DNA from: an uncultured Flavobacteriales bacterium
GTDB lineage: Bacteria; Bacteroidota; Bacteroidia; Flavobacteriales_E; Vicingaceae
Reading direction: 5' to 3'
Assembly: GCA_905479995.1 (NCBI GenBank)
Contig: CAJQON010000003.1
Span: forward strand, 124,001-188,000
Length of the DNA: 64,000 bases
The stretch's first letter is position 1. Each line of letters begins with the position of its first letter. The translations under genes and the position numbers were made by a program. The notes beneath the pieces were generated by a model. The model was not told the DNA's origin, made no database searches, and was given only the letters and a program-made list of their open reading frames with translations. Shown in pieces: positions 1-64,000 of this stretch.

Positions 1-72
1 TTTTTCATTAATTAACAAAAGTAATAATAAATAAAATGCAATCTTTACAATCTCAATTAAGTCTATTACTTT

Positions 73-477
73 ATGAAAACGTCAAGAATAACATACCAAG
101 GAAACTTAAGAACTGGAGCAATCCATTTGAAATCAGGAAACAATATTATTACTGATGCCCCTACAGATAATCAAGGAAATGGAGAAGCTTTTTCTCCTAC
201 TGATTTAGTAGCTACAGCTTTAGGAAGTTGCATGATAACTATTATAGGTATTAAAGCACAAACATCACCTATCAATATTGACGACATTAAGGTAGACATC
301 ACTAAAATAATGGGATCTAACCCAAGAGCTATTTCTGAAATAATTGTAGAATTTGACTTTTTAGGGAAATCCTACACGAAAAAAGAGCAGCAGATTATTG
401 AAAACGCAGCAAAAACTTGTCCTGTTGCACTAAGTTTAAACCCAGCAATTAAACAAACAGTTTCTTTTAATTTTTAG
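73..477 (+). CDS. OsmC/Ohr family protein
   Basis: 134 aa, the usual length for a cytoplasmic OsmC-type thiol peroxidase. The two family cysteines are present: Cys53 in GSCMITIIG, at the start of the central helix, and Cys116 in KTCPVAL. Family members reduce organic hydroperoxides through this pair. The N-terminal part (TYQGNLRTGAIH, then GEAFSPTDLVATALGSC) matches the YhfA/OsmC branch rather than classical Ohr, so the physiological substrate is not certain. It converges on the ytxJ gene, and the two 3' ends overlap by 4 bases. ATG start; no clear promoter can be assigned in the 72 bases upstream. Confidence 0.9.
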   Translation: MKTSRITYQGNLRTGAIHLKSGNNIITDAPTDNQGNGEAFSPTDLVATALGSCMITIIGIKAQTSPINIDDIKVDITKIMGSNPRAISEIIVEFDFLGKSYTKKEQQIIENAAKTCPVALSLNPAIKQTVSFNF

Positions 478-806
478 AGCTCTTCAATTTCACTTACGGA
501 AATTGACAAGTGAGAAGCATTATAAATACAAACGCCATCCTTTATAAGTAAGAGCTGCGGAGACTGATGCTCAATATTAAATTTCTGAGCAATAGCATTA
601 GAGACATCTCTAAACTGAATTAAATCCAAGTAATAAATTGGGAGATCATTGGTAAATGACCATTTCGAAGATAAACGTGACTTCGCCATACTACTAATAG
701 AACATCGTGTACTATGCTTAAAGATAGCAATACCTTTATCTAATTTAAAAGAAGATTCTATGATTTGCTCTAAATCAGAAATTGATTCAAGCGTAAGCCA
801 ATTCAA
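474..806 (-). CDS. ytxJ: YtxJ-like bacillithiol-system thioredoxin-fold protein
   Basis: 110 aa protein with a thioredoxin-like fold and a single-cysteine redox motif (TRCSIS, residues 33-38; relatives usually read TRCPIS), typical of the YtxJ/DUF2847 family proposed to act as a monothiol bacilliredoxin in bacillithiol users. The C-terminal half has the expected SPQLLLIKDG strand. The only start that keeps the conserved N-terminus (NWLTLES) is TTG at 806-804. The codon directly before it is the TAA stop of the small lipoprotein gene 807-935, in the same frame, so translation is probably coupled by termination and re-initiation. Function is inferred from the family; no bacillithiol biosynthesis gene is in this window. 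Confidence 0.82.
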   Translation of the reverse strand: MNWLTLESISDLEQIIESSFKLDKGIAIFKHSTRCSISSMAKSRLSSKWSFTNDLPIYYLDLIQFRDVSNAIAQKFNIEHQSPQLLLIKDGVCIYNASHLSISVSEIEEL

Positions 807-935
807 TTATACTGACTTTTCAGTTGATACTGATTCAACTTTACTATAAGCCGGACAAGTTTCGTGACCTTTACAAGAAGAATATAAAATGGCTACTAAA
901 AAAAGAGCTGTTGCTGCAAATACTATTTTTTTCAT
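807..935 (-). CDS. small lipoprotein, 42 aa
   Basis: A 42-codon ORF reading MKKIVFAATALFLVAIL, then a lipobox-like YSSC (Cys21), then KGHETCPAYSKVES. A basic start, a hydrophobic core and a Cys at position 21 indicate a signal-peptidase-II lipoprotein with a mature part of only about 22 residues. Tiny lipoproteins with a C-P-A-Y motif are common in flavobacteria but have no known function. It has an ATG start and a good Bacteroidota promoter just upstream (973-1002). Its TAA is followed at once, in frame, by the TTG of ytxJ, so the two form one transcription unit. Confidence 0.72.
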   Translation of the reverse strand: MKKIVFAATALFLVAILYSSCKGHETCPAYSKVESVSTEKSV

Positions 936-972
936 TCCGGTTTAATTAGTTTTGTGTAATAGAATACGATGG

Positions 973-1002
973 CAAAGATAGCGATAATTCCTTTACCAAC
1001 AA
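973..1002 (-). promoter_or_regulatory. Bacteroidota-type promoter for the lipoprotein-ytxJ unit
   Basis: On the minus strand TTG (1002-1000), a 19-nt spacer and TATCTTTG (980-973) match the phylum's TTTG/TAnnTTTG consensus. The predicted start of transcription lies about 30 nt before the ATG at 935. Confidence 0.6.
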
Positions 1003-1066
1003 CTAAACTTATTAACATAAATTGTGTTAATACTTAACTGATTTATGTGCCTTTTATTGTGCTAAG

Positions 1067-1795
1067 ATGCTAAATATCAATACAAATACTAATATAAAAG
1101 AAGGGTGGAAAAACCTTTTAAAAGATGATTTTGAAAGTCAAAATTTCTTAACCCTACAAGCATTTTTAAAAACTGAAAATAAAGCCGAATTAAAAGGGGA
1201 AACAAAAATATTTCCAAAGGAAACCGATATTTTAAATGCCTTTATATTTACTCCACTCAACTCTGTTAAAGTTGTTATTATCGGCCAAGACCCTTACCAT
1301 TCAAGTGAAAAAAATGACACCACCATTTTACCACATGCTCATGGCCTAAGTTTTTCTGTGCCTCATGAAGCAAAAAAAATTCCACCTTCTTTAAAAAATA
1401 TTTTTAAAGAAATTAAAGCTGATCTCGGTTACAATATACCAACTCATGGAAATCTCACCAAGTGGACCAAACAAGGAGTTTTACTGCTCAATGCCACACT
1501 AACTGTTAGAAAAGGCGAAGCAGGTTCACATCAAAAAAAAGGATGGGAACAATTTACCGATGCTGCCATAAAAAAACTATCTGACAAAAAAACAGGCCTA
1601 GTCTTTTTATTATGGGGCAAGTTTGCCCAAAACAAAGAAACTCTTATCGACATTACAAAACATACCGTACTAAAAACAACTCACCCTTCTCCTTTTTCGG
1701 CTTATCGTGGTTTTTTAGGTTGCGGTCATTTTTCTACTACCAATAAAATTCTAAAAGCTCAAAATCAAGAAGAAATTGATTGGGAAATCAAATAA
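1067..1795 (+). CDS. ung: uracil-DNA glycosylase, family 1
   Basis: 242 aa enzyme that removes uracil from DNA as the first step of base-excision repair. The water-activating motif GQDPYH is at residues 73-78 (catalytic Asp75), the uracil-binding strand is around LLWG (182-185), and the minor-groove loop HPSPFS is at 206-211. Compared with the usual short GQDPYHG..QAHGLSF spacing, there is an extra stretch of roughly eight residues (SSEKNDTTILPHAHG) right after the catalytic motif. ATG start. The gene stands alone between the divergent lipoprotein unit and the BamA-like gene. Confidence 0.96.
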   Translation: MLNINTNTNIKEGWKNLLKDDFESQNFLTLQAFLKTENKAELKGETKIFPKETDILNAFIFTPLNSVKVVIIGQDPYHSSEKNDTTILPHAHGLSFSVPHEAKKIPPSLKNIFKEIKADLGYNIPTHGNLTKWTKQGVLLLNATLTVRKGEAGSHQKKGWEQFTDAAIKKLSDKKTGLVFLLWGKFAQNKETLIDITKHTVLKTTHPSPFSAYRGFLGCGHFSTTNKILKAQNQEEIDWEIK

Positions 1796-1823
1796 TTGAA
1801 TGAACATTACGTAATTTAAAAGT

Positions 1824-3560
1824 TTGAATTTTAATCAACACATAAGAATATTACTAGTTACCTTACTATTCGGTAACACTTGTTTTGCTCAAAAAATAGA
1901 GTTAGCATTTAGCTTTAATGATACCACTCTGCATTCCTCCAAACTACTTGATCACAGCAAAAGCATTGAAATTTCGCAATTAAAAACAGAAATTCAAACT
2001 AGCATAAATAAACTAACTGAGCAAGCCTATCTTACCTCAACCGTTGACAGCATTACCATAGACTCAAGTAAAGCACACGTTTATTTAGGCTTAGGAAAAC
2101 AATACAAATGGGCATCACTTTCTAACAAAAACATAGATGAAGAAATTTTAAGTAAACTGGGTTTTCGAGACAAAATATACTCCAAGCGTCCGTTCAACCC
2201 AAATCAATTATCTAACTTTTTTAATAAGGTAATTACCTATTACGAAAACAATGGCTATCCTTTTGCCTCAATAAAATTAGATAGTGTGGTAATTGATGAC
2301 AACACATTGGCGGCTCAACTTTATGTAGAAAAAAATAAGTTTTATAAAATTGATAGTGTTATCATTAAAGGAGATGCTACTATTTCCGATCAATACATAA
2401 AAAACTATATAAAAATAAAAGATGGTGACCCTTACAACGAAGAATTAGTAAAAAAAATTAGCACTAAAATTAAGGAGTTACCATTTGTAACAGAACAACA
2501 AAAATGGAAAATTATTTTCTTAAAAAACGAAGCCAAGCTTTACCTTTATTTAAAAAAGAAACAGGCCAGTAGATTTGATGGTATTTTAGGTTTATTGCCT
2601 GATGATGAAACTGGCAAACTAAGCTTAACTGGAGATGTTAAATTAAATTTAATTAATTCATTTAGAGCAGGCGAAAAAATTAGTTTAAACTGGCGATCAA
2701 TTCAAAAAAACACACAAGATTTAAAATTCGATTTAGCCTACCCCTTCCTATTTAACAGTCCATTTGGATTAGACTATAGTTTTAAATTGTATAAAAAAGA
2801 CACTACATTTATTGATGTAGGAAATAAAATAGGCGCGAGATACCTTTTAAAGGGTAACAATTATTTTAGTGTGTTTTTTCACAACAAAACCTCCAGCCTA
2901 CTCAACAATAGTGACCTATCAACCTTAACCGTTTTACCTTCGTATGCTGATGTATCGGCAAGATTGTATGGTGTTGGTGTTTACAATGAAAACTTGGATT
3001 ACACCCTTAATCCAAAAAAAGGTTATTCTATTGATTTTAGTGGTTCTTTGGGAAATAAAGACATTAAACAAAACCCTGAAATAAATAGTGAACTTTATGA
3101 AAATGTAAACCTAAAATCTAATATTTATAATGCCGAATTGAACGCTCAATTTTTCTTTTCTTTATCAAATAGAAGTGTAATAAAATTAGGCTCAAAAAAT
3201 GGATACACTTTTAATGACAACCTCTTTGAAAATGAGCTATACCGAATAGGTGGGTTACTTACTTTAAGAGGTTTTGATGAAGAATCGATTTTTGCATCAT
3301 TATACTCTATTGAAACAATAGAATACCGCTTAATTTTGGAACAAAACTCTTATTTATTTGCATTTTTTGATGCTGCTTACTATGAAAGTGATACTTACGA
3401 TTCGTTTGTTGCCGACAGACCATTTGGGTTTGGAGCAGGAATGAGTTTTGAAACTAAAGCTGGAATTTTCTCTATTAGTTACGCTGTGGGAAAACAATTT
3501 GACAACCCAATTCTCTTTAGATCGGCAAAAATCCATTTCGGATTCGTGAACTTCTTCTAA
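1824..3560 (+). CDS. BamA/TamA family outer-membrane protein
   Basis: 578 aa with a signal peptide (hydrophobic ILLVTLLFG, cleavage near CFAQ-KIE). Residues about 25-240 form POTRA-like modules (the second includes YKIDSVIIKGDATISDQYI), and about 245-578 form a C-terminal bacterial surface-antigen (D15/Omp85) barrel. The LRGFDEESIFAS stretch near 478-489 corresponds to the RGF/Y element of Omp85 barrels, and the last residue is aromatic (FVNFF). It is too short and POTRA-poor to be the main BamA, so a TamA-like or accessory insertase is more likely. The start is TTG at 1824; no ATG gives an intact signal peptide. It lies 28 nt after ung. Confidence 0.85.
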   Translation: MNFNQHIRILLVTLLFGNTCFAQKIELAFSFNDTTLHSSKLLDHSKSIEISQLKTEIQTSINKLTEQAYLTSTVDSITIDSSKAHVYLGLGKQYKWASLSNKNIDEEILSKLGFRDKIYSKRPFNPNQLSNFFNKVITYYENNGYPFASIKLDSVVIDDNTLAAQLYVEKNKFYKIDSVIIKGDATISDQYIKNYIKIKDGDPYNEELVKKISTKIKELPFVTEQQKWKIIFLKNEAKLYLYLKKKQASRFDGILGLLPDDETGKLSLTGDVKLNLINSFRAGEKISLNWRSIQKNTQDLKFDLAYPFLFNSPFGLDYSFKLYKKDTTFIDVGNKIGARYLLKGNNYFSVFFHNKTSSLLNNSDLSTLTVLPSYADVSARLYGVGVYNENLDYTLNPKKGYSIDFSGSLGNKDIKQNPEINSELYENVNLKSNIYNAELNAQFFFSLSNRSVIKLGSKNGYTFNDNLFENELYRIGGLLTLRGFDEESIFASLYSIETIEYRLILEQNSYLFAFFDAAYYESDTYDSFVADRPFGFGAGMSFETKAGIFSISYAVGKQFDNPILFRSAKIHFGFVNFF

Positions 3561-3600
3561 CAATATGACTCAAATCATAATTAGTGCATTTAGTTTTCAT

Positions 3601-3608
3601 TATCTTTG
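3601..3608 (+). promoter_or_regulatory. -7 element for the oxygenase-ABC transporter pair
   Basis: TATCTTTG matches TAnnTTTG and lies 20 nt before the ATG at 3628. No clear TTG -33 element is seen at the standard spacing. Confidence 0.45.
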
Positions 3609-3627
3609 TTAGATATAATTTGAAAAA

Positions 3628-4449
3628 ATGGAAAATATAATAAACCCTATTTACCTAGACTCCGCTAAGGTTCTTGAACTTAAAAAAGAATTTGAATCGG
3701 GCCAACCTTGTAAGCACATTGTACTTCCTAACTTCTTAGATGAAGAATTTGCTTCAACACTTTACGAAAACTTTCCTAAAATGGATTTGCTTAATGTAAA
3801 GCGAAAAAGCATGAATGAAAACAAAAATGAAGATTATCATTTTGACCGATTCCACCCCAACTTTACCATTATAAGAGATGCTCTTGCCAACCCTGACTTT
3901 ATTAAGAACATTGAGACCATTACTAGCCTTAGCGGCTTAGTTACTTCAGATGATGCTTTAGGTGCTGGAGTGCACCAAGGAGCCAACGGGAGTTATGTTG
4001 ATGTACACATCGACTCTAACTTTAACCCTATGGAAAACTTGTGGCGAAGATTAAATTTATTGATATATTTAAATAAAGAATGGAAGCCTGAATATGGCGG
4101 GGATTTAGAATTGTGGGACCAAAAAATGACAAAATGCGAAACCACTGTTCCTTGTGATTGGAATAGAGCGGTTATTTTTCTTACAGATGAAACAACGCCT
4201 CACGGTTACAGAAAAATTACAGTTCCTGAAGGAGAAACTAGAAAGTCTTTTTACACTTATTACTCTACTCCACCAGATGAAGGATTTAAATATGTAGATT
4301 CGCATTTTAAAGCAAGACCAGATGATGCTTTAGGAAAAAAGGTTGCTACTGGTATTAAGGAACCCTTAAAACTAAATATTAAACGAGTACTTAAAATGTT
4401 TGGAATTACCTCACTAGATTTCCAAGATAAAAACAAAAAGAAGTTTTAA
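3628..4449 (+). CDS. 2-oxoglutarate/Fe(II)-dependent oxygenase
   Basis: 273 aa, cytoplasmic (no signal peptide). The double-stranded beta-helix signature is complete: His127-x-Asp129 in DVHIDSN, distal His192 in TTPHGY, and the 2-oxoglutarate-binding Arg205 in TRKSFYTYY. It belongs to the prolyl-4-hydroxylase-like branch (2OG-FeII_Oxy_3). Substrate unknown; relatives hydroxylate proline in proteins or modify sugars and small molecules. It shares a TAATG overlap with the following ABC exporter (A of TAA is the A of ATG), so the two are translationally coupled, which hints that the oxygenase may act on something the exporter carries. That link is inference. Confidence 0.88.
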   Translation: MENIINPIYLDSAKVLELKKEFESGQPCKHIVLPNFLDEEFASTLYENFPKMDLLNVKRKSMNENKNEDYHFDRFHPNFTIIRDALANPDFIKNIETITSLSGLVTSDDALGAGVHQGANGSYVDVHIDSNFNPMENLWRRLNLLIYLNKEWKPEYGGDLELWDQKMTKCETTVPCDWNRAVIFLTDETTPHGYRKITVPEGETRKSFYTYYSTPPDEGFKYVDSHFKARPDDALGKKVATGIKEPLKLNIKRVLKMFGITSLDFQDKNKKKF

Positions 4450-6215
4450 TGGCAAGAGCTAAAAGAGAAAAAATTTCAAAAGAATCGATGAAAAAAGCGA
4501 TGCGTGTATTCAGGTTTGTAAAACCTTTTAGAATTACGTTTGCTTTTGGTATGCTAGTACTCATTACTTCAAGTGTGGTAATGATGGCTTTTCCTAAAGT
4601 ATTGGGAGATTTAATTGATTCAGCCAACTCGGCTGATGGTACTACTGTAAATGAAACAACCATTCTGTTAATCAGCATTTTCTTGGTTATTGCTATCATG
4701 TCTTTCTTCAGAATTTTTCTATTTGGAGTGGTTACTCAAAAAGCCTTAGCACTATTAAGAACCGAAACATATAAGCACCTTATCTCTTCTCCAATGAGCT
4801 TTTTTTCGAGTAAAAGAGTTGGGGAATTAAGCAGTAGAACAACAACAGACATCGCACTTTTGGAAGAAACATTTTCTACCACTATTGCAGAGATCATCAG
4901 ACAAGTTATTACTATTCCTGTGGCTTTATTCTTTTTAATATTTATATCGCCAAGGTTAACTGTTTTTATGATTTCTGTTATTCCCGTAGTTGCTTTAATT
5001 GGAATTTTCTTTGGGAAGTACATCAAAAAATTATCGAAAAATGCACAAGATGACATTGCCGAATCGAATGGCGTGGTTGATGAAACTTTACACGGAATTG
5101 CAAGTGTAAAAGCTTATGCCAATGAGTTTTTTGAAATAGCTCGATACAAAAAGAGCATCGATAGCTCTGTAAACACATCTATAAAAAATGCCAAGTGGAG
5201 GGGAACTTTTATTGGTTTAATTATGTTTGCTGCCGGTGCAGCCATTGTTTCTATTATATGGTACGGTCTACATATGGTACAAGTTGGTGAAATTTCCATT
5301 GGTGAGTTATTGCAATTTGCAATTTACTCTGCATTGTTAGGCGTTTCTTTTGGAGGTTCTGCAGAATTGTTTGCTAAACTCCAAAAATCGATTGGAGCTA
5401 CTGAACACTTAATGGATATTTTAGAAGAAAGTACTGAGAATGTTTCATTAGAAAAATCTGAACGAATTTCAATAAATGGAAACATTGCTTTTAACAACAT
5501 AAAATTTTCTTACCCTTCTCGTAGAGATATACAGGTTATTAAAGATGTATCTTTTAGTGTAGAAGCAGGTAAACAAATTGCTTTTGTAGGACCATCTGGA
5601 TCAGGCAAAACAACTATTGCAGCTCTATTGTACCGATTCTATAATCCAGAAAGTGGTTCGATAACTATTGATGGAAAAAACATTAACGATTACCAACTTT
5701 CTGAAATTAGAAATGAAATGGCAATGGTTCCACAAGAGGTAATGTTATTTGCTGGTAGTATAAAAGAAAACATAGAATACGGGAAACCTGGGGCTACTGA
5801 AGAAGAGATTTTTGAAGCAGCTAAACAGGCTAACGCTTTAGAGTTTATAGAAAGCTTTCCAGAAAAGTTTGAAACCTTGGTTGGCGATAGAGGAATACAA
5901 TTGTCTGGTGGTCAGAAACAAAGGATTGCCATTGCGAGAGCCATCCTAAAGAACCCATCCATTTTAGTGTTAGACGAAGCAACAAGTGCTTTAGATTCTG
6001 AAAGTGAAAGATTGGTACAAGAGGCTTTAGATCGTTTAATGAAAGGTAGAACTTCTTTGGTTATTGCACACCGATTATCTACCATTAAAAATGCGGACAA
6101 CATTATTGTGTTAGACCATGGTAAGATTAAAGAGACTGGAACTCATTCTGAGTTAATCCAATTAGAAAATGGAATTTACAAGAATTTGAGCACACTGCAG
6201 CTGACTGCGGTTTAA
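4449..6215 (+). CDS. ABC exporter, fused membrane and ATPase domains
   Basis: 588 aa half-size type IV exporter of the MsbA/ABCB group. The six-helix membrane domain covers about residues 25-325 and the nucleotide-binding domain about 345-580. Walker A GPSGSGKTT is near 380, the Q-loop is in MVPQEV, the signature LSGGQKQR is near 484, Walker B ILVLDEA has its catalytic Glu near 508, and the switch His is in IAHRLST. All catalytic positions are canonical, so a homodimer can hydrolyse ATP. Substrate unknown; MsbA-like lipid or drug export are both possible. Translation is coupled to the upstream oxygenase. Confidence 0.92.
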   Translation: MARAKREKISKESMKKAMRVFRFVKPFRITFAFGMLVLITSSVVMMAFPKVLGDLIDSANSADGTTVNETTILLISIFLVIAIMSFFRIFLFGVVTQKALALLRTETYKHLISSPMSFFSSKRVGELSSRTTTDIALLEETFSTTIAEIIRQVITIPVALFFLIFISPRLTVFMISVIPVVALIGIFFGKYIKKLSKNAQDDIAESNGVVDETLHGIASVKAYANEFFEIARYKKSIDSSVNTSIKNAKWRGTFIGLIMFAAGAAIVSIIWYGLHMVQVGEISIGELLQFAIYSALLGVSFGGSAELFAKLQKSIGATEHLMDILEESTENVSLEKSERISINGNIAFNNIKFSYPSRRDIQVIKDVSFSVEAGKQIAFVGPSGSGKTTIAALLYRFYNPESGSITIDGKNINDYQLSEIRNEMAMVPQEVMLFAGSIKENIEYGKPGATEEEIFEAAKQANALEFIESFPEKFETLVGDRGIQLSGGQKQRIAIARAILKNPSILVLDEATSALDSESERLVQEALDRLMKGRTSLVIAHRLSTIKNADNIIVLDHGKIKETGTHSELIQLENGIYKNLSTLQLTAV

Positions 6216-6235
6216 GTTTAAACTATTGTAAAATT

Positions 6236-6541
6236 ATGACAAGTGAAGAAATCAAATCATTAATTGATGAAGAGCTTAGATCTAATCTTAGTTTCTTTAA
6301 TTCTCATAGCCTTAATCTCGAAAAATGCCTAATAGATCCTATACAACAGGATTATGTTGACTCATTTGATGAATCAAAAAGACTAAAATATTGGACTGTT
6401 TTAATTGAATCTGAAGGTGGTTATAGAATTGCATATGACCCTAAAAATAATTGCTACGGTTTAGGAATAGTTACTGATAAAAACGAATTAATGCACATTG
6501 GCAATTATGGAACCTTTATAGAAACCTTAGAAGGAATGTAA
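6236..6541 (+). CDS. conserved hypothetical protein, 101 aa
   Basis: I do not recognise the family with confidence. The protein is soluble and acidic, with an N-terminal helix (SEEIKSLIDEELRSNLSFF) and a C-terminal beta-rich part (YRIAYDPKNNCYGLGIV, then HIGNYGTFIETLEGM). ATG start, 20 nt after the ABC transporter, so it may be the last gene of that unit. A repeat element starts 15 bases beyond its stop. It looks like the small accessory proteins often found near flavobacterial repeats, but there is no evidence for a role. Confidence 0.7.
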   Translation: MTSEEIKSLIDEELRSNLSFFNSHSLNLEKCLIDPIQQDYVDSFDESKRLKYWTVLIESEGGYRIAYDPKNNCYGLGIVTDKNELMHIGNYGTFIETLEGM

Positions 6542-6555
6542 TTCCTGTATAAGTT

Positions 6556-6685
6556 GTCATTCTGAAAGTAGTTTTATTGAAACTTTAGTTTCAGTATAAA
6601 ACAAAATGAAGAATCTATACAAATAGATTCCACACTTCATTTTTCTATCAAATAAATTTGATAGAAAAATATCGTTCTGAATGAC
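6556..6685. repeat. MITE/REP-like repeat, copy A
   Basis: 130-bp element bounded by imperfect terminal inverted repeats GTCATTCTGAA (6556-6566) and TTCTGAATGAC (6675-6685), 10 of 11 matching. Inside are three hairpins: TGAAAC/GTTTCA (6578-6593 region), AATCTAT/ATAGATT (6612-6629 region), and a perfect 14-bp stem at 6640-6653/6656-6669 with a 2-nt loop. No ORF. Its left part aligns with copy B (7409-7501), and it shares motifs with copy C (60206-60399). It could also act as a 3'-end RNA structure for the preceding gene. Confidence 0.72.
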
Positions 6686-6693
6686 AAGAATAC

Positions 6694-6740
6694 TAAACCA
6701 AACTAGCTAATTGCTCTTCTAAAACTTTAATTTTAGCTTC
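6694..6740. repeat. 47-bp duplicate of the valS 3' end
   Basis: Positions 6694-6740 are identical to 7512-7558, which is the last 46-47 bases of valS (minus strand) including most of its stop codon. In both places the copy follows the ATCGTTCTGAATGAC motif of a repeat element by a few bases. The duplicate lies directly beyond the stop of the barrel gene 6744-7295 and codes for nothing itself. It is a direct-repeat remnant of a duplication or insertion at the end of valS. Confidence 0.9.
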
Positions 6741-6743
6741 AAC

Positions 6744-7295
6744 TTATTTCTTCAGCCAAAAGCCAACAGAAAAAGTAAGCATGTTATTTTTTATATCAGA
6801 ACCAGCAGCATCAACACTAGTTAAACCATAATTGTACCGCGCAGAAACATGGATTTTCAAGACATCAATACCAAAGCCAAGTACTGCTGACAAATCAGTA
6901 GGTTCTAATTGATCTTTTACATCAGAGCCTAAAGACTTTGCTCCAACAAGTAGAGAGTATTGCGCTCCAAGCTGGAAGCTGATAATCTTTGCCATATATA
7001 TTTTCATAACGACAGGCATATCAATGTAACAAAGGTTAATTCCTTTAGAATGACCTTTCAGTGAAGCTCCTTTTGTTGAAAACAAAACATCAGCTTCAAA
7101 CCCAAGTTTAACAGGCAGCTTAACCTCCATCATAAAACCTCCATTAAAACCTAGTTTATTATCGGTTCCACTAACATCAGAGCCTCCCAAATTTGAAAGA
7201 TTAACACCTCCTCCTGCACCAAACTTAAATTGTGCATTGGAAATAAAAGGAGTTGATAATAAAAGGAGTATTAAGGTAATTTTAAGGCATTTCAT
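6744..7295 (-). CDS. porin-family outer-membrane beta-barrel protein
   Basis: 183 aa with a clear signal peptide (MKCLKITLILLLLSTPFISNAQ-FKFG) followed by alternating hydrophobic strands (FKFGAGGGVNLSNLGG, GFMMEVKLPVKLGFEADVLFS, IISFQLGAQYSLLVG, LKIHVSARYNYGLTS). It ends in FSVGFWLKK. This is the PorT-like/OMP_b-brl_2 type of small barrel common in Bacteroidota; function unknown. It is flanked by repeat copies A and B and sits inside the segment bracketed by the 47-bp valS-tail direct repeat, so it appears to be a later arrival here. Confidence 0.82.
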   Translation of the reverse strand: MKCLKITLILLLLSTPFISNAQFKFGAGGGVNLSNLGGSDVSGTDNKLGFNGGFMMEVKLPVKLGFEADVLFSTKGASLKGHSKGINLCYIDMPVVMKIYMAKIISFQLGAQYSLLVGAKSLGSDVKDQLEPTDLSAVLGFGIDVLKIHVSARYNYGLTSVDAAGSDIKNNMLTFSVGFWLKK

Positions 7296-7408
7296 GGTTA
7301 TGGTTTTTATTCAAAAATGGGTTAATAAAAGTTAGCTAAACGCCTTCTTCTAATTTTTAGTTTTACTTTTTAAGCAACGCTAAATTACACCTCTATATTA
7401 TGTTGTTA

Positions 7409-7501
7409 TCATTCTGAATGAAGTTTTATTAAAACTCTAAGTTTCTAGCATAAATCTTCAAGCTCAGTATGACAAAGAAGTAAAATATCGTTCTGAATGA
7501 C
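7409..7501. repeat. MITE/REP-like repeat, copy B
   Basis: Left end TCATTCTGAA (7409-7418) and right end TTCTGAATGAC (7491-7501) form the same inverted termini as copy A. The left 45 bases align with copy A (the ..AGTTTTATT.AAACT block). A related CTCAGTATGAC word sits internally at 7462-7472. The right end lies 9 bases from the valS stop codon. Confidence 0.65.
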
Positions 7502-7510
7502 GATTTCGAC

Positions 7511-10138
7511 TTAAACCAAACTAGCTAATTGCTCTTCTAAAACTTTAATTTTAGCTTCTGCATCAGCCTTTTTCTTTTGCTCTACAGCAACAACTTGTTC
7601 TGGTGCACCAGCAACAAAACGTTCGTTAGAAAGCTTTTTATTTACAATATTCAATGATCCTTTGGCGTAATCTAAATCTGCTTTAATTTTTTCTACCTCA
7701 GCTTCAACATCAACATTCCCTTCCATCGGAATAAAATACTCGTTAGATTTAACTACAAAAGAAAAAGCTCCTTCTTCTTTATCATCCACATAAGTTAAAC
7801 CAGAAAGGTTAGTCAGTTTTTTAATTATAGTATCTAAAGAATCATTAATGGCTTCATTCTTCTTTACCATTAAAGCAATTTGATCTTTATTGGCAATGTT
7901 TTTCGATTTACGTAAAGTTCTAATTTCAGCAATTACATTTAACGAGTAATCAAAGTCTTTTAAAAGCGTTTCGTTTACCTCTCCAGCCTTTGGATATTCC
8001 AATAACATAATGGTATCTCCTTCATTTCTGTTTTCCATATTTTGCCATAATTCTTCAGTTACAAAAGGCATAAATGGATGCAATACTTTTAATAGTTTTT
8101 CAAAGTAAGCAATGGTCGTTTTTAATGTAGCAGCATCTATAGGTTTTAAATAAGCTGGCTTAACACACTCTAGATAAGACGAACAGAAGTCATTCCAAAT
8201 TAACTTGTATGTACTCATTAATGAATCAGACAATCTGTATTTAGAAAAGTTATCGTCTATAGAAATTAAGGTTTCACTCAATTTAGAGTCGAACCATTCT
8301 ATGGCAATTTTTGCACTTTCTGGTTGCTCAATACTTTCATCAATATCCCAACCTTTAACCAATCTAAAGGCATTCCAAATTTTAGTAGAAAACTTACTTC
8401 CTTGTTCTAATAAAGATTCGTCAAACAACAAATCGTTACCAGCTGCAGCACAACTCAACATTCCAAAACGAACGCTATCTGCTCCATAAGTATCAATCAA
8501 TCCTAAAGCATCAGGAGAGTTTCCTAATGATTTACTCATTTTTCTACGTTGTTTATCTCTTACCATTCCAGTAAAATAAACATCATTAAAAGGCTTCTCA
8601 TCTTTAAACTCATAACCAGCAAAAACCATACGAGCAACCCAGAAGAAAATAATATCCCAACCAGTTACTAAAACATTTGTTGGGTAATAATAATCGATTT
8701 CAGTTTTGTCTTCTCCAAATCCATCAAAAACAGAAATTGGCCATAACCATGATGAAAACCATGTATCTAATACATCTTCATCTTGTCTTAAATCTGAAGC
8801 TTGTAAATCATTATTTCCAGATTGAACCCTTGCCATTTCCAATGCTTCTTCTTTTGTTTCAGCAATTACATAGTCGTTGGCTTCATTGTAGTAATAAGCA
8901 GGAATTTGTTGTCCCCACCACAACTGACGAGAAATTGGCCATTCTCTAATATTATCTAACCAATGTTGGTATGTGTTTTTATATTTTGATGGGTAAAATT
9001 TAATGTTATCGTTCATTACATTTTCCAATGCAGGCTTAACAATCTCATCCATTTTAACGTACCATTGCAAAGATAATTTAGGCTCTACAACTGTATCTGG
9101 GTTTCTTTCAGAATAACCAACGTTATTCGTTATCTGTTCTTCTTTAATTAAAAGACCTTCTTCTTTTAATAGCTTAGCAACCTTCTTACGAACTACAAAA
9201 CGATCTTCACCAACAAAAACCTGACCGGCTTCACTTATGGTACCATCATCGTTAAATGTATCTATAATTTCTAAGTTATGGCGTTTTCCAATATCATAAT
9301 CATTGGTATCATGAGCAGGAGTTACCTTTAACATTCCTGTTCCAAATTCTAAATCAATGTAATCATCTACAATAATTGGTATCTCACGGTTTACCATAGG
9401 TACAATTACTTTCTTACCATGTAAGTGTGTGTAACGTTCATCTTTTGGGTGCACACAAATTGCAGCATCGCCCATTATCGTTTCAGGTCGAGTTGTTGCG
9501 ATTGTAACATATTCGTCAGAATCTGCTAACTTATAGTTGATGTGGTAAAGTTTAGATTGAACATCTTTACGAATAACCTCTTCGTTAGATAAAGTAGTTT
9601 GCGCCTTTGGATCCCAGTTTACAATTTTCCAATCTTTATAGATGTAGCCTTTTTTATTAAGCTCCACAAAAGATTTAATTACTGCATCCGATAATTTTGG
9701 CTCCATCGTAAACCGAGTTCTATCCCAATCGCAACTTGCACCCAATCTTTTTAATTGTTCTAATATAATTCCTCCATACTTGTCTTTCCATTCAAAAGCA
9801 TGTTCCAAAAACTTCTCTCTGCCTATATCGTGTTTGCTTATTCCTTGTTCTCTAAGTAGGTTCACCACCTTAGATTCTGTTGCAATAGATGCATGGTCTG
9901 TTCCAGGAACCCAACACGCATTTTTACCTTCCATTCTAGCTTTTCTTATCAAAACATCTTGAATGGTATTGTTTAGCATATGTCCCATATGCAATACTCC
10001 TGTAACATTTGGCGGAGGAATAACGATAGTATAAGGCTCTCTTTCATCTGGTTTAGAACTAAAAAAATCATTCTTCATCCAGTAGTCGTACCACTTCTTT
10101 TCTATGTCTGTTGGGCTATATTTGCTATCAATTTCCAT
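7511..10138 (-). CDS. valS: valyl-tRNA synthetase
   Basis: 875 aa class I synthetase charging tRNA-Val. Class I motifs are the HIGH-type sequence HMGHM (in PNVTGVLHMGHML, near residue 48) and RKMSKSLGNS. The editing domain (TTRPETIMGD) lies between them, and the C-terminal end is a coiled-coil arm (EVEKIKADLDYAKG to LEEQLASLV). An open frame extends upstream to 10192, but the ATG at 10138 is preferred: it starts the conserved MEIDSKYSPTDIEKKWYDYW, has a purine-rich stretch before it, and a promoter overlaps the longer version. The last 47 bases are duplicated at 6694-6740. Confidence 0.97.
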   Translation of the reverse strand: MEIDSKYSPTDIEKKWYDYWMKNDFFSSKPDEREPYTIVIPPPNVTGVLHMGHMLNNTIQDVLIRKARMEGKNACWVPGTDHASIATESKVVNLLREQGISKHDIGREKFLEHAFEWKDKYGGIILEQLKRLGASCDWDRTRFTMEPKLSDAVIKSFVELNKKGYIYKDWKIVNWDPKAQTTLSNEEVIRKDVQSKLYHINYKLADSDEYVTIATTRPETIMGDAAICVHPKDERYTHLHGKKVIVPMVNREIPIIVDDYIDLEFGTGMLKVTPAHDTNDYDIGKRHNLEIIDTFNDDGTISEAGQVFVGEDRFVVRKKVAKLLKEEGLLIKEEQITNNVGYSERNPDTVVEPKLSLQWYVKMDEIVKPALENVMNDNIKFYPSKYKNTYQHWLDNIREWPISRQLWWGQQIPAYYYNEANDYVIAETKEEALEMARVQSGNNDLQASDLRQDEDVLDTWFSSWLWPISVFDGFGEDKTEIDYYYPTNVLVTGWDIIFFWVARMVFAGYEFKDEKPFNDVYFTGMVRDKQRRKMSKSLGNSPDALGLIDTYGADSVRFGMLSCAAAGNDLLFDESLLEQGSKFSTKIWNAFRLVKGWDIDESIEQPESAKIAIEWFDSKLSETLISIDDNFSKYRLSDSLMSTYKLIWNDFCSSYLECVKPAYLKPIDAATLKTTIAYFEKLLKVLHPFMPFVTEELWQNMENRNEGDTIMLLEYPKAGEVNETLLKDFDYSLNVIAEIRTLRKSKNIANKDQIALMVKKNEAINDSLDTIIKKLTNLSGLTYVDDKEEGAFSFVVKSNEYFIPMEGNVDVEAEVEKIKADLDYAKGSLNIVNKKLSNERFVAGAPEQVVAVEQKKKADAEAKIKVLEEQLASLV

Positions 10139-10161
10139 TATTCTTTCTTTAAATAAGCTTG

Positions 10162-10193
10162 CAAAGATAAGCCATATTAAAGCAAGTTTCAAA
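10162..10193 (-). promoter_or_regulatory. promoter of valS
   Basis: Minus-strand TTTG (10193-10190), 20-nt spacer, TATCTTTG (10169-10162). The predicted transcript start near 10155 leaves a leader of about 17 nt before the ATG at 10138 and rules out the longer ORF start at 10192. Confidence 0.62.
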
Positions 10194-10284
10194 TACTTAC
10201 ACCAAACATATTCATATTTGTTAAAATCTTGTTATTCTTTAGTTAAGGAGTTGTTAATTAACAAATTAGTAACATCCTCAAAAA

Positions 10285-10292
10285 TATATTTG
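10285..10292 (+). promoter_or_regulatory. -7 element for the first DUF1573 gene
   Basis: TATATTTG fits TAnnTTTG, 29 nt before the ATG at 10322. The -33 element is not clear. Confidence 0.42.
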
Positions 10293-10321
10293 AATAATTA
10301 TTAATCAAAAACTCAACTATT

Positions 10322-10759
10322 ATGAAACAACTATTTTTAAGCATTCAACTTATCTTAATCTCTATTATTGGCTTTAGTCAACCAAAAATGGAGACTTTAA
10401 TTGCTCCTGTTATTGCATTTGAATCAGAAACTATTGATTATGGTATTATAGAACAAGGATCTGATGGCGAAAGAATTTTTACGTTTACCAACACAAGCAT
10501 GGTTCCTTTAATTATTTCTCAAGCAAAAAAAACATGTGGATGCACTGTACCATCATGGCCAAAAGAGCCAATTAAGCCAGGTGAAAGTTCAAGTATTAAG
10601 GTGAAATACGACACCAATAGATTGGGCGCTTTTGCCAAAACAGTTATCATTTTTTCTAATGCCGAACGTAAAACTATAGACTTACATATTAAAGGTAAAA
10701 TTGTAGCCAAATCAACCGTACCTAGCAAACCTAAGCAACAAGTTCCTGTAGCAAATTAA
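10322..10759 (+). CDS. DUF1573 domain protein 1 (secreted, Ig-like)
   Basis: 145 aa with a signal peptide (MKQLFLSIQLILISIIGFSQ). One DUF1573 domain covers about 30-130: FESETIDYGIIEQGSDGERIFTF start, CGCTVP core (residues 76-81), then WPKEPIKPGESSSIKVKYDT. DUF1573 domains are predicted Ig-like/ASH-type beta sandwiches, exported and of unknown function. The C-terminus is a short basic tail. It is the first of three consecutive DUF1573-type genes, with its own TAnnTTTG motif upstream. Confidence 0.9.
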   Translation: MKQLFLSIQLILISIIGFSQPKMETLIAPVIAFESETIDYGIIEQGSDGERIFTFTNTSMVPLIISQAKKTCGCTVPSWPKEPIKPGESSSIKVKYDTNRLGAFAKTVIIFSNAERKTIDLHIKGKIVAKSTVPSKPKQQVPVAN

Positions 10760-10854
10760 GTTGGCACAGTTTTGGAAGTGAATTTATAAGAATGGCTTTT
10801 TTAAATTGTTTGTTAAAGAAGTGTTAACATAAAAAAAGAACTCCAAACTATAAC

Positions 10855-10862
10855 TATATTTG
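10855..10862 (+). promoter_or_regulatory. -7 element for the second DUF1573 gene
   Basis: TATATTTG, 31 nt before the ATG at 10894. It is the same octamer at nearly the same distance as at the first DUF1573 gene, which suggests the promoter was duplicated with the gene. Confidence 0.45.
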
Positions 10863-10893
10863 TAGTGTTAGAATAAATTAAAAATTAGAAATC

Positions 10894-11355
10894 ATGAAAA
10901 AATTATTATTTGCATTTGGACTCATCGCATTTTTAGGTGCTGGAGTTAGTGCACAAGGAACTACAGCTCCTGCTGATGCTAAAGTTGTAAACCCTAACGC
11001 TCCTACAATGACTTTCGAATCAGAAATAGTTGATTACGGAACAATTGACCAAGGTGCTGACGGAGTAAGAGAATTTAAATTTACAAATAATGGGAAAGAG
11101 CCATTGTTAATTTCTAATGCTAGAGGTAGCTGTGGTTGTACTGTACCTACTTGGCCAAAAGAGCCAATTAAGCCGGGTGAAAGCTCTGTGATAAAGGTAA
11201 AATATGACACCAAAAGATTAGGTGCCATTAACAAGTCAGTTACCATTACTTCTAATGCTGCTACACCAACTAAAGTTGTTAGAATTAAAGGTAAAATTAT
11301 TGCACCTCAAACTTCTCCAGTAAAAGAAACTGCGGGTGCACCAATAGAAAATTAA
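10894..11355 (+). CDS. DUF1573 domain protein 2 (secreted, Ig-like)
   Basis: 153 aa. Signal peptide MKKLLFAFGLIAFLGAGVSAQ, then a short Thr/Ala/Pro-rich linker, then a DUF1573 domain with CGCTVP and WPKEPIKPGESS identical to those of the preceding gene, and YDTKRLGAINKSVTITSNA near the end. The strong similarity to gene 1 marks a tandem duplication. The CGC pair could form a disulfide or bind a ligand in the exported protein. Function unknown. Confidence 0.9.
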   Translation: MKKLLFAFGLIAFLGAGVSAQGTTAPADAKVVNPNAPTMTFESEIVDYGTIDQGADGVREFKFTNNGKEPLLISNARGSCGCTVPTWPKEPIKPGESSVIKVKYDTKRLGAINKSVTITSNAATPTKVVRIKGKIIAPQTSPVKETAGAPIEN

Positions 11356-11380
11356 TATTCAATTTAGGTTATTGATATTA

Positions 11381-11830
11381 ATGAAAAGTTTACTTTTCAG
11401 ATTAAGTATAAGCTTGCTACTTTCATCAGTAGCAAGCTTTTCTTTTGCTCAAAATGCTAATGAAATTAAATTTGAAAAAAGCACCCAAAAATTTACCAAA
11501 GTAAATGAAGGTGAAAAAATAAAGCTAACCTACTATTTTACATATTCAAGCGGCTACAACTATATTCCTTTAACAATTATTCCTCCTATAGTAGACTGTT
11601 CTTGTACAGAAGTTATACTTCCTAAAAACCCAATTGTTCCAGGTATTAGATATCGTATCGATATTAATTTTGATACAAAAGACAAAATAGGCTATCAAGA
11701 ACGAAAGGTTACCCTTCAATTTGTTTCCGATGGTATGGACTCCAATAGTATAGACAAGGTGTTAACCTTTAAAGGAATGGTAAAAGCATCTCAGTCAACT
11801 AAGGATGCCTATAAACAAAGCAAAAAGTAG
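11381..11830 (+). CDS. DUF1573-like protein 3 (divergent)
   Basis: 149 aa from the ATG at 11381 (an in-frame TTG at 11372 would add three residues, but the ATG gives the normal signal peptide MKSLLFRLSISLLLSSVASFSFAQ). The Ig-like domain keeps a CSC motif in place of CGC, followed by a KNPIVPG stretch that parallels KEPIKPG in genes 1 and 2, and NFDTKDKIGYQERKVTL near the end. It lies 25 nt after gene 2, probably co-transcribed, and is more diverged than the other two. It converges on the DUF5060 gene with a 3-nt gap. Confidence 0.8.
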   Translation: MKSLLFRLSISLLLSSVASFSFAQNANEIKFEKSTQKFTKVNEGEKIKLTYYFTYSSGYNYIPLTIIPPIVDCSCTEVILPKNPIVPGIRYRIDINFDTKDKIGYQERKVTLQFVSDGMDSNSIDKVLTFKGMVKASQSTKDAYKQSKK

Positions 11831-11833
11831 TTT

Positions 11834-13921
11834 TTATTTAGGTACAGTTTTCCCAACTCCAAGAAAAGATATCTTATAAGAATAATCGGGTAAATTACCT
11901 GTTGGAAATTTAGGTTTTAACACTCCTCTTCTATTTGTATTTAGAGCTTCTGTATTAATCAACTCACTCGTTTCAGTTGAATAAAACGAAATAGTGTACC
12001 ATCTTTTTTTACCAAATAAACCTCCAGATTTAAGTCCTTTTAATTTAAACTTTTCTCCCGTAATATCTTGAACGCCCTTGTCATCAGAGTATGCATCTTT
12101 ATTTTTTGAAAAATCTGTTAGATTGCCCTCTTTTTTATCGCCAATAACATACCCATCTTTTAATTTATGTGGTATTTCAAATTTACCTTCACTTATCAAT
12201 TCGTTCAAACAATCTGAGTGAATGTTTCTCCAATAGTGTGAAGCATTGTGAACCCAACCTAACATTTCAGTTTCTTTTTTATTTTTTAAGCTATAGCTTG
12301 CTAGTGTGGATTTGTTCATGGACATCTTGTTTCTCCATCTTTGTGGTTCATACAATTCTTCTTCTAATTTTTCTCCTTTAAAAAAGTTAGCTATCGCTTG
12401 GAAATCTTTATAATACTCAAAATCATGAAGCCCTCTATCCCACCACCACGACATACCTGTTCCAGCAGTCCCCATAAAAGAGGTTGACCAAATGGAGTTA
12501 TGGAATTCGGATTTATTACACTTGTAAATGGGTAAATAATCACTATTACCTCCTGCGTTAACGCCCATTTCTTCTACAAAAACTGGCTTCTTCCAAATAT
12601 CAAATAATTTTACTGCTTTATCGTATCTTCTTTTAAAATTCACGTCCTTTTCTTGCCCATATTTATGAAACCCAATAGCATCTGAATTAGCAAACAAGCC
12701 TTTACTATTTTTTTTATATTCATAATCTGGTGTGGTAGCATAAGTATTAATAAACAACTGACTGCAATTTAACTCTTGTTTAATGTATTCTTTTTGCTTG
12801 AGGTACCATTCTGTGAAAAACTCTATTGTTTGTTGTTCGTTATAGTCAGTTTCTTGTTGCATTTCCTTAATCCAATTGTCAATTTCTTGGTATTCGTAAA
12901 AAGCAAAACTTGAGTTATAACCCCATCTCGAAAAAATATAACGCAATGCATTTTTTTGCCATTTTAGCACTTCAGTATTGCTAAAATATCCTTTTCTATC
13001 TATTAAGTTAAACCCTATTTTATATGGATTATTACTCCATCTAGCTACTTCCCAACTCTCTCCTTTATAAACTTCAGTATGATGTCTAAACAATATAAAA
13101 TATAAATTTAATGTTCTAGCATGTTCCACCAATTGATCAAATTCCCACATGTGAGGAAGTTTTGTTGTATAATTATAATGACTGTTCCAATCGGGCAAAC
13201 CATTTTGAGCACCCAATTCTAACCTAAAAAAATTACCTCCATTTTCTGCCAATTCTGTGAGCCAAGTTTTATGTTGCTCAGCTTTATTTGGTGTTAATTT
13301 ATAATAAGCCGAATGTGCAATATTCTCTCCCACTGTAAAAAAAGTTTCATTCGTTTCACTCAAATAAAAATAACGGTCCGCTTCATTTTTTTTATAATTT
13401 CGTTTAATCACTCCTTTACTATCAGAGTCTACACAGGTAAATTCAGCACCAATTGAAGCCCACTCTGTTCCTTTAAGATATATTTTCATGGTGAATTTCC
13501 ACTTACCGATTTCATCTGGAGAAAATCGAATTCTCCAATTATGAGCTGTAGTCTTTGGCACCCATGTGTTGCCAGATCTAATAAAGTCTTGATAGTAAAA
13601 CCCATAGACATTTTTTTCATTATTAGTGGGCGATACAAAGTTTACTTCTATACTTAAATCTTCGGGATTATATGGATTCAAGCCTCTTTTCTGGTCTTTA
13701 ATAAATTGATTAATTTGATTATCTAATTCACTATTCAATTTAATTCCAAGTTCCAATTTATCGAATTTACCAACTTCTTTAACGTTGACAACAGGATATA
13801 GCCATGACAACTTAAATTGAGGTTTGGATATATTTATTTGAGCGAATAAATTTAGCGATCCAGTAAACAATAATAAAACTACAATTAGCTCTTTAATTCT
13901 TAGGACAGAGTACAAGTTCAT
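11834..13921 (-). CDS. DUF5060 / GH5-like glycoside hydrolase family protein
   Basis: 695 aa. Signal peptide ends near SLNLFAQ. Residues about 30-165 form a DUF5060 beta-sandwich (ending in the WRIRFSPDEIGKWKFTMKIY stretch). A TIM-barrel-like region at about 180-520 contains FFRLELGAQNG, a candidate acid/base Glu in FAFYEYQEIDNW (the motif is weak) and a better candidate nucleophile in PVFVEEMGV. A C-terminal beta-rich part follows. Related proteins act on plant or algal polysaccharides; the substrate cannot be told here. No T9SS sorting tail is seen, so it is probably periplasmic. It is not in a polysaccharide-utilisation locus: no SusC/D genes are nearby. Confidence 0.72.
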   Translation of the reverse strand: MNLYSVLRIKELIVVLLLFTGSLNLFAQINISKPQFKLSWLYPVVNVKEVGKFDKLELGIKLNSELDNQINQFIKDQKRGLNPYNPEDLSIEVNFVSPTNNEKNVYGFYYQDFIRSGNTWVPKTTAHNWRIRFSPDEIGKWKFTMKIYLKGTEWASIGAEFTCVDSDSKGVIKRNYKKNEADRYFYLSETNETFFTVGENIAHSAYYKLTPNKAEQHKTWLTELAENGGNFFRLELGAQNGLPDWNSHYNYTTKLPHMWEFDQLVEHARTLNLYFILFRHHTEVYKGESWEVARWSNNPYKIGFNLIDRKGYFSNTEVLKWQKNALRYIFSRWGYNSSFAFYEYQEIDNWIKEMQQETDYNEQQTIEFFTEWYLKQKEYIKQELNCSQLFINTYATTPDYEYKKNSKGLFANSDAIGFHKYGQEKDVNFKRRYDKAVKLFDIWKKPVFVEEMGVNAGGNSDYLPIYKCNKSEFHNSIWSTSFMGTAGTGMSWWWDRGLHDFEYYKDFQAIANFFKGEKLEEELYEPQRWRNKMSMNKSTLASYSLKNKKETEMLGWVHNASHYWRNIHSDCLNELISEGKFEIPHKLKDGYVIGDKKEGNLTDFSKNKDAYSDDKGVQDITGEKFKLKGLKSGGLFGKKRWYTISFYSTETSELINTEALNTNRRGVLKPKFPTGNLPDYSYKISFLGVGKTVPK

Positions 13922-13997
13922 GATCTAAAATATTTGATATAAATGGCAATAACAAAACTTCTTTATTAATTTTACCGTAGTCATAAAATTATATAAA

Positions 13998-15194
13998 ATG
14001 CCGGAACTATCAAACAGAGGAAATACAATGCCAGAATCACCAATTCGTAAATTGGTGCCTTATGCAGAAGAAGCGAAAAGGAAAGGAAGAACAGTTTACC
14101 ATTTAAACATTGGTCAACCAGACATTAAAACTCCTGAAGTTGCCATTGAAGCGATTAAGAATATTGATTTAAAGGTAATTGAATACAGTCATTCTGCAGG
14201 AATAGAATCTTATAGAAGAGGTTTAGCTGACTACTATAATAAGTTTGGATTGAATATTTCTTTTGAAAACATTTTGGTTACAACTGGAGGTTCTGAAGCA
14301 CTTTTATTTGCTTTTAATTCTTGTTTAAATGAAGGGGATGAAGTAATTATTCCTGAACCTTTTTATGCCAATTATAATGGTTTTGCTACCACTGCTGGTG
14401 TAAATGTTGTTCCTGTAACGGCCAATATAAATGATGGTTTTGCTTTACCCTCTATTGCTGATTTTGAAAAATTAATAACACCAAAAACCAAGGCTATATT
14501 AATCTGTAACCCTGGAAACCCAACTGGTTATTTATATTCTAAAGAAGAGTTAGAAAGTTTAGCTGCTATGGTAAAAAAACATAATCTCTATTTAATTGCT
14601 GATGAGGTTTATAGAGAATTTTGTTATGATGGCAAAACACATTATTCGGTATTTAATTTGAAAGGCATTGATGACAATACGATTGTAATTGATTCTGTTT
14701 CTAAACGATATAGCATGTGTGGTGCCAGAATTGGAGCTTTTATTTGCAAAAACGAGGCTGTAATTGCTACTGCACTCAAATATGCTCAGGCCAGATTGAG
14801 CCCTCCTACACTTGGACAAATAGCAGGTGAAGCTGCATTGAAAACGGAACAAAATTATTTTGATGAAGTAATTAGTGAATATGTAGACCGTAGAGACATT
14901 TTAATTAATGGGTTGAATAAAATTGACGGAGTTAAATGTCCAAACCCTGGAGGAGCATTTTATGCCATTGCTGAACTTCCCGTTAAAAATGCTGAAGCTT
15001 TTTGCCAATGGTTATTAGAGGAATTTGAATACAACAACCAAACAATAATGATTGCTCCAGCAGCTGGCTTTTACGCTACCAAAGGATTAGGAGAACGAGA
15101 AGTGAGAATAGCGTATGTTTTAAATAAAGAATCTCTTAAAAATGCGATAGAATGTTTAGATCAAGCTTTAAAAGTATATCCTGAAAAATACTAA
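13998..15194 (+). CDS. class I/II PLP-dependent aminotransferase
   Basis: 398 aa fold-type I aminotransferase of the AspC/alanine-transaminase-like subgroup. Visible motifs are the cofactor-ring Tyr region (TTGGSEALLF), NPGNPTG near 175, the Asp in LIADEVYREF, the Schiff-base Lys near 235 (DSVSKRYSMCGARIG), and the C-terminal carboxylate-binding Arg (EREVRIAY). The start MPELSNRGNTMPESPIRKL is conserved in the group. The substrate pair is not certain; aspartate or a broad amino-acid range is likely. The gene is single, with a short spacer before the next gene. Confidence 0.92.
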   Translation: MPELSNRGNTMPESPIRKLVPYAEEAKRKGRTVYHLNIGQPDIKTPEVAIEAIKNIDLKVIEYSHSAGIESYRRGLADYYNKFGLNISFENILVTTGGSEALLFAFNSCLNEGDEVIIPEPFYANYNGFATTAGVNVVPVTANINDGFALPSIADFEKLITPKTKAILICNPGNPTGYLYSKEELESLAAMVKKHNLYLIADEVYREFCYDGKTHYSVFNLKGIDDNTIVIDSVSKRYSMCGARIGAFICKNEAVIATALKYAQARLSPPTLGQIAGEAALKTEQNYFDEVISEYVDRRDILINGLNKIDGVKCPNPGGAFYAIAELPVKNAEAFCQWLLEEFEYNNQTIMIAPAAGFYATKGLGEREVRIAYVLNKESLKNAIECLDQALKVYPEKY

Positions 15195-15311
15195 TTCAAA
15201 CACATCAATAATTTTAATAAAACAGCGCAATACACCGCTTCGTTTAATTTGGAATTATTGGCACTAATGTTGTATATTCGAATTTAATTATAAATTAAAA
15301 ACCAAAAAAAA

Positions 15312-15758
15312 ATGAAAAAAGTAATATTAGCATTAGTAATTGCAGGATTTGGAATTGCAGAAGTAACTGCACAAACAAAGTATAAAGTAGTAACTGTAGT
15401 AGAATCTATTGTACCAATGGGACTAGGTAGATCTAGAATTATTGAAGCAACTACTGATATGGACTATGGTCAGTACACAACTGCAAGAACTGGTGGAAAA
15501 GATAGTGACCAAGGAAAAGTAAAAAGAGGTGATGCTAAAATTGACGCATTAAATGAAACAAAGCTATTGAACTTTTATAGTGGTGTTGGGTTAAATTTCC
15601 AAAACATTGCTTCTAATGATGCTTTAATTACTTCTATGTTAAACAAAATGAGTGTTGACGGATGGGAGTTAATGTCTGTTGCTGCAGGTGTAGAAAGTAA
15701 AGGATCTAAAGATGATAAAGCAGGTATCTTTATTACAAGATTCTTATTTAAAAAATAA
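15312..15758 (+). CDS. secreted protein with DUF4177-like features
   Basis: 148 aa. Signal peptide MKKVILALVIAGFGIAEVTAQ. The mature part begins YKVVTVVESI and ends with LNKMSVDGWELMSVAAG...FITRFLFKK, the pattern of DUF4177-type small domains (YKvv..., L N..G..GWELv..., ..fkR). Function unknown; probably periplasmic. It is followed by a strong rho-independent terminator, so it is likely expressed as a single gene. The near-consensus octamer TATATTCG lies about 40 nt upstream. Confidence 0.75.
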   Translation: MKKVILALVIAGFGIAEVTAQTKYKVVTVVESIVPMGLGRSRIIEATTDMDYGQYTTARTGGKDSDQGKVKRGDAKIDALNETKLLNFYSGVGLNFQNIASNDALITSMLNKMSVDGWELMSVAAGVESKGSKDDKAGIFITRFLFKK

Positions 15759-15785
15759 GCACTAGTTAAAATATTGATAAAAAAG

Positions 15786-15808
15786 CCCCGAAATTTCGGG
15801 GTTTTTTT
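15786..15808 (+). terminator. rho-independent terminator
   Basis: CCCCGAA/TTCGGGG perfect stem (15786-15801) with a 2-nt centre, followed by seven T residues, 28 bases after the stop at 15758. Confidence 0.9.
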
Positions 15809-15922
15809 ATGCTTATTATTTCCATTTTAACAGTATAGACTTATTAACAAAAATACATAAATAGTTAATAACTTTGTTAATAAGCTATTTCTAGGGACTT
15901 AAAAAGCGATTTGCTGTTCATC

Positions 15923-15930
15923 TATTTTTG
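15923..15930 (+). promoter_or_regulatory. -7 element for the 179-aa gene
   Basis: TATTTTTG fits TAnnTTTG and is 23 nt before the ATG at 15954. No TTG at the expected -33 distance. Confidence 0.4.
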
Positions 15931-15953
15931 TACAAACCAATAAGAAAGAATGC

Positions 15954-16493
15954 ATGTTTGCGATTTTTGGTAAAAAGAAAATAAAAGAGAATGTTGTAGC
16001 CAACATTTTTGTTAACTCTATAATAGAAACCATTGACAATGGATTCCCTGTTATTGCTGGGATTATTGACGATTCTCCTGAGTTTGTTTCTTGCCCAAAT
16101 GTATCTCAACAAAATTCAGATCGTTTTACCTTAATCGTTATAGCAACTAATCTTTCTTTTATACCTCAACACCTTCATAACTCTAAAGATGAGCGTGTAT
16201 CAAACCTAATTATTACAAAGCTGAGCAGGGTTTTTGATGTTGATCAGGAGCGTTTAGAAAAAGTAATCAAAGAATATACTTGCTATCTAAACAAAGTAAA
16301 TCATCCCTCAAAAAACATGATATATGCCATGTCTAAAGCAATTGTAGGCAAATACAAGCTGAACGATTTTCAGGATGAGTACTTTAAGAACATGAAAAGT
16401 CCAAACCCAATGCTATTAAAAAGGTTAGACGAATCCATGGAAAACTTTCTTTGGAACTGGGATACTTTTAATCAGAAGTATCAGATTGTTTAA
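15954..16493 (+). CDS. conserved hypothetical protein, 179 aa
   Basis: I cannot assign a family. It is soluble, without a signal peptide or membrane segments. It begins MFAIFGKKKIKENVVANIFVN and is mostly helical towards the C-terminus (MIYAMSKAIVGKYKLNDFQDEYF, ending DTFNQKYQIV). Length and style suggest a conserved Bacteroidota cytoplasmic protein. A TAnnTTTG motif precedes it. Its 3' end overlaps the convergent YgjV-like gene by 26 bases. Confidence 0.72.
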   Translation: MFAIFGKKKIKENVVANIFVNSIIETIDNGFPVIAGIIDDSPEFVSCPNVSQQNSDRFTLIVIATNLSFIPQHLHNSKDERVSNLIITKLSRVFDVDQERLEKVIKEYTCYLNKVNHPSKNMIYAMSKAIVGKYKLNDFQDEYFKNMKSPNPMLLKRLDESMENFLWNWDTFNQKYQIV

Positions 16494-16716
16494 ACTCTCT
16501 CTGCATTTTAACTAAGTAAAACATATTTATTATAATAATTGCCGCATTGGTAATGATAATTGGAATAGAGAAATTTAACAATACTCCATAAAACAAAAAT
16601 ATGGAACACCCAATAGTATTGACAATCCTAAGCCTTTTAACATCCTTTAATAAGAAGGAACACAAAACAGCTATTGAGGCTGCATAGCCTACTACTTCAG
16701 TAAACGAAAAATCCAT
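16468..16716 (-). CDS. small YgjV-like inner-membrane protein
   Basis: 82 aa with three hydrophobic segments (EVVGYAASIAVLCSFLL; LRIVNTIGCSIFLFYGVLL; IPIIITNAAIIIINMFYLV), each compatible with a transmembrane helix, matching the short YgjV-like membrane family. No biochemical function is known. Its ATG follows the TAA of lhgO with no gap, so it is co-translated with that oxidase. Confidence 0.75.
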   Translation of the reverse strand: MDFSFTEVVGYAASIAVLCSFLLKDVKRLRIVNTIGCSIFLFYGVLLNFSIPIIITNAAIIIINMFYLVKMQREFKQSDTSD

Positions 16717-17940
16717 TTAGTTTAAATTAAATTGCTTTTCTGCCATTTCGCAAATGGAATCTCCAATAGATAAACAAGCTGTTGCTGCAGGAGAAGGAGC
16801 ATTTAAAACATGAATACTCTTGCCTTTAAACTCTATTCTAAAATCGTCTCTAGTATCTCCATCTTCCCCTAAAAGCATAGCTCTTACACCAGCTCTTCCA
16901 GGCTTAATATCATCCATGGTTAAACTAGGAATCATTCGTTGCAATGTTTCTAAAAACAATTTTTTAGAAAAAGCTCTTCGGTACTCGTTATAGGCAAAGC
17001 CAAAATTATTTAAGAGCAATTTCCAGGTTCCCTTATAAGAAAGTGCATCTGCCGTATCCTTTAAACTAAAATCTGTTTTGCCATAGCCTTCTCTTTTAAA
17101 AGTAAATACTGCATTTGGACCACACTCTATATCACCATTTACCATACGTGTAAAGTGCACCCCCAAAAATGGAAATGCAGGATTAGGAACAGGGTAAATT
17201 AAATTTTTGACCTTATGCTTGGCCTGATCGGTTAAATCGTAATAATCGCCTCTAAACCCAACTACTTTTTCTTTCAACTTTACATCATCTTTCCGAGCAA
17301 GTCTATCAGCCTGAAGTCCTCCACAAAAAATCATGTATTTGGTTAAGTATTTATTTTTGGGGGTAATTACTTCTGTATTTTTTTCGCCATGAACATAATC
17401 TAACACCTCTTCTCCAAGTACTATTGTACTTTTAGACTGTTTGGCCTTAACCAACTCACATAGTTTTTCTGTAGTTCCTCTAAAATCGATAATACCTGTG
17501 CAAGGCACCCAAATTCCTCCAATACTTTTAACAAAAGGCTCTATATCTTTTACTTGGTTTCCGTCAATTTTTTCAATTCCCTCCGTATTATTAGCCAATC
17601 CATTTTCAAAAATCTTGTCCATAAAAGGCAATTCATCTTGACTAACAGCTGCTACTACTTTCCCACAAACATCGTGTTGAATACCATGCTTTTTTGCAAA
17701 TTCAACAATTTGCTTTCTACCATCTACACAGTTTTTAGCCTTAGCTGAACCTGGCTTGTAATATAATCCTGAATGAATTACTCCTGAATTATGACCTGTT
17801 TGATGATCGGCTAATTTGTTTTCTTTTTCAATTAAAAGAACAGTGAGGTCAGGAAATTTAAGCTGAATTTTATAAGCAGTAGCTGCTCCTACAATCCCTC
17901 CTCCTACTATAGTTATATCGTAAACTTTACTATTTTCCAA
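16717..17940 (-). CDS. lhgO: L-2-hydroxyglutarate oxidase/dehydrogenase
   Basis: 407 aa FAD-dependent enzyme of the DAO family that oxidises L-2-hydroxyglutarate to 2-oxoglutarate, passing electrons to quinone or oxygen. The Rossmann motif GGGIVGAATAYKI is at residues 13-25, followed by TGHNSGVIHSGLYY, the characteristic LhgO sequence after the FAD-binding fold. C-terminal GRAGVRAMLL and LNAPSPAATACLSIG complete the family pattern. Likely a metabolite-repair role. It directly abuts the YgjV-like gene; the MFS gene lies 59 nt upstream on the same strand. Confidence 0.93.
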   Translation of the reverse strand: MENSKVYDITIVGGGIVGAATAYKIQLKFPDLTVLLIEKENKLADHQTGHNSGVIHSGLYYKPGSAKAKNCVDGRKQIVEFAKKHGIQHDVCGKVVAAVSQDELPFMDKIFENGLANNTEGIEKIDGNQVKDIEPFVKSIGGIWVPCTGIIDFRGTTEKLCELVKAKQSKSTIVLGEEVLDYVHGEKNTEVITPKNKYLTKYMIFCGGLQADRLARKDDVKLKEKVVGFRGDYYDLTDQAKHKVKNLIYPVPNPAFPFLGVHFTRMVNGDIECGPNAVFTFKREGYGKTDFSLKDTADALSYKGTWKLLLNNFGFAYNEYRRAFSKKLFLETLQRMIPSLTMDDIKPGRAGVRAMLLGEDGDTRDDFRIEFKGKSIHVLNAPSPAATACLSIGDSICEMAEKQFNLN

Positions 17941-17999
17941 AGCAATTAATTTTGAAGCAAAAGTAAAATAAAAATGCGGATTTCACGCATTTAGTGAAC

Positions 18000-19313
18000 T
18001 CAGTTATTCCCTGCTAAGGCAGCTGTTTTAGGAACTCTTAACAGGAGTAAGAAACCAACTACAAAAAAGACAATTAGCATTAATACCGATTCTCTGATAC
18101 TAAACATTCCTTCTATTAACCCGAACCCAAAAGTACCGATAACAATTCCGAGCTTCTCTAGTACATCGTAAAAACTAAAAAAAGAAGCATGGTCTTCTGT
18201 TTCTGGTAACAGTTTAGAGTAAGTTGACCGAGAGAGCGATTGAATTCCTCCCATTACAAATCCAATAACGACTGCAATAATGTAAAATTGAGTTGGTGTA
18301 TAAACAAATTGATAAGCTCCTATACAAATTAATACCCAAACAAAAACAATACTTGATAGGGCTTTTATGTTGCCTATTTTTTTTGATAAAAAGGCAGTAA
18401 AGTAAGCTCCAGCTACAGCAATAAATTGTATTAATAATATACTCACTATTAAGCCAGTATCTTTTTCCTCTGGAGAATTCCATAAAATTTCTTTGGTTCC
18501 AAAAAAAACAGCCATTAACATTATGGTTTGTACGCCCATGCTATAAACAAAAAAAGATGCCAAATAACGCTTTAACGCTTTATTTCCTGAAAACTGTTGC
18601 CAAACCTTTTTAAGTTCTTTAAATCCTTTTGTAAATCGATTTCCTTCTGGCTTATGGTTGTAAATATTACTAGGCAATCCATTAAATGTAATTTGACCAA
18701 ATCCAATCCACCAAATACCTGTTAAAACAAATGACCACTTTGCAGCATCTGGAATTATTTTTCCCATTATGAGTATTAAACAAATTATTAGTAATAATGA
18801 AGCTCCGATGTAACCTCTCGAAAATCCTTTAGCACTCACTTTATCATGCAAATCTACCGTAGCAATTTCGGGCAAATAGGCGTTATAAAAAACCAAACTA
18901 CCCGAAAAACCAATGCTTCCTAATAATACCGATAGCATTCCCCAACCAATGTAATTAATGTCGAAGAAGAAAAAAGTCATACAAGAAATTGCTCCTAAAT
19001 AACAGAAGAATTTCATATAACTTTTCTTACTCCCAGAATAATCCGCAATACCAGACAGCAATGGAGATAAGACAGCCACTATAATATATGACAATGAAAT
19101 TACATAAGAATACAATTCTGTGTTGACAAAAGTGTGACCCAAAAAGTCGATTGTTTTGATGACTTTTCCGTTTTCTACAACTTCTGTAAAGTTCTGTGCT
19201 TCATAAAATATTGGGAAAATAGCTGATGTAATTACCAAAGGATAAACTGAATTTGCCCAATCGTACATTGTCCACGCAGCAATTGTTTTTTTATCGTTTT
19301 TTTTAAAACTCAT
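18000..19313 (-). CDS. MFS transporter, UMF1/Atg22-like
   Basis: 437 aa with about 12 hydrophobic segments. The N-terminal AAWTMYDWANSVYPLVITSAIFP is the signature of the UMF1 (unknown major facilitator 1) family, related to the vacuolar effluxer Atg22, and the GFVMGGIQSLSRSTYSKLLPE block near residue 360 is the second family hallmark. Atg22 exports amino acids from yeast vacuoles; bacterial substrates are not established. Four bases separate it from the upstream CAP-domain gene, so they are co-transcribed. Confidence 0.88.
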   Translation of the reverse strand: MSFKKNDKKTIAAWTMYDWANSVYPLVITSAIFPIFYEAQNFTEVVENGKVIKTIDFLGHTFVNTELYSYVISLSYIIVAVLSPLLSGIADYSGSKKSYMKFFCYLGAISCMTFFFFDINYIGWGMLSVLLGSIGFSGSLVFYNAYLPEIATVDLHDKVSAKGFSRGYIGASLLLIICLILIMGKIIPDAAKWSFVLTGIWWIGFGQITFNGLPSNIYNHKPEGNRFTKGFKELKKVWQQFSGNKALKRYLASFFVYSMGVQTIMLMAVFFGTKEILWNSPEEKDTGLIVSILLIQFIAVAGAYFTAFLSKKIGNIKALSSIVFVWVLICIGAYQFVYTPTQFYIIAVVIGFVMGGIQSLSRSTYSKLLPETEDHASFFSFYDVLEKLGIVIGTFGFGLIEGMFSIRESVLMLIVFFVVGFLLLLRVPKTAALAGNN

Positions 19314-19317
19314 CCAA

Positions 19318-21705
19318 TCAATTCTTACACGATTTACAATACATACTCTTCACATCAACGTCTTTAAGCAATTGGAAACTCATGTTTGGAAAACCAAAAA
19401 GCTTACAAAACCTCTGATTATTCATTTCCTTAGCTTTTCTCATAAACTGCACATATTGTGCCTGAGGAACGAGCTTTTTGTTATAAATTGCTACGGTTAG
19501 AAAAGTAAAAAGAAACTCCTCATCAATGTTTTCTTTTTCTGCAAAAGGCTTCATAATTTCTATGGCCCAATCTAACCTTAATTGAAACATAAAGTAATTG
19601 GATATTTTATACGTTTGATTTCGGTCTAATTTAGATGAAAGCAGTATTTTTTGCACTGCAACCAATGCTTTCTCTCTCTCTCTAAACAATTTATTGTCGT
19701 AATAATAATCGGCAGCAATTAAATTATAGTTAAGTATTAATCGATTAATCTGCCAATTTTCAACATTAGAATTGGTAAGTAAGGCTTTAATGTCTCTTAA
19801 TAAAATTTTTGGATCTGGTTCTCTACTATATTTTTCTGACCACAACAATAGCCTTAACACAATAGAATTGTATTGTAGATAACTATTTGATGGATCTATT
19901 CTTAAAAAGGTAAGAACATCTCTACTCAATTGTTTATGTAAACTATCACGATTTAAAGTTGTAGATGTAAACCATTTAAATGCAAGTTGATTAACCAATA
20001 GACTTATACTCTCTTTTAAATGCGGGATTTTTGTATTGAGAATTATGTCCTTATCTAATTTACCATTCTTTATATTGCTAAGTATTACCGACTGATAAAC
20101 TTTAGCTTTATCAAACTTTTTATCCTTTAACGCCTCTTTATATCGTTTTGGTAAGACTTTAATTAAAGCATCATCCATAAATATTTTTTCAACGGTAAGC
20201 AGCACCTTTGCCATTCTTTGATCTTCTAAGTATGGTTCAAGGTTATAATCTAAGCTATCTGAATTAATAATAGATCTTAACTGCTCTTTGGTAAATTTTC
20301 GCAATTCGGCTTCATAAGGCGAACCTTTAATTGATTCATAAAAGCCTTCCCAGTTTTCTTTGGTAGTAATTTTAGTTTCTACTTCCTGAATTTTGTATTG
20401 TTTAATTGCACTTAAAATACTATTGGCCCTTTTTTGTTGAATAATTTTATTTCCTTCAACATTTCCCTCAATAGATGAATAAGCAATTACCTCTATGCTT
20501 TTTAAGTCGTAGCGATTTAAACTAATTGAATCAAGAAAAGGCTTTATATCTTCTGAACTATAAACCGACTTGTTTCTTTCAAATGGAATGGTAAAACTCA
20601 ATTGGTTTAAAACAGAATCTGCAGCATTACTCACCGAAAGTGTATCCATTAAAAAACTTAAATCGAGGGATCTTAAATTTTCGCCACCCAAACTGTTATA
20701 AATTACGGTTTGACACAAACAATTATCTTGGATCAATAAGAGGTTAAATTCAACATTATTAGTATCTAAATATGCTGGAATAAGTCCAAAAGAAATTTCT
20801 AATTCATTCGATTCTTTTAACTCGTTTTTACTAAAAAGAGATGATTTAGTTATGGGTTCCATCATAATTCCTTTATGAATTTCTGAAGGGTAAAATTTAT
20901 TACCTACACCACATTCAAATTGATTTCTTGAAACAATGTCTAATGCAATTCCATCACCCGACATATCCATTACTTGCTTAAATACTGCCAAATCGTTAAA
21001 ATAAAAATAAATTTCTCCATTCTTAAAATAGATATTATCTGACATCATCTTAGGTAAATAACCGTATTTGGCTTCGTATTGAGCACATTTACTTTTATTG
21101 TAAACTTCTATCCCGTAATTGTTTTTTTCAGGTTTAACTCCTTCAGGTAATAAAAAAGGTTCTGAAGCATAAAGCTGAGTAGCTATAATCATTTTCTTTT
21201 TTAAGTCCATAGCAAAACCAGCGCCTACTTTGGTATAGTTAGAATTTATTAAAAGCTCTTTTCCTCCTCTAGCCTTAATCCACTGTTGCGTAATGTAATC
21301 AGCAATTTCTTGGTAAGATTTAATTTCTTTAGTGGTTCGTTGTCCTGGCACCCTAACTTTTGCTCCCACAATAACAGATTGGCAATTTTCTCCAACGTCT
21401 CCATTCATTCCGTCATAAAAAATAACACGATCAAAAGGAGTTGCTTTCTTTTTGATTGTTTGTGCATGAGAAACTCTTCCTGTTTTTAGGCAATAGTCCG
21501 ATTGGTCTTTAGCTGGTGCAATTAATAAATCATCGTGCTCTAATAACTTAGCTCCATTGTCAGCTCTATATTGATTTATGTTTTTTTCAATGAGCTCACT
21601 AAGCAGGTCTGCAGAAAATTTCTTTAATTCAATCGCATCATTCGGTTGCTGAGCAACCAAGCTAAAAGAAAAGAAAAAAAGTAATATACTAAGGCTTTGC
21701 TTCAT
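19318..21705 (-). CDS. CAP/SCP-domain protein with OmpA-like and helical-repeat regions
   Basis: 795 aa, exported (signal peptide ending LVAQ). Residues about 30-180 form a CAP/SCP (cysteine-rich secretory protein-like) domain: NQYRADNGAKLLEHDDLL, His in SHAQTI, GENCQS, then AGFAMDLKKKMIIATQLYAS. The middle (about 400-445: IEVIAYSSIEG, then KRANSILSAIKQY) resembles the OmpA/MotB peptidoglycan-binding motif. About 500-770 is an all-helical, TPR-like region. The end, YCKSCKN, holds a pair of cysteines. Function unknown; wall-associated scaffolding is one reading. It is the first gene of the pair with the UMF1 transporter. Confidence 0.75.
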   Translation of the reverse strand: MKQSLSILLFFFSFSLVAQQPNDAIELKKFSADLLSELIEKNINQYRADNGAKLLEHDDLLIAPAKDQSDYCLKTGRVSHAQTIKKKATPFDRVIFYDGMNGDVGENCQSVIVGAKVRVPGQRTTKEIKSYQEIADYITQQWIKARGGKELLINSNYTKVGAGFAMDLKKKMIIATQLYASEPFLLPEGVKPEKNNYGIEVYNKSKCAQYEAKYGYLPKMMSDNIYFKNGEIYFYFNDLAVFKQVMDMSGDGIALDIVSRNQFECGVGNKFYPSEIHKGIMMEPITKSSLFSKNELKESNELEISFGLIPAYLDTNNVEFNLLLIQDNCLCQTVIYNSLGGENLRSLDLSFLMDTLSVSNAADSVLNQLSFTIPFERNKSVYSSEDIKPFLDSISLNRYDLKSIEVIAYSSIEGNVEGNKIIQQKRANSILSAIKQYKIQEVETKITTKENWEGFYESIKGSPYEAELRKFTKEQLRSIINSDSLDYNLEPYLEDQRMAKVLLTVEKIFMDDALIKVLPKRYKEALKDKKFDKAKVYQSVILSNIKNGKLDKDIILNTKIPHLKESISLLVNQLAFKWFTSTTLNRDSLHKQLSRDVLTFLRIDPSNSYLQYNSIVLRLLLWSEKYSREPDPKILLRDIKALLTNSNVENWQINRLILNYNLIAADYYYDNKLFREREKALVAVQKILLSSKLDRNQTYKISNYFMFQLRLDWAIEIMKPFAEKENIDEEFLFTFLTVAIYNKKLVPQAQYVQFMRKAKEMNNQRFCKLFGFPNMSFQLLKDVDVKSMYCKSCKN

Positions 21706-21750
21706 TAAAATTATTTTAATACTTAAAGATAATAAAATGGTTTAAAGCAA

Positions 21751-22689
21751 CTACGATACCACAAAGTAAATATAGATGCAATAGGCTAAGAATAAGAAGA
21801 GTCCTCTATAGCGATTTACCTTGTATCCTATTAACATTAATGGTAACAGGAGTAAAGAAATACCCAACACCCAATAAATATCGTTGGTAATAACTTGAGC
21901 AGATACAGGAATCTCTTTCACTAAGGCAGTAATTCCTAATACGCCTAAAATATTAAATATATTTGAGCCAATTAAATTTCCAACTGAAATATCTGTTTCT
22001 TTTTTTAAAGCTGCCATAACAGAAGTAATTAGCTCGGGCACACTTGTTCCAAAAGCTACAATTGTAACAGCAATAATGTGTTCACTTACTCCAAAGTTTG
22101 TAGCAATAGTAATAGCACCATCCAACAACCAATTGGCACCAAAAGCTAAACCAACAGATCCAACTAGTATTAGCAGAATGTTTCTTATTACTTTAGAGTT
22201 TTTTGCCTTTTCAACATCAACATCTAAATCAACTTCTTCAGTCTCATTCTTTGTGGCACTTTTAAACATGTAATAGTTAAACGCAATAAGTCCTATAACA
22301 AAAATAAGTCCCTCATACCATTCAATGTTTGCATTTAAGATAAAGAGAAAAAACAAAGTAGTGGCTCCCATCATAATAGGCCAATCTACTTTTACTGTTG
22401 ATTTTTTTACTGTTATGGGCAAAATCATTGCTGTAATCCCTAAAACCAATGCAATGTTAGCCACATTAGACCCTACTATGTTTCCAATAGATAATTCGGG
22501 ATGACCTTCTAATGCTGCTTTTAAGCTTACCAATAATTCAGGAGCTGAAGTTCCAAACGAAACGATAGTCATTCCAATGACCAAGGTAGGAATGTTAAAT
22601 TTTAACGCTATTCCAACTGCTCCGCGAACCAAGAATTCTCCAGAAACAATAAGTGTAATTAAGCCAAGTATTAGTAGTACATATTCCAT
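21751..22689 (-). CDS. calcium/sodium antiporter (CaCA family, YrbG-like)
   Basis: 312 aa with about ten membrane segments arranged as two inverted halves. Each half carries the alpha-repeat that binds the ions: GTSAPELLVS at 46-55 and GTSVPELITS at 214-223, each followed by the GSNV/GSNI motif. An acidic cytoplasmic loop (about 147-162) separates the halves. It exchanges Ca2+ for Na+ across the inner membrane. The ATG follows the tatA stop with no gap. Confidence 0.94.
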   Translation of the reverse strand: MEYVLLILGLITLIVSGEFLVRGAVGIALKFNIPTLVIGMTIVSFGTSAPELLVSLKAALEGHPELSIGNIVGSNVANIALVLGITAMILPITVKKSTVKVDWPIMMGATTLFFLFILNANIEWYEGLIFVIGLIAFNYYMFKSATKNETEEVDLDVDVEKAKNSKVIRNILLILVGSVGLAFGANWLLDGAITIATNFGVSEHIIAVTIVAFGTSVPELITSVMAALKKETDISVGNLIGSNIFNILGVLGITALVKEIPVSAQVITNDIYWVLGISLLLLPLMLIGYKVNRYRGLFLFLAYCIYIYFVVS

Positions 22690-23079
22690 CTATTTCTCTT
22701 CGGCACTTTCTTTTGCTGGAGTAGCATAAGGGTTTTCTCTTTGAACGGTATTGGGGTTTTGAACGGGCTTAATTTCAACTGGAGAAGGTTTAACTGCCTC
22801 CTCTTTTGGAACTTCTTCTTTTGGATTTATTTTTTCTTTAACATAATTTTTCGCTTGCTTTTCTACGTCCACAAAATCCTTGGCATTGTTCATCTCTCTT
22901 GCGCCTTCTTTAATTTCTTGCTGAATGTCGTTGGTAGCATTTTTAATCTCTCTCATTCCTTTTCCTAAACCTCTAGCGAGTTCTGGAATTTTTTTAGATC
23001 CAAACAACATGATTATGATGAGAACGACAAAAATCAATTCCCCTCCGCCTGGCATTCCAAATAATAAGATATAATTCAT
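22690..23079 (-). CDS. tatA: TatA/TatB-type twin-arginine translocase subunit
   Basis: 129 aa. One N-terminal transmembrane helix (GELIFVVLIIIMLFG), the hinge FGSKKIPELARGLG, an amphipathic helix (GMREIKNATNDIQQEI), then a long charged, Pro-rich tail (about 70-129), longer than most TatA and TatB-like in length. It would form the Tat export pore with TatC, which is not in this window. It abuts the Ca2+/Na+ antiporter gene. Confidence 0.92.
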   Translation of the reverse strand: MNYILLFGMPGGGELIFVVLIIIMLFGSKKIPELARGLGKGMREIKNATNDIQQEIKEGAREMNNAKDFVDVEKQAKNYVKEKINPKEEVPKEEAVKPSPVEIKPVQNPNTVQRENPYATPAKESAEEK

Positions 23080-23098
23080 AACACGTTGTTTTCTGAAA

Positions 23099-23106
23099 CA
23101 AAGGTA
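23099..23106 (-). promoter_or_regulatory. -7 element for tatA
   Basis: Minus-strand TACCTTTG fits TAnnTTTG, 19 nt before the tatA ATG. It lies just downstream of the secDF terminator hairpin; no TTG at -33. Confidence 0.42.
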
Positions 23107-23142
23107 ACAAAAAAGCCTTTCTGAAAAATTCAGAAAGGCTTT
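23107..23142 (-). terminator. rho-independent terminator of secDF
   Basis: Stem AAAGCCTTTCTGA/TCAGAAAGGCTTT (13 bp, 23112-23124 and 23130-23142) followed on the minus strand by a run of T, 22 bases beyond the secDF stop. It separates secDF from tatA. Confidence 0.88.
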
Positions 23143-23164
23143 ATATAATTAAGGTTTTATCGAC

Positions 23165-26100
23165 CTATTTTTTTTTGTCTGTTTTACCAGCAAAATCATA
23201 CATTACTGGAGAAGCAATACATAATGATGAGTAAGTTCCTACAATAACACCAATTAATAAAGCAAAAGAGAATCCTCTAATTACTTCTCCTCCAAAAAAG
23301 AAGATCATGGCCAATACAAATATGGTAGATAATGAGGTATTAATTGTTCTACTCAATGTACTATTCAATGCATTGTTGATTACCTCACCAACTTCTTGTT
23401 TCTTGTAAGACCCTAAGTATTCTCTAATTCTATCGAATACAACCACAGTATCATTTATTGAGTATCCAACAACAGTAAGTATAGCTGCAATAAATGCTTG
23501 GTCAATTTCTAAAGAGAATGGTAATACTCCGTATAGTAATGAGAATAAAGAAAGTACTACTAATACATCATGAAACAATGCGATTAATGCACCCATTCCA
23601 AATTGCCATTTCTTAAATCTAAATACGATATAGATAAAGATGATGATTAACGAAATGATGATAGATAAGAATGAAGCAGACTTAATATCATCAGCAATTG
23701 TTGGCCCAACTTTTTGAGAGCTCATAATTTCATACTCTCCACCTAATTGAACCAAACCTTCGTTCAATGCAGTTTCAACATCATTGTCAGCACTTTCTTC
23801 ATTGCTTTCAATCATGTAAGAAGTTACAATTTTTACTTGATTACCATCTCCAAAAGTTTTAACCACTGGAGAACTTTCAAATGGACCAGCTAATACAGCT
23901 GTTACTTTTTCTGGAGAAGTTGCTTTATCAAATCTTACCGTATAAGATCTACCACCGTTAAAATCAACTCCATACTGCAATCCTTTAGTTGCTAAAGAAC
24001 CAATACCAGCGATAATAATAAGTGCTGACAAAATGTAAAATTTCTTTCTGTTTTTTAAGAAACTGAAGTTTACTTTTTTAAATGCTCCTTCTGTTAATTT
24101 AGTAGAGAAAGACAATGTTTTGTTTTTCGCTAATCCTGATTCAAAAATTATTCTTGTAATAAATATTGCTGTAAACAATGAAGTTCCAATACCTACTACT
24201 AATGTCTTAGCAAATCCTTCTACAGGACCAGTACCAAAAATCCAAAGTACAATACCTGTTAATAAGGTAGTAACGTTGGCATCAATAATTGACGAGTAAG
24301 CAAATTTATAACCATCAGCTACTGCTAATCTAATTCCTTTACCTGCTGAAATCTCTTCTCTAATACGCTCAAAAATAAGTACGTTAGCATCAACCGACAT
24401 ACCAATTGTTAAGATAATACCTGCAATACCAGGTAATGTTAATGCAATCATTGAAGGCACAGAAGCTAATATTCCAAAAATGAAGAACATGTTAGCTAAC
24501 AATGCAATTACCGAAGCAACACCAGCTTTAGAATAGTAAAAAATCATGTAAGCCAATACAATTAATAAAGCAATAACAAATGAGTTTAATCCTTTGCTAA
24601 TTGATTCTTGACCCAATGTTGGTCCTACAACTGCTTCTTCAATAATTCTTGCTGGAGCAGGCAATTTACCCGCTTTAAGAATGTTGGCAATTAATTTTGC
24701 TTCTTCAATTTCAAAATCTCCAGAGATGCTTGATTGACCTCCTGAAATTTCTCCGTTTACTGTTGGGAAACTGTAAACCAAGTCATCTAGTGCAATCGCA
24801 ATTGATTCACCAATATGACCTCCAGTTAATACTCTCCACTTGTTTGCTCCTTCACCATTCATCGTCATTGAAATTTCTGGGCTACCAGAAAATTGATCAA
24901 ATTGTTGAGATGCTGCAACAATCACATCACCTTCAAGAGCTGCTTTACCGTCTCTGCTATCAATTTTAATAGCAATTAACTGTAAAAATTTACCTGCTTC
25001 ATCGTAAGGCTTCACTGTCCATAAAAACTTTAGTTTCGGGTGAATTAATGATTGAATTTCTTTTCGAGCTAAAAGGCTGTTTACTTTTCCAGTATCTTTA
25101 ATTGCAACCATTCCTACTACAGGACCTGTTCCATACTCATATTGTTGAGTTGTTGGGTTTTGGAAAATAGCTGGACGCATCACAGCAAATAAAGGATGTT
25201 CTTTTGCGTAATCGGCAAAACTCTGATCTGCATTTGTTGTATCTGTAGAATTAGAATCACCTGATCCACCATTCACATCATCCAATAAACTTGATACTTC
25301 TTCTGTTATTTTTGATGTATCAACAACTTCTTCAGCTAATTCATTATTCTCCTCTACTGCTTCTTCACCTTCTACTTTTGTTGTATCAGTGGCAGTACTA
25401 CTGTTGTTTAATTTCCCTAACTTAATGTCAATTTGCTCTAACATTGGGTAAACTTCTTTGTTATCCCAAGTTAACCAGAACTCTAATTTTGCAGTTCCTT
25501 GTAATAATTGACGAACTCTCTTCTTGTTTTTTACACCAGGCAATTCAACTAAAATTCTATCAGAACCAGTTAAACGTTGAATACTTGGTTGAGCAGATCC
25601 AAACAAACCAATTCTTGTACGGATAACATTAAAAGAACGCTCAATTGCATCGTTTGCTTCAGCACCAACAAATTCAAGAATCTTTTCATTGTCATCGTTT
25701 AATGAAATTTGATCTTTATTGTCTAAGCTATAAAAGATTGAAGCTAAACTTCCATTTGGATTTTCAGCAGCATATGCTTCCCCAAATAAAGTAATAAAAT
25801 CTTGACTTGTTTCTTGTTGTTTCAACTTAGCATCAGCAATTGCTTTAACAAAAGCTGGTTCGTTTCTAGCTTTTACATTCGCTAGTGCCTTAACCACTTC
25901 TTCTACTTGAACCTCCAAGGTAACGTTCATTCCACCCTTCAAATCCAAACCAAGGTTTAGCATTTTTGTTCTTAACTCACCATAAGTGTAGTCAATTACT
26001 GGATAAACAATTTCCGAAGCCATAGAATCCAAGTAAGCGTATTCTATAGAATCTAATTTATTAAATTCTGATTCAGGATTAGCTTTCTTGTAATTTTCAA

Positions 26101-26227
26101 CATAGTCCACTGCAAATTCCTTTGCATCGCTCTCAACACCGGTCGCAACCCATGTTAATGACAGTGAAAAAATACACCCTAAGGCAAAAAGTATCGTAAA
26201 TCCTGTTATAAGTCCTTTATTTTGCAT
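23165..26227 (-). CDS. secDF: protein translocase subunit SecDF (fused)
   Basis: 1020 aa. SecD is residues about 1-650 and SecF about 700-1015, the single-chain form usual in Bacteroidota. SecD signs are LGLDLKGGMNVTLEV near 92-106, the P1 periplasmic domain, and the membrane block LPGIAGIILTIGMSVDANVLIFERIREE. SecF signs are QYGVDFNGGRSYTVRF and VVGYSINDTVVVFDRIREY. It uses the proton gradient to pull preproteins through SecYEG. The P1 region carries an unusually long low-complexity acidic/Ser/Thr insert (about 275-337). Confidence 0.97.
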   Translation of the reverse strand: MQNKGLITGFTILFALGCIFSLSLTWVATGVESDAKEFAVDYVENYKKANPESEFNKLDSIEYAYLDSMASEIVYPVIDYTYGELRTKMLNLGLDLKGGMNVTLEVQVEEVVKALANVKARNEPAFVKAIADAKLKQQETSQDFITLFGEAYAAENPNGSLASIFYSLDNKDQISLNDDNEKILEFVGAEANDAIERSFNVIRTRIGLFGSAQPSIQRLTGSDRILVELPGVKNKKRVRQLLQGTAKLEFWLTWDNKEVYPMLEQIDIKLGKLNNSSTATDTTKVEGEEAVEENNELAEEVVDTSKITEEVSSLLDDVNGGSGDSNSTDTTNADQSFADYAKEHPLFAVMRPAIFQNPTTQQYEYGTGPVVGMVAIKDTGKVNSLLARKEIQSLIHPKLKFLWTVKPYDEAGKFLQLIAIKIDSRDGKAALEGDVIVAASQQFDQFSGSPEISMTMNGEGANKWRVLTGGHIGESIAIALDDLVYSFPTVNGEISGGQSSISGDFEIEEAKLIANILKAGKLPAPARIIEEAVVGPTLGQESISKGLNSFVIALLIVLAYMIFYYSKAGVASVIALLANMFFIFGILASVPSMIALTLPGIAGIILTIGMSVDANVLIFERIREEISAGKGIRLAVADGYKFAYSSIIDANVTTLLTGIVLWIFGTGPVEGFAKTLVVGIGTSLFTAIFITRIIFESGLAKNKTLSFSTKLTEGAFKKVNFSFLKNRKKFYILSALIIIAGIGSLATKGLQYGVDFNGGRSYTVRFDKATSPEKVTAVLAGPFESSPVVKTFGDGNQVKIVTSYMIESNEESADNDVETALNEGLVQLGGEYEIMSSQKVGPTIADDIKSASFLSIIISLIIIFIYIVFRFKKWQFGMGALIALFHDVLVVLSLFSLLYGVLPFSLEIDQAFIAAILTVVGYSINDTVVVFDRIREYLGSYKKQEVGEVINNALNSTLSRTINTSLSTIFVLAMIFFFGGEVIRGFSFALLIGVIVGTYSSLCIASPVMYDFAGKTDKKK

Positions 26228-26263
26228 CTTTTAAATATTATTCTTCATTTTTTTATAAGCCTG

Positions 26264-26294
26264 CAAATATAGAATTTCAAATACTATTTAACAA
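26264..26294 (-). promoter_or_regulatory. promoter of secDF
   Basis: Minus-strand TTG (26294-26292), 20-nt spacer, TATATTTG (26271-26264), 37 nt before the ATG at 26227. Confidence 0.55.
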
Positions 26295-26388
26295 TAGAAA
26301 ACACAATAACTTTCATTCCTTCGTTGTATAAGGTAAAAGCAGTACTTTTACAAGCAACCATTAATAACTAATTATCGTCAATATTTAG

Positions 26389-28653
26389 ATGAAACTATCC
26401 TTCAAAATATACACAACAATTTTCCTGATATCACTTATAAACACTGATTGTTTAGCTCAAATAAATTTTACTCGAAATAGCAACTTAGTCATTTTAAACC
26501 TTGCTGGAGACACTTTAAAAAATCCATGGGCTGGCGGATTTAATTCAGTGCAGTTTTCTGAAGTCGACCTAGATTTAGATGGCATTAAAGATCTTTTTGT
26601 TTTTGACCGAACAGGTAATCGTATTTCTACCTTTATTAATGCAGGTACATCCAACAAAGTAACTTATACATACAATCCAGAATTCATTCAGCATTTCCCA
26701 GAGGTACACGACTGGGTTTTATTAAGGGATTATAATTGTGATGGGAAGATGGATATTTTCACCTATTCATCCGGAGGAATGGCTGCCTATAAAAACACAT
26801 CTTCCTCTCAACTTGAGTTTACGCTCGATACCGCCCTTATTTATTCAGATTTCAACCCTGATGGCGCTCCCAACTTTGTCAATCTTTACATTAGTTCTGC
26901 CGATATACCTGCAATTGACGACATAGACAATGATGGAGATTTAGATATTTTGACTTTTAGCATTACCGGCTCTTACATTGAATACCACAAAAACTTGTCG
27001 ATGGAAAAAAATGGCGATTGCAGTCAGTTAGATTTTCAATTAAACAATAAATGTTGGGGATTTATTAAAGAAAATGCTTCTGGAAATAGTGTTACTTTAT
27101 ATGACACTTGCTCATTTAACGTAAATTCTCCAGAACGAATTAGTGGAGGGAATAAACATGCTGGATCTATGCTTTTTACGCTTGATGTAGACGCTAACAA
27201 CTCTAAAGATTTAGTACTGAGCGATGTATCTTTTAATAATTTTACGCTATTGGTTAATCAAGATGTTACACCAAACCTCACAGCATCTTCTATGGTTTCT
27301 CAGGATTCTTTATTTCCAAAAAACAATAACAGCACCATTGCAATTGACCTCAATATTTTTCCAGCGGGTTTTTACTTGGATGTAAACAATGATAACATTA
27401 AAGATTTAATTGCTGCCCCAAATTGCTACAACGGCTGTAGTAATATTGAAAACACTTGGTACTATAAAAACAATGGACAAGATAACAATCCAGATTTTTC
27501 TTTCGAAAACAATTCCTTTTTACAAGATGGAATGATTGAGGTTGGCGAAGGTGCACACCCAGTATTTTTTGATTATAATGCCGATGGTTTAATGGATATT
27601 ATTGTAGGAAATTATGGCGAACACGATCCATCAGTTGGACCATTATTGTACAGATCTAGTCTTTGGTTATATGAAAACATGGGAACCACTAACAACCCTT
27701 ACTATCAATTGGTCAATAAAGATTATATCGGCATATCTTCTATGAATCTAGATTTAGTTGGCAGCAGGCCAACACTAGGGCTAGCTCCTACTTTTGGAGA
27801 TTTAGATGGTGACAACGATTTAGATTTACTTCTAGGAGATTACAATGGACACATCCATTACTTCACAAATACTGCTGGCGTTGGTAATCCTGCAGCATTT
27901 ACCTTAGTTACTCCCGATTATCTAAACATTGATGTAGGTCAAGAAGCTACTCCTTTTTTATACGACATTGATAAAGACCTTCTAACTGATCTAATTATTG
28001 GAAAATACAACGGCACCTTTTCTTATTATCAAAACAAAGGAACTGCAAGCGCCCCATTATTCACCTTAATAACAGACTCTTTAGGCAAAGCAGTAACCAA
28101 AAGACAATACAACCATAAAGGAAGTAGTGCTCCTATTCTAATAGACAGCAACGGTACAACAATTTTATACTCAGGATCATACAACGGCTATATTTATAAA
28201 TTTGGAAACATAGATGGGAACTTAACAGGAACATTTAGTATTGATAGTTCGTATAACAACATTTGGGAAGGAATTAACTCTTTTGTAGCCATTAAAGACA
28301 TTGGCAATGATGGTTACTTAGATATGCTGGTTGGAAATTATGCTGGAGGAACTGCCTTCTATAAAGGAGATACCACAATCACCATACCTGCATCAGTAAG
28401 CAATTATGGATCTTTAGAGGAACTGTTAATTTACCCCAACCCTACCAATGGAAACTTGTTAATTAATGTGGGTGCAAACAATATAAACAATGCTAAAATT
28501 GAAGTCAGTAGTTTATTAGGCAAATCAATTTTAACCAAAGAAATAACAACGATTCAAACCACCATTAATCTAAGTAATTATGCCAACGGTATTTACTTAA
28601 TTAAATTCTCTAATAATAAAGGGACTAAAACATACAAGGTTATTAAAGAATGA
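26389..28653 (+). CDS. FG-GAP/VCBS repeat protein with T9SS sorting domain, copy 1
   Basis: 754 aa. Signal peptide ends near CLAQ-INFT. The body is a series of Asp-rich Ca2+-binding loops of FG-GAP/VCBS type (DLDLDGIKDLFVFD near 63-76, DIDNDGDLDIL, DYNADGLMDIIVGN, DLDGDNDLDLLLGDYNG), which predict a beta-propeller. The last 75 residues (YPNPTNGNLLINVG ... LSNYANGIYLIKFSN ... TYKVIKE) are a type A T9SS C-terminal sorting domain, so the protein is released or anchored on the cell surface. The role is probably adhesion or binding. The end overlaps the start of a paralog by 4 bases (ATGA). Confidence 0.92.
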   Translation: MKLSFKIYTTIFLISLINTDCLAQINFTRNSNLVILNLAGDTLKNPWAGGFNSVQFSEVDLDLDGIKDLFVFDRTGNRISTFINAGTSNKVTYTYNPEFIQHFPEVHDWVLLRDYNCDGKMDIFTYSSGGMAAYKNTSSSQLEFTLDTALIYSDFNPDGAPNFVNLYISSADIPAIDDIDNDGDLDILTFSITGSYIEYHKNLSMEKNGDCSQLDFQLNNKCWGFIKENASGNSVTLYDTCSFNVNSPERISGGNKHAGSMLFTLDVDANNSKDLVLSDVSFNNFTLLVNQDVTPNLTASSMVSQDSLFPKNNNSTIAIDLNIFPAGFYLDVNNDNIKDLIAAPNCYNGCSNIENTWYYKNNGQDNNPDFSFENNSFLQDGMIEVGEGAHPVFFDYNADGLMDIIVGNYGEHDPSVGPLLYRSSLWLYENMGTTNNPYYQLVNKDYIGISSMNLDLVGSRPTLGLAPTFGDLDGDNDLDLLLGDYNGHIHYFTNTAGVGNPAAFTLVTPDYLNIDVGQEATPFLYDIDKDLLTDLIIGKYNGTFSYYQNKGTASAPLFTLITDSLGKAVTKRQYNHKGSSAPILIDSNGTTILYSGSYNGYIYKFGNIDGNLTGTFSIDSSYNNIWEGINSFVAIKDIGNDGYLDMLVGNYAGGTAFYKGDTTITIPASVSNYGSLEELLIYPNPTNGNLLINVGANNINNAKIEVSSLLGKSILTKEITTIQTTINLSNYANGIYLIKFSNNKGTKTYKVIKE

Positions 28654-30911
28654 AAAAACAATTTTCCATAGCACTGCTCTTTTTTCTTGCAACATTATCT
28701 GTCGCTTACAGTCAAAAAGATTTTACACGAAAAGACAACATTACTGTTTTGAGTATTTCAGGTGATACTCTTAAAAACCCTTGGGCCGGAGGATTTAATT
28801 CTGTTCAATTTTCTGAAATTGACCTTGATTTAGACGGCACCATGGATTTGTTTGTTTTTGACAGAAGTGGCAATAGAATTTCTACTTTTATTAATGCAGG
28901 AACACCAAATAAGGTTACTTATAAACATGCTCCAGAATACGCAAAAATGTTCCCAGATTTAGCAGATTGGGTATTGCTACGCGATTACAACTGCGATGGA
29001 AAAATGGATATATTCACCACTTTTCCAGGCGGAATGACAGTCCACAAAAATACCTCTACAGCTTCACTCAGCTTTGCTCCAAACATTGGTTTATTGAAAT
29101 CAGACTTAAACCCCAATGGTCCAAATCCTAACAAGTTAAACATATACAATGCCCGAAGTAACCTTCCTGCAATTGACGATATTGATGGTGATGGTGATTT
29201 AGACATTTTAGTTATTGATCAATTTGGGTTTAGTATAAACTACCACAAAAACTTAACTATGGAAAGAAATAGCACTTGTGATAGCCTTGACTTTCAGTTA
29301 AGAAACAAATGCTGGGGATTTTTAAAAATCGGTAAAGCAACAAGCTCTTTCACCCTTTTTGATACTTGTAGTTTTAACATCAATTCTCCTGAAGACATTA
29401 CTCCAATTCCACATTTAGATGAAGGAATTTCATTACTAACCTTAGATGTAGATGCAAATGGCACCAAAGATTTAGTAGTGAGCAATTACAACAAAAAAAA
29501 CCTCAACCTACTCATCAACAATGATCAAACACCTACCAGAGTTGCGTCATCATTAATAACAAGAGATTCCATATTCCCACAAAACAACCAGACTACTAGT
29601 GCTTTAAAGCTTGATATTTTCCCAGCAGGATTTTATTTGGACGTAAACAATGACAATGTGAAAGATTTAATTTCTGCCCCCAACTACCCTTTTGGTTGCG
29701 AGGATTTAGACAATGTTTGGCATTACACCAATACTGGAACAGACAATAATCCTGTATTTGAATATGTTGAAAATGCTTTTATTCAAGATGGAATGATAGA
29801 GGTTGGTGAAGGTGCTCACCCGGTATTTTTTGACTACAATGCCGATGGATTAATGGACATTATTATTGGTAACCATGGAGTTTATGACACCAGTAAAACT
29901 AGTCCAGTTTTATACAACGCAAGCCTATGGCTGTACGAAAACATTGGAACAGCAACTACTCCTGCTTTTCAATTGGTAAACAAAGACTATGCAGGATTGC
30001 AAGCCTTAAAGTTAAATGTTGATTCTAATCGAATAACACTTGGTTTAAAACCAACTTTTGGTGATTTAGATGGCGACAATGATCTTGACATGATTGTGGG
30101 CGATTACAATGGATACTTACATTATTTCGAAAATTCTGCTGGACCATCCAATCCTGCAGTCTTCACCTTATCTCAAGCAAAGTATCAAAACATTTATGTA
30201 AAAAGCAATGCCGCTCCTTTATTGTATGATTTAAATAAAGACAATTTATTAGACTTAGTGATTGGAAATATAGATGGTACATTTCATTTTTATAAAAACA
30301 TTGGGTCATCAGCCCTAGCAAACTTCTCATTTGTTACCGATTCTTTAGGTAAAGTGGCAACAACTAGGCAATACCAATACCAAGGAAACAGCTGCCCTGT
30401 AATAATTGACAGTAGCGGAACTACCATATTGTACTCTGGTGCAAAAGACGGATATATTTATAAGTATACGAACTTAGACGGAAATTTAACAGGCACGTTT
30501 AATGCAGATAGCGCCTATCATAACATTTGGGAAGGAGCAAATTCTTATATATCTCTACATGATGTGAGTAATGATGGATTATTAGACCTGCTTGTAGGAA
30601 ACTTAAGTGGTGGTGTTGCCTATTTTGCTGGAGATTCCTTAACCGTTGGCATAAAAAAACCGCTTAAGCAACTCAATAACATCAAAATTTACCCTAACCC
30701 TACCTCTAAAAAAATTACCATTGATTTTGGAAGTAACTCTTTGACAAATGCAAGCATACAATTAATGAGTATTACTGGAAAAACATTACTTGACACTAAA
30801 GTGAACTCTACAAAAACCAGTCTACCAATGGGAGCTTACGCAAAAGGGATATACCTATTAAGGTTAAGCAACACTTCCGGAAATGCTACTTTTAAAATAG
30901 TAAGGGAATAA
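28650..30911 (+). CDS. FG-GAP/VCBS repeat protein with T9SS sorting domain, copy 2
   Basis: 753 aa paralog of the preceding gene, collinear over its whole length. Both carry GDTLKNPWAGGFNSVQFSE, DWVLLRDYNCDGKMDIF, and the EVGEGAHPVFFDYNADGLMDII block. Signal peptide ends near SVAYSQ; the C-terminal sorting domain is YPNPTSKKITIDFG ... AKGIYLLRLSN ... TFKIVRE. It shares the propeller/surface-exposure interpretation. The gene starts with the ATG in the ATGA overlap and is translated from the same mRNA. It converges on the retropepsin-like gene 2 bases away. Confidence 0.92.
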   Translation: MKKQFSIALLFFLATLSVAYSQKDFTRKDNITVLSISGDTLKNPWAGGFNSVQFSEIDLDLDGTMDLFVFDRSGNRISTFINAGTPNKVTYKHAPEYAKMFPDLADWVLLRDYNCDGKMDIFTTFPGGMTVHKNTSTASLSFAPNIGLLKSDLNPNGPNPNKLNIYNARSNLPAIDDIDGDGDLDILVIDQFGFSINYHKNLTMERNSTCDSLDFQLRNKCWGFLKIGKATSSFTLFDTCSFNINSPEDITPIPHLDEGISLLTLDVDANGTKDLVVSNYNKKNLNLLINNDQTPTRVASSLITRDSIFPQNNQTTSALKLDIFPAGFYLDVNNDNVKDLISAPNYPFGCEDLDNVWHYTNTGTDNNPVFEYVENAFIQDGMIEVGEGAHPVFFDYNADGLMDIIIGNHGVYDTSKTSPVLYNASLWLYENIGTATTPAFQLVNKDYAGLQALKLNVDSNRITLGLKPTFGDLDGDNDLDMIVGDYNGYLHYFENSAGPSNPAVFTLSQAKYQNIYVKSNAAPLLYDLNKDNLLDLVIGNIDGTFHFYKNIGSSALANFSFVTDSLGKVATTRQYQYQGNSCPVIIDSSGTTILYSGAKDGYIYKYTNLDGNLTGTFNADSAYHNIWEGANSYISLHDVSNDGLLDLLVGNLSGGVAYFAGDSLTVGIKKPLKQLNNIKIYPNPTSKKITIDFGSNSLTNASIQLMSITGKTLLDTKVNSTKTSLPMGAYAKGIYLLRLSNTSGNATFKIVRE

Positions 30912-30913
30912 GA

Positions 30914-31339
30914 TTAGCTAGTCAACACCAACTCTTTTTTAGCGTAATCAATTACAGCATTGTAATCTGTCAAAATATCACCGCCTAAAATCCCATCCAT
31001 GGGTTCTAAGTCAAGTTTTTCGTAAGACGCATTTACATGTCCTAAATCCAATATGGTAGCCTCATATTTTTTGAGTTGAATTGTACCAACCTCTAATACA
31101 TCAATCACCACTTTTTTACTAGCCATGGTGGTAGTTCCAATGCCCGATGACAATCGATCTTGCTCTTCGAACTCATTGTGTCCCAAAAAGTCTACAATAC
31201 TAACTTCATCAAAAACACTTCTTGAAGCTCCAGTATCAATAATAACATTGGCAGCTTTACCATTTATTCCAATGGTTGTTTTAAGGTGAAAGCCATCATC
31301 TTCAATTGGAAAAAGTTCAAGGGGCAATATCGTTTTCAT
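30914..31339 (-). CDS. retropepsin-like aspartic protease family protein
   Basis: 141 aa, no signal peptide. Clan AA signature IIDTGAS with Asp35-Thr36-Gly37, preceded by the expected GINGKAANV strand. The C-terminal GILGGDIL corresponds to the hydrophobic-hydrophobic-Gly motif of one-domain aspartic proteases, which act as dimers. Whether it is an active protease is not shown; many bacterial members are uncharacterised. It lies downstream of mdh on the same strand, separated by a terminator hairpin, so it probably relies on readthrough or a weak local promoter. Confidence 0.82.
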   Translation of the reverse strand: MKTILPLELFPIEDDGFHLKTTIGINGKAANVIIDTGASRSVFDEVSIVDFLGHNEFEEQDRLSSGIGTTTMASKKVVIDVLEVGTIQLKKYEATILDLGHVNASYEKLDLEPMDGILGGDILTDYNAVIDYAKKELVLTS

Positions 31340-31351
31340 AAAATATAAGGT

Positions 31352-31380
31352 AAAAAAGAAGCCGGAAAAATCCGGCTTCT
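31352..31380 (-). terminator. rho-independent terminator of mdh
   Basis: AGAAGCCGGA/TCCGGCTTCT 10-bp stem with a 4-nt loop, followed on the minus strand by six T residues (31357-31352). It lies 20 bases beyond the mdh stop. Confidence 0.88.
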
Positions 31381-31400
31381 TATATAATATATGTTTCTAA

Positions 31401-32336
31401 TTAAGCTAAAACGCTATCTAAAAGTGCATTGGTTTTCTTAACACCTTCAGCACTAGCAGCTAATTTGCTCTTTTCATCAGCACTTAGTTCTATTTCAACA
31501 ATTTTCTCAATTCCGTTTTTCCCTAAAACACAAGGAACACCTATCGATAAACCATCTAATCCATACTCACCTTCTAATAAAGCTGAACAAGGGAACATTT
31601 TTCTTGAATCTTGAGCAATTGCTCTAACCAACTCAGAAACTGCTGCTCCTGGAGCATACCAAGCACTTGTTCCTAACAAACCAGTTAATGTTGCTCCACC
31701 AACTTTGGTTGCTTCAACAATTTCACCCATTTTGCTTTCTGATAACAATTCAGATACAGGAACACTATTTCTAACTGCTTTATCAATTAACGGAACCATA
31801 CCAGTATCACTGTGTCCACCAATTACCATTCCTTCAACATCAGATGATGGACATCTTAATGCTTCACTTAATCTATATTTAAAACGAGCACTATCTAAAG
31901 CTCCACCCATTCCAATAATTCTATTTCTAGGAATATTTGTAGCCTTATGCACCAAATATGTCATAGTATCCATAGGATTACTTACTACAATAATAATTAC
32001 GTTTGGAGAATGCTCTAATAAATTAGCCGTTACCGTTTTTACAATACCAGCATTAATACCAATTAACTCTTCTCTAGTCATTCCTGGTTTACGCGGAATA
32101 CCACTTGTAATTACCGCAACATCAGTTCCAGCTGTTTTAGCATAATCATTTGTACTGCCGGTTAATTTAGTATCAAAACCATTTAAAGAAGCTGTTTGCA
32201 TTAAATCCATTGCTTTTCCTTCTGCATAACCTTCTTTGATGTCAACTAACACCACCTCGGCTGCAAAATTTTTAATGGCAATATACTCTGCACAACTTGC
32301 TCCAACTGCTCCTGCTCCTACTACTGTTACTTTCAT
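31401..32336 (-). CDS. mdh: malate dehydrogenase
   Basis: 311 aa NAD-dependent enzyme of the LDH-like malate dehydrogenase group; interconverts malate and oxaloacetate in the TCA cycle. The Rossmann motif GAGAVGAS is at 7-14; substrate-binding Arg is in IPRKPGMTREEL, the Asn in VVSNPMD, and the catalytic His in GGHSDTG near 174. ATG start. A terminator follows directly. Many flavobacteria have this LDH-type form. Confidence 0.97.
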   Translation of the reverse strand: MKVTVVGAGAVGASCAEYIAIKNFAAEVVLVDIKEGYAEGKAMDLMQTASLNGFDTKLTGSTNDYAKTAGTDVAVITSGIPRKPGMTREELIGINAGIVKTVTANLLEHSPNVIIIVVSNPMDTMTYLVHKATNIPRNRIIGMGGALDSARFKYRLSEALRCPSSDVEGMVIGGHSDTGMVPLIDKAVRNSVPVSELLSESKMGEIVEATKVGGATLTGLLGTSAWYAPGAAVSELVRAIAQDSRKMFPCSALLEGEYGLDGLSIGVPCVLGKNGIEKIVEIELSADEKSKLAASAEGVKKTNALLDSVLA

Positions 32337-32488
32337 TGTTTTATTTTTTTTAAGAAATTAAATATAATTTTTAGGCTGACTAAATTACAAAAACAAATAG
32401 GTTAAAACAAGGTTCTGACCTTTAAGATTAAAACTATTTTAAGCCGCTTATTTTTAACGAAAAATGCTGCAAAAGCCGTTCATTTTTT

Positions 32489-32496
32489 TACTTTTG
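32489..32496 (+). promoter_or_regulatory. -7 element for the Glu/Leu-type dehydrogenase
   Basis: TACTTTTG fits TAnnTTTG, 22 nt before the ATG at 32519. No clear -33 element. Confidence 0.42.
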
Positions 32497-32518
32497 TTCC
32501 ACTAAAAAAATAATTAGC

Positions 32519-33748
32519 ATGAAAGATCTATTAGATAAATTCGAAAATAAAACTCCTGAAATTGTATTTGAATGGAATGATGCAGAAACAGAAGCCAAAG
32601 GATGGGTTGTAATTAACTCATTAAGAGGTGGTGCTGCAGGTGGTGGAACTCGAATGAGAGTAGGATTAGACAAAAGAGAGGTAGAATCTTTAGCCAAAAC
32701 TATGGAAGTTAAGTTTACCGTTGCCGGACCAGCTATTGGTGGTGCAAAATCGGGGATTAACTTTGATCCGAACGATCCAAGAAAAAAAGGTGTGCTAAAA
32801 AGATGGTATGCTGCAGTTACTCCATTGTTAAAACATTATTATGGAACAGGTGGAGATTTAAATGTAGACGAGATTCATGAGGTAATTCCTATGACTGAAG
32901 ATTGTGGTGTTTGGCATCCTCAAGAAGGAGTGTTTAACGGCCACTTCCAGCCAAGAGAAGCTCAAAAAATTAACCGTATTGGACAACTAAGACAAGGGGT
33001 TTTAAAGGTTATTGAAAATACAAAATACACTCCGGCAGCAGAAAACAAGTATGTTGTAGCTGATATGATTACTGGTTATGGTGTTGCCGAATCGGTAAAA
33101 CATTACTATGATATTTATGGTGGTAGTGTTAAAGGAAAAAAAGTAATTGTTCAAGGTTGGGGAAATGTAGGTTCTGCTGGAGCTTATTATTTGGCACAAG
33201 ACGGAGCAATTATTGTTGGAATTATTGACCGTGTAGGCGGGTTAATTAAAGAAGATGGTTTTTCGCTAGAAGAGATTAGAGCTTTATTTTTAGCCAAAGA
33301 AGGTAATAAGTTAGTGGCCGACAATATGTTGAGCTACGATGAGGTAAACAGTAAAATTTGGGATTTAAATGCCGAGGTATTTATTCCTTGTGCTGCATCA
33401 CGTTTAATTACGCAAGACCAAGTAGACCGAATGATTAGCGCAGGAATGGAAGTAATTGCTGCAGGAGCAAATGTTCCTTTTGCAGATCCAGAAATTTTCT
33501 TTGGTGCTATTGCAGATTATGCTGACAACAAAATTAGTATTGTTCCTGATTTTATTTCAAACTGTGGTATGGCAAGAGTATTTGCTTACTTAATGAGTAA
33601 TGATTTGGATGCAATTGATGATGAAGCAATCTTCTTAGATACTTCTAATATTATTAGAGAAGCATTAAAAAAATCGCACGCAAAAAACAGTAGCAAACAG
33701 CAAATTGCTAAAACCGCTTTCGAAATTGCATTGAATCAATTGGTTTAA
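32519..33748 (+). CDS. Glu/Leu/Phe/Val dehydrogenase family enzyme
   Basis: 409 aa NAD(P)-dependent amino-acid dehydrogenase. The dimerisation/catalytic domain holds KFTVAGPAIGGAKSGI, where the catalytic and substrate lysines lie, and HYYGTGGDLNVDEI. The Rossmann domain holds QGWGNVGSAGAYYL near 215. Length and spacing resemble glutamate dehydrogenase-type proteins more than the 360-aa leucine dehydrogenase found 3 kb away. The substrate cannot be fixed from sequence alone; glutamate/2-oxoglutarate is most likely. Confidence 0.88.
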   Translation: MKDLLDKFENKTPEIVFEWNDAETEAKGWVVINSLRGGAAGGGTRMRVGLDKREVESLAKTMEVKFTVAGPAIGGAKSGINFDPNDPRKKGVLKRWYAAVTPLLKHYYGTGGDLNVDEIHEVIPMTEDCGVWHPQEGVFNGHFQPREAQKINRIGQLRQGVLKVIENTKYTPAAENKYVVADMITGYGVAESVKHYYDIYGGSVKGKKVIVQGWGNVGSAGAYYLAQDGAIIVGIIDRVGGLIKEDGFSLEEIRALFLAKEGNKLVADNMLSYDEVNSKIWDLNAEVFIPCAASRLITQDQVDRMISAGMEVIAAGANVPFADPEIFFGAIADYADNKISIVPDFISNCGMARVFAYLMSNDLDAIDDEAIFLDTSNIIREALKKSHAKNSSKQQIAKTAFEIALNQLV

Positions 33749-33789
33749 TATATTATATTTGAGACCTCAAACACAAAAAAACTAACAAC

Positions 33790-34788
33790 ATGGAATTATT
33801 TATTGTACTTGTATTTGTAATTGGCTACCTAGCAATAACGTTAGAGCACAGTCTTAAAATTGATAAACTTGTACCAGCTTTATTAATGATGGCTCTGGCC
33901 TGGGCTGGAGTTGCTTTTGGCATTGACGGCTTTACAGGTTGGTTTGATTCGCATTTAAGCCAGATGTTAGACGGAACCAACGGAACGGTTGATTTTGCTA
34001 CTCAAGGACACGAGGAAAGACTACACATTTTAGAAGGTACATTGTTGCACCACTTTGGTAAAACATGTGAGATTTTAATTTTCTTGGTAGGTGCAATGAC
34101 TATTGTTGAAATTATTGATCATTTCAATGGATTCTCTACTATAAAGAGCTTTATTAAAACAAAAAAGAAACGGGTATTACTATGGATAGTAGCAATCTTA
34201 GCATTTATATTATCTGCTATTATAGATAACTTAACGGCAACTATTGTATTGATTACTATTCTCAGAAAATTAGTTCCTGAAAACAAAGACAGAATTTGGT
34301 TTGCTGGTCTAATTATTATTGCTGCCAATGCTGGTGGTGCATGGTCACCAATTGGAGATGTAACAACTACAATGCTTTGGATGGGTAAAAAAGTTAGTGC
34401 TATGGCATTAATTCAATACTTAGTTATACCTTCATTAGTATGTATGCTTATACCAACTATCATAGCGAGTTTTTTACCCGCATTTAAAGGTAACTTTGAG
34501 CCAAGCACAGATGACGAGGAAACAAATAAACATGGAGCTTTAATGCTGTATTTAGGCTTAGGTTTAATTGTATTTGTACCTATTTTTAAAACGGTTACTC
34601 ACCTACCTCCATATGTAGGTATGATGTTATCTTTATCTTTAGTAGCCATGGTTGCTGAAATAATTAGTGCGAGACAGTTTAGTTTGACAAGCGTAGAAGA
34701 TGCAGAAGAAGACCATGGAGCACATGGATCAAGCCCAACATTTAATGCCTTGGCAAAAATTGAAATGCCTTCTATCTTATTCTTTTAA
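33790..34788 (+). CDS. nhaD: NhaD Na+/H+ antiporter, N-terminal part (332 aa)
   Basis: First 332 residues of an NhaD-type sodium:proton antiporter (CitMHS/ArsB-NhaD superfamily) with about eight membrane segments; ILSAIIDNLTATIVLITILRK and GGAWSPIGDVTTTMLW are the conserved ion-path motifs. The frame stops at TAA 34786-34788, in the middle of a membrane helix (KIEMPSILFF-stop-GILM). The continuation lies in the same frame straight after the stop, where relatives have Leu. As a separate product it would lack the last quarter of the transporter, including the second NVPL motif. Confidence 0.85.
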   Translation: MELFIVLVFVIGYLAITLEHSLKIDKLVPALLMMALAWAGVAFGIDGFTGWFDSHLSQMLDGTNGTVDFATQGHEERLHILEGTLLHHFGKTCEILIFLVGAMTIVEIIDHFNGFSTIKSFIKTKKKRVLLWIVAILAFILSAIIDNLTATIVLITILRKLVPENKDRIWFAGLIIIAANAGGAWSPIGDVTTTMLWMGKKVSAMALIQYLVIPSLVCMLIPTIIASFLPAFKGNFEPSTDDEETNKHGALMLYLGLGLIVFVPIFKTVTHLPPYVGMMLSLSLVAMVAEIISARQFSLTSVEDAEEDHGAHGSSPTFNALAKIEMPSILFF

Positions 34789-34797
34789 GGAATATTA

Positions 34798-35178
34798 ATG
34801 ACGGTAGCTGCATTAGAATCTTTAGGTATGATTTTCACCTTTGGACAAGACGTAAGAGCTTCTATGGATTTAGATGTTTTTGTTATGTTAATGGGAGCAG
34901 GATCTGCTGTTATTGATAATGTACCTTTAGTTGCAGCTAGTATGGGAATGTTTGATCCTGCAACTTTTGCTATGGACAATTCTACTTGGCACTTTATTGC
35001 TTACTCTGCCGGTACAGGTGGTAGTATGTTAATTATTGGATCTGCTGCTGGTGTAGTTGCCATGGGAATGGAAAAGATTTCTTTCTTCTGGTACTTAAAG
35101 AAAATTGCTTGGTTAGCATTAATTGGTTTTGTTGCTGGTGCATTAGTATTTATGGCCATGAGAGGCATGATGATGTAA
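34798..35178 (+). CDS. nhaD: NhaD Na+/H+ antiporter, C-terminal part (126 aa)
   Basis: Remaining 126 residues of the antiporter from the ATG 9 bases after the internal stop: MTVAALESLGMIFTFGQ, then GAGSAVIDNVPLVAAS (the second ion-binding half motif), SAGTGGSMLIIGSAAG and a last membrane helix. AAGGAAT before the ATG could allow re-initiation, giving a two-piece transporter, but the break falls inside a membrane helix. A strong terminator follows. Confidence 0.75.
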   Translation: MTVAALESLGMIFTFGQDVRASMDLDVFVMLMGAGSAVIDNVPLVAASMGMFDPATFAMDNSTWHFIAYSAGTGGSMLIIGSAAGVVAMGMEKISFFWYLKKIAWLALIGFVAGALVFMAMRGMMM

Positions 35179-35205
35179 TACAGCACATTTAAACAACATA
35201 AAAAA

Positions 35206-35231
35206 GCCTCAGCAAATGCTGAGGCTTTTTT
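35206..35231 (+). terminator. rho-independent terminator of nhaD
   Basis: GCCTCAGCA/TGCTGAGGC stem (35206-35225) with a 2-nt loop, followed by six T; 28 bases after the nhaD stop. Confidence 0.9.
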
Positions 35232-35260
35232 ATGTTCAATAATACTATGTAATTTCCTAA

Positions 35261-35329
35261 ACTTAAACCAAGTTAAGTATCTGTAAAAAGCTTTTACATT
35301 TTACTAATACTATAGTTGACAACTATAGT
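35261..35329. repeat. three consecutive small inverted repeats
   Basis: Between the convergent nhaD and nusB: ACTTAA/TTAAGT (35261-35278), TGTAAAA/TTTTACA (35282-35298) and a perfect ACTATAGTTG-A-CAACTATAGT (35309-35329). None has a T-run, so they are not classical terminators. They may form RNA structure at the 3' end of nusB or be protein-binding palindromes. Confidence 0.55.
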
Positions 35330-35358
35330 CAACCATCTAACCTTTAAAACAATGTAAA

Positions 35359-36312
35359 CTAGCTCTCAATTAAGCCAGTACCTACTTTTTTAAGTTTTCC
35401 GCTATCTTTTAAATTGGCCACCAATTTATCTAGTACCCCGTTTACAAAAACTTTACTTTTAGGTGTACTATACCATTTCGACAATTCTATATACTCGTTT
35501 AGGGTAACTTTAACTGGTATTGATTTAAAATGAAGCAATTCTGTAAGAGCCATCTTCATTAACAATACATCTACCATTGCGATACGATCTACATCCCAAT
35601 TCTTAGTCTTTTCACCTATTAATTTTGAATTTTCAGCATCATTGGCAATCGTTTTTTTCAATAAGTCTTTTACAAATTTTACATCTTCAACTTTATCATT
35701 GTAAAGTGGCAACAACTCTTCTGAACTGGTCGATTTTTCATCAAATCGTTTTATCGATTTAATTACCATACTCAAAACAAAATCCAACTCATCATAGCCC
35801 CAAAAAATACTCTTATCTTCAATTTCAGAAATAAGTAATTCAAATTCAGGAATTATTTTTTTGTAAAAATTAACTACAAACTTTTTATCCAACTCAAAAG
35901 AGCTTTCTTCTGCAGCCATATACTCTTCGTAGACTTTGTGTTCCCTGGTAAAATTTAAAAATTTCCCCATTAACTCTTGGTCAGCACTCCACGATAGTTT
36001 TTTAGCTTTAATACTTGCATTTAAGGAAGTGTTTTCTGCCAGTAATTCAAAAATTTTATTGTCTATAAATCTAGTATTCGGATTTAAATCTTCTTCACCT
36101 GGTAAACGTTTCTTTTTAGCGTCTTCCATCTTAAGCTTCGAAAGATGTTTTAATTCTTCGCCAAGTGTTAAGAGAACTAAATATAAATCATGCATTCGTT
36201 CTAAACTCAACATGAGCTCCTTATCAAACTTTCCTACAATCTTATCGTCCGATTGATAATAAGCATACAATGCTTGAAATGTTTTAATCCTTAAATACCT
36301 CCTACTAATCAT
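35359..36312 (-). CDS. nusB: transcription antitermination factor NusB
   Basis: 317 aa. Bacteroidota NusB proteins are about twice the length of E. coli NusB. The N-terminus MISRRYLRIKTFQALYAYYQSD is the conserved first helix, and the typical NusB fold is at the C-terminus (DVDRIAMVDVLLMKMALTEL, then VTLNEYIELSKWYSTPKSKVFVNGVLD). It takes part in rRNA antitermination with NusE. The stop is separated from nhaD by the inverted-repeat region. Confidence 0.93.
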   Translation of the reverse strand: MISRRYLRIKTFQALYAYYQSDDKIVGKFDKELMLSLERMHDLYLVLLTLGEELKHLSKLKMEDAKKKRLPGEEDLNPNTRFIDNKIFELLAENTSLNASIKAKKLSWSADQELMGKFLNFTREHKVYEEYMAAEESSFELDKKFVVNFYKKIIPEFELLISEIEDKSIFWGYDELDFVLSMVIKSIKRFDEKSTSSEELLPLYNDKVEDVKFVKDLLKKTIANDAENSKLIGEKTKNWDVDRIAMVDVLLMKMALTELLHFKSIPVKVTLNEYIELSKWYSTPKSKVFVNGVLDKLVANLKDSGKLKKVGTGLIES

Positions 36313-36329
36313 ATCTTTTATTTGGCCAA

Positions 36330-37412
36330 TTATTTTTTAGCTTGCTTAATTCTATCTTCTGCCATCTTATTCGCTATTGCATAAGTAGGTGTGTTAGTCG
36401 CCTTAGAACCATTTACAATCTCTAAAGTTGTATCGTAAATTTGAGCAGCTTTTTCCATTGCCCATTCAGAAGATCTTTCATCAACTTCGGCAAAACAGTT
36501 AATTACACCACCTGCATTAATCATATAATCTGGTGCGTAAATAATACCTCTATCCATAACAGCTTTTCCATGAATAGACTCTTTCATTAATTGATTGTTA
36601 GCTGCTCCAGCAATAATAGAACATTTCAATCTTTCTAATGTTTCATCATTAACAGTTGCCCCTAAAGCACATGGTGCATATACATCAACATCTAAATCGT
36701 AAATTTCATCTAAGCCAACTATATTTGCACCGTATTTCGTAGAAACTTCTTTTAAACTAGGCTCATGAATGTCTGTTACAAAAACTTCAGCACCTTCATC
36801 TGTAAGGTGCTTAATTAAATACTGACCAACATGACCAGCTCCTTGAACAGAAACTTTTAGTCCACTTAATGAATCGTTTCCAAATTGAGCTTTTGCACAA
36901 GCTTTCATTCCAACATAAACACCATAAGCAGTTACAGGAGAAGGATCGCCACTTTTGCCTGGTAAACCAGCAACATAATTGGTTTCTTTATTCACCCAAG
37001 TCATATCCTGAGGAGAAATTCCAACATCTTCAGCAGTAATGTATTTTCCGCTTAAAGAATCTACAAATTGACCAAAACGTCTAAACAAAGCTTCATTTTT
37101 ATCTGTATGAGAATTACCAATAATCACTGCTTTTCCACCACCCAAATTCAATCCTGAAATTGAATTCTTATAGGTCATTCCTCTAGAAAGTCTTAGAACA
37201 TCCGTTAAAGCATCTTCTTCTTTAGCATAGCTCCACATTCTAGTTCCACCTAAGGCAGGCCCTAATACCGTATTATGCACAGCAATAATTGCTTTTAAAC
37301 CTGTTGCTCTATCCTGACAAAACAATACTTGCTCATGATCCATACCAACCATTTGAGCCAACACATTTTTTTCATCAGCAGCAATTTCCTGTAATTCTAA
37401 AATATCTCCCAT
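36330..37412 (-). CDS. leucine dehydrogenase-type amino-acid dehydrogenase
   Basis: 360 aa, the usual length of NAD-dependent leucine/branched-chain amino-acid dehydrogenase. The catalytic domain has GPALGGTRMW and SGLNLGGGKAVIIG (catalytic lysines), then ITAEDVGIS and SPVTAYGVYVGMKA. The NAD domain has VQGAGHVGQYLIKHL, and GAANNQL follows. It deaminates Leu/Val/Ile to 2-oxo acids for branched-chain catabolism and anteiso/iso lipid precursors. It lies 17 nt upstream of nusB on the same strand. A TAACTTTG motif is seen far upstream (37517-37510, minus strand). Confidence 0.92.
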   Translation of the reverse strand: MGDILELQEIAADEKNVLAQMVGMDHEQVLFCQDRATGLKAIIAVHNTVLGPALGGTRMWSYAKEEDALTDVLRLSRGMTYKNSISGLNLGGGKAVIIGNSHTDKNEALFRRFGQFVDSLSGKYITAEDVGISPQDMTWVNKETNYVAGLPGKSGDPSPVTAYGVYVGMKACAKAQFGNDSLSGLKVSVQGAGHVGQYLIKHLTDEGAEVFVTDIHEPSLKEVSTKYGANIVGLDEIYDLDVDVYAPCALGATVNDETLERLKCSIIAGAANNQLMKESIHGKAVMDRGIIYAPDYMINAGGVINCFAEVDERSSEWAMEKAAQIYDTTLEIVNGSKATNTPTYAIANKMAEDRIKQAKK

Positions 37413-37588
37413 TGTAATACTTTTTTAATTTTTAACTCATATAAGGTTAAAGATAATTACTTTTGAAACCTTACAATAACTTTATAGAAATCTCTTTCTA
37501 AAAGGGATGCAAAGTTAATGTTTTTACTGAACTGTAACTGTTAATTTAAAATTATTTACACTTTGGTTTATGGAGTATAATTTAGTCA

Positions 37589-39391
37589 ATGAAATCGTTA
37601 AAACACCTCAATAAATACCTCCTTAAATACAAGTTCCGCTTGATATTGGGCTTTCTATTTATTGCTACATCTAATATTTTTGGTCTTTTTCCTGCACAAA
37701 TTATTCGGCAGGCATTCGATTTAGCGGATGCAAAACTAAATGACAGAGAGATTCTGTCAGATTCTTTTTTAACTGGATTTTTCGAAAACTTATCTTTTAC
37801 CGAAGTCATCTTAACCTTTGGACTCATCGTTTTAGTACTTGCTATAATAAAAGGCTTGTTTACATTTTTTATGCGACAAACTATTATCATTGTTTCTAGG
37901 CTAATTGAATACGACATTAAAAATGAAATTTTTCATCATTACCAATCGCTAGATACCTCTTTTTATAAGCAAAACAACACGGGAGACATCATGAACAGAA
38001 TTAGTGAAGATGTTAATAAGGTAAGAATGTATTTAGGACCCGGAATTATGTACTCAATGAACCTTGTTGTATTATTTGCACTTGTTGTACCAACTATGTT
38101 TTCTATTAATGTAAAACTGAGTCTATATTCCCTAACTCCCCTACCTATTCTCTCTATCATTATTTATTTAGTTAGTAATAGAATAAATAAACAAAGCGAA
38201 AAGGTACAATCTAAATTATCCGACATTACCACTTTATCGCAAGAAACATATTCTGGAATTCGTATTCTAAAATCTTTTGTAAAGGAATCCTACTTCTCCT
38301 CTAAGCTTAATAGCGAAAATGAAGCGTACAAAAAAAGATCAATGAATTTGGTTAAAACAAATGCTTTTTTCTTTCCAGTAATGATGCTGCTTATTGGCTT
38401 AAGTACCATATTTACTATATATGTTGGCGGAAACGAATACATTGCTGGTAACATAACTAAAGGGAACATTTTAGAGTTTGTAATCTACATCAACATGTTA
38501 ACTTGGCCCGTTACGGCTATAGGTTGGGTAACCTCAATTGTGCAAAGAGCCGCTGCATCTCAAACAAGAATTAATACGTTCTTATCTACCAAACCTAACA
38601 TTGTTAATCCTACAGACAACCCTGTAAGTATTGATGGTGGCATTAAATTAAATCATGTTTCTTTTACTTATCCCGAATCTGGAATTGAGGCGATAAAAGA
38701 CATTTCTTTTGAAGTAAAGCCTGGAGAAACACTTGCTATAATTGGCAAAACAGGATCAGGAAAATCTTCTATTATTAATTTATTGCTACGATCTTATGAT
38801 TGCTCTACTGGGGAAGTTTTAATAGACAACAATAATATAAAAACTATAGATCTGAATAACTACCGAGAAAATGTTGGGTTAGTTCCTCAGGATGTGTTTT
38901 TATTTTCTGATACTATTGAAAACAACATTGCATTTGGCTACAAAAACAATCTACCAGAAAAAAACATTATTGAAACTGCAGCCAAAGATGCTGCTATCTA
39001 TAGCAATATAATGACTTTTAAGGACGGTTTTCAAACTAAAATTGGAGAAAGAGGTGTTACGCTTTCTGGTGGACAAAAACAACGAATATCTATAGCTAGA
39101 GCTATTATAAAATCCCCAAAAATCTTAATTTTTGATGATTGCTTATCTGCCGTAGATACCGAAACGGAAGACAGAATACTAAACAACCTCAATAGAATAA
39201 TGAAAAACAAAACTTCCATTATTGTAAGTCATCGGGTTTCATCTGCTAAAAATGCCGACAAAATAATTGTATTAGACAATGGTAAGATAATTGAAGAGGG
39301 CTCTCACAAAAGCCTAATAGCACTAAAGGGCGAATATTTTAAAACTCATCAAAGTCAGCTATTAAAAGAAGAGAAAAATAAAAATGAATAA
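37589..39391 (+). CDS. ABC exporter with atypical Walker B
   Basis: 600 aa half-size exporter: membrane domain about 15-320, ATPase domain about 340-590. Walker A IGKTGSGKSS is near 384, the Q-loop is in GLVPQDVFLF, the signature LSGGQKQR is near 491, the switch His is in SHRVSSA. Walker B reads ILIFDDCLSAVD: the catalytic Glu that follows the Walker B Asp is replaced by Asp. This is typical of the degenerate site in heterodimeric exporters (MdlA/MdlB, TM287/288 types), yet no partner gene is adjacent. Substrate unknown. Confidence 0.9.
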   Translation: MKSLKHLNKYLLKYKFRLILGFLFIATSNIFGLFPAQIIRQAFDLADAKLNDREILSDSFLTGFFENLSFTEVILTFGLIVLVLAIIKGLFTFFMRQTIIIVSRLIEYDIKNEIFHHYQSLDTSFYKQNNTGDIMNRISEDVNKVRMYLGPGIMYSMNLVVLFALVVPTMFSINVKLSLYSLTPLPILSIIIYLVSNRINKQSEKVQSKLSDITTLSQETYSGIRILKSFVKESYFSSKLNSENEAYKKRSMNLVKTNAFFFPVMMLLIGLSTIFTIYVGGNEYIAGNITKGNILEFVIYINMLTWPVTAIGWVTSIVQRAAASQTRINTFLSTKPNIVNPTDNPVSIDGGIKLNHVSFTYPESGIEAIKDISFEVKPGETLAIIGKTGSGKSSIINLLLRSYDCSTGEVLIDNNNIKTIDLNNYRENVGLVPQDVFLFSDTIENNIAFGYKNNLPEKNIIETAAKDAAIYSNIMTFKDGFQTKIGERGVTLSGGQKQRISIARAIIKSPKILIFDDCLSAVDTETEDRILNNLNRIMKNKTSIIVSHRVSSAKNADKIIVLDNGKIIEEGSHKSLIALKGEYFKTHQSQLLKEEKNKNE

Positions 39392-39428
39392 ATATTTAAT
39401 AATTAGTAGATAAATAATTTTTAATAAC

Positions 39429-39436
39429 TAAATTTG
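39429..39436 (+). promoter_or_regulatory. -7 element for rplS
   Basis: TAAATTTG fits TAnnTTTG, with a leader of about 28 nt before the ATG at 39471. The leader holds a small CCC...GGG hairpin (39440-39453 region) that could be a leader control element; that is speculative. Confidence 0.45.
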
Positions 39437-39470
39437 CAGCCCTTTTAACGGGGAATAAAAACACAGAGTT

Positions 39471-39827
39471 ATGGATGCGATTAAATATGTAGAGAACGAT
39501 TTATCACCAATTAAAGACCTTCCGTCTTTTAAATCTGGGGATACAATTACAGTATATTATAAAATTAAAGAAGGTAACAAAGAGAGAACTCAGCATTTTC
39601 AGGGTATTGTTTTGCAAAGAAGAAACCCAGGAGCTAATGAGACTTTTACTATTCGTAAAATGTCTGGTAGTATTGGTGTAGAAAGAGTATTTCCTTTAGC
39701 ATCTCCTTTTCTTGAAAGAATTGAAGTTAACAAGCATGGTGCAGTTAGAAGAGCAAGAATTTTCTACTTGAGAGAAAGAACTGGTAAATCTGCTAGAATT
39801 AAAGAAAGAAAGATTATTAAGAAATAG
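39471..39827 (+). CDS. rplS: 50S ribosomal protein L19
   Basis: 118 aa, standard length for bL19. Family stretches visible are [47 protein letters not shown] and [21 protein letters not shown]. It sits at the 30S-50S interface. Single gene, enclosed by its own promoter motif and a terminator. Confidence 0.98.
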
Positions 39828-39842
39828 ATTTATATATCTTAT

Positions 39843-39877
39843 AAAAAAAAGCCCTGAGATAACTCAGGGCTTTTTTT
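39843..39877. terminator. bidirectional terminator between rplS and the DUF4258-like gene
   Basis: GCCCTGAG/CTCAGGGC stem (39851-39858, 39863-39870) with a 4-nt loop, a run of A before it and seven T after it, so it serves both converging genes. Confidence 0.9.
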
Positions 39878-39907
39878 ATGCTTAATATATTTTTTGTTAT
39901 TAAAAAA

Positions 39908-40354
39908 CTAACACCCACAGTCTTTCTCTCCATCCGTAATATTAATAACCTTTCTTAGCGAAGCAGTCATTTCTTCTTCACACTCTATACAGGTTTCACA
40001 GTTTTCTACGAATATACCTACTACCCTACCATCCGAAAGGGTAGATTGAATATAGTGCTCTGGACAAGGCTTTCTTTTAACTGCACTCTTATCAAAATCG
40101 ACTTGAGCATTAGCCCAAAAAGTGCTATCCATAAAGTTTTTCGATAATCCGTTACAGTCAATTTGACAACTAACCCCTTCAGGAACCTCCATTTCTACTT
40201 CCGACAAAAACTCTATAATTCGTCCTTCGGGTAACCAAGACGGTCTTTCATCTCTACCATTATACATGGTAGCCCAAACAACAATCATCCCCATACTAAC
40301 ACCGACAAAATAAAATTTTAACCGATAAAATAATTTCTTCCTGCTAACTCCCAT
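39908..40354 (-). CDS. membrane-anchored DUF4258-like hypothetical protein
   Basis: 148 aa. An N-terminal membrane anchor (LKFYFVGVSMGMIVVWATMY) is followed by a domain with PSWLPEGRIIEFLSEVEMEV, the FWANAQVDFDKSAVKRKPC block, and several cysteines. The block resembles DUF4258 proteins found beside ald in other flavobacteria. It ends with a Cys-rich tail (KDCGC). Function unknown. The ATG overlaps the stop of ald by one base (TAATG), so the pair is translationally coupled. Confidence 0.7.
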   Translation of the reverse strand: MGVSRKKLFYRLKFYFVGVSMGMIVVWATMYNGRDERPSWLPEGRIIEFLSEVEMEVPEGVSCQIDCNGLSKNFMDSTFWANAQVDFDKSAVKRKPCPEHYIQSTLSDGRVVGIFVENCETCIECEEEMTASLRKVINITDGEKDCGC

Positions 40355-41568
40355 TACATTGCCATTAATAATAGATTAATATCTTTATAAGGTAGGCTAA
40401 AAGTTTCAGCCAAGTATTTATTTGTTAATACTCCTTTATAAATGTACACTCCGTTTTGTATTCCTTGATAGGATTTAATCATCACTTCTAAACCACCAAA
40501 CTCTCCTGTATCCATAATTGTTGGTGTAATAACATTAGATAACGCATAAGAAGCTGTTCTAGCTACTCTAGATGCAATGTTAGGCACGCAATAATGAATT
40601 ACTCCATATTTAGAAAATATAGGAGCATCATGATTGGTTACTTCTGAAGTTTCTATACATCCACCTTTATCGATACTAACATCAACAATTACCGAAAAAT
40701 CTTTCATTTCACTCACCATCTCTTCTGTTACTACAATTGGCGCTCTTCCAATGGTAGAACTTAATGCTCCAATAACTACATCGGCAGTTTTTAAAGCTTT
40801 AGCCAATACTTTTGGCTGAATTACTGAAGTTGAAATGCGCTGATTTAAAAGCCCTTGTACCCTTCTTAATTTATGCGTGTTATTATCAAATATCTTAACT
40901 GAAGCACCCAAACCTAATGCAGTTCTAGCAGCAAACTCACCAACTGTACCTGCACCAATAATAACTACTTCGGTTGGAGAAATACCAGAAATGCCTCCAA
41001 ACAATTGACCTTGACCTTTATGTAAATTACTTAAGTACTCTGCTGCTATTAAAATAGAAGCATTTCCTGCAATTTCACTCATAGCACTTACTATTGGTAA
41101 AATTCCTTCAGGATCCTTAATATAATCGAAGGCAATAGCCGTAACTTTTTTATTAATTAATTTTTTTAAGAAATTTTTTGGCTGAATAGGCAATTGTAAA
41201 GCAGAAATCAACAATTGTCCTTGCTGCATCAAATCTATTTCTTCAATGGTTGGCGGTTCAACCTTTAAAATCATATTGGTTTTATAAACCTCTTCAGTAG
41301 TAAAAACCACTTGTGCTCCAGCATCTGAATAATCTTTATCCGTAAAACTAGACCCTTCTCCTGCTCCAGTTTCAATAATTACCTCATGTCCATTATTTAC
41401 CAATACAGCAACCGCATCTGGAACAACAGGAATTCTTTTTTCTTGTAACGATCGTTCTTTAGGAATACCTATTTGAAGACTGCTTTTTTTGCGAGCCACC
41501 TCGAGCATTTCCTCTTGGGGCATAAATCCTTGAGCTAAGGATTTTAATAAATCATCGGATGCTGACAT
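40354..41568 (-). CDS. ald: alanine dehydrogenase
   Basis: 404 aa enzyme of the alanine dehydrogenase/PNT family: reversible NAD-dependent deamination of L-alanine to pyruvate. N-terminal IGIPKERSLQEKRIPVVPDAV, then HEVIIETGAGEGSSFTDKDY, the NAD-binding VVIIGAGTVGEFAARTALGLGA near 206, and the C-terminal YCVPNIASRVARTASYALSN. It is slightly longer than most at the N-terminus. Downstream of porX-tsaE (43-nt gap), an arrangement I recall in other flavobacteria. Confidence 0.94.
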   Translation of the reverse strand: MSASDDLLKSLAQGFMPQEEMLEVARKKSSLQIGIPKERSLQEKRIPVVPDAVAVLVNNGHEVIIETGAGEGSSFTDKDYSDAGAQVVFTTEEVYKTNMILKVEPPTIEEIDLMQQGQLLISALQLPIQPKNFLKKLINKKVTAIAFDYIKDPEGILPIVSAMSEIAGNASILIAAEYLSNLHKGQGQLFGGISGISPTEVVIIGAGTVGEFAARTALGLGASVKIFDNNTHKLRRVQGLLNQRISTSVIQPKVLAKALKTADVVIGALSSTIGRAPIVVTEEMVSEMKDFSVIVDVSIDKGGCIETSEVTNHDAPIFSKYGVIHYCVPNIASRVARTASYALSNVITPTIMDTGEFGGLEVMIKSYQGIQNGVYIYKGVLTNKYLAETFSLPYKDINLLLMAM

Positions 41569-41611
41569 ATTTATTGAAGTTTACGTTCCTTACAAAGTTA
41601 AAAAATACTGC

Positions 41612-42028
41612 TTAGGATACAACTGTAATTTGTCTATTATTATCTAAGTCTAGCTCCATATTTACCTGAACAATTTGACTAGGCAATAGATTGGGTATTT
41701 TTTCTGGCCATTCTATAAAGCAAAAATTGCCACTGTAAAAATAGTCTTCATAGCCAAAATCTAAAGCTTCCTCTTCAGTATTCAACCTATAAAAATCGAA
41801 GTGATAAACAGTAGAATTGTCATTTGTTTCATACTCATTTACAATAGAAAATGTAGGGCTACTCATGTTATCTGAAACACCTAGAGCTTTACCCAAAACT
41901 TTAATCAAGGTTGTTTTTCCAACACCCATTTCACCACGAAATAAAATCACTTTTTTCTCGCCAAAAAAAGCAATAATTTCAGGTGCTATTTCGGTTAATT
42001 CAACCTCATTAGTTACCTTAAATTTCAT
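41612..42028 (-). CDS. tsaE: tRNA threonylcarbamoyladenosine biosynthesis ATPase TsaE
   Basis: 138 aa P-loop ATPase. Walker A GEMGVGKTT at residues 34-42, then SPTFSIVNEY and HFDFYRL, the family's core motifs, and FIEWPEKI near 107. It supports TsaB/TsaD in adding the t6A modification at position 37 of ANN-decoding tRNAs. The ATG overlaps the porX stop (ATGA), so it is translated with porX. Confidence 0.95.
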   Translation of the reverse strand: MKFKVTNEVELTEIAPEIIAFFGEKKVILFRGEMGVGKTTLIKVLGKALGVSDNMSSPTFSIVNEYETNDNSTVYHFDFYRLNTEEEALDFGYEDYFYSGNFCFIEWPEKIPNLLPSQIVQVNMELDLDNNRQITVVS

Positions 42029-43581
42029 TTTCTTGGAGAAAGTTTTATTACAGGAATCAACATTTCTTCCAAAGATATACCTCCGTGCTGAAAAGTATCT
42101 TTGTAATATTTAACATAGTGATTGTAGTTATTTGGATAAGCAAAAAACTTATCGCTCTTTGCAAAAACATAAGATTGGCTAACATTTAACTTCGGCAAAT
42201 GAGCATCTTCTGGATTAGTAATTGCTAATACATCTTTTGCCTGATAGCTTAAACTCTTTCCTTGTTTATACCTCAAATTAGCATTCACATCTTTATCTCC
42301 AACAATTTTACTGGCTTCTTTTACCCTAATAGATCCATGATCTGTTGCTATTACAACCTTTCCGCCTCTTGCAGAAATCTCTTTAAGCACATTCAACAAT
42401 GACGAGTGTTCTAACCAAGACTTAACAATAGACCTATAAGCTGCCTCATCATTGGCCAATTCCTTTACAATTTGTGTATCAGTTCTAGCATGAGAAAGCA
42501 TATCAACAAAGTTATATACAATAACATTCAACGGGTTATTAAACATGCTTGGCACCTCTCTCAACACCTTGTTGCCATAACTTACATTAAGCACTTTGTT
42601 GTATGTAAACTTCACATCCAAACCATTCCGTTTTAACTGTTCTTTCAAAAAGAATTCTTCATGCATATTTCTACCACCATCCTCATCATCATTAACCCAT
42701 TTATCTGGATACCTTCTCTCTATGTCTACCGGCATCATACCCGCAAAAATTGCATTCCTAGAGTACTGAGTAGTTGTAGGCAAAATGCTACAAAAAACAT
42801 CTTCTTCATCAACCCAAAAATCCTTAGTAATTATAGGTCTTAACGTTTTCCATTGATCATATCTTAAATTATCTAAAATGATAAAAAACACCGATTCATC
42901 TCCTGCTTTAATTTCAGGAATTACATGTTTTTTAAATAAATTGTGTGACATAGTAGGAGCATCTTCCGGATGTGTTAACCAATCAACATAATTGTTTTCT
43001 ACAAATTTCCCGAACTGTGCATTGGCCTCCGTTTTTTGCATCAAAAACACCTCTTCCATTCCACCACCGTCAGCTTTCTCCAATTCCAACTCCCAATACA
43101 CTAACTTTTTATAAAGCTCTTTCCATTCATCTGTATCTAGGTTGTCTCCCAGCATCATTCCAATCTCCCTAAACTCTTGCTGATATTTAGAATTAGATCT
43201 TTCACTAACCAATCTACTCGTATCTAAATTCTTTTTTACCGACAATAAGATTTGTTTAGGGTTAACCGGCTTTATTAAATAATCAGAAATTTTAGATCCT
43301 ATAGCTTCTTCCATTATGTACTCTTCCTCACTTTTGGTAATCATAATTACCGGTAAGCTAGGATGCTTGGTTTTCATAATCTCTAAAGTTTCCAAGCCTG
43401 AAAGACCAGGCATATTTTCATCTAAAAACACAATATCAACTCGTTCTTCATCCAAAATATCCAACGCATCATCACCACTTTGAGTTGACAATACCTCATA
43501 TCCTTTATCCTCTAAAAATAAAATGTGTGGTTTTAATAAATCAATTTCATCATCTGCCCAAAGTATCTTAATCTTATCCAT
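42025..43581 (-). CDS. porX: T9SS response regulator PorX with PglZ phosphatase domain
   Basis: 518 aa. Receiver domain 1-120 with phospho-acceptor Asp54 (FLDENMPG) and conserved Lys83. A helical linker covers about 125-215. The PglZ/alkaline-phosphatase-like domain is at about 225-510, with metal ligands in FIILDNLRYD (Asp237) and DHGSIRV and a catalytic Thr271 in the PTTTQYS cluster. PorX controls the type IX secretion system together with the sensor PorY and sigma factor SigP, and the PglZ part acts on oligonucleotides. All catalytic positions appear intact. It leads the porX-tsaE pair; a TAnnTTTG motif lies at 43619-43612. Confidence 0.95.
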   Translation of the reverse strand: MDKIKILWADDEIDLLKPHILFLEDKGYEVLSTQSGDDALDILDEERVDIVFLDENMPGLSGLETLEIMKTKHPSLPVIMITKSEEEYIMEEAIGSKISDYLIKPVNPKQILLSVKKNLDTSRLVSERSNSKYQQEFREIGMMLGDNLDTDEWKELYKKLVYWELELEKADGGGMEEVFLMQKTEANAQFGKFVENNYVDWLTHPEDAPTMSHNLFKKHVIPEIKAGDESVFFIILDNLRYDQWKTLRPIITKDFWVDEEDVFCSILPTTTQYSRNAIFAGMMPVDIERRYPDKWVNDDEDGGRNMHEEFFLKEQLKRNGLDVKFTYNKVLNVSYGNKVLREVPSMFNNPLNVIVYNFVDMLSHARTDTQIVKELANDEAAYRSIVKSWLEHSSLLNVLKEISARGGKVVIATDHGSIRVKEASKIVGDKDVNANLRYKQGKSLSYQAKDVLAITNPEDAHLPKLNVSQSYVFAKSDKFFAYPNNYNHYVKYYKDTFQHGGISLEEMLIPVIKLSPRK

Positions 43582-43611
43582 GTTTTATTTTATAAAGTGT
43601 AATGCCTTTTT

Positions 43612-43619
43612 CAAAAATA
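43612..43619 (-). promoter_or_regulatory. -7 element for porX-tsaE
   Basis: Minus-strand TATTTTTG, 30 nt before the ATG at 43581. TTTA is found where the -33 TTTG is expected. Confidence 0.42.
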
Positions 43620-43713
43620 GCATTTTAGCTACGATGTAAACTCATAATTAATGAGATACTTTAATTTTATTCCTTTTTGTGCCACTCAAGCTGTTTTTAT
43701 AGCAATGTTTTTC

Positions 43714-43721
43714 TAATTTTG
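43714..43721 (+). promoter_or_regulatory. -7 element for the HD-domain gene
   Basis: TAATTTTG fits TAnnTTTG, 23 nt before the ATG at 43745. Confidence 0.42.
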
Positions 43722-43744
43722 AAAGACTAAATTTTGACTACCTC

Positions 43745-44974
43745 ATGAGTAAACTCAATAAAAAAAAGATATTTAACGATCCTATCTACGGTTTTATTAC
43801 GATTAATCACGATATAATTTTTGACCTGATAGAACACCCTTATTTTCAGCGACTAAGAAGAATTAAACAATTGGGATTAACTCATTTAGTTTACCCTGGA
43901 GCATTACATACCAGATTTCATCATGCACTAGGAACCATGCATTTAATGCAAAAAGCCATTGAGGTTATTAGATCTAAAGGACACAGCATAACTGAAGAAG
44001 AAGCTGAAGGAGTTTCTATTGCAATTTTATTGCACGACATTGGTCATGGCCCTTTTTCTCACGCATTAGAACACAGTATTGTATTTGGCGTTTCGCACGA
44101 AGAAATATCTACGCTTTTTATGGACGACCTCAATAAAACATTTAAAGGAAAGTTAGATTTAGCACTTAAAATATTTAGAAATAAGTACAAAAAGAAGTTC
44201 TTATACCAACTGGTTTCTAGTCAGCTAGACATGGACAGATTGGATTACTTAAAAAGAGATAGCTTTTATTCTGGTGTTTCTGAAGGTGTAATTAGCACCG
44301 ACAGAATTATTACGATGCTTAATGTAAAAAACGATGAATTGGCCATTGATGAAAAAGGTATTTATTCCATCGAAAAATTTATAATTGCCAGAAGACTGAT
44401 GTATTGGCAAGTCTATTTACACAAAACAGTTTTAGCAGCCGAAAACTTATCTGTAAACATATTGAAGCGAGCTAAAGACTTAGCCAGCAATGGCGTGGAA
44501 TTGTTTTGCACTCCAGCTTTACACGAGTTTCTATACCATCAACACGATTTAAATGCTTTTAAAAAGAAAGCTGGTTTACTAGCCACTTTTGCTGAGTTGG
44601 ATGATGTTGACATTATGGCTTCTATTAAAATGTGGGCAAAACATGAAGACAAAACGCTTTCTACTTTATGCAACATGATGCTAAATAGAAATTTGTATAA
44701 GATTAAATTGCAAGGCAAAAAGTTTACAAAAGCCGAACTAAATGAAATTTCTAATAAGGTGAAAACCAAGTTAAAATTAACGGACAAAGAAGTCGGTTAC
44801 TTTGTTTTTCAAGACAGTATCATTAACAACGCGTATAATCCTAAAATGGATAAAATAAATATCTTATTAAAAAATGGAAAAATGCACGACATTGTAGATG
44901 CTGCAGACACCTTAAACATTAGCGCACTGTCCACTACCGTAAAGAAATGGTTTGTGTGTTTCCCTAAACATTAA
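43745..44974 (+). CDS. HD-domain phosphohydrolase
   Basis: 409 aa metal-dependent phosphohydrolase related to dGTPase/SAMHD1-like proteins. Histidine ligands: HHALGTMHLM (near 59-68), then LLHDIGHGPFSHALEH (catalytic HD near 97-98) and SQLDMDRLDYLKRDSFYSG (Asp ligand). Substrate unknown; dNTPs are possible. It precedes the lipid A genes lpxD-lpxC/fabZ-lpxA-efp, and the gap of about 60 nt holds a new promoter motif, so it may be transcribed separately. Confidence 0.92.
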   Translation: MSKLNKKKIFNDPIYGFITINHDIIFDLIEHPYFQRLRRIKQLGLTHLVYPGALHTRFHHALGTMHLMQKAIEVIRSKGHSITEEEAEGVSIAILLHDIGHGPFSHALEHSIVFGVSHEEISTLFMDDLNKTFKGKLDLALKIFRNKYKKKFLYQLVSSQLDMDRLDYLKRDSFYSGVSEGVISTDRIITMLNVKNDELAIDEKGIYSIEKFIIARRLMYWQVYLHKTVLAAENLSVNILKRAKDLASNGVELFCTPALHEFLYHQHDLNAFKKKAGLLATFAELDDVDIMASIKMWAKHEDKTLSTLCNMMLNRNLYKIKLQGKKFTKAELNEISNKVKTKLKLTDKEVGYFVFQDSIINNAYNPKMDKINILLKNGKMHDIVDAADTLNISALSTTVKKWFVCFPKH

Positions 44975-45023
44975 ACCGTTAATAACTCTACCCATTTTAT
45001 TAGTTAAATCCGTAGCAAAACAC

Positions 45024-45031
45024 TACTTTTG
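45024..45031 (+). promoter_or_regulatory. -7 element directly before lpxD
   Basis: TACTTTTG ends only 6 nt before the lpxD ATG at 45038. If used, transcription would begin at or next to the A of the ATG, giving a leaderless or nearly leaderless mRNA. No clear -33 TTG. Confidence 0.35.
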
Positions 45032-45037
45032 GCTGTA

Positions 45038-46072
45038 ATGGAATTTTCAGCAAATCAGATAGCAGAGTTACTCAACGGGGAGATTATTGGTGATTCAGAA
45101 GCGAAAGTTAATCAGCTTGCTAAAATAGAAGAAGGCGAAGCTCAATCCCTATCTTTTTTAGCGAACCTAGCTTACGAAGAACATTTGTACACTACCGATG
45201 CTTCAATCGTAATCATTAATAAAGATTTCACACCTGCTCAACCCGTAAAAAACACCTGCACCCTTATTAAAGTTGATAATGCTTACGAATGCTTTGCCCA
45301 ACTTTTAGAAACTTACAATCAATTTAAAAACAACAAAAGTGGCATTGAAGAATTAGCTTTTATCGATACGTCTGCTAAAGTTGGTGAGGATGCTTACATT
45401 GGAGGTTTTGCTTATATAAGCGAAGGTGCTATACTTGGAAAAAACGTTAAAATTTATCCGCATGTTTACATTGGCAACAATGTAAAAGTTGGAGATAATA
45501 CTACACTATTTTCTGGCGTAAAAATATACCACGATTGTGTTATTGGAAGCAATTGCACAATACATTCTGGAACTGTTATTGGACCTGATGGATTTGGATT
45601 TGCTCCAAATAGTGAAAACGAATACAACAAAGTTCCACAAATAGGAAACGTAATTGTTGAGGACCATGTTGAAATGGGTGCCAACTGCACCATTGATAGA
45701 GCTACAATTGGTTCAACTAAAATTAAAAAAGGCGTTAAGCTAGATAACCTAGTGCATGTTGCACACAATGTTATTATTGGTAACAACTCAGTAGTAGCTG
45801 GTCAAACAGGCATTGCTGGATCTGCAAAAATTGGAGAAAACTGCATGTTTGGTGGTCAAGTCGGAGTAACTGGCCACATTACCTTAGGCGACAACGTTAG
45901 AGTTGCTGCTCAAACAGGTGTTTCTAAAAGCTACAAAGACAATGCTACTTTACAAGGTTCTCCAGCATTCGAGGTAAAAGAATTTACAAAATCATATGTA
46001 GGCTTTAAAAACCTACCAGATATTATAAAAAGATTAAACGAGTTAGAAAGAAAAGTTAACGATAATGAGTAA
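45038..46072 (+). CDS. lpxD: UDP-3-O-acylglucosamine N-acyltransferase LpxD
   Basis: 344 aa from the ATG at 45038 (an in-frame TTG at 45029 would add three residues). N-terminal uridine-binding domain to about 100, then the left-handed beta-helix with hexapeptide repeats ([41 protein letters not shown]). Catalytic His is near 240 in [12 protein letters not shown]. It adds the second acyl chain in lipid A synthesis. It overlaps the lpxC/fabZ gene by 8 bases. Confidence 0.95.
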
Positions 46073-47483
46073 ACAAAAAACTATAAAAGAAGCATTTTCA
46101 GTAATTGGTATTGGATTACATACTGGTGAAAAAGCGACACTTACAGTAAATCCTGCTGAAGATAATCACGGATTTAAATTTCAACGGGTAGACCTAGATG
46201 GACAGCCAATTATTAACGCTGATGCTGACCTAGTTGTTGACACTTCAAGAAGTACTACTTTAGAAAAGAATGGCGTTAGAGTACATACCACTGAACATAT
46301 TTTAGCTGCACTTTCGGGCATGGAAATAGACAATGCTTTAATTCAATTGGATGGACCTGAGATTCCTATAATGGACGGTAGTGCTTATCCTTTTGTAGAA
46401 GCAATTAACCAGGTTGGAATAGTAGATCAAGAAACTGATAAAGATTACTTTGTTGTTTCTGAAAACCTAACCTATGAAGATCCTGAAAGACAAACAGAAA
46501 TGTTAGCAGTTCCTCAAGATGAATTTAGGCTAACAGTTATGGTTGACTATAATTCTCCTATTCTAGGAACTCAACATGCTCACATGTATAAAGCAGAAGA
46601 GTTTGAAAATGAGATTTCTAAATGTAGAACTTTTGTTTTCTTACGAGAGTTAGAAGTATTAGCAAGAAAAGGACTTATAAAAGGTGGCGATATTAAAAAC
46701 GCTATTGTGTTGGTTGATAAACCACTTCCTCAAGAAAAAATTGATGAAATAGCAGACCTTTTAGGGAAACCTCATATGAAAGTTGAAGAAGCTGGTGTAT
46801 TAAACAACATTAAGTTGCATCATCAAAACGAACCAGCTCGACATAAATTATTAGATATTATTGGTGATTTAGCTCTTGTTGGAAAACCTATCAAAGGTCA
46901 TATTTTAGCTGCTCGTCCAGGGCACAAAGGAAATGTTGACTTTGCCAAATTGATTAAAAAAGAAATTAAGAAGCAAGCGAAAAGAGGTCCTCAGATTGAC
47001 TTTAGCAAGCCTCCTCTTTATGATATAAACGACATTCATAAATTACTACCCCACCGATACCCATTTTTGTTGGTAGATAAAATAATAGAATTGTCGGATA
47101 CGCACATTGTAGGTGTAAAAAACATCACCTTAAATGAGCATCAGTTTATGGGACATTTCCCTAATAACCCAGTAATGCCAGGTGTACTACAAGTTGAAGC
47201 AATGGCACAGGCAGGAGGAATCTTAGTATTAAGTCAGGTTCCTGATCCAGAAAACTACATGACCTATTTTATGAAAATAGACAATGTTAAGTTTAAGCGT
47301 AAAGTAATTCCTGGCGATACTATTGTATTTGACTTACATTTACTTACTCCAATAAGAAGAGGAATAGTTCATATGGGCGGAAAAGGTTATGTAAATGGAG
47401 AAGTTTGCATTGAAGCTGAATTAATGGCTCAAGTTGTAAAAGAAAAAAAAGACGAACCTAAGGTAGCTGAAGAAGTAAAATAA
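46065..47483 (+). CDS. lpxC: bifunctional LpxC-FabZ
   Basis: 472 aa fusion typical of Bacteroidota. LpxC (about 1-305), the Zn deacetylase of lipid A synthesis, shows [19 protein letters not shown] (His ligand), [10 protein letters not shown], and [12 protein letters not shown] with EPARH before it. FabZ (about 320-465), the 3-hydroxyacyl-ACP dehydratase, shows [14 protein letters not shown] and [20 protein letters not shown] with catalytic His and Glu. The fusion places two steps that compete for hydroxyacyl-ACP on one chain. It lies between lpxD and lpxA. Confidence 0.97.
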
Positions 47484-47518
47484 AACAGTTACTTTAGCAA
47501 AAACTATTAATAGTAAAA

Positions 47519-48298
47519 ATGGAAAGATTCCCCAAAGCAAACGTACATCCAGAAGCAAAAATTGGAGAAAATGTTGTGATAGAACCTTTTACAACAGTTT
47601 GCAAAGATGTTGAAATTGGTGATGGTACTTGGATTGGACCAAACGTTACAATTTTTGATGGCGCTAGAATTGGAGAGAATTGCAAGATTTTCCCAGGAGC
47701 TGTTATTTCTGCAGTACCACAAGATTTAAAATTTGACAACGAATACACAACTACTGAAATCGGAAATAATACAGTTATTCGAGAATGTGCTACTATTCAC
47801 AGAGGTACTTCTGACCGAATGAAAACCAAAGTAGGAAACAACTGTTTAATTATGGGTTATGTTCACATTGGTCATGACAGTTTTATTGGAAACAACTGTA
47901 TATTAGCTAACTACGTTGGTATTTCTGGACACAATGTTATTGAAGATTTCGTTATAATGGAAGGGAAAGTAGGAACTCAACAATTTATTAGAATTGGAGC
48001 TCATTCGTTTATTGCCGGAGGAACTTTAGTAAGAAAAAACGTTCCACCTTACGTTAGAGCAGCAAGAGAACCAATTGCTTATGCCGGAATAAATGCAGTA
48101 GGACTTAGACGAAGAGGTTTTGAAGATGAACAAATAAAAAACATTGAAGATGTTTACAGAAACTTATTTGTAATGACCAATTCTGTAGGTGCTGGTGTAA
48201 AAGCCATTAAAGAAGAGCTACCTGACAGCGCAGAAAAAGAACACGTATTAAATTTCATAGAATTGTCGGACAAAGGAATTATAAAAGGACCGATTTAA
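47519..48298 (+). CDS. lpxA: UDP-N-acetylglucosamine acyltransferase LpxA
   Basis: 259 aa. Beta-helix of hexapeptide repeats from VHPEAKIGENVVIEPF, with catalytic His in IMGYVHIGHDSFIGNN near 119-122, GISGHNVIED and the GKVGTQQFIRIG segment. The C-terminal helical region (RRRGFEDEQIKNIEDVYRN) holds the acyl-ACP site. First committed acylation of lipid A. It is followed 10 nt later by efp. Confidence 0.96.
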   Translation: MERFPKANVHPEAKIGENVVIEPFTTVCKDVEIGDGTWIGPNVTIFDGARIGENCKIFPGAVISAVPQDLKFDNEYTTTEIGNNTVIRECATIHRGTSDRMKTKVGNNCLIMGYVHIGHDSFIGNNCILANYVGISGHNVIEDFVIMEGKVGTQQFIRIGAHSFIAGGTLVRKNVPPYVRAAREPIAYAGINAVGLRRRGFEDEQIKNIEDVYRNLFVMTNSVGAGVKAIKEELPDSAEKEHVLNFIELSDKGIIKGPI

Positions 48299-48308
48299 AA
48301 CATACAAA

Positions 48309-48875
48309 ATGATAGGTACATCAGACATAAAAAAGGGATTGTGTATAAGGTATAACAGCGGAATTTATACCATAACTGACTTTCAACACGTTAAGCCAGG
48401 GAAAGGGCCAGCTTTTATTAGAACAACATTGAAAAATGTTGAAACAGGAAAGGTAATAGATAACACCTTTACTTCTGGACATAAATTAGATGATGTAAGA
48501 GTAGAAAGAAGAAAATACCAATTTTTGTATAAAGATGAAACTGGTTACCATTTTATGAATGGAGAAACTTATGAGCAGACTTTCATCAACGAAAAAATTA
48601 TTAATGCTCCTCAGTTTTTAAAAGATGGTGATTATGCTGAAATAGTTTTTGATGCAGAAGAAGAAGTTCCATTAATTTGTGAATTACCAGCATCGATAGT
48701 ACTAGAAGTAACTTACACAGAACCAGGCGAGAAAGGAAACACTGCAACCAATGCATTTAAACCAGCAACTGTTGAAACTGGAGCAGAAGTTAGAGTTCCT
48801 TTATTTATTAATGAAGGAGACCACATTAAAATTAGCACTACTTCAGGAGACTACTCTGAACGAGTAAAAAAATAA
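48309..48875 (+). CDS. efp: elongation factor P
   Basis: 188 aa, three beta-barrel domains of the usual length. Domain I carries the loop HVKPGKGPAF, with Lys32 at the position modified in other bacteria. Domain III ends in VPLFINEGDHIKISTTSGDYSERV, a family signature. EF-P relieves ribosome stalling at polyproline stretches. No EpmA-type modifying enzyme is in the window. Last gene of the lpx transcription unit, closed by a terminator. Confidence 0.97.
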   Translation: MIGTSDIKKGLCIRYNSGIYTITDFQHVKPGKGPAFIRTTLKNVETGKVIDNTFTSGHKLDDVRVERRKYQFLYKDETGYHFMNGETYEQTFINEKIINAPQFLKDGDYAEIVFDAEEEVPLICELPASIVLEVTYTEPGEKGNTATNAFKPATVETGAEVRVPLFINEGDHIKISTTSGDYSERVKK

Positions 48876-48929
48876 AATTGATTTTATTATTGTAGGAACC
48901 TTTTTAACCTACAACTATTAATATAGTTT

Positions 48930-48959
48930 AGTCGTCTTTGTTTCAAAGACGACTTTTTT
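48930..48959 (+). terminator. rho-independent terminator after efp
   Basis: AGTCGTCTTT/AAAGACGACT 10-bp stem (48930-48939, 48945-48954) with a 5-nt loop and a T tract. It closes the lpxD-efp unit. Confidence 0.9.
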
Positions 48960-49020
48960 ATTTGTATTCGTTTAGTATTATTCCAATTTAGTACTTATCT
49001 TTATTAGCTATCTTAAGCCC

Positions 49021-50244
49021 ATGAGCAAACAATCTAAAAACACCAAAAAGCGAATCCAACTTGGCAAATTAAAGCTGGACACCTTACTGGAAGTAACTAA
49101 AGGCATTAACAACAACCTCTCTAAAGAGGATCTCTTAAACTTATATAAAGCAGTTTTACTAGACGAACTTAAGATTGGGAAACTGTTACTATTTAGTCAT
49201 AACGACAAAGAATGGAGCCAAGAATTATCTGTTGGAACAAGCTCAAACAACATCAATGTAAAAGAAGATTTAGCACACATTAAACAAATTAATGTTTTAT
49301 CTAACCCCGATAATAAAAAGCTATCCCCCTTTGATGTTATTGTTCCAGTATACCACAAAAAAAAACCGCTCTCTTATTTGCTATTAGGCGATTTTGATGG
49401 TGAAAAAATAGAAGTAAGCCCTATTATTAAACACCTAACATTTATTCAAACTTTAACCAACATAATTATTGTTGCTATTGAGAACAAGCGGTTGTATAAA
49501 GAAAATCTAGAACAAATAGCCATTAAAAAAGAAATGGAATTGGCTTCGGAAATGCAAACCATGCTTTTTCCAAAAAACTTACCCAACAACAAAGAAATAG
49601 AAGTTGCAGCCAACTACAAACCACACCAACTGGTAGGTGGAGATTACTATGATTTTATTGTATTGAACAGAGATGAAGTTGCCTTCTGTATTGCTGATGT
49701 ATCTGGAAAAGGAGTTCCTGCAGCTTTATTAATGTCAAATTTCCAGGCCAGTTTAAGAGCACTAATTAAAAGAACCTCTTCATTATCTGAATTGGTAATA
49801 GAACTTAACAAAAACATTTTAGCCAACGCCAACAGAGAAAAGTTTATTACTGCTTTTATTGGAAAGTACAACATCCAAACTCGTAACCTACAATTTATAA
49901 ATGCAGGACACAATCCTCCACTTCTTTTAGTGGGCCATCAGTTTAAAAAACTATTTGAAGGAAGTACTGTTCTTGGTGTATTTGAAAACTTACCAAGTGT
50001 TACCGAAAAGAACATTACCATCCCTAAAGATGCAATTTTATCTTGCTATACAGATGGTGTAGTTGAGCAAACCAATAAAAAAGAGGAAGAGTACGGGTTA
50101 GAAAGTATGGAAAAATGTGTGCTTCAAAATAAAGACAAGAGCATTAAAAAAATTGTAGCTTCAATTTCTAGCAGTTTAAGCGAATACAAGGAAGGAGTTG
50201 ATTACCACGATGACATAGCGCTACTTTGTATGCGAATCAAGTAA
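49021..50244 (+). CDS. PP2C-type serine phosphatase, RsbU-like, with GAF-like N-terminus
   Basis: 407 aa. N-terminal sensory region about 15-165 (GAF-like in layout: LLNLYKAVLLDELKIGKLLLF), a linking helix ending MELASEMQTMLFPKNLP, then a SpoIIE/PP2C phosphatase domain (about 190-405). Metal-binding Asp residues are in LVGGDYYDFI, IADVSGKGVPAALLMS and YTDGVVEQ; the C-terminus is DYHDDIALLCMR. RsbU-type phosphatases act in partner-switching control of sigma factors or in c-di-GMP/stress signalling. No anti-sigma partner is adjacent. The 3' end overlaps the O-antigen ligase gene by 24 bases. Confidence 0.9.
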   Translation: MSKQSKNTKKRIQLGKLKLDTLLEVTKGINNNLSKEDLLNLYKAVLLDELKIGKLLLFSHNDKEWSQELSVGTSSNNINVKEDLAHIKQINVLSNPDNKKLSPFDVIVPVYHKKKPLSYLLLGDFDGEKIEVSPIIKHLTFIQTLTNIIIVAIENKRLYKENLEQIAIKKEMELASEMQTMLFPKNLPNNKEIEVAANYKPHQLVGGDYYDFIVLNRDEVAFCIADVSGKGVPAALLMSNFQASLRALIKRTSSLSELVIELNKNILANANREKFITAFIGKYNIQTRNLQFINAGHNPPLLLVGHQFKKLFEGSTVLGVFENLPSVTEKNITIPKDAILSCYTDGVVEQTNKKEEEYGLESMEKCVLQNKDKSIKKIVASISSSLSEYKEGVDYHDDIALLCMRIK

Positions 50245-51657
50245 CCCTTTTTTGTGGTAAATATCAATGGCAACAATTAAGGCTATAAATCCCCAAAAAG
50301 GCACAGAAGCCTTATCCGTATCTAAATAGTTATTCAATAAGCTATGCACCACGTAGGTAAATAAACCGAGCATAGTAGCCAACAACAAGCTCTTGAGCTC
50401 TCCTTTAGGCAATTGATGATAAGTAATAGATCCTCTATAATATACTGCAAGAATTATTAAAAGAAACGAGAGACTTCCCAGTATTCCAGATTCAGCCAAT
50501 GGACCAATGTATTCACTGTGTGCATTTCCATTTTCACCTGCATTGGTACTTATAATAGTTGTTTCATTAGACAACTGGAATGGTGCATACTGAAAAACAT
50601 AGGTTCCTGGACCCCAGCCAAAAATTGGCCGTTCTTGAAACATTCTCCAAGCTGAACTCCAACGATTTAATCGCTCTAAATTAGAAGCATCGGTAGATAC
50701 ATTTGAAATAGACTCTACATGTTCAGAAATATTATCGGATGAATCTTGGTTGTTTCTTTCCAAATTCATAACCAAGCTATCCCAACTAAGCAACAACATA
50801 ATTCCAAAAACACCAGTAATTAAAGCCAATACGCTAAATTTAATCCTGAATTTATAAATCAAATACAACACAAATGCGCCTATTAAACTAACCCACGCTG
50901 CTCTGGTATACGACAATACTATTCCTAAAGTAAATAGGCCTAGTAACACGTAACTAAAAATTTTATAGACAGGTGTATAACTTCGACCAGAAAACAACAG
51001 TATAATTGGAAAATACATAGCCAGTATTGCACCATAAGAAGTATGATCTTTATAAAAAGGTTCCATTACCCAGTGCGCAGGTTTTTCTTCAAAATTATAC
51101 CCTGCCAAACGGATTATAGCATAAATAATTACACCTGATAGCGGGATTAAGTAAGCAAAAAAGAAAACTTTATAGTTGGTTATTTTCTTAAACAACGAAG
51201 TAGCCAAGAAATAAAAACACACCACAAACCATAAACGAGCTAGCAAAAACTTAAATGACACCACAGGCATTGAACTTGTAAGAGATGTAATAAAAATCCA
51301 AACCAAATTAAGCACAATAGCTATGGTTACCGGATGATATATTAAACCTTTATTGATTGGAGTATGCTTAAACAACTTAATAAAGTAGAGCAACATAACT
51401 CCAAACATAAGCGGCTCTGTAGGTAAATACATTCCTACACCTCCAATGGCTAACTCCTCAAGGTTTAAGGACAAAGGAGTTGCAAAAACAATAAACCACA
51501 TCAACTTATCTAGCTTAAAGAAAGCCATAAATGTAATGACCAAAGCAAATGGGATTACTGCGAAATAATAAAACTCGTTAAAAACTAAATAGCTATTTAG
51601 CCCAATAAATATAAAGGAGAACAGATAAACCCAATATGTTTTAAATAAACGAGACAA
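50221..51657 (-). CDS. O-antigen ligase/polymerase family protein (Wzy_C)
   Basis: 478 aa with about 10-12 membrane helices. The family core lies in the periplasmic loop and the next helix: FGWGPGTYVFQYAPFQ and AHSEYIGPLAESGILG. It resembles O-antigen ligase WaaL/polymerase Wzy. The start is TTG at 51657; the next Met is 43 residues further in, inside a membrane segment, so TTG is preferred. Together with Wzz and Wzx genes upstream on the same strand, it forms a small surface-polysaccharide set. Confidence 0.85.
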   Translation of the reverse strand: MSRLFKTYWVYLFSFIFIGLNSYLVFNEFYYFAVIPFALVITFMAFFKLDKLMWFIVFATPLSLNLEELAIGGVGMYLPTEPLMFGVMLLYFIKLFKHTPINKGLIYHPVTIAIVLNLVWIFITSLTSSMPVVSFKFLLARLWFVVCFYFLATSLFKKITNYKVFFFAYLIPLSGVIIYAIIRLAGYNFEEKPAHWVMEPFYKDHTSYGAILAMYFPIILLFSGRSYTPVYKIFSYVLLGLFTLGIVLSYTRAAWVSLIGAFVLYLIYKFRIKFSVLALITGVFGIMLLLSWDSLVMNLERNNQDSSDNISEHVESISNVSTDASNLERLNRWSSAWRMFQERPIFGWGPGTYVFQYAPFQLSNETTIISTNAGENGNAHSEYIGPLAESGILGSLSFLLIILAVYYRGSITYHQLPKGELKSLLLATMLGLFTYVVHSLLNNYLDTDKASVPFWGFIALIVAIDIYHKKGLLDSHTK

Positions 51658-51745
51658 CTTTATTTTTGATTTAATCAGTTAGAGTTCATTTTGTTACTAG
51701 TGGCAATAAAAACAGTAACAAATTAAAGGAAGCAATTCTGAATCC

Positions 51746-52771
51746 TTAAGCTTGATTTTTAAAATTAAGCGACTTAACACTTTCGTAAAACAGTACGCAA
51801 ACTAACGTTAATAAAAAACTAGCAAAAGTAGATACTACTACAATTAGCCATCTTATAGGGTATGATTTTTTCTCTGCTGCAAAAGCACTATTTACAATAA
51901 ATTTATGCTGCAATGTTTTTTCAGCATCAATTTGTGCTTCTCTATATTTAGACCTAAGAATCACTAACCTTTCCTTTTCCAATATCTTCTCTTCTTCTGT
52001 ACTCGTAAAAACTCCAGCATACTTACTAATTAAATTTAATTTATCATTCAATTGCTTTGCAGCCGCTGTTTTACCCTGCAAAACGGCAATGGCCATTTGC
52101 TCTGTTAACCTTTCCGATTGAGCTCTAATGTTAATAATCCCCATATCTCTCATCGTTTTTAAAGAATCCTCTAAAGTCTCAACATAAGCTATTTGAGCAT
52201 CGTATTCATCTTTTACAATTTGAAGTGCTTGCACTGCTACTTCTCTTCGCATTCTGTTCTTTACGGTATCCATTAAAGCGGCAATATCGTTAGCTATTAG
52301 AGCAGCAGTATCAGCATTATAATCCAACACATTTATTTCTACCGACATAAATTTAGTTCGATCAAAACTAACATTACCATCAAACTCTCTTTGTAATTTT
52401 GTGTACTTATACTCATCATCTTCAGCAATATCATAATGCTTTAATAAATCATACTTTTCAATTATACGGTTCCTAATTTCATCAGAATTTAAAATTTGAA
52501 TCATTTGCTCTGCCTGTTCCTCTTCCCCTAATCTCAATACATCTTCTTTTCCTGTATTATTTTCTGAAATTAATGTCTTGGCAATTGAACTAGTGGTTGT
52601 AGGAAACATTACCACAGTAGATTTATACTTATCTTTTATTAACAACGACACAATTACTGACACTACTAAGGCCAATGCTGTCATTACCATTAATGGTTTT
52701 CTCCAAGCGTAGAAAAACACAATTAAATTTCCTGAGTTAATGTTCTCGTTATTTCCTGTATTCTGTTCCAT
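51746..52771 (-). CDS. Wzz/chain-length determinant family protein
   Basis: 341 aa from the ATG at 52771 (the TTG at 52810 is inside a promoter motif). N-terminal membrane helix (LMVMTALALVVSVIVSLLI) after a short hydrophilic tail, a long coiled-coil/helical periplasmic region (about 70-290), and a C-terminal membrane helix near 305-325 (IRWLIVVVSTFASFLLTLVCV). It fits a polysaccharide co-polymerase controlling chain length. No tyrosine-kinase domain. Confidence 0.85.
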   Translation of the reverse strand: MEQNTGNNENINSGNLIVFFYAWRKPLMVMTALALVVSVIVSLLIKDKYKSTVVMFPTTTSSIAKTLISENNTGKEDVLRLGEEEQAEQMIQILNSDEIRNRIIEKYDLLKHYDIAEDDEYKYTKLQREFDGNVSFDRTKFMSVEINVLDYNADTAALIANDIAALMDTVKNRMRREVAVQALQIVKDEYDAQIAYVETLEDSLKTMRDMGIINIRAQSERLTEQMAIAVLQGKTAAAKQLNDKLNLISKYAGVFTSTEEEKILEKERLVILRSKYREAQIDAEKTLQHKFIVNSAFAAEKKSYPIRWLIVVVSTFASFLLTLVCVLFYESVKSLNFKNQA

Positions 52772-52807
52772 ATCTAGTGCAAAATTTTCTTCATTTTTGA
52801 AGAGCGA

Positions 52808-52815
52808 CAAAAATA
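52808..52815 (-). promoter_or_regulatory. -7 element for the Wzz-like gene
   Basis: Minus-strand TATTTTTG. The predicted transcript start is near 52801, downstream of the alternative TTG start at 52810, which supports the ATG at 52771. Confidence 0.4.
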
Positions 52816-52822
52816 GCTAATT

Positions 52823-54304
52823 TTATTCAAATGACCTTTCGTTCCTTTTTATCAGCAGGCTTTTGATGCTTTTAATGCTAATAATTTTAAAAGAAAATGA
52901 AAGAACAAAACCTAACAATGCAAGTGCAACAGCCTGATAAATTAAGCCCAAGTCCTTTACAAAAGGATTCGCCAACAACAACATTCCAACCACGGCTATT
53001 AACGCCAAAACAAATTTAATATTGACTGGAAATGAAAATATTTTTTTAACCAGTATTAGCTGAATGATAACAACAAATACTTGAGTTATTAAACTTGCTA
53101 CTGCCGACCCATAAGCCTTAAAACTTGGAATAAATATTAAGTTGAGCACCACATTAATTATCAACCCAGCTAAAGCCAACACATTTAATTGTTTTAAATT
53201 ATTGTTCGCTGTAAGAAGTGTCCCAAAAATATAAGTTGATGCTATTGCCACAAAACAAAACATTAATATGGGCAATACTTGATCAGATGCATTTACATTG
53301 ATATACAATAAAGACATTATTTGAGTAGAGGAAGACCAACAAATAATAGCCAACACTATAGCCGGAACAAATATTAAACTAAAAGATAAGCGTACTAACT
53401 TATTTAGTGGTTGTTTCTTTTTAATCATAAAGGCAAATAGTGGCAACAACAACCCTGCAAACAATACACCTATTTGATTAGCTGCATCCATTAAACGATA
53501 CGCCTGTGCATAAACAGAAGCTTGGTATTCTCCGTCAATAAGCATGGAATCAAGCATGATAGCATCAACACGATAATAAAAAGTCATAGTTAAAACCAAT
53601 AATGCAAAAGGTGCTGTTCTTTTTAAAATCGACAATAGAAAAAGCTTATTAAAAGTTAATTTAAACCCATTAACTTTAGTTAACACAAAAGAAAATATAA
53701 GAACTGATGCAATTACATAAGCCAATGTTTGACCATAAACAAAATGCATAATGGTAAACTCAGTGCTTAAAAAATTACCCCAAATTAAGATGGAGCAAAA
53801 CACTAGCATTAACGTTTTATCTAATACCGAAAAAAGACTATCTAAGGCAAATAATTGCAATCCTGCTACGTTTGACCTGAGGTACTGAATAAAGGAAATT
53901 AAAAATTGATTGATAGAGAGAAACAATAACAACTGAAACCTTAACTCCCCATACCCTATTATTGCACCAACAACTAAGGTTATTACAAAATACAATATGG
54001 CTAATAACAACTTAAACACCACAATACCGGAGAAGTACTTGCTTAAAAGTTGGCTGTTTTGCGCAATGGTTTTATTGTTGAAACTGGAAATACCAAGATC
54101 CAACAAAATATTAAACAACATAGCAAAATTGAATAACGCAAAGTAAGTTCCATAATCTGCAGAAGATACCAACTCATTTTGAACAGTTCTATCGATACCA
54201 AAAATCCAAAATGGCTTAATTAAGAAATTAAGCAACAATAACAGCGCTAAATTGACGACAAACTTTCTTTGCACAAAAATTGATTTGAGACAAATGTAAC
54301 TCAT
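52823..54304 (-). CDS. polysaccharide flippase (Wzx/MATE-like oligosaccharide transporter)
   Basis: 493 aa from the ATG at 54304 (a TTG at 54313 would add three residues). About 12-14 membrane helices of the MOP/MVF superfamily, with the usual charged segments between helices (YYRVDAIMLDSMLIDG). It transports lipid-linked repeat units across the inner membrane. Neighbours on the same strand are Wzz and the ligase; the divergent neighbour is a GT4 glycosyltransferase. Confidence 0.86.
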   Translation of the reverse strand: MSYICLKSIFVQRKFVVNLALLLLLNFLIKPFWIFGIDRTVQNELVSSADYGTYFALFNFAMLFNILLDLGISSFNNKTIAQNSQLLSKYFSGIVVFKLLLAILYFVITLVVGAIIGYGELRFQLLLFLSINQFLISFIQYLRSNVAGLQLFALDSLFSVLDKTLMLVFCSILIWGNFLSTEFTIMHFVYGQTLAYVIASVLIFSFVLTKVNGFKLTFNKLFLLSILKRTAPFALLVLTMTFYYRVDAIMLDSMLIDGEYQASVYAQAYRLMDAANQIGVLFAGLLLPLFAFMIKKKQPLNKLVRLSFSLIFVPAIVLAIICWSSSTQIMSLLYINVNASDQVLPILMFCFVAIASTYIFGTLLTANNNLKQLNVLALAGLIINVVLNLIFIPSFKAYGSAVASLITQVFVVIIQLILVKKIFSFPVNIKFVLALIAVVGMLLLANPFVKDLGLIYQAVALALLGFVLSFSFKIISIKSIKSLLIKRNERSFE

Positions 54305-54340
54305 CTTCTTCAATATTATTATTTTCGCTATTAATTAACT

Positions 54341-55474
54341 GTGAAAATTGCTATAAATACACGTTTGCTCCTTAAGGATGAAATTGATGGAATTGGTCAA
54401 TTTACATTAGAATCGTTAAAGCACATTGTTACAAAACACCCTGAGCATGAGTTTGTTTTTGTTTTTGACAGAAATCCACATCCCGATTTTATTTTCGCAA
54501 AAAATATTACGCCAAAAGTAATTTCTCCACAAGCAAGACATCCATTACTTTATAAAATATGGTATCAATACTCCCTACATCGATTATTAAAAAGAATTAA
54601 TGCCGATGTTTTTGTTGGTACTGATGGAATGATTCCGCTAAAGACCAGAACCAAAACACTCAATGTAATTCACGACTTAAACTTTGAACACCATCCAGAA
54701 CACTTACCCAATTCTCTAAGAAAATTCTACTGCAAGTACTTTCCACAATTTGCCAAACGAGCAACTCGTATTGCTACTGTTTCTGAATTCTCTAAAACTG
54801 ACATTGTTTCAACGTATGGAATAAATCCAAACAAAATAGATGTTGTTTACAACGGTTCTAACCACAACTTTAAACCAATAAATGAAACCGAAAAGGCAGC
54901 CATTCAAACTGAATATAGCGAAAGCAAACCCTACTTTTTATTTGTTGGAACCTTACATCCTCGAAAAAACGTAGATAACTTATTAAAGGCCTTTAATGCT
55001 TTTAAGCAAGCTAGCAATTCGGACTTTAAACTAGTTATTGCTGGTAAAAAAATGTGGTGGACGTCTCAAATGGAGGACACCTTTAGTGGTTTAGAACATA
55101 AAAATGACATTCTTTTTTTAGGAAGAGTAAAAGAAGAAGATTTGTATAAAATTACAGCAGCTGCGTATGCACTAACTTACGTTCCCGTTTTTGAAGGGTT
55201 TGGAATCCCTTTAGTAGAAGCCATGAGCTGTGGCGTTCCCGTTATTACTTCCAACGTTACTTCAATGCCAGAAGTAGTTGAAGATGCAGGTATTTTAGTT
55301 AATCCATCCGCTGTATTAGAAATTACTAAAGCAATGGAAGATTTAGTAAACTATAGTAGTTTGAGAACAACACTTGCTCAAAAAAGTTTAGAACAAGCAA
55401 AGAAGTTTAGTTGGGCAAAAACAGGAGATTTATTGTGGCAATCCATTTTAAAAACTAACGATGCTAAAAAGTAA
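54341..55474 (+). CDS. glycosyltransferase family 4 (GT-B)
   Basis: 377 aa. Starts with GTG ([21 protein letters not shown]). The N-terminal domain holds the acceptor side; the C-terminal GT-B domain has [18 protein letters not shown] (donor phosphate loop), IVGK-like strands, and the EX7E-type motif [19 protein letters not shown] near 285-303. It probably adds a sugar to the surface polysaccharide handled by the adjacent Wzx/Wzz. Its 3' end overlaps rnhB by 14 bases. Confidence 0.9.
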
Positions 55475-56045
55475 TTTCCAAAAAAAGTTAATTGAAGCAG
55501 GTTGCGATGAAGCAGGCAGAGGATGCCTTGCTGGGCCAGTTTATGCAGCAGCAGTTATTCTTCCAAAAAACTACAAAAATGCACTGTTAAACGATTCTAA
55601 AAAATTATCGGAAAAGAAAAGAAATCTCCTCCGAATACAAATTGAAAAAGATGCCATTGCTTTTGGTATTGGAATTGTAGACAATTTAGAAATAGATGAA
55701 ATTAACATTCTCAACGCCTCCTTTTTAGCCATGCATCGCGCGGTAGATCAGCTTAAAACTAAACCAGAACTATTATTGATTGATGGTAACCGCTTTAAGC
55801 CTTATCCTGACATTGCACACGAATGCATTATAAAAGGTGACGCCAAATTTTTATCCATAGCCGCAGCATCTGTTTTAGCCAAAACTTACCGAGATGAGTT
55901 TATGTATGAAGCAGACCGTAAGCATCCAGAATATGCTTGGATAAACAACAAAGGATATCCTACCAAAGCCCACAGAAATGCCATTAAAGAAATTGGAACA
56001 ACCAACCTGCATCGCTTAACTTTTAGGTTATTACCAGCACAATAA
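55461..56045 (+). CDS. rnhB: ribonuclease HII
   Basis: 194 aa endonuclease that cuts the RNA strand of RNA-DNA hybrids and removes misincorporated ribonucleotides. The catalytic carboxylates are in CDEAGRG (Asp16, Glu17), [10 protein letters not shown] (Asp near 107), and [19 protein letters not shown]; the [11 protein letters not shown] segment is also typical. ATG start within the end of the glycosyltransferase gene. Confidence 0.97.
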
Positions 56046-56124
56046 ATCCACACTTTTTTACGCTTATATCCTTCTTTATTTACAAGTTAGTTCCGTATAT
56101 TTACCGCACAATAAAACTGCATAA

Positions 56125-57411
56125 ATGAACTACGAGAACAGGCTAGAATTTGCTCAAAAAATGGACGAGCAAGATGAATTAAAATCCTATAGAGACAAAT
56201 TTTATATTCCAAATATTAACGGCAAACAAACCGTTTATTTTACTGGAAACTCACTAGGACTTCAGCCAAAATCTACCAAAGATTACATTAATACAGAATT
56301 AGACGATTGGGCCAAATGGGGTGTTGAAGGACATTTTTTAGGTACCAACCCTTGGTTTGCTTACCACGAAATGTTTGCAGAACCAGTAAGTAAAATTGTT
56401 GGAGCATTGCCTAAAGAAGTTGTGGTAATGAACAACCTAACAGTAAACCTTAACTTATTACTCATCTCATTTTACCGACCAACCGACAGCCGCTACAAAA
56501 TTATTTGCGAGGCTAAAGCTTTCCCTTCAGATCAATATGCATTAGAAATGCAAGTAAGAAATGCTGGATTAAACCCTAATGATGCAATTATTGAAGTAGC
56601 TCCAAGAGAAAACGAACGAACCATAAGACATGAAGACATTATTGCCGCAATCAACGAAGCTGGAGAAAGTCTAGCTTGTGTAATGATTGGTGGAGTAAAT
56701 TACTTTACTGGTCAGGTTTTCGACATGAAAGCCATTACCGAAGCAGCACATAAAGTTGGTTCTAATTGTGGTTTCGATTTGGCTCATGGTGCTGGAAACA
56801 TTGAACTAAAACTACACGACTGGGGAGTTGATTTTGCCTGTTGGTGTTCGTACAAATATTTAAACTCTGGTCCAGGTGGAGTATCTGGTGCTTTTGTACA
56901 TGAAAAACATTGTAACAATACCGATTTACCTCGATTAGCTGGTTGGTGGGGACACGATAAGGAAACCCGTTTTTTAATGGAAAAAGGATTTCAACCCATA
57001 AAATCTGCCGAATCATGGCAAATGAGTAATGCTCCCGTTTTAACCATGGCCGCACACAAAGCTTCAGTTGATATTTTTAACGAAGTGGGCATGGAAAAAC
57101 TTCTTAAAAAACAAAAAACATTATCTGGTTATTTAGAGTTTGTTGTTGATGATATTAGCGACAAGCACCTCAATAAAGTAGAGGGGAAATGGCTCGAAAT
57201 TATTACTCCTAGAAACTGGGAAGAAAGAGGTTGTCAAGTTTCAGTAATTGCCCACGGTTTTGGAAAAGAATTGTTTGACAAACTTACAGAAGAAGGTGTA
57301 ATAACTGACTGGAGAGAACCCAACGCCATAAGAATGGCACCAGTTCCATTGTACAACTCTTACGAAGACATTTATCGATTTGGCGAAATATTAACAAAAG
57401 CGATTAACTAA
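56125..57411 (+). CDS. kynU: kynureninase
   Basis: 428 aa PLP enzyme that cleaves kynurenine or 3-hydroxykynurenine to (3-hydroxy)anthranilate and alanine. FTGNSLGLQPKST at the N-terminus, the Trp/Tyr region WCSYKYLNSGPGGVSG with Schiff-base Lys near 244, and the C-terminal REPNAIRMAPVPLYNS with substrate-binding Arg. The kmo gene begins 3 bases after its stop, so the two work in the same pathway (tryptophan degradation or NAD synthesis via 3-hydroxyanthranilate). Confidence 0.97.
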   Translation: MNYENRLEFAQKMDEQDELKSYRDKFYIPNINGKQTVYFTGNSLGLQPKSTKDYINTELDDWAKWGVEGHFLGTNPWFAYHEMFAEPVSKIVGALPKEVVVMNNLTVNLNLLLISFYRPTDSRYKIICEAKAFPSDQYALEMQVRNAGLNPNDAIIEVAPRENERTIRHEDIIAAINEAGESLACVMIGGVNYFTGQVFDMKAITEAAHKVGSNCGFDLAHGAGNIELKLHDWGVDFACWCSYKYLNSGPGGVSGAFVHEKHCNNTDLPRLAGWWGHDKETRFLMEKGFQPIKSAESWQMSNAPVLTMAAHKASVDIFNEVGMEKLLKKQKTLSGYLEFVVDDISDKHLNKVEGKWLEIITPRNWEERGCQVSVIAHGFGKELFDKLTEEGVITDWREPNAIRMAPVPLYNSYEDIYRFGEILTKAIN

Positions 57412-57413
57412 AT

Positions 57414-58751
57414 ATGAAAACAGCAACAATTGTAGGAGCAGGATTAGTCGGTTCGTTATGGGCCGTATACCTCTCTAAAGCAGGATATAAAGTAAAAATA
57501 TTTGAACGAAGAAGTGACATAAGAAAGGCTGAAATATCTGCTGGAAAATCGATTAACCTAGCGCTATCTACTAGAGGATGGAAAGCTTTAGACACAGTTG
57601 GTGTTGGTGATAACATTAGAGAAATTGCCATTCCAATGACAGGAAGAGTGATGCACAGCACAGCAGGAGAATTAACTTACCAACCCTATGGAAAAGAAGG
57701 ACAGGCAATTTATTCTGTTTCAAGAGGCGGAGTGAATGCCAAAATGATGGACATTGCTGAAGAAAACGGAAATGCTGAAATATTTTATAATCAAAAATGC
57801 ATTGGAGCTGACCTTAACAGTGGAACTGTACATTTAGAAAATACCGAAACAGGAGAAAAAACCAGTGAAACTGCTGATGTTGTTTTTGCAACAGATGGCG
57901 CATTTTCGGCAATTCGTTACAATGCCATGCAAAAACTATCGCGTTTTAATTACAGCCAAAACTTTATAGAAGATGGTTACCGCGAAATACTATTGCCTGC
58001 CAACGAAGATGGATCTTACAAATTAGACAAAAATGCACTACACATTTGGCCAAGAGGTAGATTTATGCTCATAGCCTTACCCAATGAAGACGGTTCATTT
58101 ACTTGCACTTTATTTATGCCATTTGAAGGAGAAAACTCTTTTGAAACACTAACATCTAAAGACGCTGTAGACCACTTTTTTAAAACCACTTTTTCAGATT
58201 TTTATGAAATGATGCCCAACATTGCCAATGCTTGGGAAGATCATCCGTTATCTGCTCTAGCCATTGTTCGTTGCTACCCTTGGACAGCAGGAAAAACTGC
58301 TTTAATGGGAGATGCCGCTCATGCTACTGTACCATTTTACGGACAAGGAATGAATTCAGGAATGGAAGATTGTACTGTTATGTGGGAACTCATGCAAAAG
58401 CACGATGAAAATTGGGAGAAAGTTTTTGAAGAATACCAAATTCTTAGAAAACCAGATGGAGATGGTGTTCAGGATCTATCCGTTCACAATTACTATGTTA
58501 TGCGAGATTTTGTGGGCGACCCTCAGTTTTTATTGCAAAAGAAAATTGAGGCACACTTTTCGGAAAAGCACCCCGACAAATGGATGCCTTTATACAGCCA
58601 AGTTACCTTTAGCAACATTCGCTATTCCGAAGCATGGAAAACAGGACAAAAACAAGATGCTATTATGAAAAACGTAATGGCTCAATTTAGTAATATAGCA
58701 GATATTTGGGACAGCAATGAAGTTGAACAAGCAATACTAGCTGCTATTTAA
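57414..58751 (+). CDS. kmo: kynurenine 3-monooxygenase
   Basis: 445 aa FAD-dependent hydroxylase using NADPH and O2 to make 3-hydroxykynurenine. GAGLVGSLWAVYL at 8-20 for FAD, SVSRGGVNAKMMD, and the second FAD motif LMGDAAHATVPFYGQGMNSG near 295-315. A C-terminal helical region follows (in eukaryotes a membrane anchor; here it is soluble and shorter). Translated with kynU. Confidence 0.97.
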   Translation: MKTATIVGAGLVGSLWAVYLSKAGYKVKIFERRSDIRKAEISAGKSINLALSTRGWKALDTVGVGDNIREIAIPMTGRVMHSTAGELTYQPYGKEGQAIYSVSRGGVNAKMMDIAEENGNAEIFYNQKCIGADLNSGTVHLENTETGEKTSETADVVFATDGAFSAIRYNAMQKLSRFNYSQNFIEDGYREILLPANEDGSYKLDKNALHIWPRGRFMLIALPNEDGSFTCTLFMPFEGENSFETLTSKDAVDHFFKTTFSDFYEMMPNIANAWEDHPLSALAIVRCYPWTAGKTALMGDAAHATVPFYGQGMNSGMEDCTVMWELMQKHDENWEKVFEEYQILRKPDGDGVQDLSVHNYYVMRDFVGDPQFLLQKKIEAHFSEKHPDKWMPLYSQVTFSNIRYSEAWKTGQKQDAIMKNVMAQFSNIADIWDSNEVEQAILAAI

Positions 58752-58766
58752 ATTCGTTATTATAAA

Positions 58767-59609
58767 ATGAAGTCTTTCAAAACTATACTATTGCTTTTTG
58801 TCCTCGCTCCCTTTATGACGAATGCACAACAATATAAACCTGGTAAAGGAGGTGGAGGACTATACAATACTGGACAAGATCAAGTTGACAAAGGTTGGTA
58901 CGCTGGTTTTGGAATAACCTACATGTTAGGATATCCTAAAGAAACAAATTCGGTAAGCAACGATAGCTTGGGCAACACCTACCAACAAGATTATGAAGCC
59001 AAAGCCAAAAGTAAATTTGGCTTAATGGCAGAAATAGGCTTATTTAAAATGACCGACCGTAAGTTTATTAATTACATGGATTATGGCATTGCCTACAAAT
59101 GGTTTAGAGGTGGTGAAGATTATACTGTTACCCCAAGTATAAATAGTATTGTTGGTGTTCCTTTTGAGATGACTGGTAGTTTTGGAGACCATTTAATTTC
59201 CGGGAATTTTAATGTAGGGCACCGTTTTGACAAAAACGAAAACACCTTTTTTGTAAACGGTTTAGGGTTAAACCTCGATTACCACATTATTACTGGAAGA
59301 ACGCGAACAGCAACAATTACCGAAAAAAGATTTGAAAATGGACCAAATTCTATTTTAGGAGAAATGCACTACTTTTTTGGCATCGGATTTAAAACCAAAA
59401 AACGACTGATTATTATGCCAATAATTGAAACCCCAATATTTGCTATTTTTCCATTCAATCACATTGTAAGTACACACCAATATAACAACACTCGATTTCG
59501 TCCCATACTGCTTAAAGTAAGATTTATGTTCTTAAAAAAAGGATCAAAATCTTGCCCAGCAGTATTTAATCCTATGGGAATAGATCCGAATGGAAATGGA
59601 GTGAAATAA
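58767..59609 (+). CDS. secreted outer-membrane-type hypothetical protein
   Basis: 280 aa. Signal peptide MKSFKTILLLFVLAPFMTNAQ, then a Gly-rich start (YKPGKGGGGLYNTG) and several amphipathic strands (WYAGFGITYMLGY, FGLMAEIGLF, FFVNGLGLNLDYHIITG), suggesting an outer-membrane beta-barrel. It ends hydrophilic with a SKSCPAVFNPMGIDPNG tail rather than an aromatic barrel end. Family not recognised. It lies 15 nt after kmo, so it may be the third gene of that unit, without an obvious metabolic link. Confidence 0.72.
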   Translation: MKSFKTILLLFVLAPFMTNAQQYKPGKGGGGLYNTGQDQVDKGWYAGFGITYMLGYPKETNSVSNDSLGNTYQQDYEAKAKSKFGLMAEIGLFKMTDRKFINYMDYGIAYKWFRGGEDYTVTPSINSIVGVPFEMTGSFGDHLISGNFNVGHRFDKNENTFFVNGLGLNLDYHIITGRTRTATITEKRFENGPNSILGEMHYFFGIGFKTKKRLIIMPIIETPIFAIFPFNHIVSTHQYNNTRFRPILLKVRFMFLKKGSKSCPAVFNPMGIDPNGNGVK

Positions 59610-59632
59610 TTTCAACTAACCAACTTTAAAAA

Positions 59633-60205
59633 ATGGAAAACTGTTCGATATACTCCCATCACATTTGGTACAAAGAAATTGTTGACAGCATACTTAGTCT
59701 GGTAACTGAAAACGACTTAGAGATAACTGGAGAAGCAGAGGCATGGACAGCAATTGTCATTTTGGGAAAGGAGAATGCTCGTAAAGAAAAAAACAAAATG
59801 ACATTAACCTGCCGCGTACGCGAAACGCCAAATTTTGAATTGGGCGATCCTGTTGATGAAATAACCACCAACCTAAATGGAATGGTTAATTATTTTGGCG
59901 CAATAGCAACACCCAAAAAGGTATTGCTAGAAAAACTAATCTATAAAATTTCATCCATAAATATGGAAATTGGAATTGTGGCTGCTAATGGATTTAATGA
60001 AATTTTTGAAGAAATTATTTTTGCCATTACCGAAAAACTAGAAGGCTTCATTTTCTCAAATAACAACTCTATTCTTGATGCTCCGGATTCTCAAAATGGA
60101 ATTTTTAATGAAAATGGGGATGTTATCTTATCCAACTCAGGCTATTCTGACGTGAACGATATAGAAGTTTTAATAGAAACACAATATTACTCAAACCAAA
60201 AGTAA
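59633..60205 (+). CDS. conserved hypothetical protein, 190 aa
   Basis: Soluble, acidic; family not recognised. It has an N-terminal helical segment (HHIWYKEIVDSILSLVT), a central beta region (NKMTLTCRVRETPNFELGDPV), and a late region (NGFNEIFEEIIFAITEKLEG, then GIFNENGDVILSNSG) that recalls small Bacteroidota orphans found in variable spots. Some such proteins are immunity-like, but no toxin gene is near, so no function is proposed. Repeat block C starts just after the stop. Confidence 0.65.
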   Translation: MENCSIYSHHIWYKEIVDSILSLVTENDLEITGEAEAWTAIVILGKENARKEKNKMTLTCRVRETPNFELGDPVDEITTNLNGMVNYFGAIATPKKVLLEKLIYKISSINMEIGIVAANGFNEIFEEIIFAITEKLEGFIFSNNNSILDAPDSQNGIFNENGDVILSNSGYSDVNDIEVLIETQYYSNQK

Positions 60206-60399
60206 TCTAAAACTTGTCCGTTCGAGTGATTTGACTTTTTCTATCAAATTGTATCGAGAACTCAACAAAAGAGTACTGCATTTAGAAAAATTTTCAATAC
60301 AGTTCATCTTAAGACGAAATAATCTCATTTTTCGATAAAGATTCCACACATCAGTTTGTAGCGAAAACCAGTTTTCGGCAAACCATCGTTCTGAATGAC
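60206..60399. repeat. MITE/REP-like repeat block, copy C
   Basis: Gene-free stretch of about 219 bases between 60206 and 60424. It ends with ATCGTTCTGAATGAC (60385-60399), identical to the right ends of copies A (6671-6685) and B (7487-7501). It also shares TTTTTCTATCAAAT (60237-60250 area) and AGATTCCACAC (60340-60350 area) with copy A. A GTTCGAGT...ATCGAGAAC imperfect inverted pair (60219-60265 area) resembles a second repeat type. CGAAAACC-AG-TTTTCGG forms a hairpin near 60362-60378. No coding potential. Confidence 0.6.
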
Positions 60400-60424
60400 A
60401 TTTAAAAAAATATGAATTTAAACC

Positions 60425-61210
60425 TTAAAACTTCAACAAAAAGTCTTCCTTACTTAAATCAGGATTGAAGAACACAATTCCTACAAAAAACAAATCAATT
60501 GTGGTTGTCACCCTAGGGTGATGCTTAATTTTCTCCCAAGCAGCAGTCATTCCCTCACTCCAATGTATATCATCAAAAACAAAAACACTTTCTTGGTGCG
60601 CTTTTTCCACACACAAATTAAAGTAATTAAGCGTAGCTTCTTCTTGGTGATTGCCATCAAAAAAGACAAAATCCAATTGGGGTGTTTTACTTAAATAAGT
60701 GGGCAAGTATTTATCGAAAGTAGCATTTACCAACTCAATATTGGCAAACCCAATCTTATCAAAATTAATTTGAGCCACCTTAGCCGTATTCGCACAACCT
60801 TCAACAGTAGTTACTTGAGTTGCTTGGCTCGAACCAGCCAAATAAAGCGTACTTAACCCCAAAGAAGTCCCCAATTCTAAAACCGTAGTTGGCTTAAAAC
60901 GATTCACTAATCGGAACAACAGCTGTCCATACTTGGGCGTTTTTAAGGTATTATTAGCAATGTCTTTAACTGTTCTGCTACTCGATTTATTTACCGTAGA
61001 TCCTGCACCATGATCGTCAATCGCTATAGTCATATCTGTCAATAGTAACTTAGCTCGTATCGACTCAATATCTTCATAAACATAAAAAGGAGTAACATCG
61101 GTAATCACGTCATTGTATAGTTCAAACACAAAAGGAGAATGGATACTGTGTTGATTCCCCGATTTTGATCGGTACTTCAAATATTTTAATGCCAAACCTA
61201 ATTTACTCAC
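60425..61210 (-). CDS. class I SAM-dependent methyltransferase (O-methyltransferase-like)
   Basis: 261 aa. SAM-binding motif VLELGTSLGLSTLYLAG near 115-131, then the acidic strand end VTTVEGC, and the motif FVFFDGNHQEEATLNYF (Asp in the post-IV position). Similar to caffeoyl-CoA/O-methyltransferase fold proteins. Substrate unknown. The start is GTG at 61210; the next candidates would remove conserved sequence. The -7 motif (61222-61215) lies immediately before it. Confidence 0.86.
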   Translation of the reverse strand: MSKLGLALKYLKYRSKSGNQHSIHSPFVFELYNDVITDVTPFYVYEDIESIRAKLLLTDMTIAIDDHGAGSTVNKSSSRTVKDIANNTLKTPKYGQLLFRLVNRFKPTTVLELGTSLGLSTLYLAGSSQATQVTTVEGCANTAKVAQINFDKIGFANIELVNATFDKYLPTYLSKTPQLDFVFFDGNHQEEATLNYFNLCVEKAHQESVFVFDDIHWSEGMTAAWEKIKHHPRVTTTIDLFFVGIVFFNPDLSKEDFLLKF

Positions 61211-61214
61211 CCTA

Positions 61215-61222
61215 CAAAAATA
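61215..61222 (-). promoter_or_regulatory. -7 element next to the methyltransferase start
   Basis: Minus-strand TATTTTTG ends 4 nt before the GTG start codon, so the mRNA would be leaderless or nearly so if this is the promoter. The -33 element is not clear. Confidence 0.33.
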
Positions 61223-61318
61223 CTGGTTTTAATGTTACATCCTAATTTAGAAGCATTCTGACGAAAATAACCGCCTGAATAAGAAAATAAAATTACTTTT
61301 ACACCAAACTTTAATGGT

Positions 61319-62662
61319 ATGAGAATAATTATTGCCGGAGCTGGGGAAGTTGGTTTCCACTTGGCAAAAATGATGAGTCACGAAGCCCAAAACATCTATA
61401 TCATAGATGACAATGAGGACAGGCTTGATTATGTGCAGTCGCACATTGATGTTTTTGGAGTTAAAGGAAACGCCAAAAATATTCACGTCTTAAAAGAAGT
61501 TAAAGTAGATTCTTGCGACTTACTAATTGCAGCTACCTCATCTGAAGAAACCAACTTATTGGTTTGCATCAACGGAAAAAAATTAGGTGCCAAACGTACC
61601 ATTGCCCGAATAAGCAATTATGAAGGAATAGGTTCAGAAATGCGCCAATTGTATAGTGACTTGGGTGTAGACAGTATTGTTTCTCCTGTCGAATTGGCCT
61701 CACAAGAAATTAAGCGACTCATAGGTCAATCGGCATTTACAAGCGATTATGAATTTGAAGATGGAAAATTAACCGTGTTTGGAATTGCTATTTCTAGCCA
61801 ATCTTTACTTAAAGATAAATGCGTTGTAGATACTACTCACTTAAATCCCAACCGATCGTTTAAACCAATTGCTTTGTTGCGAAGCGACAAAACAATTATG
61901 GTGCAAAGCGATACTACCTTTTTAGAAAACGACATTGTTTATTTTATATCTACCCCAGAAAGTATAGATCAAATTACAGCACTTTGTGGACAAGAATGTT
62001 TTGAAATAAAAAACATTATGATTTTGGGTGCTAGTAGAATTGGAGTGTTAACAGCAGAAATTCTTGAGAAAAATTACAATGTAATTCTAATAGAAAAGGA
62101 CAAGAAAAAGGCCGAAGAAATTGCCGAGCACCTTAAAAAAACATTGGTTATTAATACCGATGGAACAGATGTTAATGCCTTAGAAGATGAAAATATTGAA
62201 GACATGGATGCCTTTATTTCGGTAACTGGAAATTCTGAAACCAACATTATTACTTCGTTGGTTGCAAAATCGCATGGCGTAAGAAAAACCATTGCTGGTG
62301 TAGAAAACATCGATTACATCAACCTATCACACAACATTGGTATAGATACCTTAATTAACAAAAAACTAATAGCTGCCGATAATATTTTTAAGTTTATTAG
62401 AAAAGGTGAAGTGGCAGCCATAGCTAACCTACATGGTGTGGATGGTGAAATTATTGAGTTTAATGTAAAAGCAGGAACCAAAATAACCACCAAACCATTG
62501 CGTGAATTAAAAATACCAAGTACTGCCAACATTGCAGGAATAATTAGAGACAATAAAGGGTTTGTTCCTTTCGGAGGTTTTCAATTAGAAGCTGGCGACA
62601 AGGCAGTTGTATTTACCAAAACAGATGCTATTCACCACATTGAAAAGTTTTTTAACGCTTAA
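61319..62662 (+). CDS. trkA: Trk system potassium uptake protein TrkA
   Basis: 447 aa, two RCK units in tandem: RCK_N 1 (GAGEVGFHL at 6-14, then acidic strand end IYIIDDNEDRL), RCK_C 1 about 140-220, RCK_N 2 (MILGASRIGVLTAEIL near 235-250, then VILIEKDKKK), RCK_C 2 about 370-447. It binds NAD(H)/ATP and gates the TrkH channel. The trkH ATG begins directly after its TAA (TAAATG). Confidence 0.95.
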   Translation: MRIIIAGAGEVGFHLAKMMSHEAQNIYIIDDNEDRLDYVQSHIDVFGVKGNAKNIHVLKEVKVDSCDLLIAATSSEETNLLVCINGKKLGAKRTIARISNYEGIGSEMRQLYSDLGVDSIVSPVELASQEIKRLIGQSAFTSDYEFEDGKLTVFGIAISSQSLLKDKCVVDTTHLNPNRSFKPIALLRSDKTIMVQSDTTFLENDIVYFISTPESIDQITALCGQECFEIKNIMILGASRIGVLTAEILEKNYNVILIEKDKKKAEEIAEHLKKTLVINTDGTDVNALEDENIEDMDAFISVTGNSETNIITSLVAKSHGVRKTIAGVENIDYINLSHNIGIDTLINKKLIAADNIFKFIRKGEVAAIANLHGVDGEIIEFNVKAGTKITTKPLRELKIPSTANIAGIIRDNKGFVPFGGFQLEAGDKAVVFTKTDAIHHIEKFFNA

Positions 62663-64000
62663 ATGCCAAAAAGACTCATAAATACCAAGGTAATAGGAAG
62701 AGTAGTTGGCAACCAAATCATGTTTACCGGAATATTAATGGCTACCGCCATTCCATTTTCCATTTACTACAACACCAGCGATTTATACCCCATTATTTAT
62801 TCGGCACTAATTACATTGGCGAGTGGTTTTATAATTACGCAACTCACCAAAAAAAACAAAAACGATGAAGTAAAAAAACGCGAAGGTTTTTTAATCGTTG
62901 CAGCTGGCTGGATCGCCATGTCTATTTTTGGTAGCTTACCCTACGTTATATCTGGCGTTATCCCCAACTATACCGATGCCTTTTTTGAAACCATATCAGG
63001 ATTTACTACCACCGGAGCTACAATTTTAGATAACATTGAAAGCTTGCCTGAGGGCATTTTGTTTTGGAGAAGCATGACTCAATGGATTGGTGGAATGGGA
63101 ATTATTGTATTAACCATTGCTATACTTCCGTTACTTGGTGTTGGAGGAATGGAACTTTTTGCATCTGAAGCTCCTGGACCAACCAAAGACAAAATACACC
63201 CGAGAATTAAAGAAACTGCCAAGCGTTTGTGGTTCATCTATTTTTCTCTTACAGTATTAGAATGTATTCTGCTAATGCTTACAGGCATGAGTTTTTTTGA
63301 TGCAATTAACCACTCACTAACAACCATGTCAACTGGAGGATTTTCTACAAAACAAGACAGTATTGCCCACTTTAACACACCAGGAGTACAATACATAATA
63401 ATTACCTTTATGCTCATTGCCGGAACCAACTTCACCCTACTCTATTTCGGTTTTAAACTAAAATTTAAAAAGTTTTGGAACAACGATGAATTTAAGTGGT
63501 ACATCGCAGCAGTATTAAGCTTAACAACTATCGTTATTGGCTTCTTATACATACACCACCTCAATTACCCCTCATTTGAAGAAAACTTTAGAGCAGTATT
63601 ATTTCAGGTAACCAGTATTATTACCACTACAGGTTTTGCTACTACCGATTATACTACTTGGGGCTCATTTGTTACTTTTTTATTCTTTTTATTACTCTTT
63701 ACCGGAGCAAGTGCTGGTTCTACTAGTGGAGGTATGAAATTAGTACGTATTGTTTTACTAATGAAAAATGGACTCTTAGAATTTAAGAGAAGGTTACATC
63801 CTAATGCAGTTGTACCGGTTCATTTAAACGGACATGGTGTTTCGTCTAAAATTATATACAACCTATTGGCCTTTGTATTCTTTTACCTTTTTATGTTTGT
63901 TTTAGGTGCTATACTTTTAACCTTTTTTGGCCTAAATTTTATAGATGCTATTAGTGCTTCTGCCACCTCTCTAGGTAACGTTGGTCCTGGCATTGGTTCT
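62663..64000 (+). CDS. trkH: Trk potassium uptake membrane subunit TrkH, partial at window end
   Basis: 446 codons visible; the frame runs off the right edge. Membrane protein of the SKT superfamily with the selectivity-filter P-loops: SGFTTTGATI near 112-121, MSTGGFST near 222-229, TTTGFATTD near 324-332, and the start of the fourth near ATSLGNVGPG at the window end. It forms the K+ channel controlled by TrkA. Begins MPKRLINTKVIGRVVG. Confidence 0.94.
   Translation, partial: MPKRLINTKVIGRVVGNQIMFTGILMATAIPFSIYYNTSDLYPIIYSALITLASGFIITQLTKKNKNDEVKKREGFLIVAAGWIAMSIFGSLPYVISGVIPNYTDAFFETISGFTTTGATILDNIESLPEGILFWRSMTQWIGGMGIIVLTIAILPLLGVGGMELFASEAPGPTKDKIHPRIKETAKRLWFIYFSLTVLECILLMLTGMSFFDAINHSLTTMSTGGFSTKQDSIAHFNTPGVQYIIITFMLIAGTNFTLLYFGFKLKFKKFWNNDEFKWYIAAVLSLTTIVIGFLYIHHLNYPSFEENFRAVLFQVTSIITTTGFATTDYTTWGSFVTFLFFLLLFTGASAGSTSGGMKLVRIVLLMKNGLLEFKRRLHPNAVVPVHLNGHGVSSKIIYNLLAFVFFYLFMFVLGAILLTFFGLNFIDAISASATSLGNVGPGIGS

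Follow-up and report, generated by a model that had tools for sequence, protein, structure and literature searches.

The NhaD Na+/H+ antiporters constitute family TC 2.A.62 of the IT superfamily. NhaB carries aspartates in both of its halves, Asp146 and Asp404, which are essential (PMC9408914), and the same paper cites an earlier publication for the likeness of NhaD1 to VcINDY. A Vibrio cholerae strain lacking nhaA, nhaB, and nhaD still survives high Na+, a capacity credited to the Na+-pumping NQR (PMC9408914). The locus considered here lies in a 64,000-nucleotide stretch of DNA from an uncultured Flavobacteriales bacterium (the window), which is part of contig 3 (193.5 kb) of a draft assembly with 59 contigs and 98% completeness. 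It holds an nhaD gene whose reading frame is interrupted by one stop codon. Probably, a single base of an otherwise intact nhaD mutated very recently to create the stop, and the sampled population would be either fixed for this nonsense allele or polymorphic for it.

Translation of positions 33790-35178 of the forward strand gives 332 residues, an in-frame TAA, and 129 further residues before the gene's own stop, a TAA at 35176-35178; the frame is open save for the one premature stop (Table 1). Because the two pieces cover adjoining stretches of TIGR00775, the stop corresponds to a single profile position and no frameshift is present. The stretch from 34789 to 35175 by itself matches this model with 108 bits. 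With the stop replaced by X, the full translation reaches 167.3 bits for NF038006 (NhaD_1; cut-off 80) and matches TIGR00775 with an E-value of 8e-101, under the curated cut-off of 577.1 bits; since an intact relative is likewise under this cut-off (343.6 vs. 577.1 bits), the Flavobacteriales branch of NhaD lies far from the model's core set. The initial annotation had described an NhaD frame broken by a single in-frame TAA with NhaD sequence on both sides, and the translation and the NCBIfam profile matches agree on this description. NhaD models recognize each piece as well as the frame read through the stop, in keeping with the rest of the family; the difference is that the frame, uninterrupted in NhaD proper, is interrupted here after residue 332.

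Table 1. Coordinates of the interrupted nhaD gene and its upstream neighbor in the window.
Feature	Coordinates	Strand	Remarks
Glutamate-dehydrogenase-like (gdh-like) gene, directly upstream of nhaD	32519..33748	+	neighbors nhaD in relatives too
NhaD N-terminal piece, 332 aa, ends at premature TAA	33790..34788	+	TIGR00775 positions 49-291; NF038006 115 bits (cut-off 80); IIDNLTAT motif
Premature in-frame TAA	34786..34788	+	relatives: Leu (three: Phe)
NhaD C-terminal piece from first post-stop ATG, 126 aa	34798..35178	+	TIGR00775 positions 293-414; VIDNVPLVAA motif

Each half of NhaD bears an Asp-Asn motif, IIDNLTAT near residue 145 and VIDNVPLVAA near residue 375, and the D-N pairs of both are invariant across 34 relatives, making them candidates for a role in ion binding by analogy with other members of the IT superfamily. 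A structure was predicted with AlphaFold2 from the intact protein of a relative (G005) together with 33 further relatives (mean pLDDT 81). Its top Foldseek matches were transporters of the IT type (VcINDY, Pho90, and ArsB), while a sequence search of the PDB returned no match. Leu 327 of the G005 protein, the equivalent of the stop, falls within a predicted helix spanning residues 320-338, in support of the earlier proposal that the break lies inside a membrane helix. Ribosomes would accordingly be predicted to stop after residue 332, within the membrane helix that opens the C-terminal half of the transporter, and the truncated protein would lack the second Asp-Asn motif. The IIDN motif is upstream of the stop and VIDN downstream of it, such that neither piece holds both. 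As NhaB needs aspartates in both halves, the truncated NhaD is expected by analogy to be inactive, and we infer that activity has very probably been lost.

Comparison with relatives, which are mostly uncultured Flavobacteriales and include Vicingaceae and Crocinitomicaceae, revealed leucine at the site of the stop in all 79 readable loci from named database sequences, with TTA as the commonest codon (one further named contig stops short of the site and is not among the 79). In the aligned loci from other relatives' genomes the residue is also leucine, save for three with phenylalanine, and the original statement that relatives have leucine at this position therefore holds for the named loci and needs amending for these three. 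Of 46 same-family genomes searched, 43 had NhaD, and only the window genome carried a premature stop in it. A TAA flagged in another genome (G068) proved to be the natural end of the gene, an apparent deletion in the middle of nhaD in the nearest relative (G003) was a gap of 100 N in the contig, and a locus suspected of being a broken gene (L145; PF00999, one TAA) matched only weakly, being a different membrane protein whose frame begins past that stop. Separately, a frameshift near residue 370 was observed in the nhaD of a named Bacteroidia draft (L093, positions 6001-7800; JAUILH010000025.1); according to its name, the contig has a coverage of about 1, and the frameshift is probably a low-coverage assembly error.

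The sequence on either side of the stop bears on the age of the lesion. Measured against G003, dN comes to about 0.05 both before and after the stop and dS exceeds 1, which indicates strong purifying selection on the two sides. An alignment of 36 sequences contained 204 columns that were fully invariant, and at otherwise invariant columns the stop is the only private change of the window gene, whereas some intact relatives carry up to seven such changes; the remainder of the protein, therefore, shows no decay. These sequence comparisons indicate that normal selection acted on nhaD up to the very recent past or continues to act on it. An old, decaying pseudogene was rejected as an explanation, given that the invariant columns are undamaged apart from the stop. 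Undecayed flanks are consistent with a mutation that arose very recently, with an allele still segregating, or with an error. A single premature stop with an undecayed remainder in one genome alone is what a recent nonsense pseudogene displays, with no difference from that class seen. The initial annotation had listed loss of function, readthrough, a polymorphic site, and sequencing error without ranking them; the relatives point to a very recent event, either an allele or an error, and the analysis yielded nothing positive for readthrough.

The main rival is that the stop is an artefact of the draft, by error in consensus or assembly, and that nhaD is intact in the living cell. The undecayed state of the rest of the gene is compatible with this explanation, the assembly is a draft in 59 contigs, and another draft (L093) has a frameshift in nhaD that resembles an error of this kind. 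To gauge the quality of the consensus, 433 kb of the genome (contig 3, most of contig 15, and part of contig 19; about 14% of the genome, with 249 scored frames) were scanned for stops with strong coding signal both before and after them in one frame. Seven candidate breaks were found, of which only that in nhaD was a clear in-frame break; the other six, judged by eye from their sequences, look like adjoining genes or weak stretches and not like broken genes. The absence of any other clear in-frame break in the 433 kb argues that the consensus is not generally poor, and the stop is found in a contig of 193.5 kb in which the tested genes adjoining nhaD are full-length in comparison with relatives. 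Error is consequently considered unlikely, albeit to be taken seriously, and we infer that the stop is probably present in living DNA.

A functional two-piece NhaD would require termination at the stop, restart within the helix at the ATG at 34798, and assembly of the two products. As had been pointed out initially, this ATG, the first past the premature TAA, is only 9 bases downstream; it is preceded by AAGGAATATTA, which includes AAGGA, and all conserved residues are retained between the two pieces. Bacterial ribosomes are known to restart after terminating at a nearby stop (PMC6728339), and a C-terminal piece of NhaD could therefore be made. However, PMC9976891 describes the ribosomes of Bacteroidia as not recognizing Shine-Dalgarno sequences, in which case AAGGA is unlikely to be of help, and the break falls in a predicted helix rather than a loop, leaving the restarted piece without the first part of this helix. 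Furthermore, a split arrangement was looked for in relatives and found in none, and a stable two-gene nhaD in the clade was rejected on these grounds. A working pair formed by restart is possible in principle and, on balance, very unlikely.

Readthrough of the TAA to give full-length NhaD would account for conservation in one frame on either side of the stop. Against it, TAA closes 177 of the 249 strongly coding frames in the 433 kb scanned, and reassignment of TAA to sense was rejected because it is the main terminator. No suppressor tRNA that reads TAA was present among the tRNA genes found, a list that is without several expected isotypes, and RNA structure around and after the stop was no greater than in shuffled sequences (z 0.92). 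Readthrough is accordingly the least probable of the explanations weighed, and a recent nonsense allele remains the preferred one.

In each of the 13 loci compared (L032, L036-L039, L041, L043, L044, L047, L048, L054, L064, and L072), which represent several Flavobacteriales groups, the gdh-like gene immediately precedes nhaD, as it does in the window, and same-genus loci have malate-dehydrogenase-like and aspartic-protease-like genes beyond it in conserved order. This conserved pairing perhaps reflects a link between Na+/H+ exchange and the balance of ammonium or pH. In two same-genus drafts, G010 and G011 (83% and 90% complete), nhaD was not found and the gdh-like gene gave weak matches only; the block of both genes may be dispensable within the genus, as far as two incomplete drafts can indicate. 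Elsewhere in the window, two adjacent and similar genes of about 750 aa each (26389-28653 and 28650-30911) are a tandem duplication, and their products resemble secreted proteins that are rich in repeats and carry a T9SS-type sorting domain at the C terminus.

Loss of NhaD had at first been considered physiologically notable for a presumably marine cell. The gene is present in one copy, the sole NhaD match in the genome, and a second copy that might serve as a backup was sought and rejected. Other sodium-export systems are encoded in the genome, namely an intact NhaC that scores above the TIGR00931 cut-off, a CPA-type exchanger with an open frame of 429 aa, and an NQR, in which an NqrB-type gene adjoins nqrA; NhaA (PF06965) and MnhB were not found in it. 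Retention of NhaC, the CPA-type exchanger, and NQR would make loss of NhaD tolerable, and these systems, together with the two same-genus drafts in which nhaD was not detected, weaken the claim of physiological importance. The stop in nhaD has an ordinary explanation and prompts no new line of inquiry into either transport or translation. If it is real, it would be a small example of a lineage that has very recently lost a salt antiporter while retaining other routes of Na+ export, and would show NhaD to be dispensable there.
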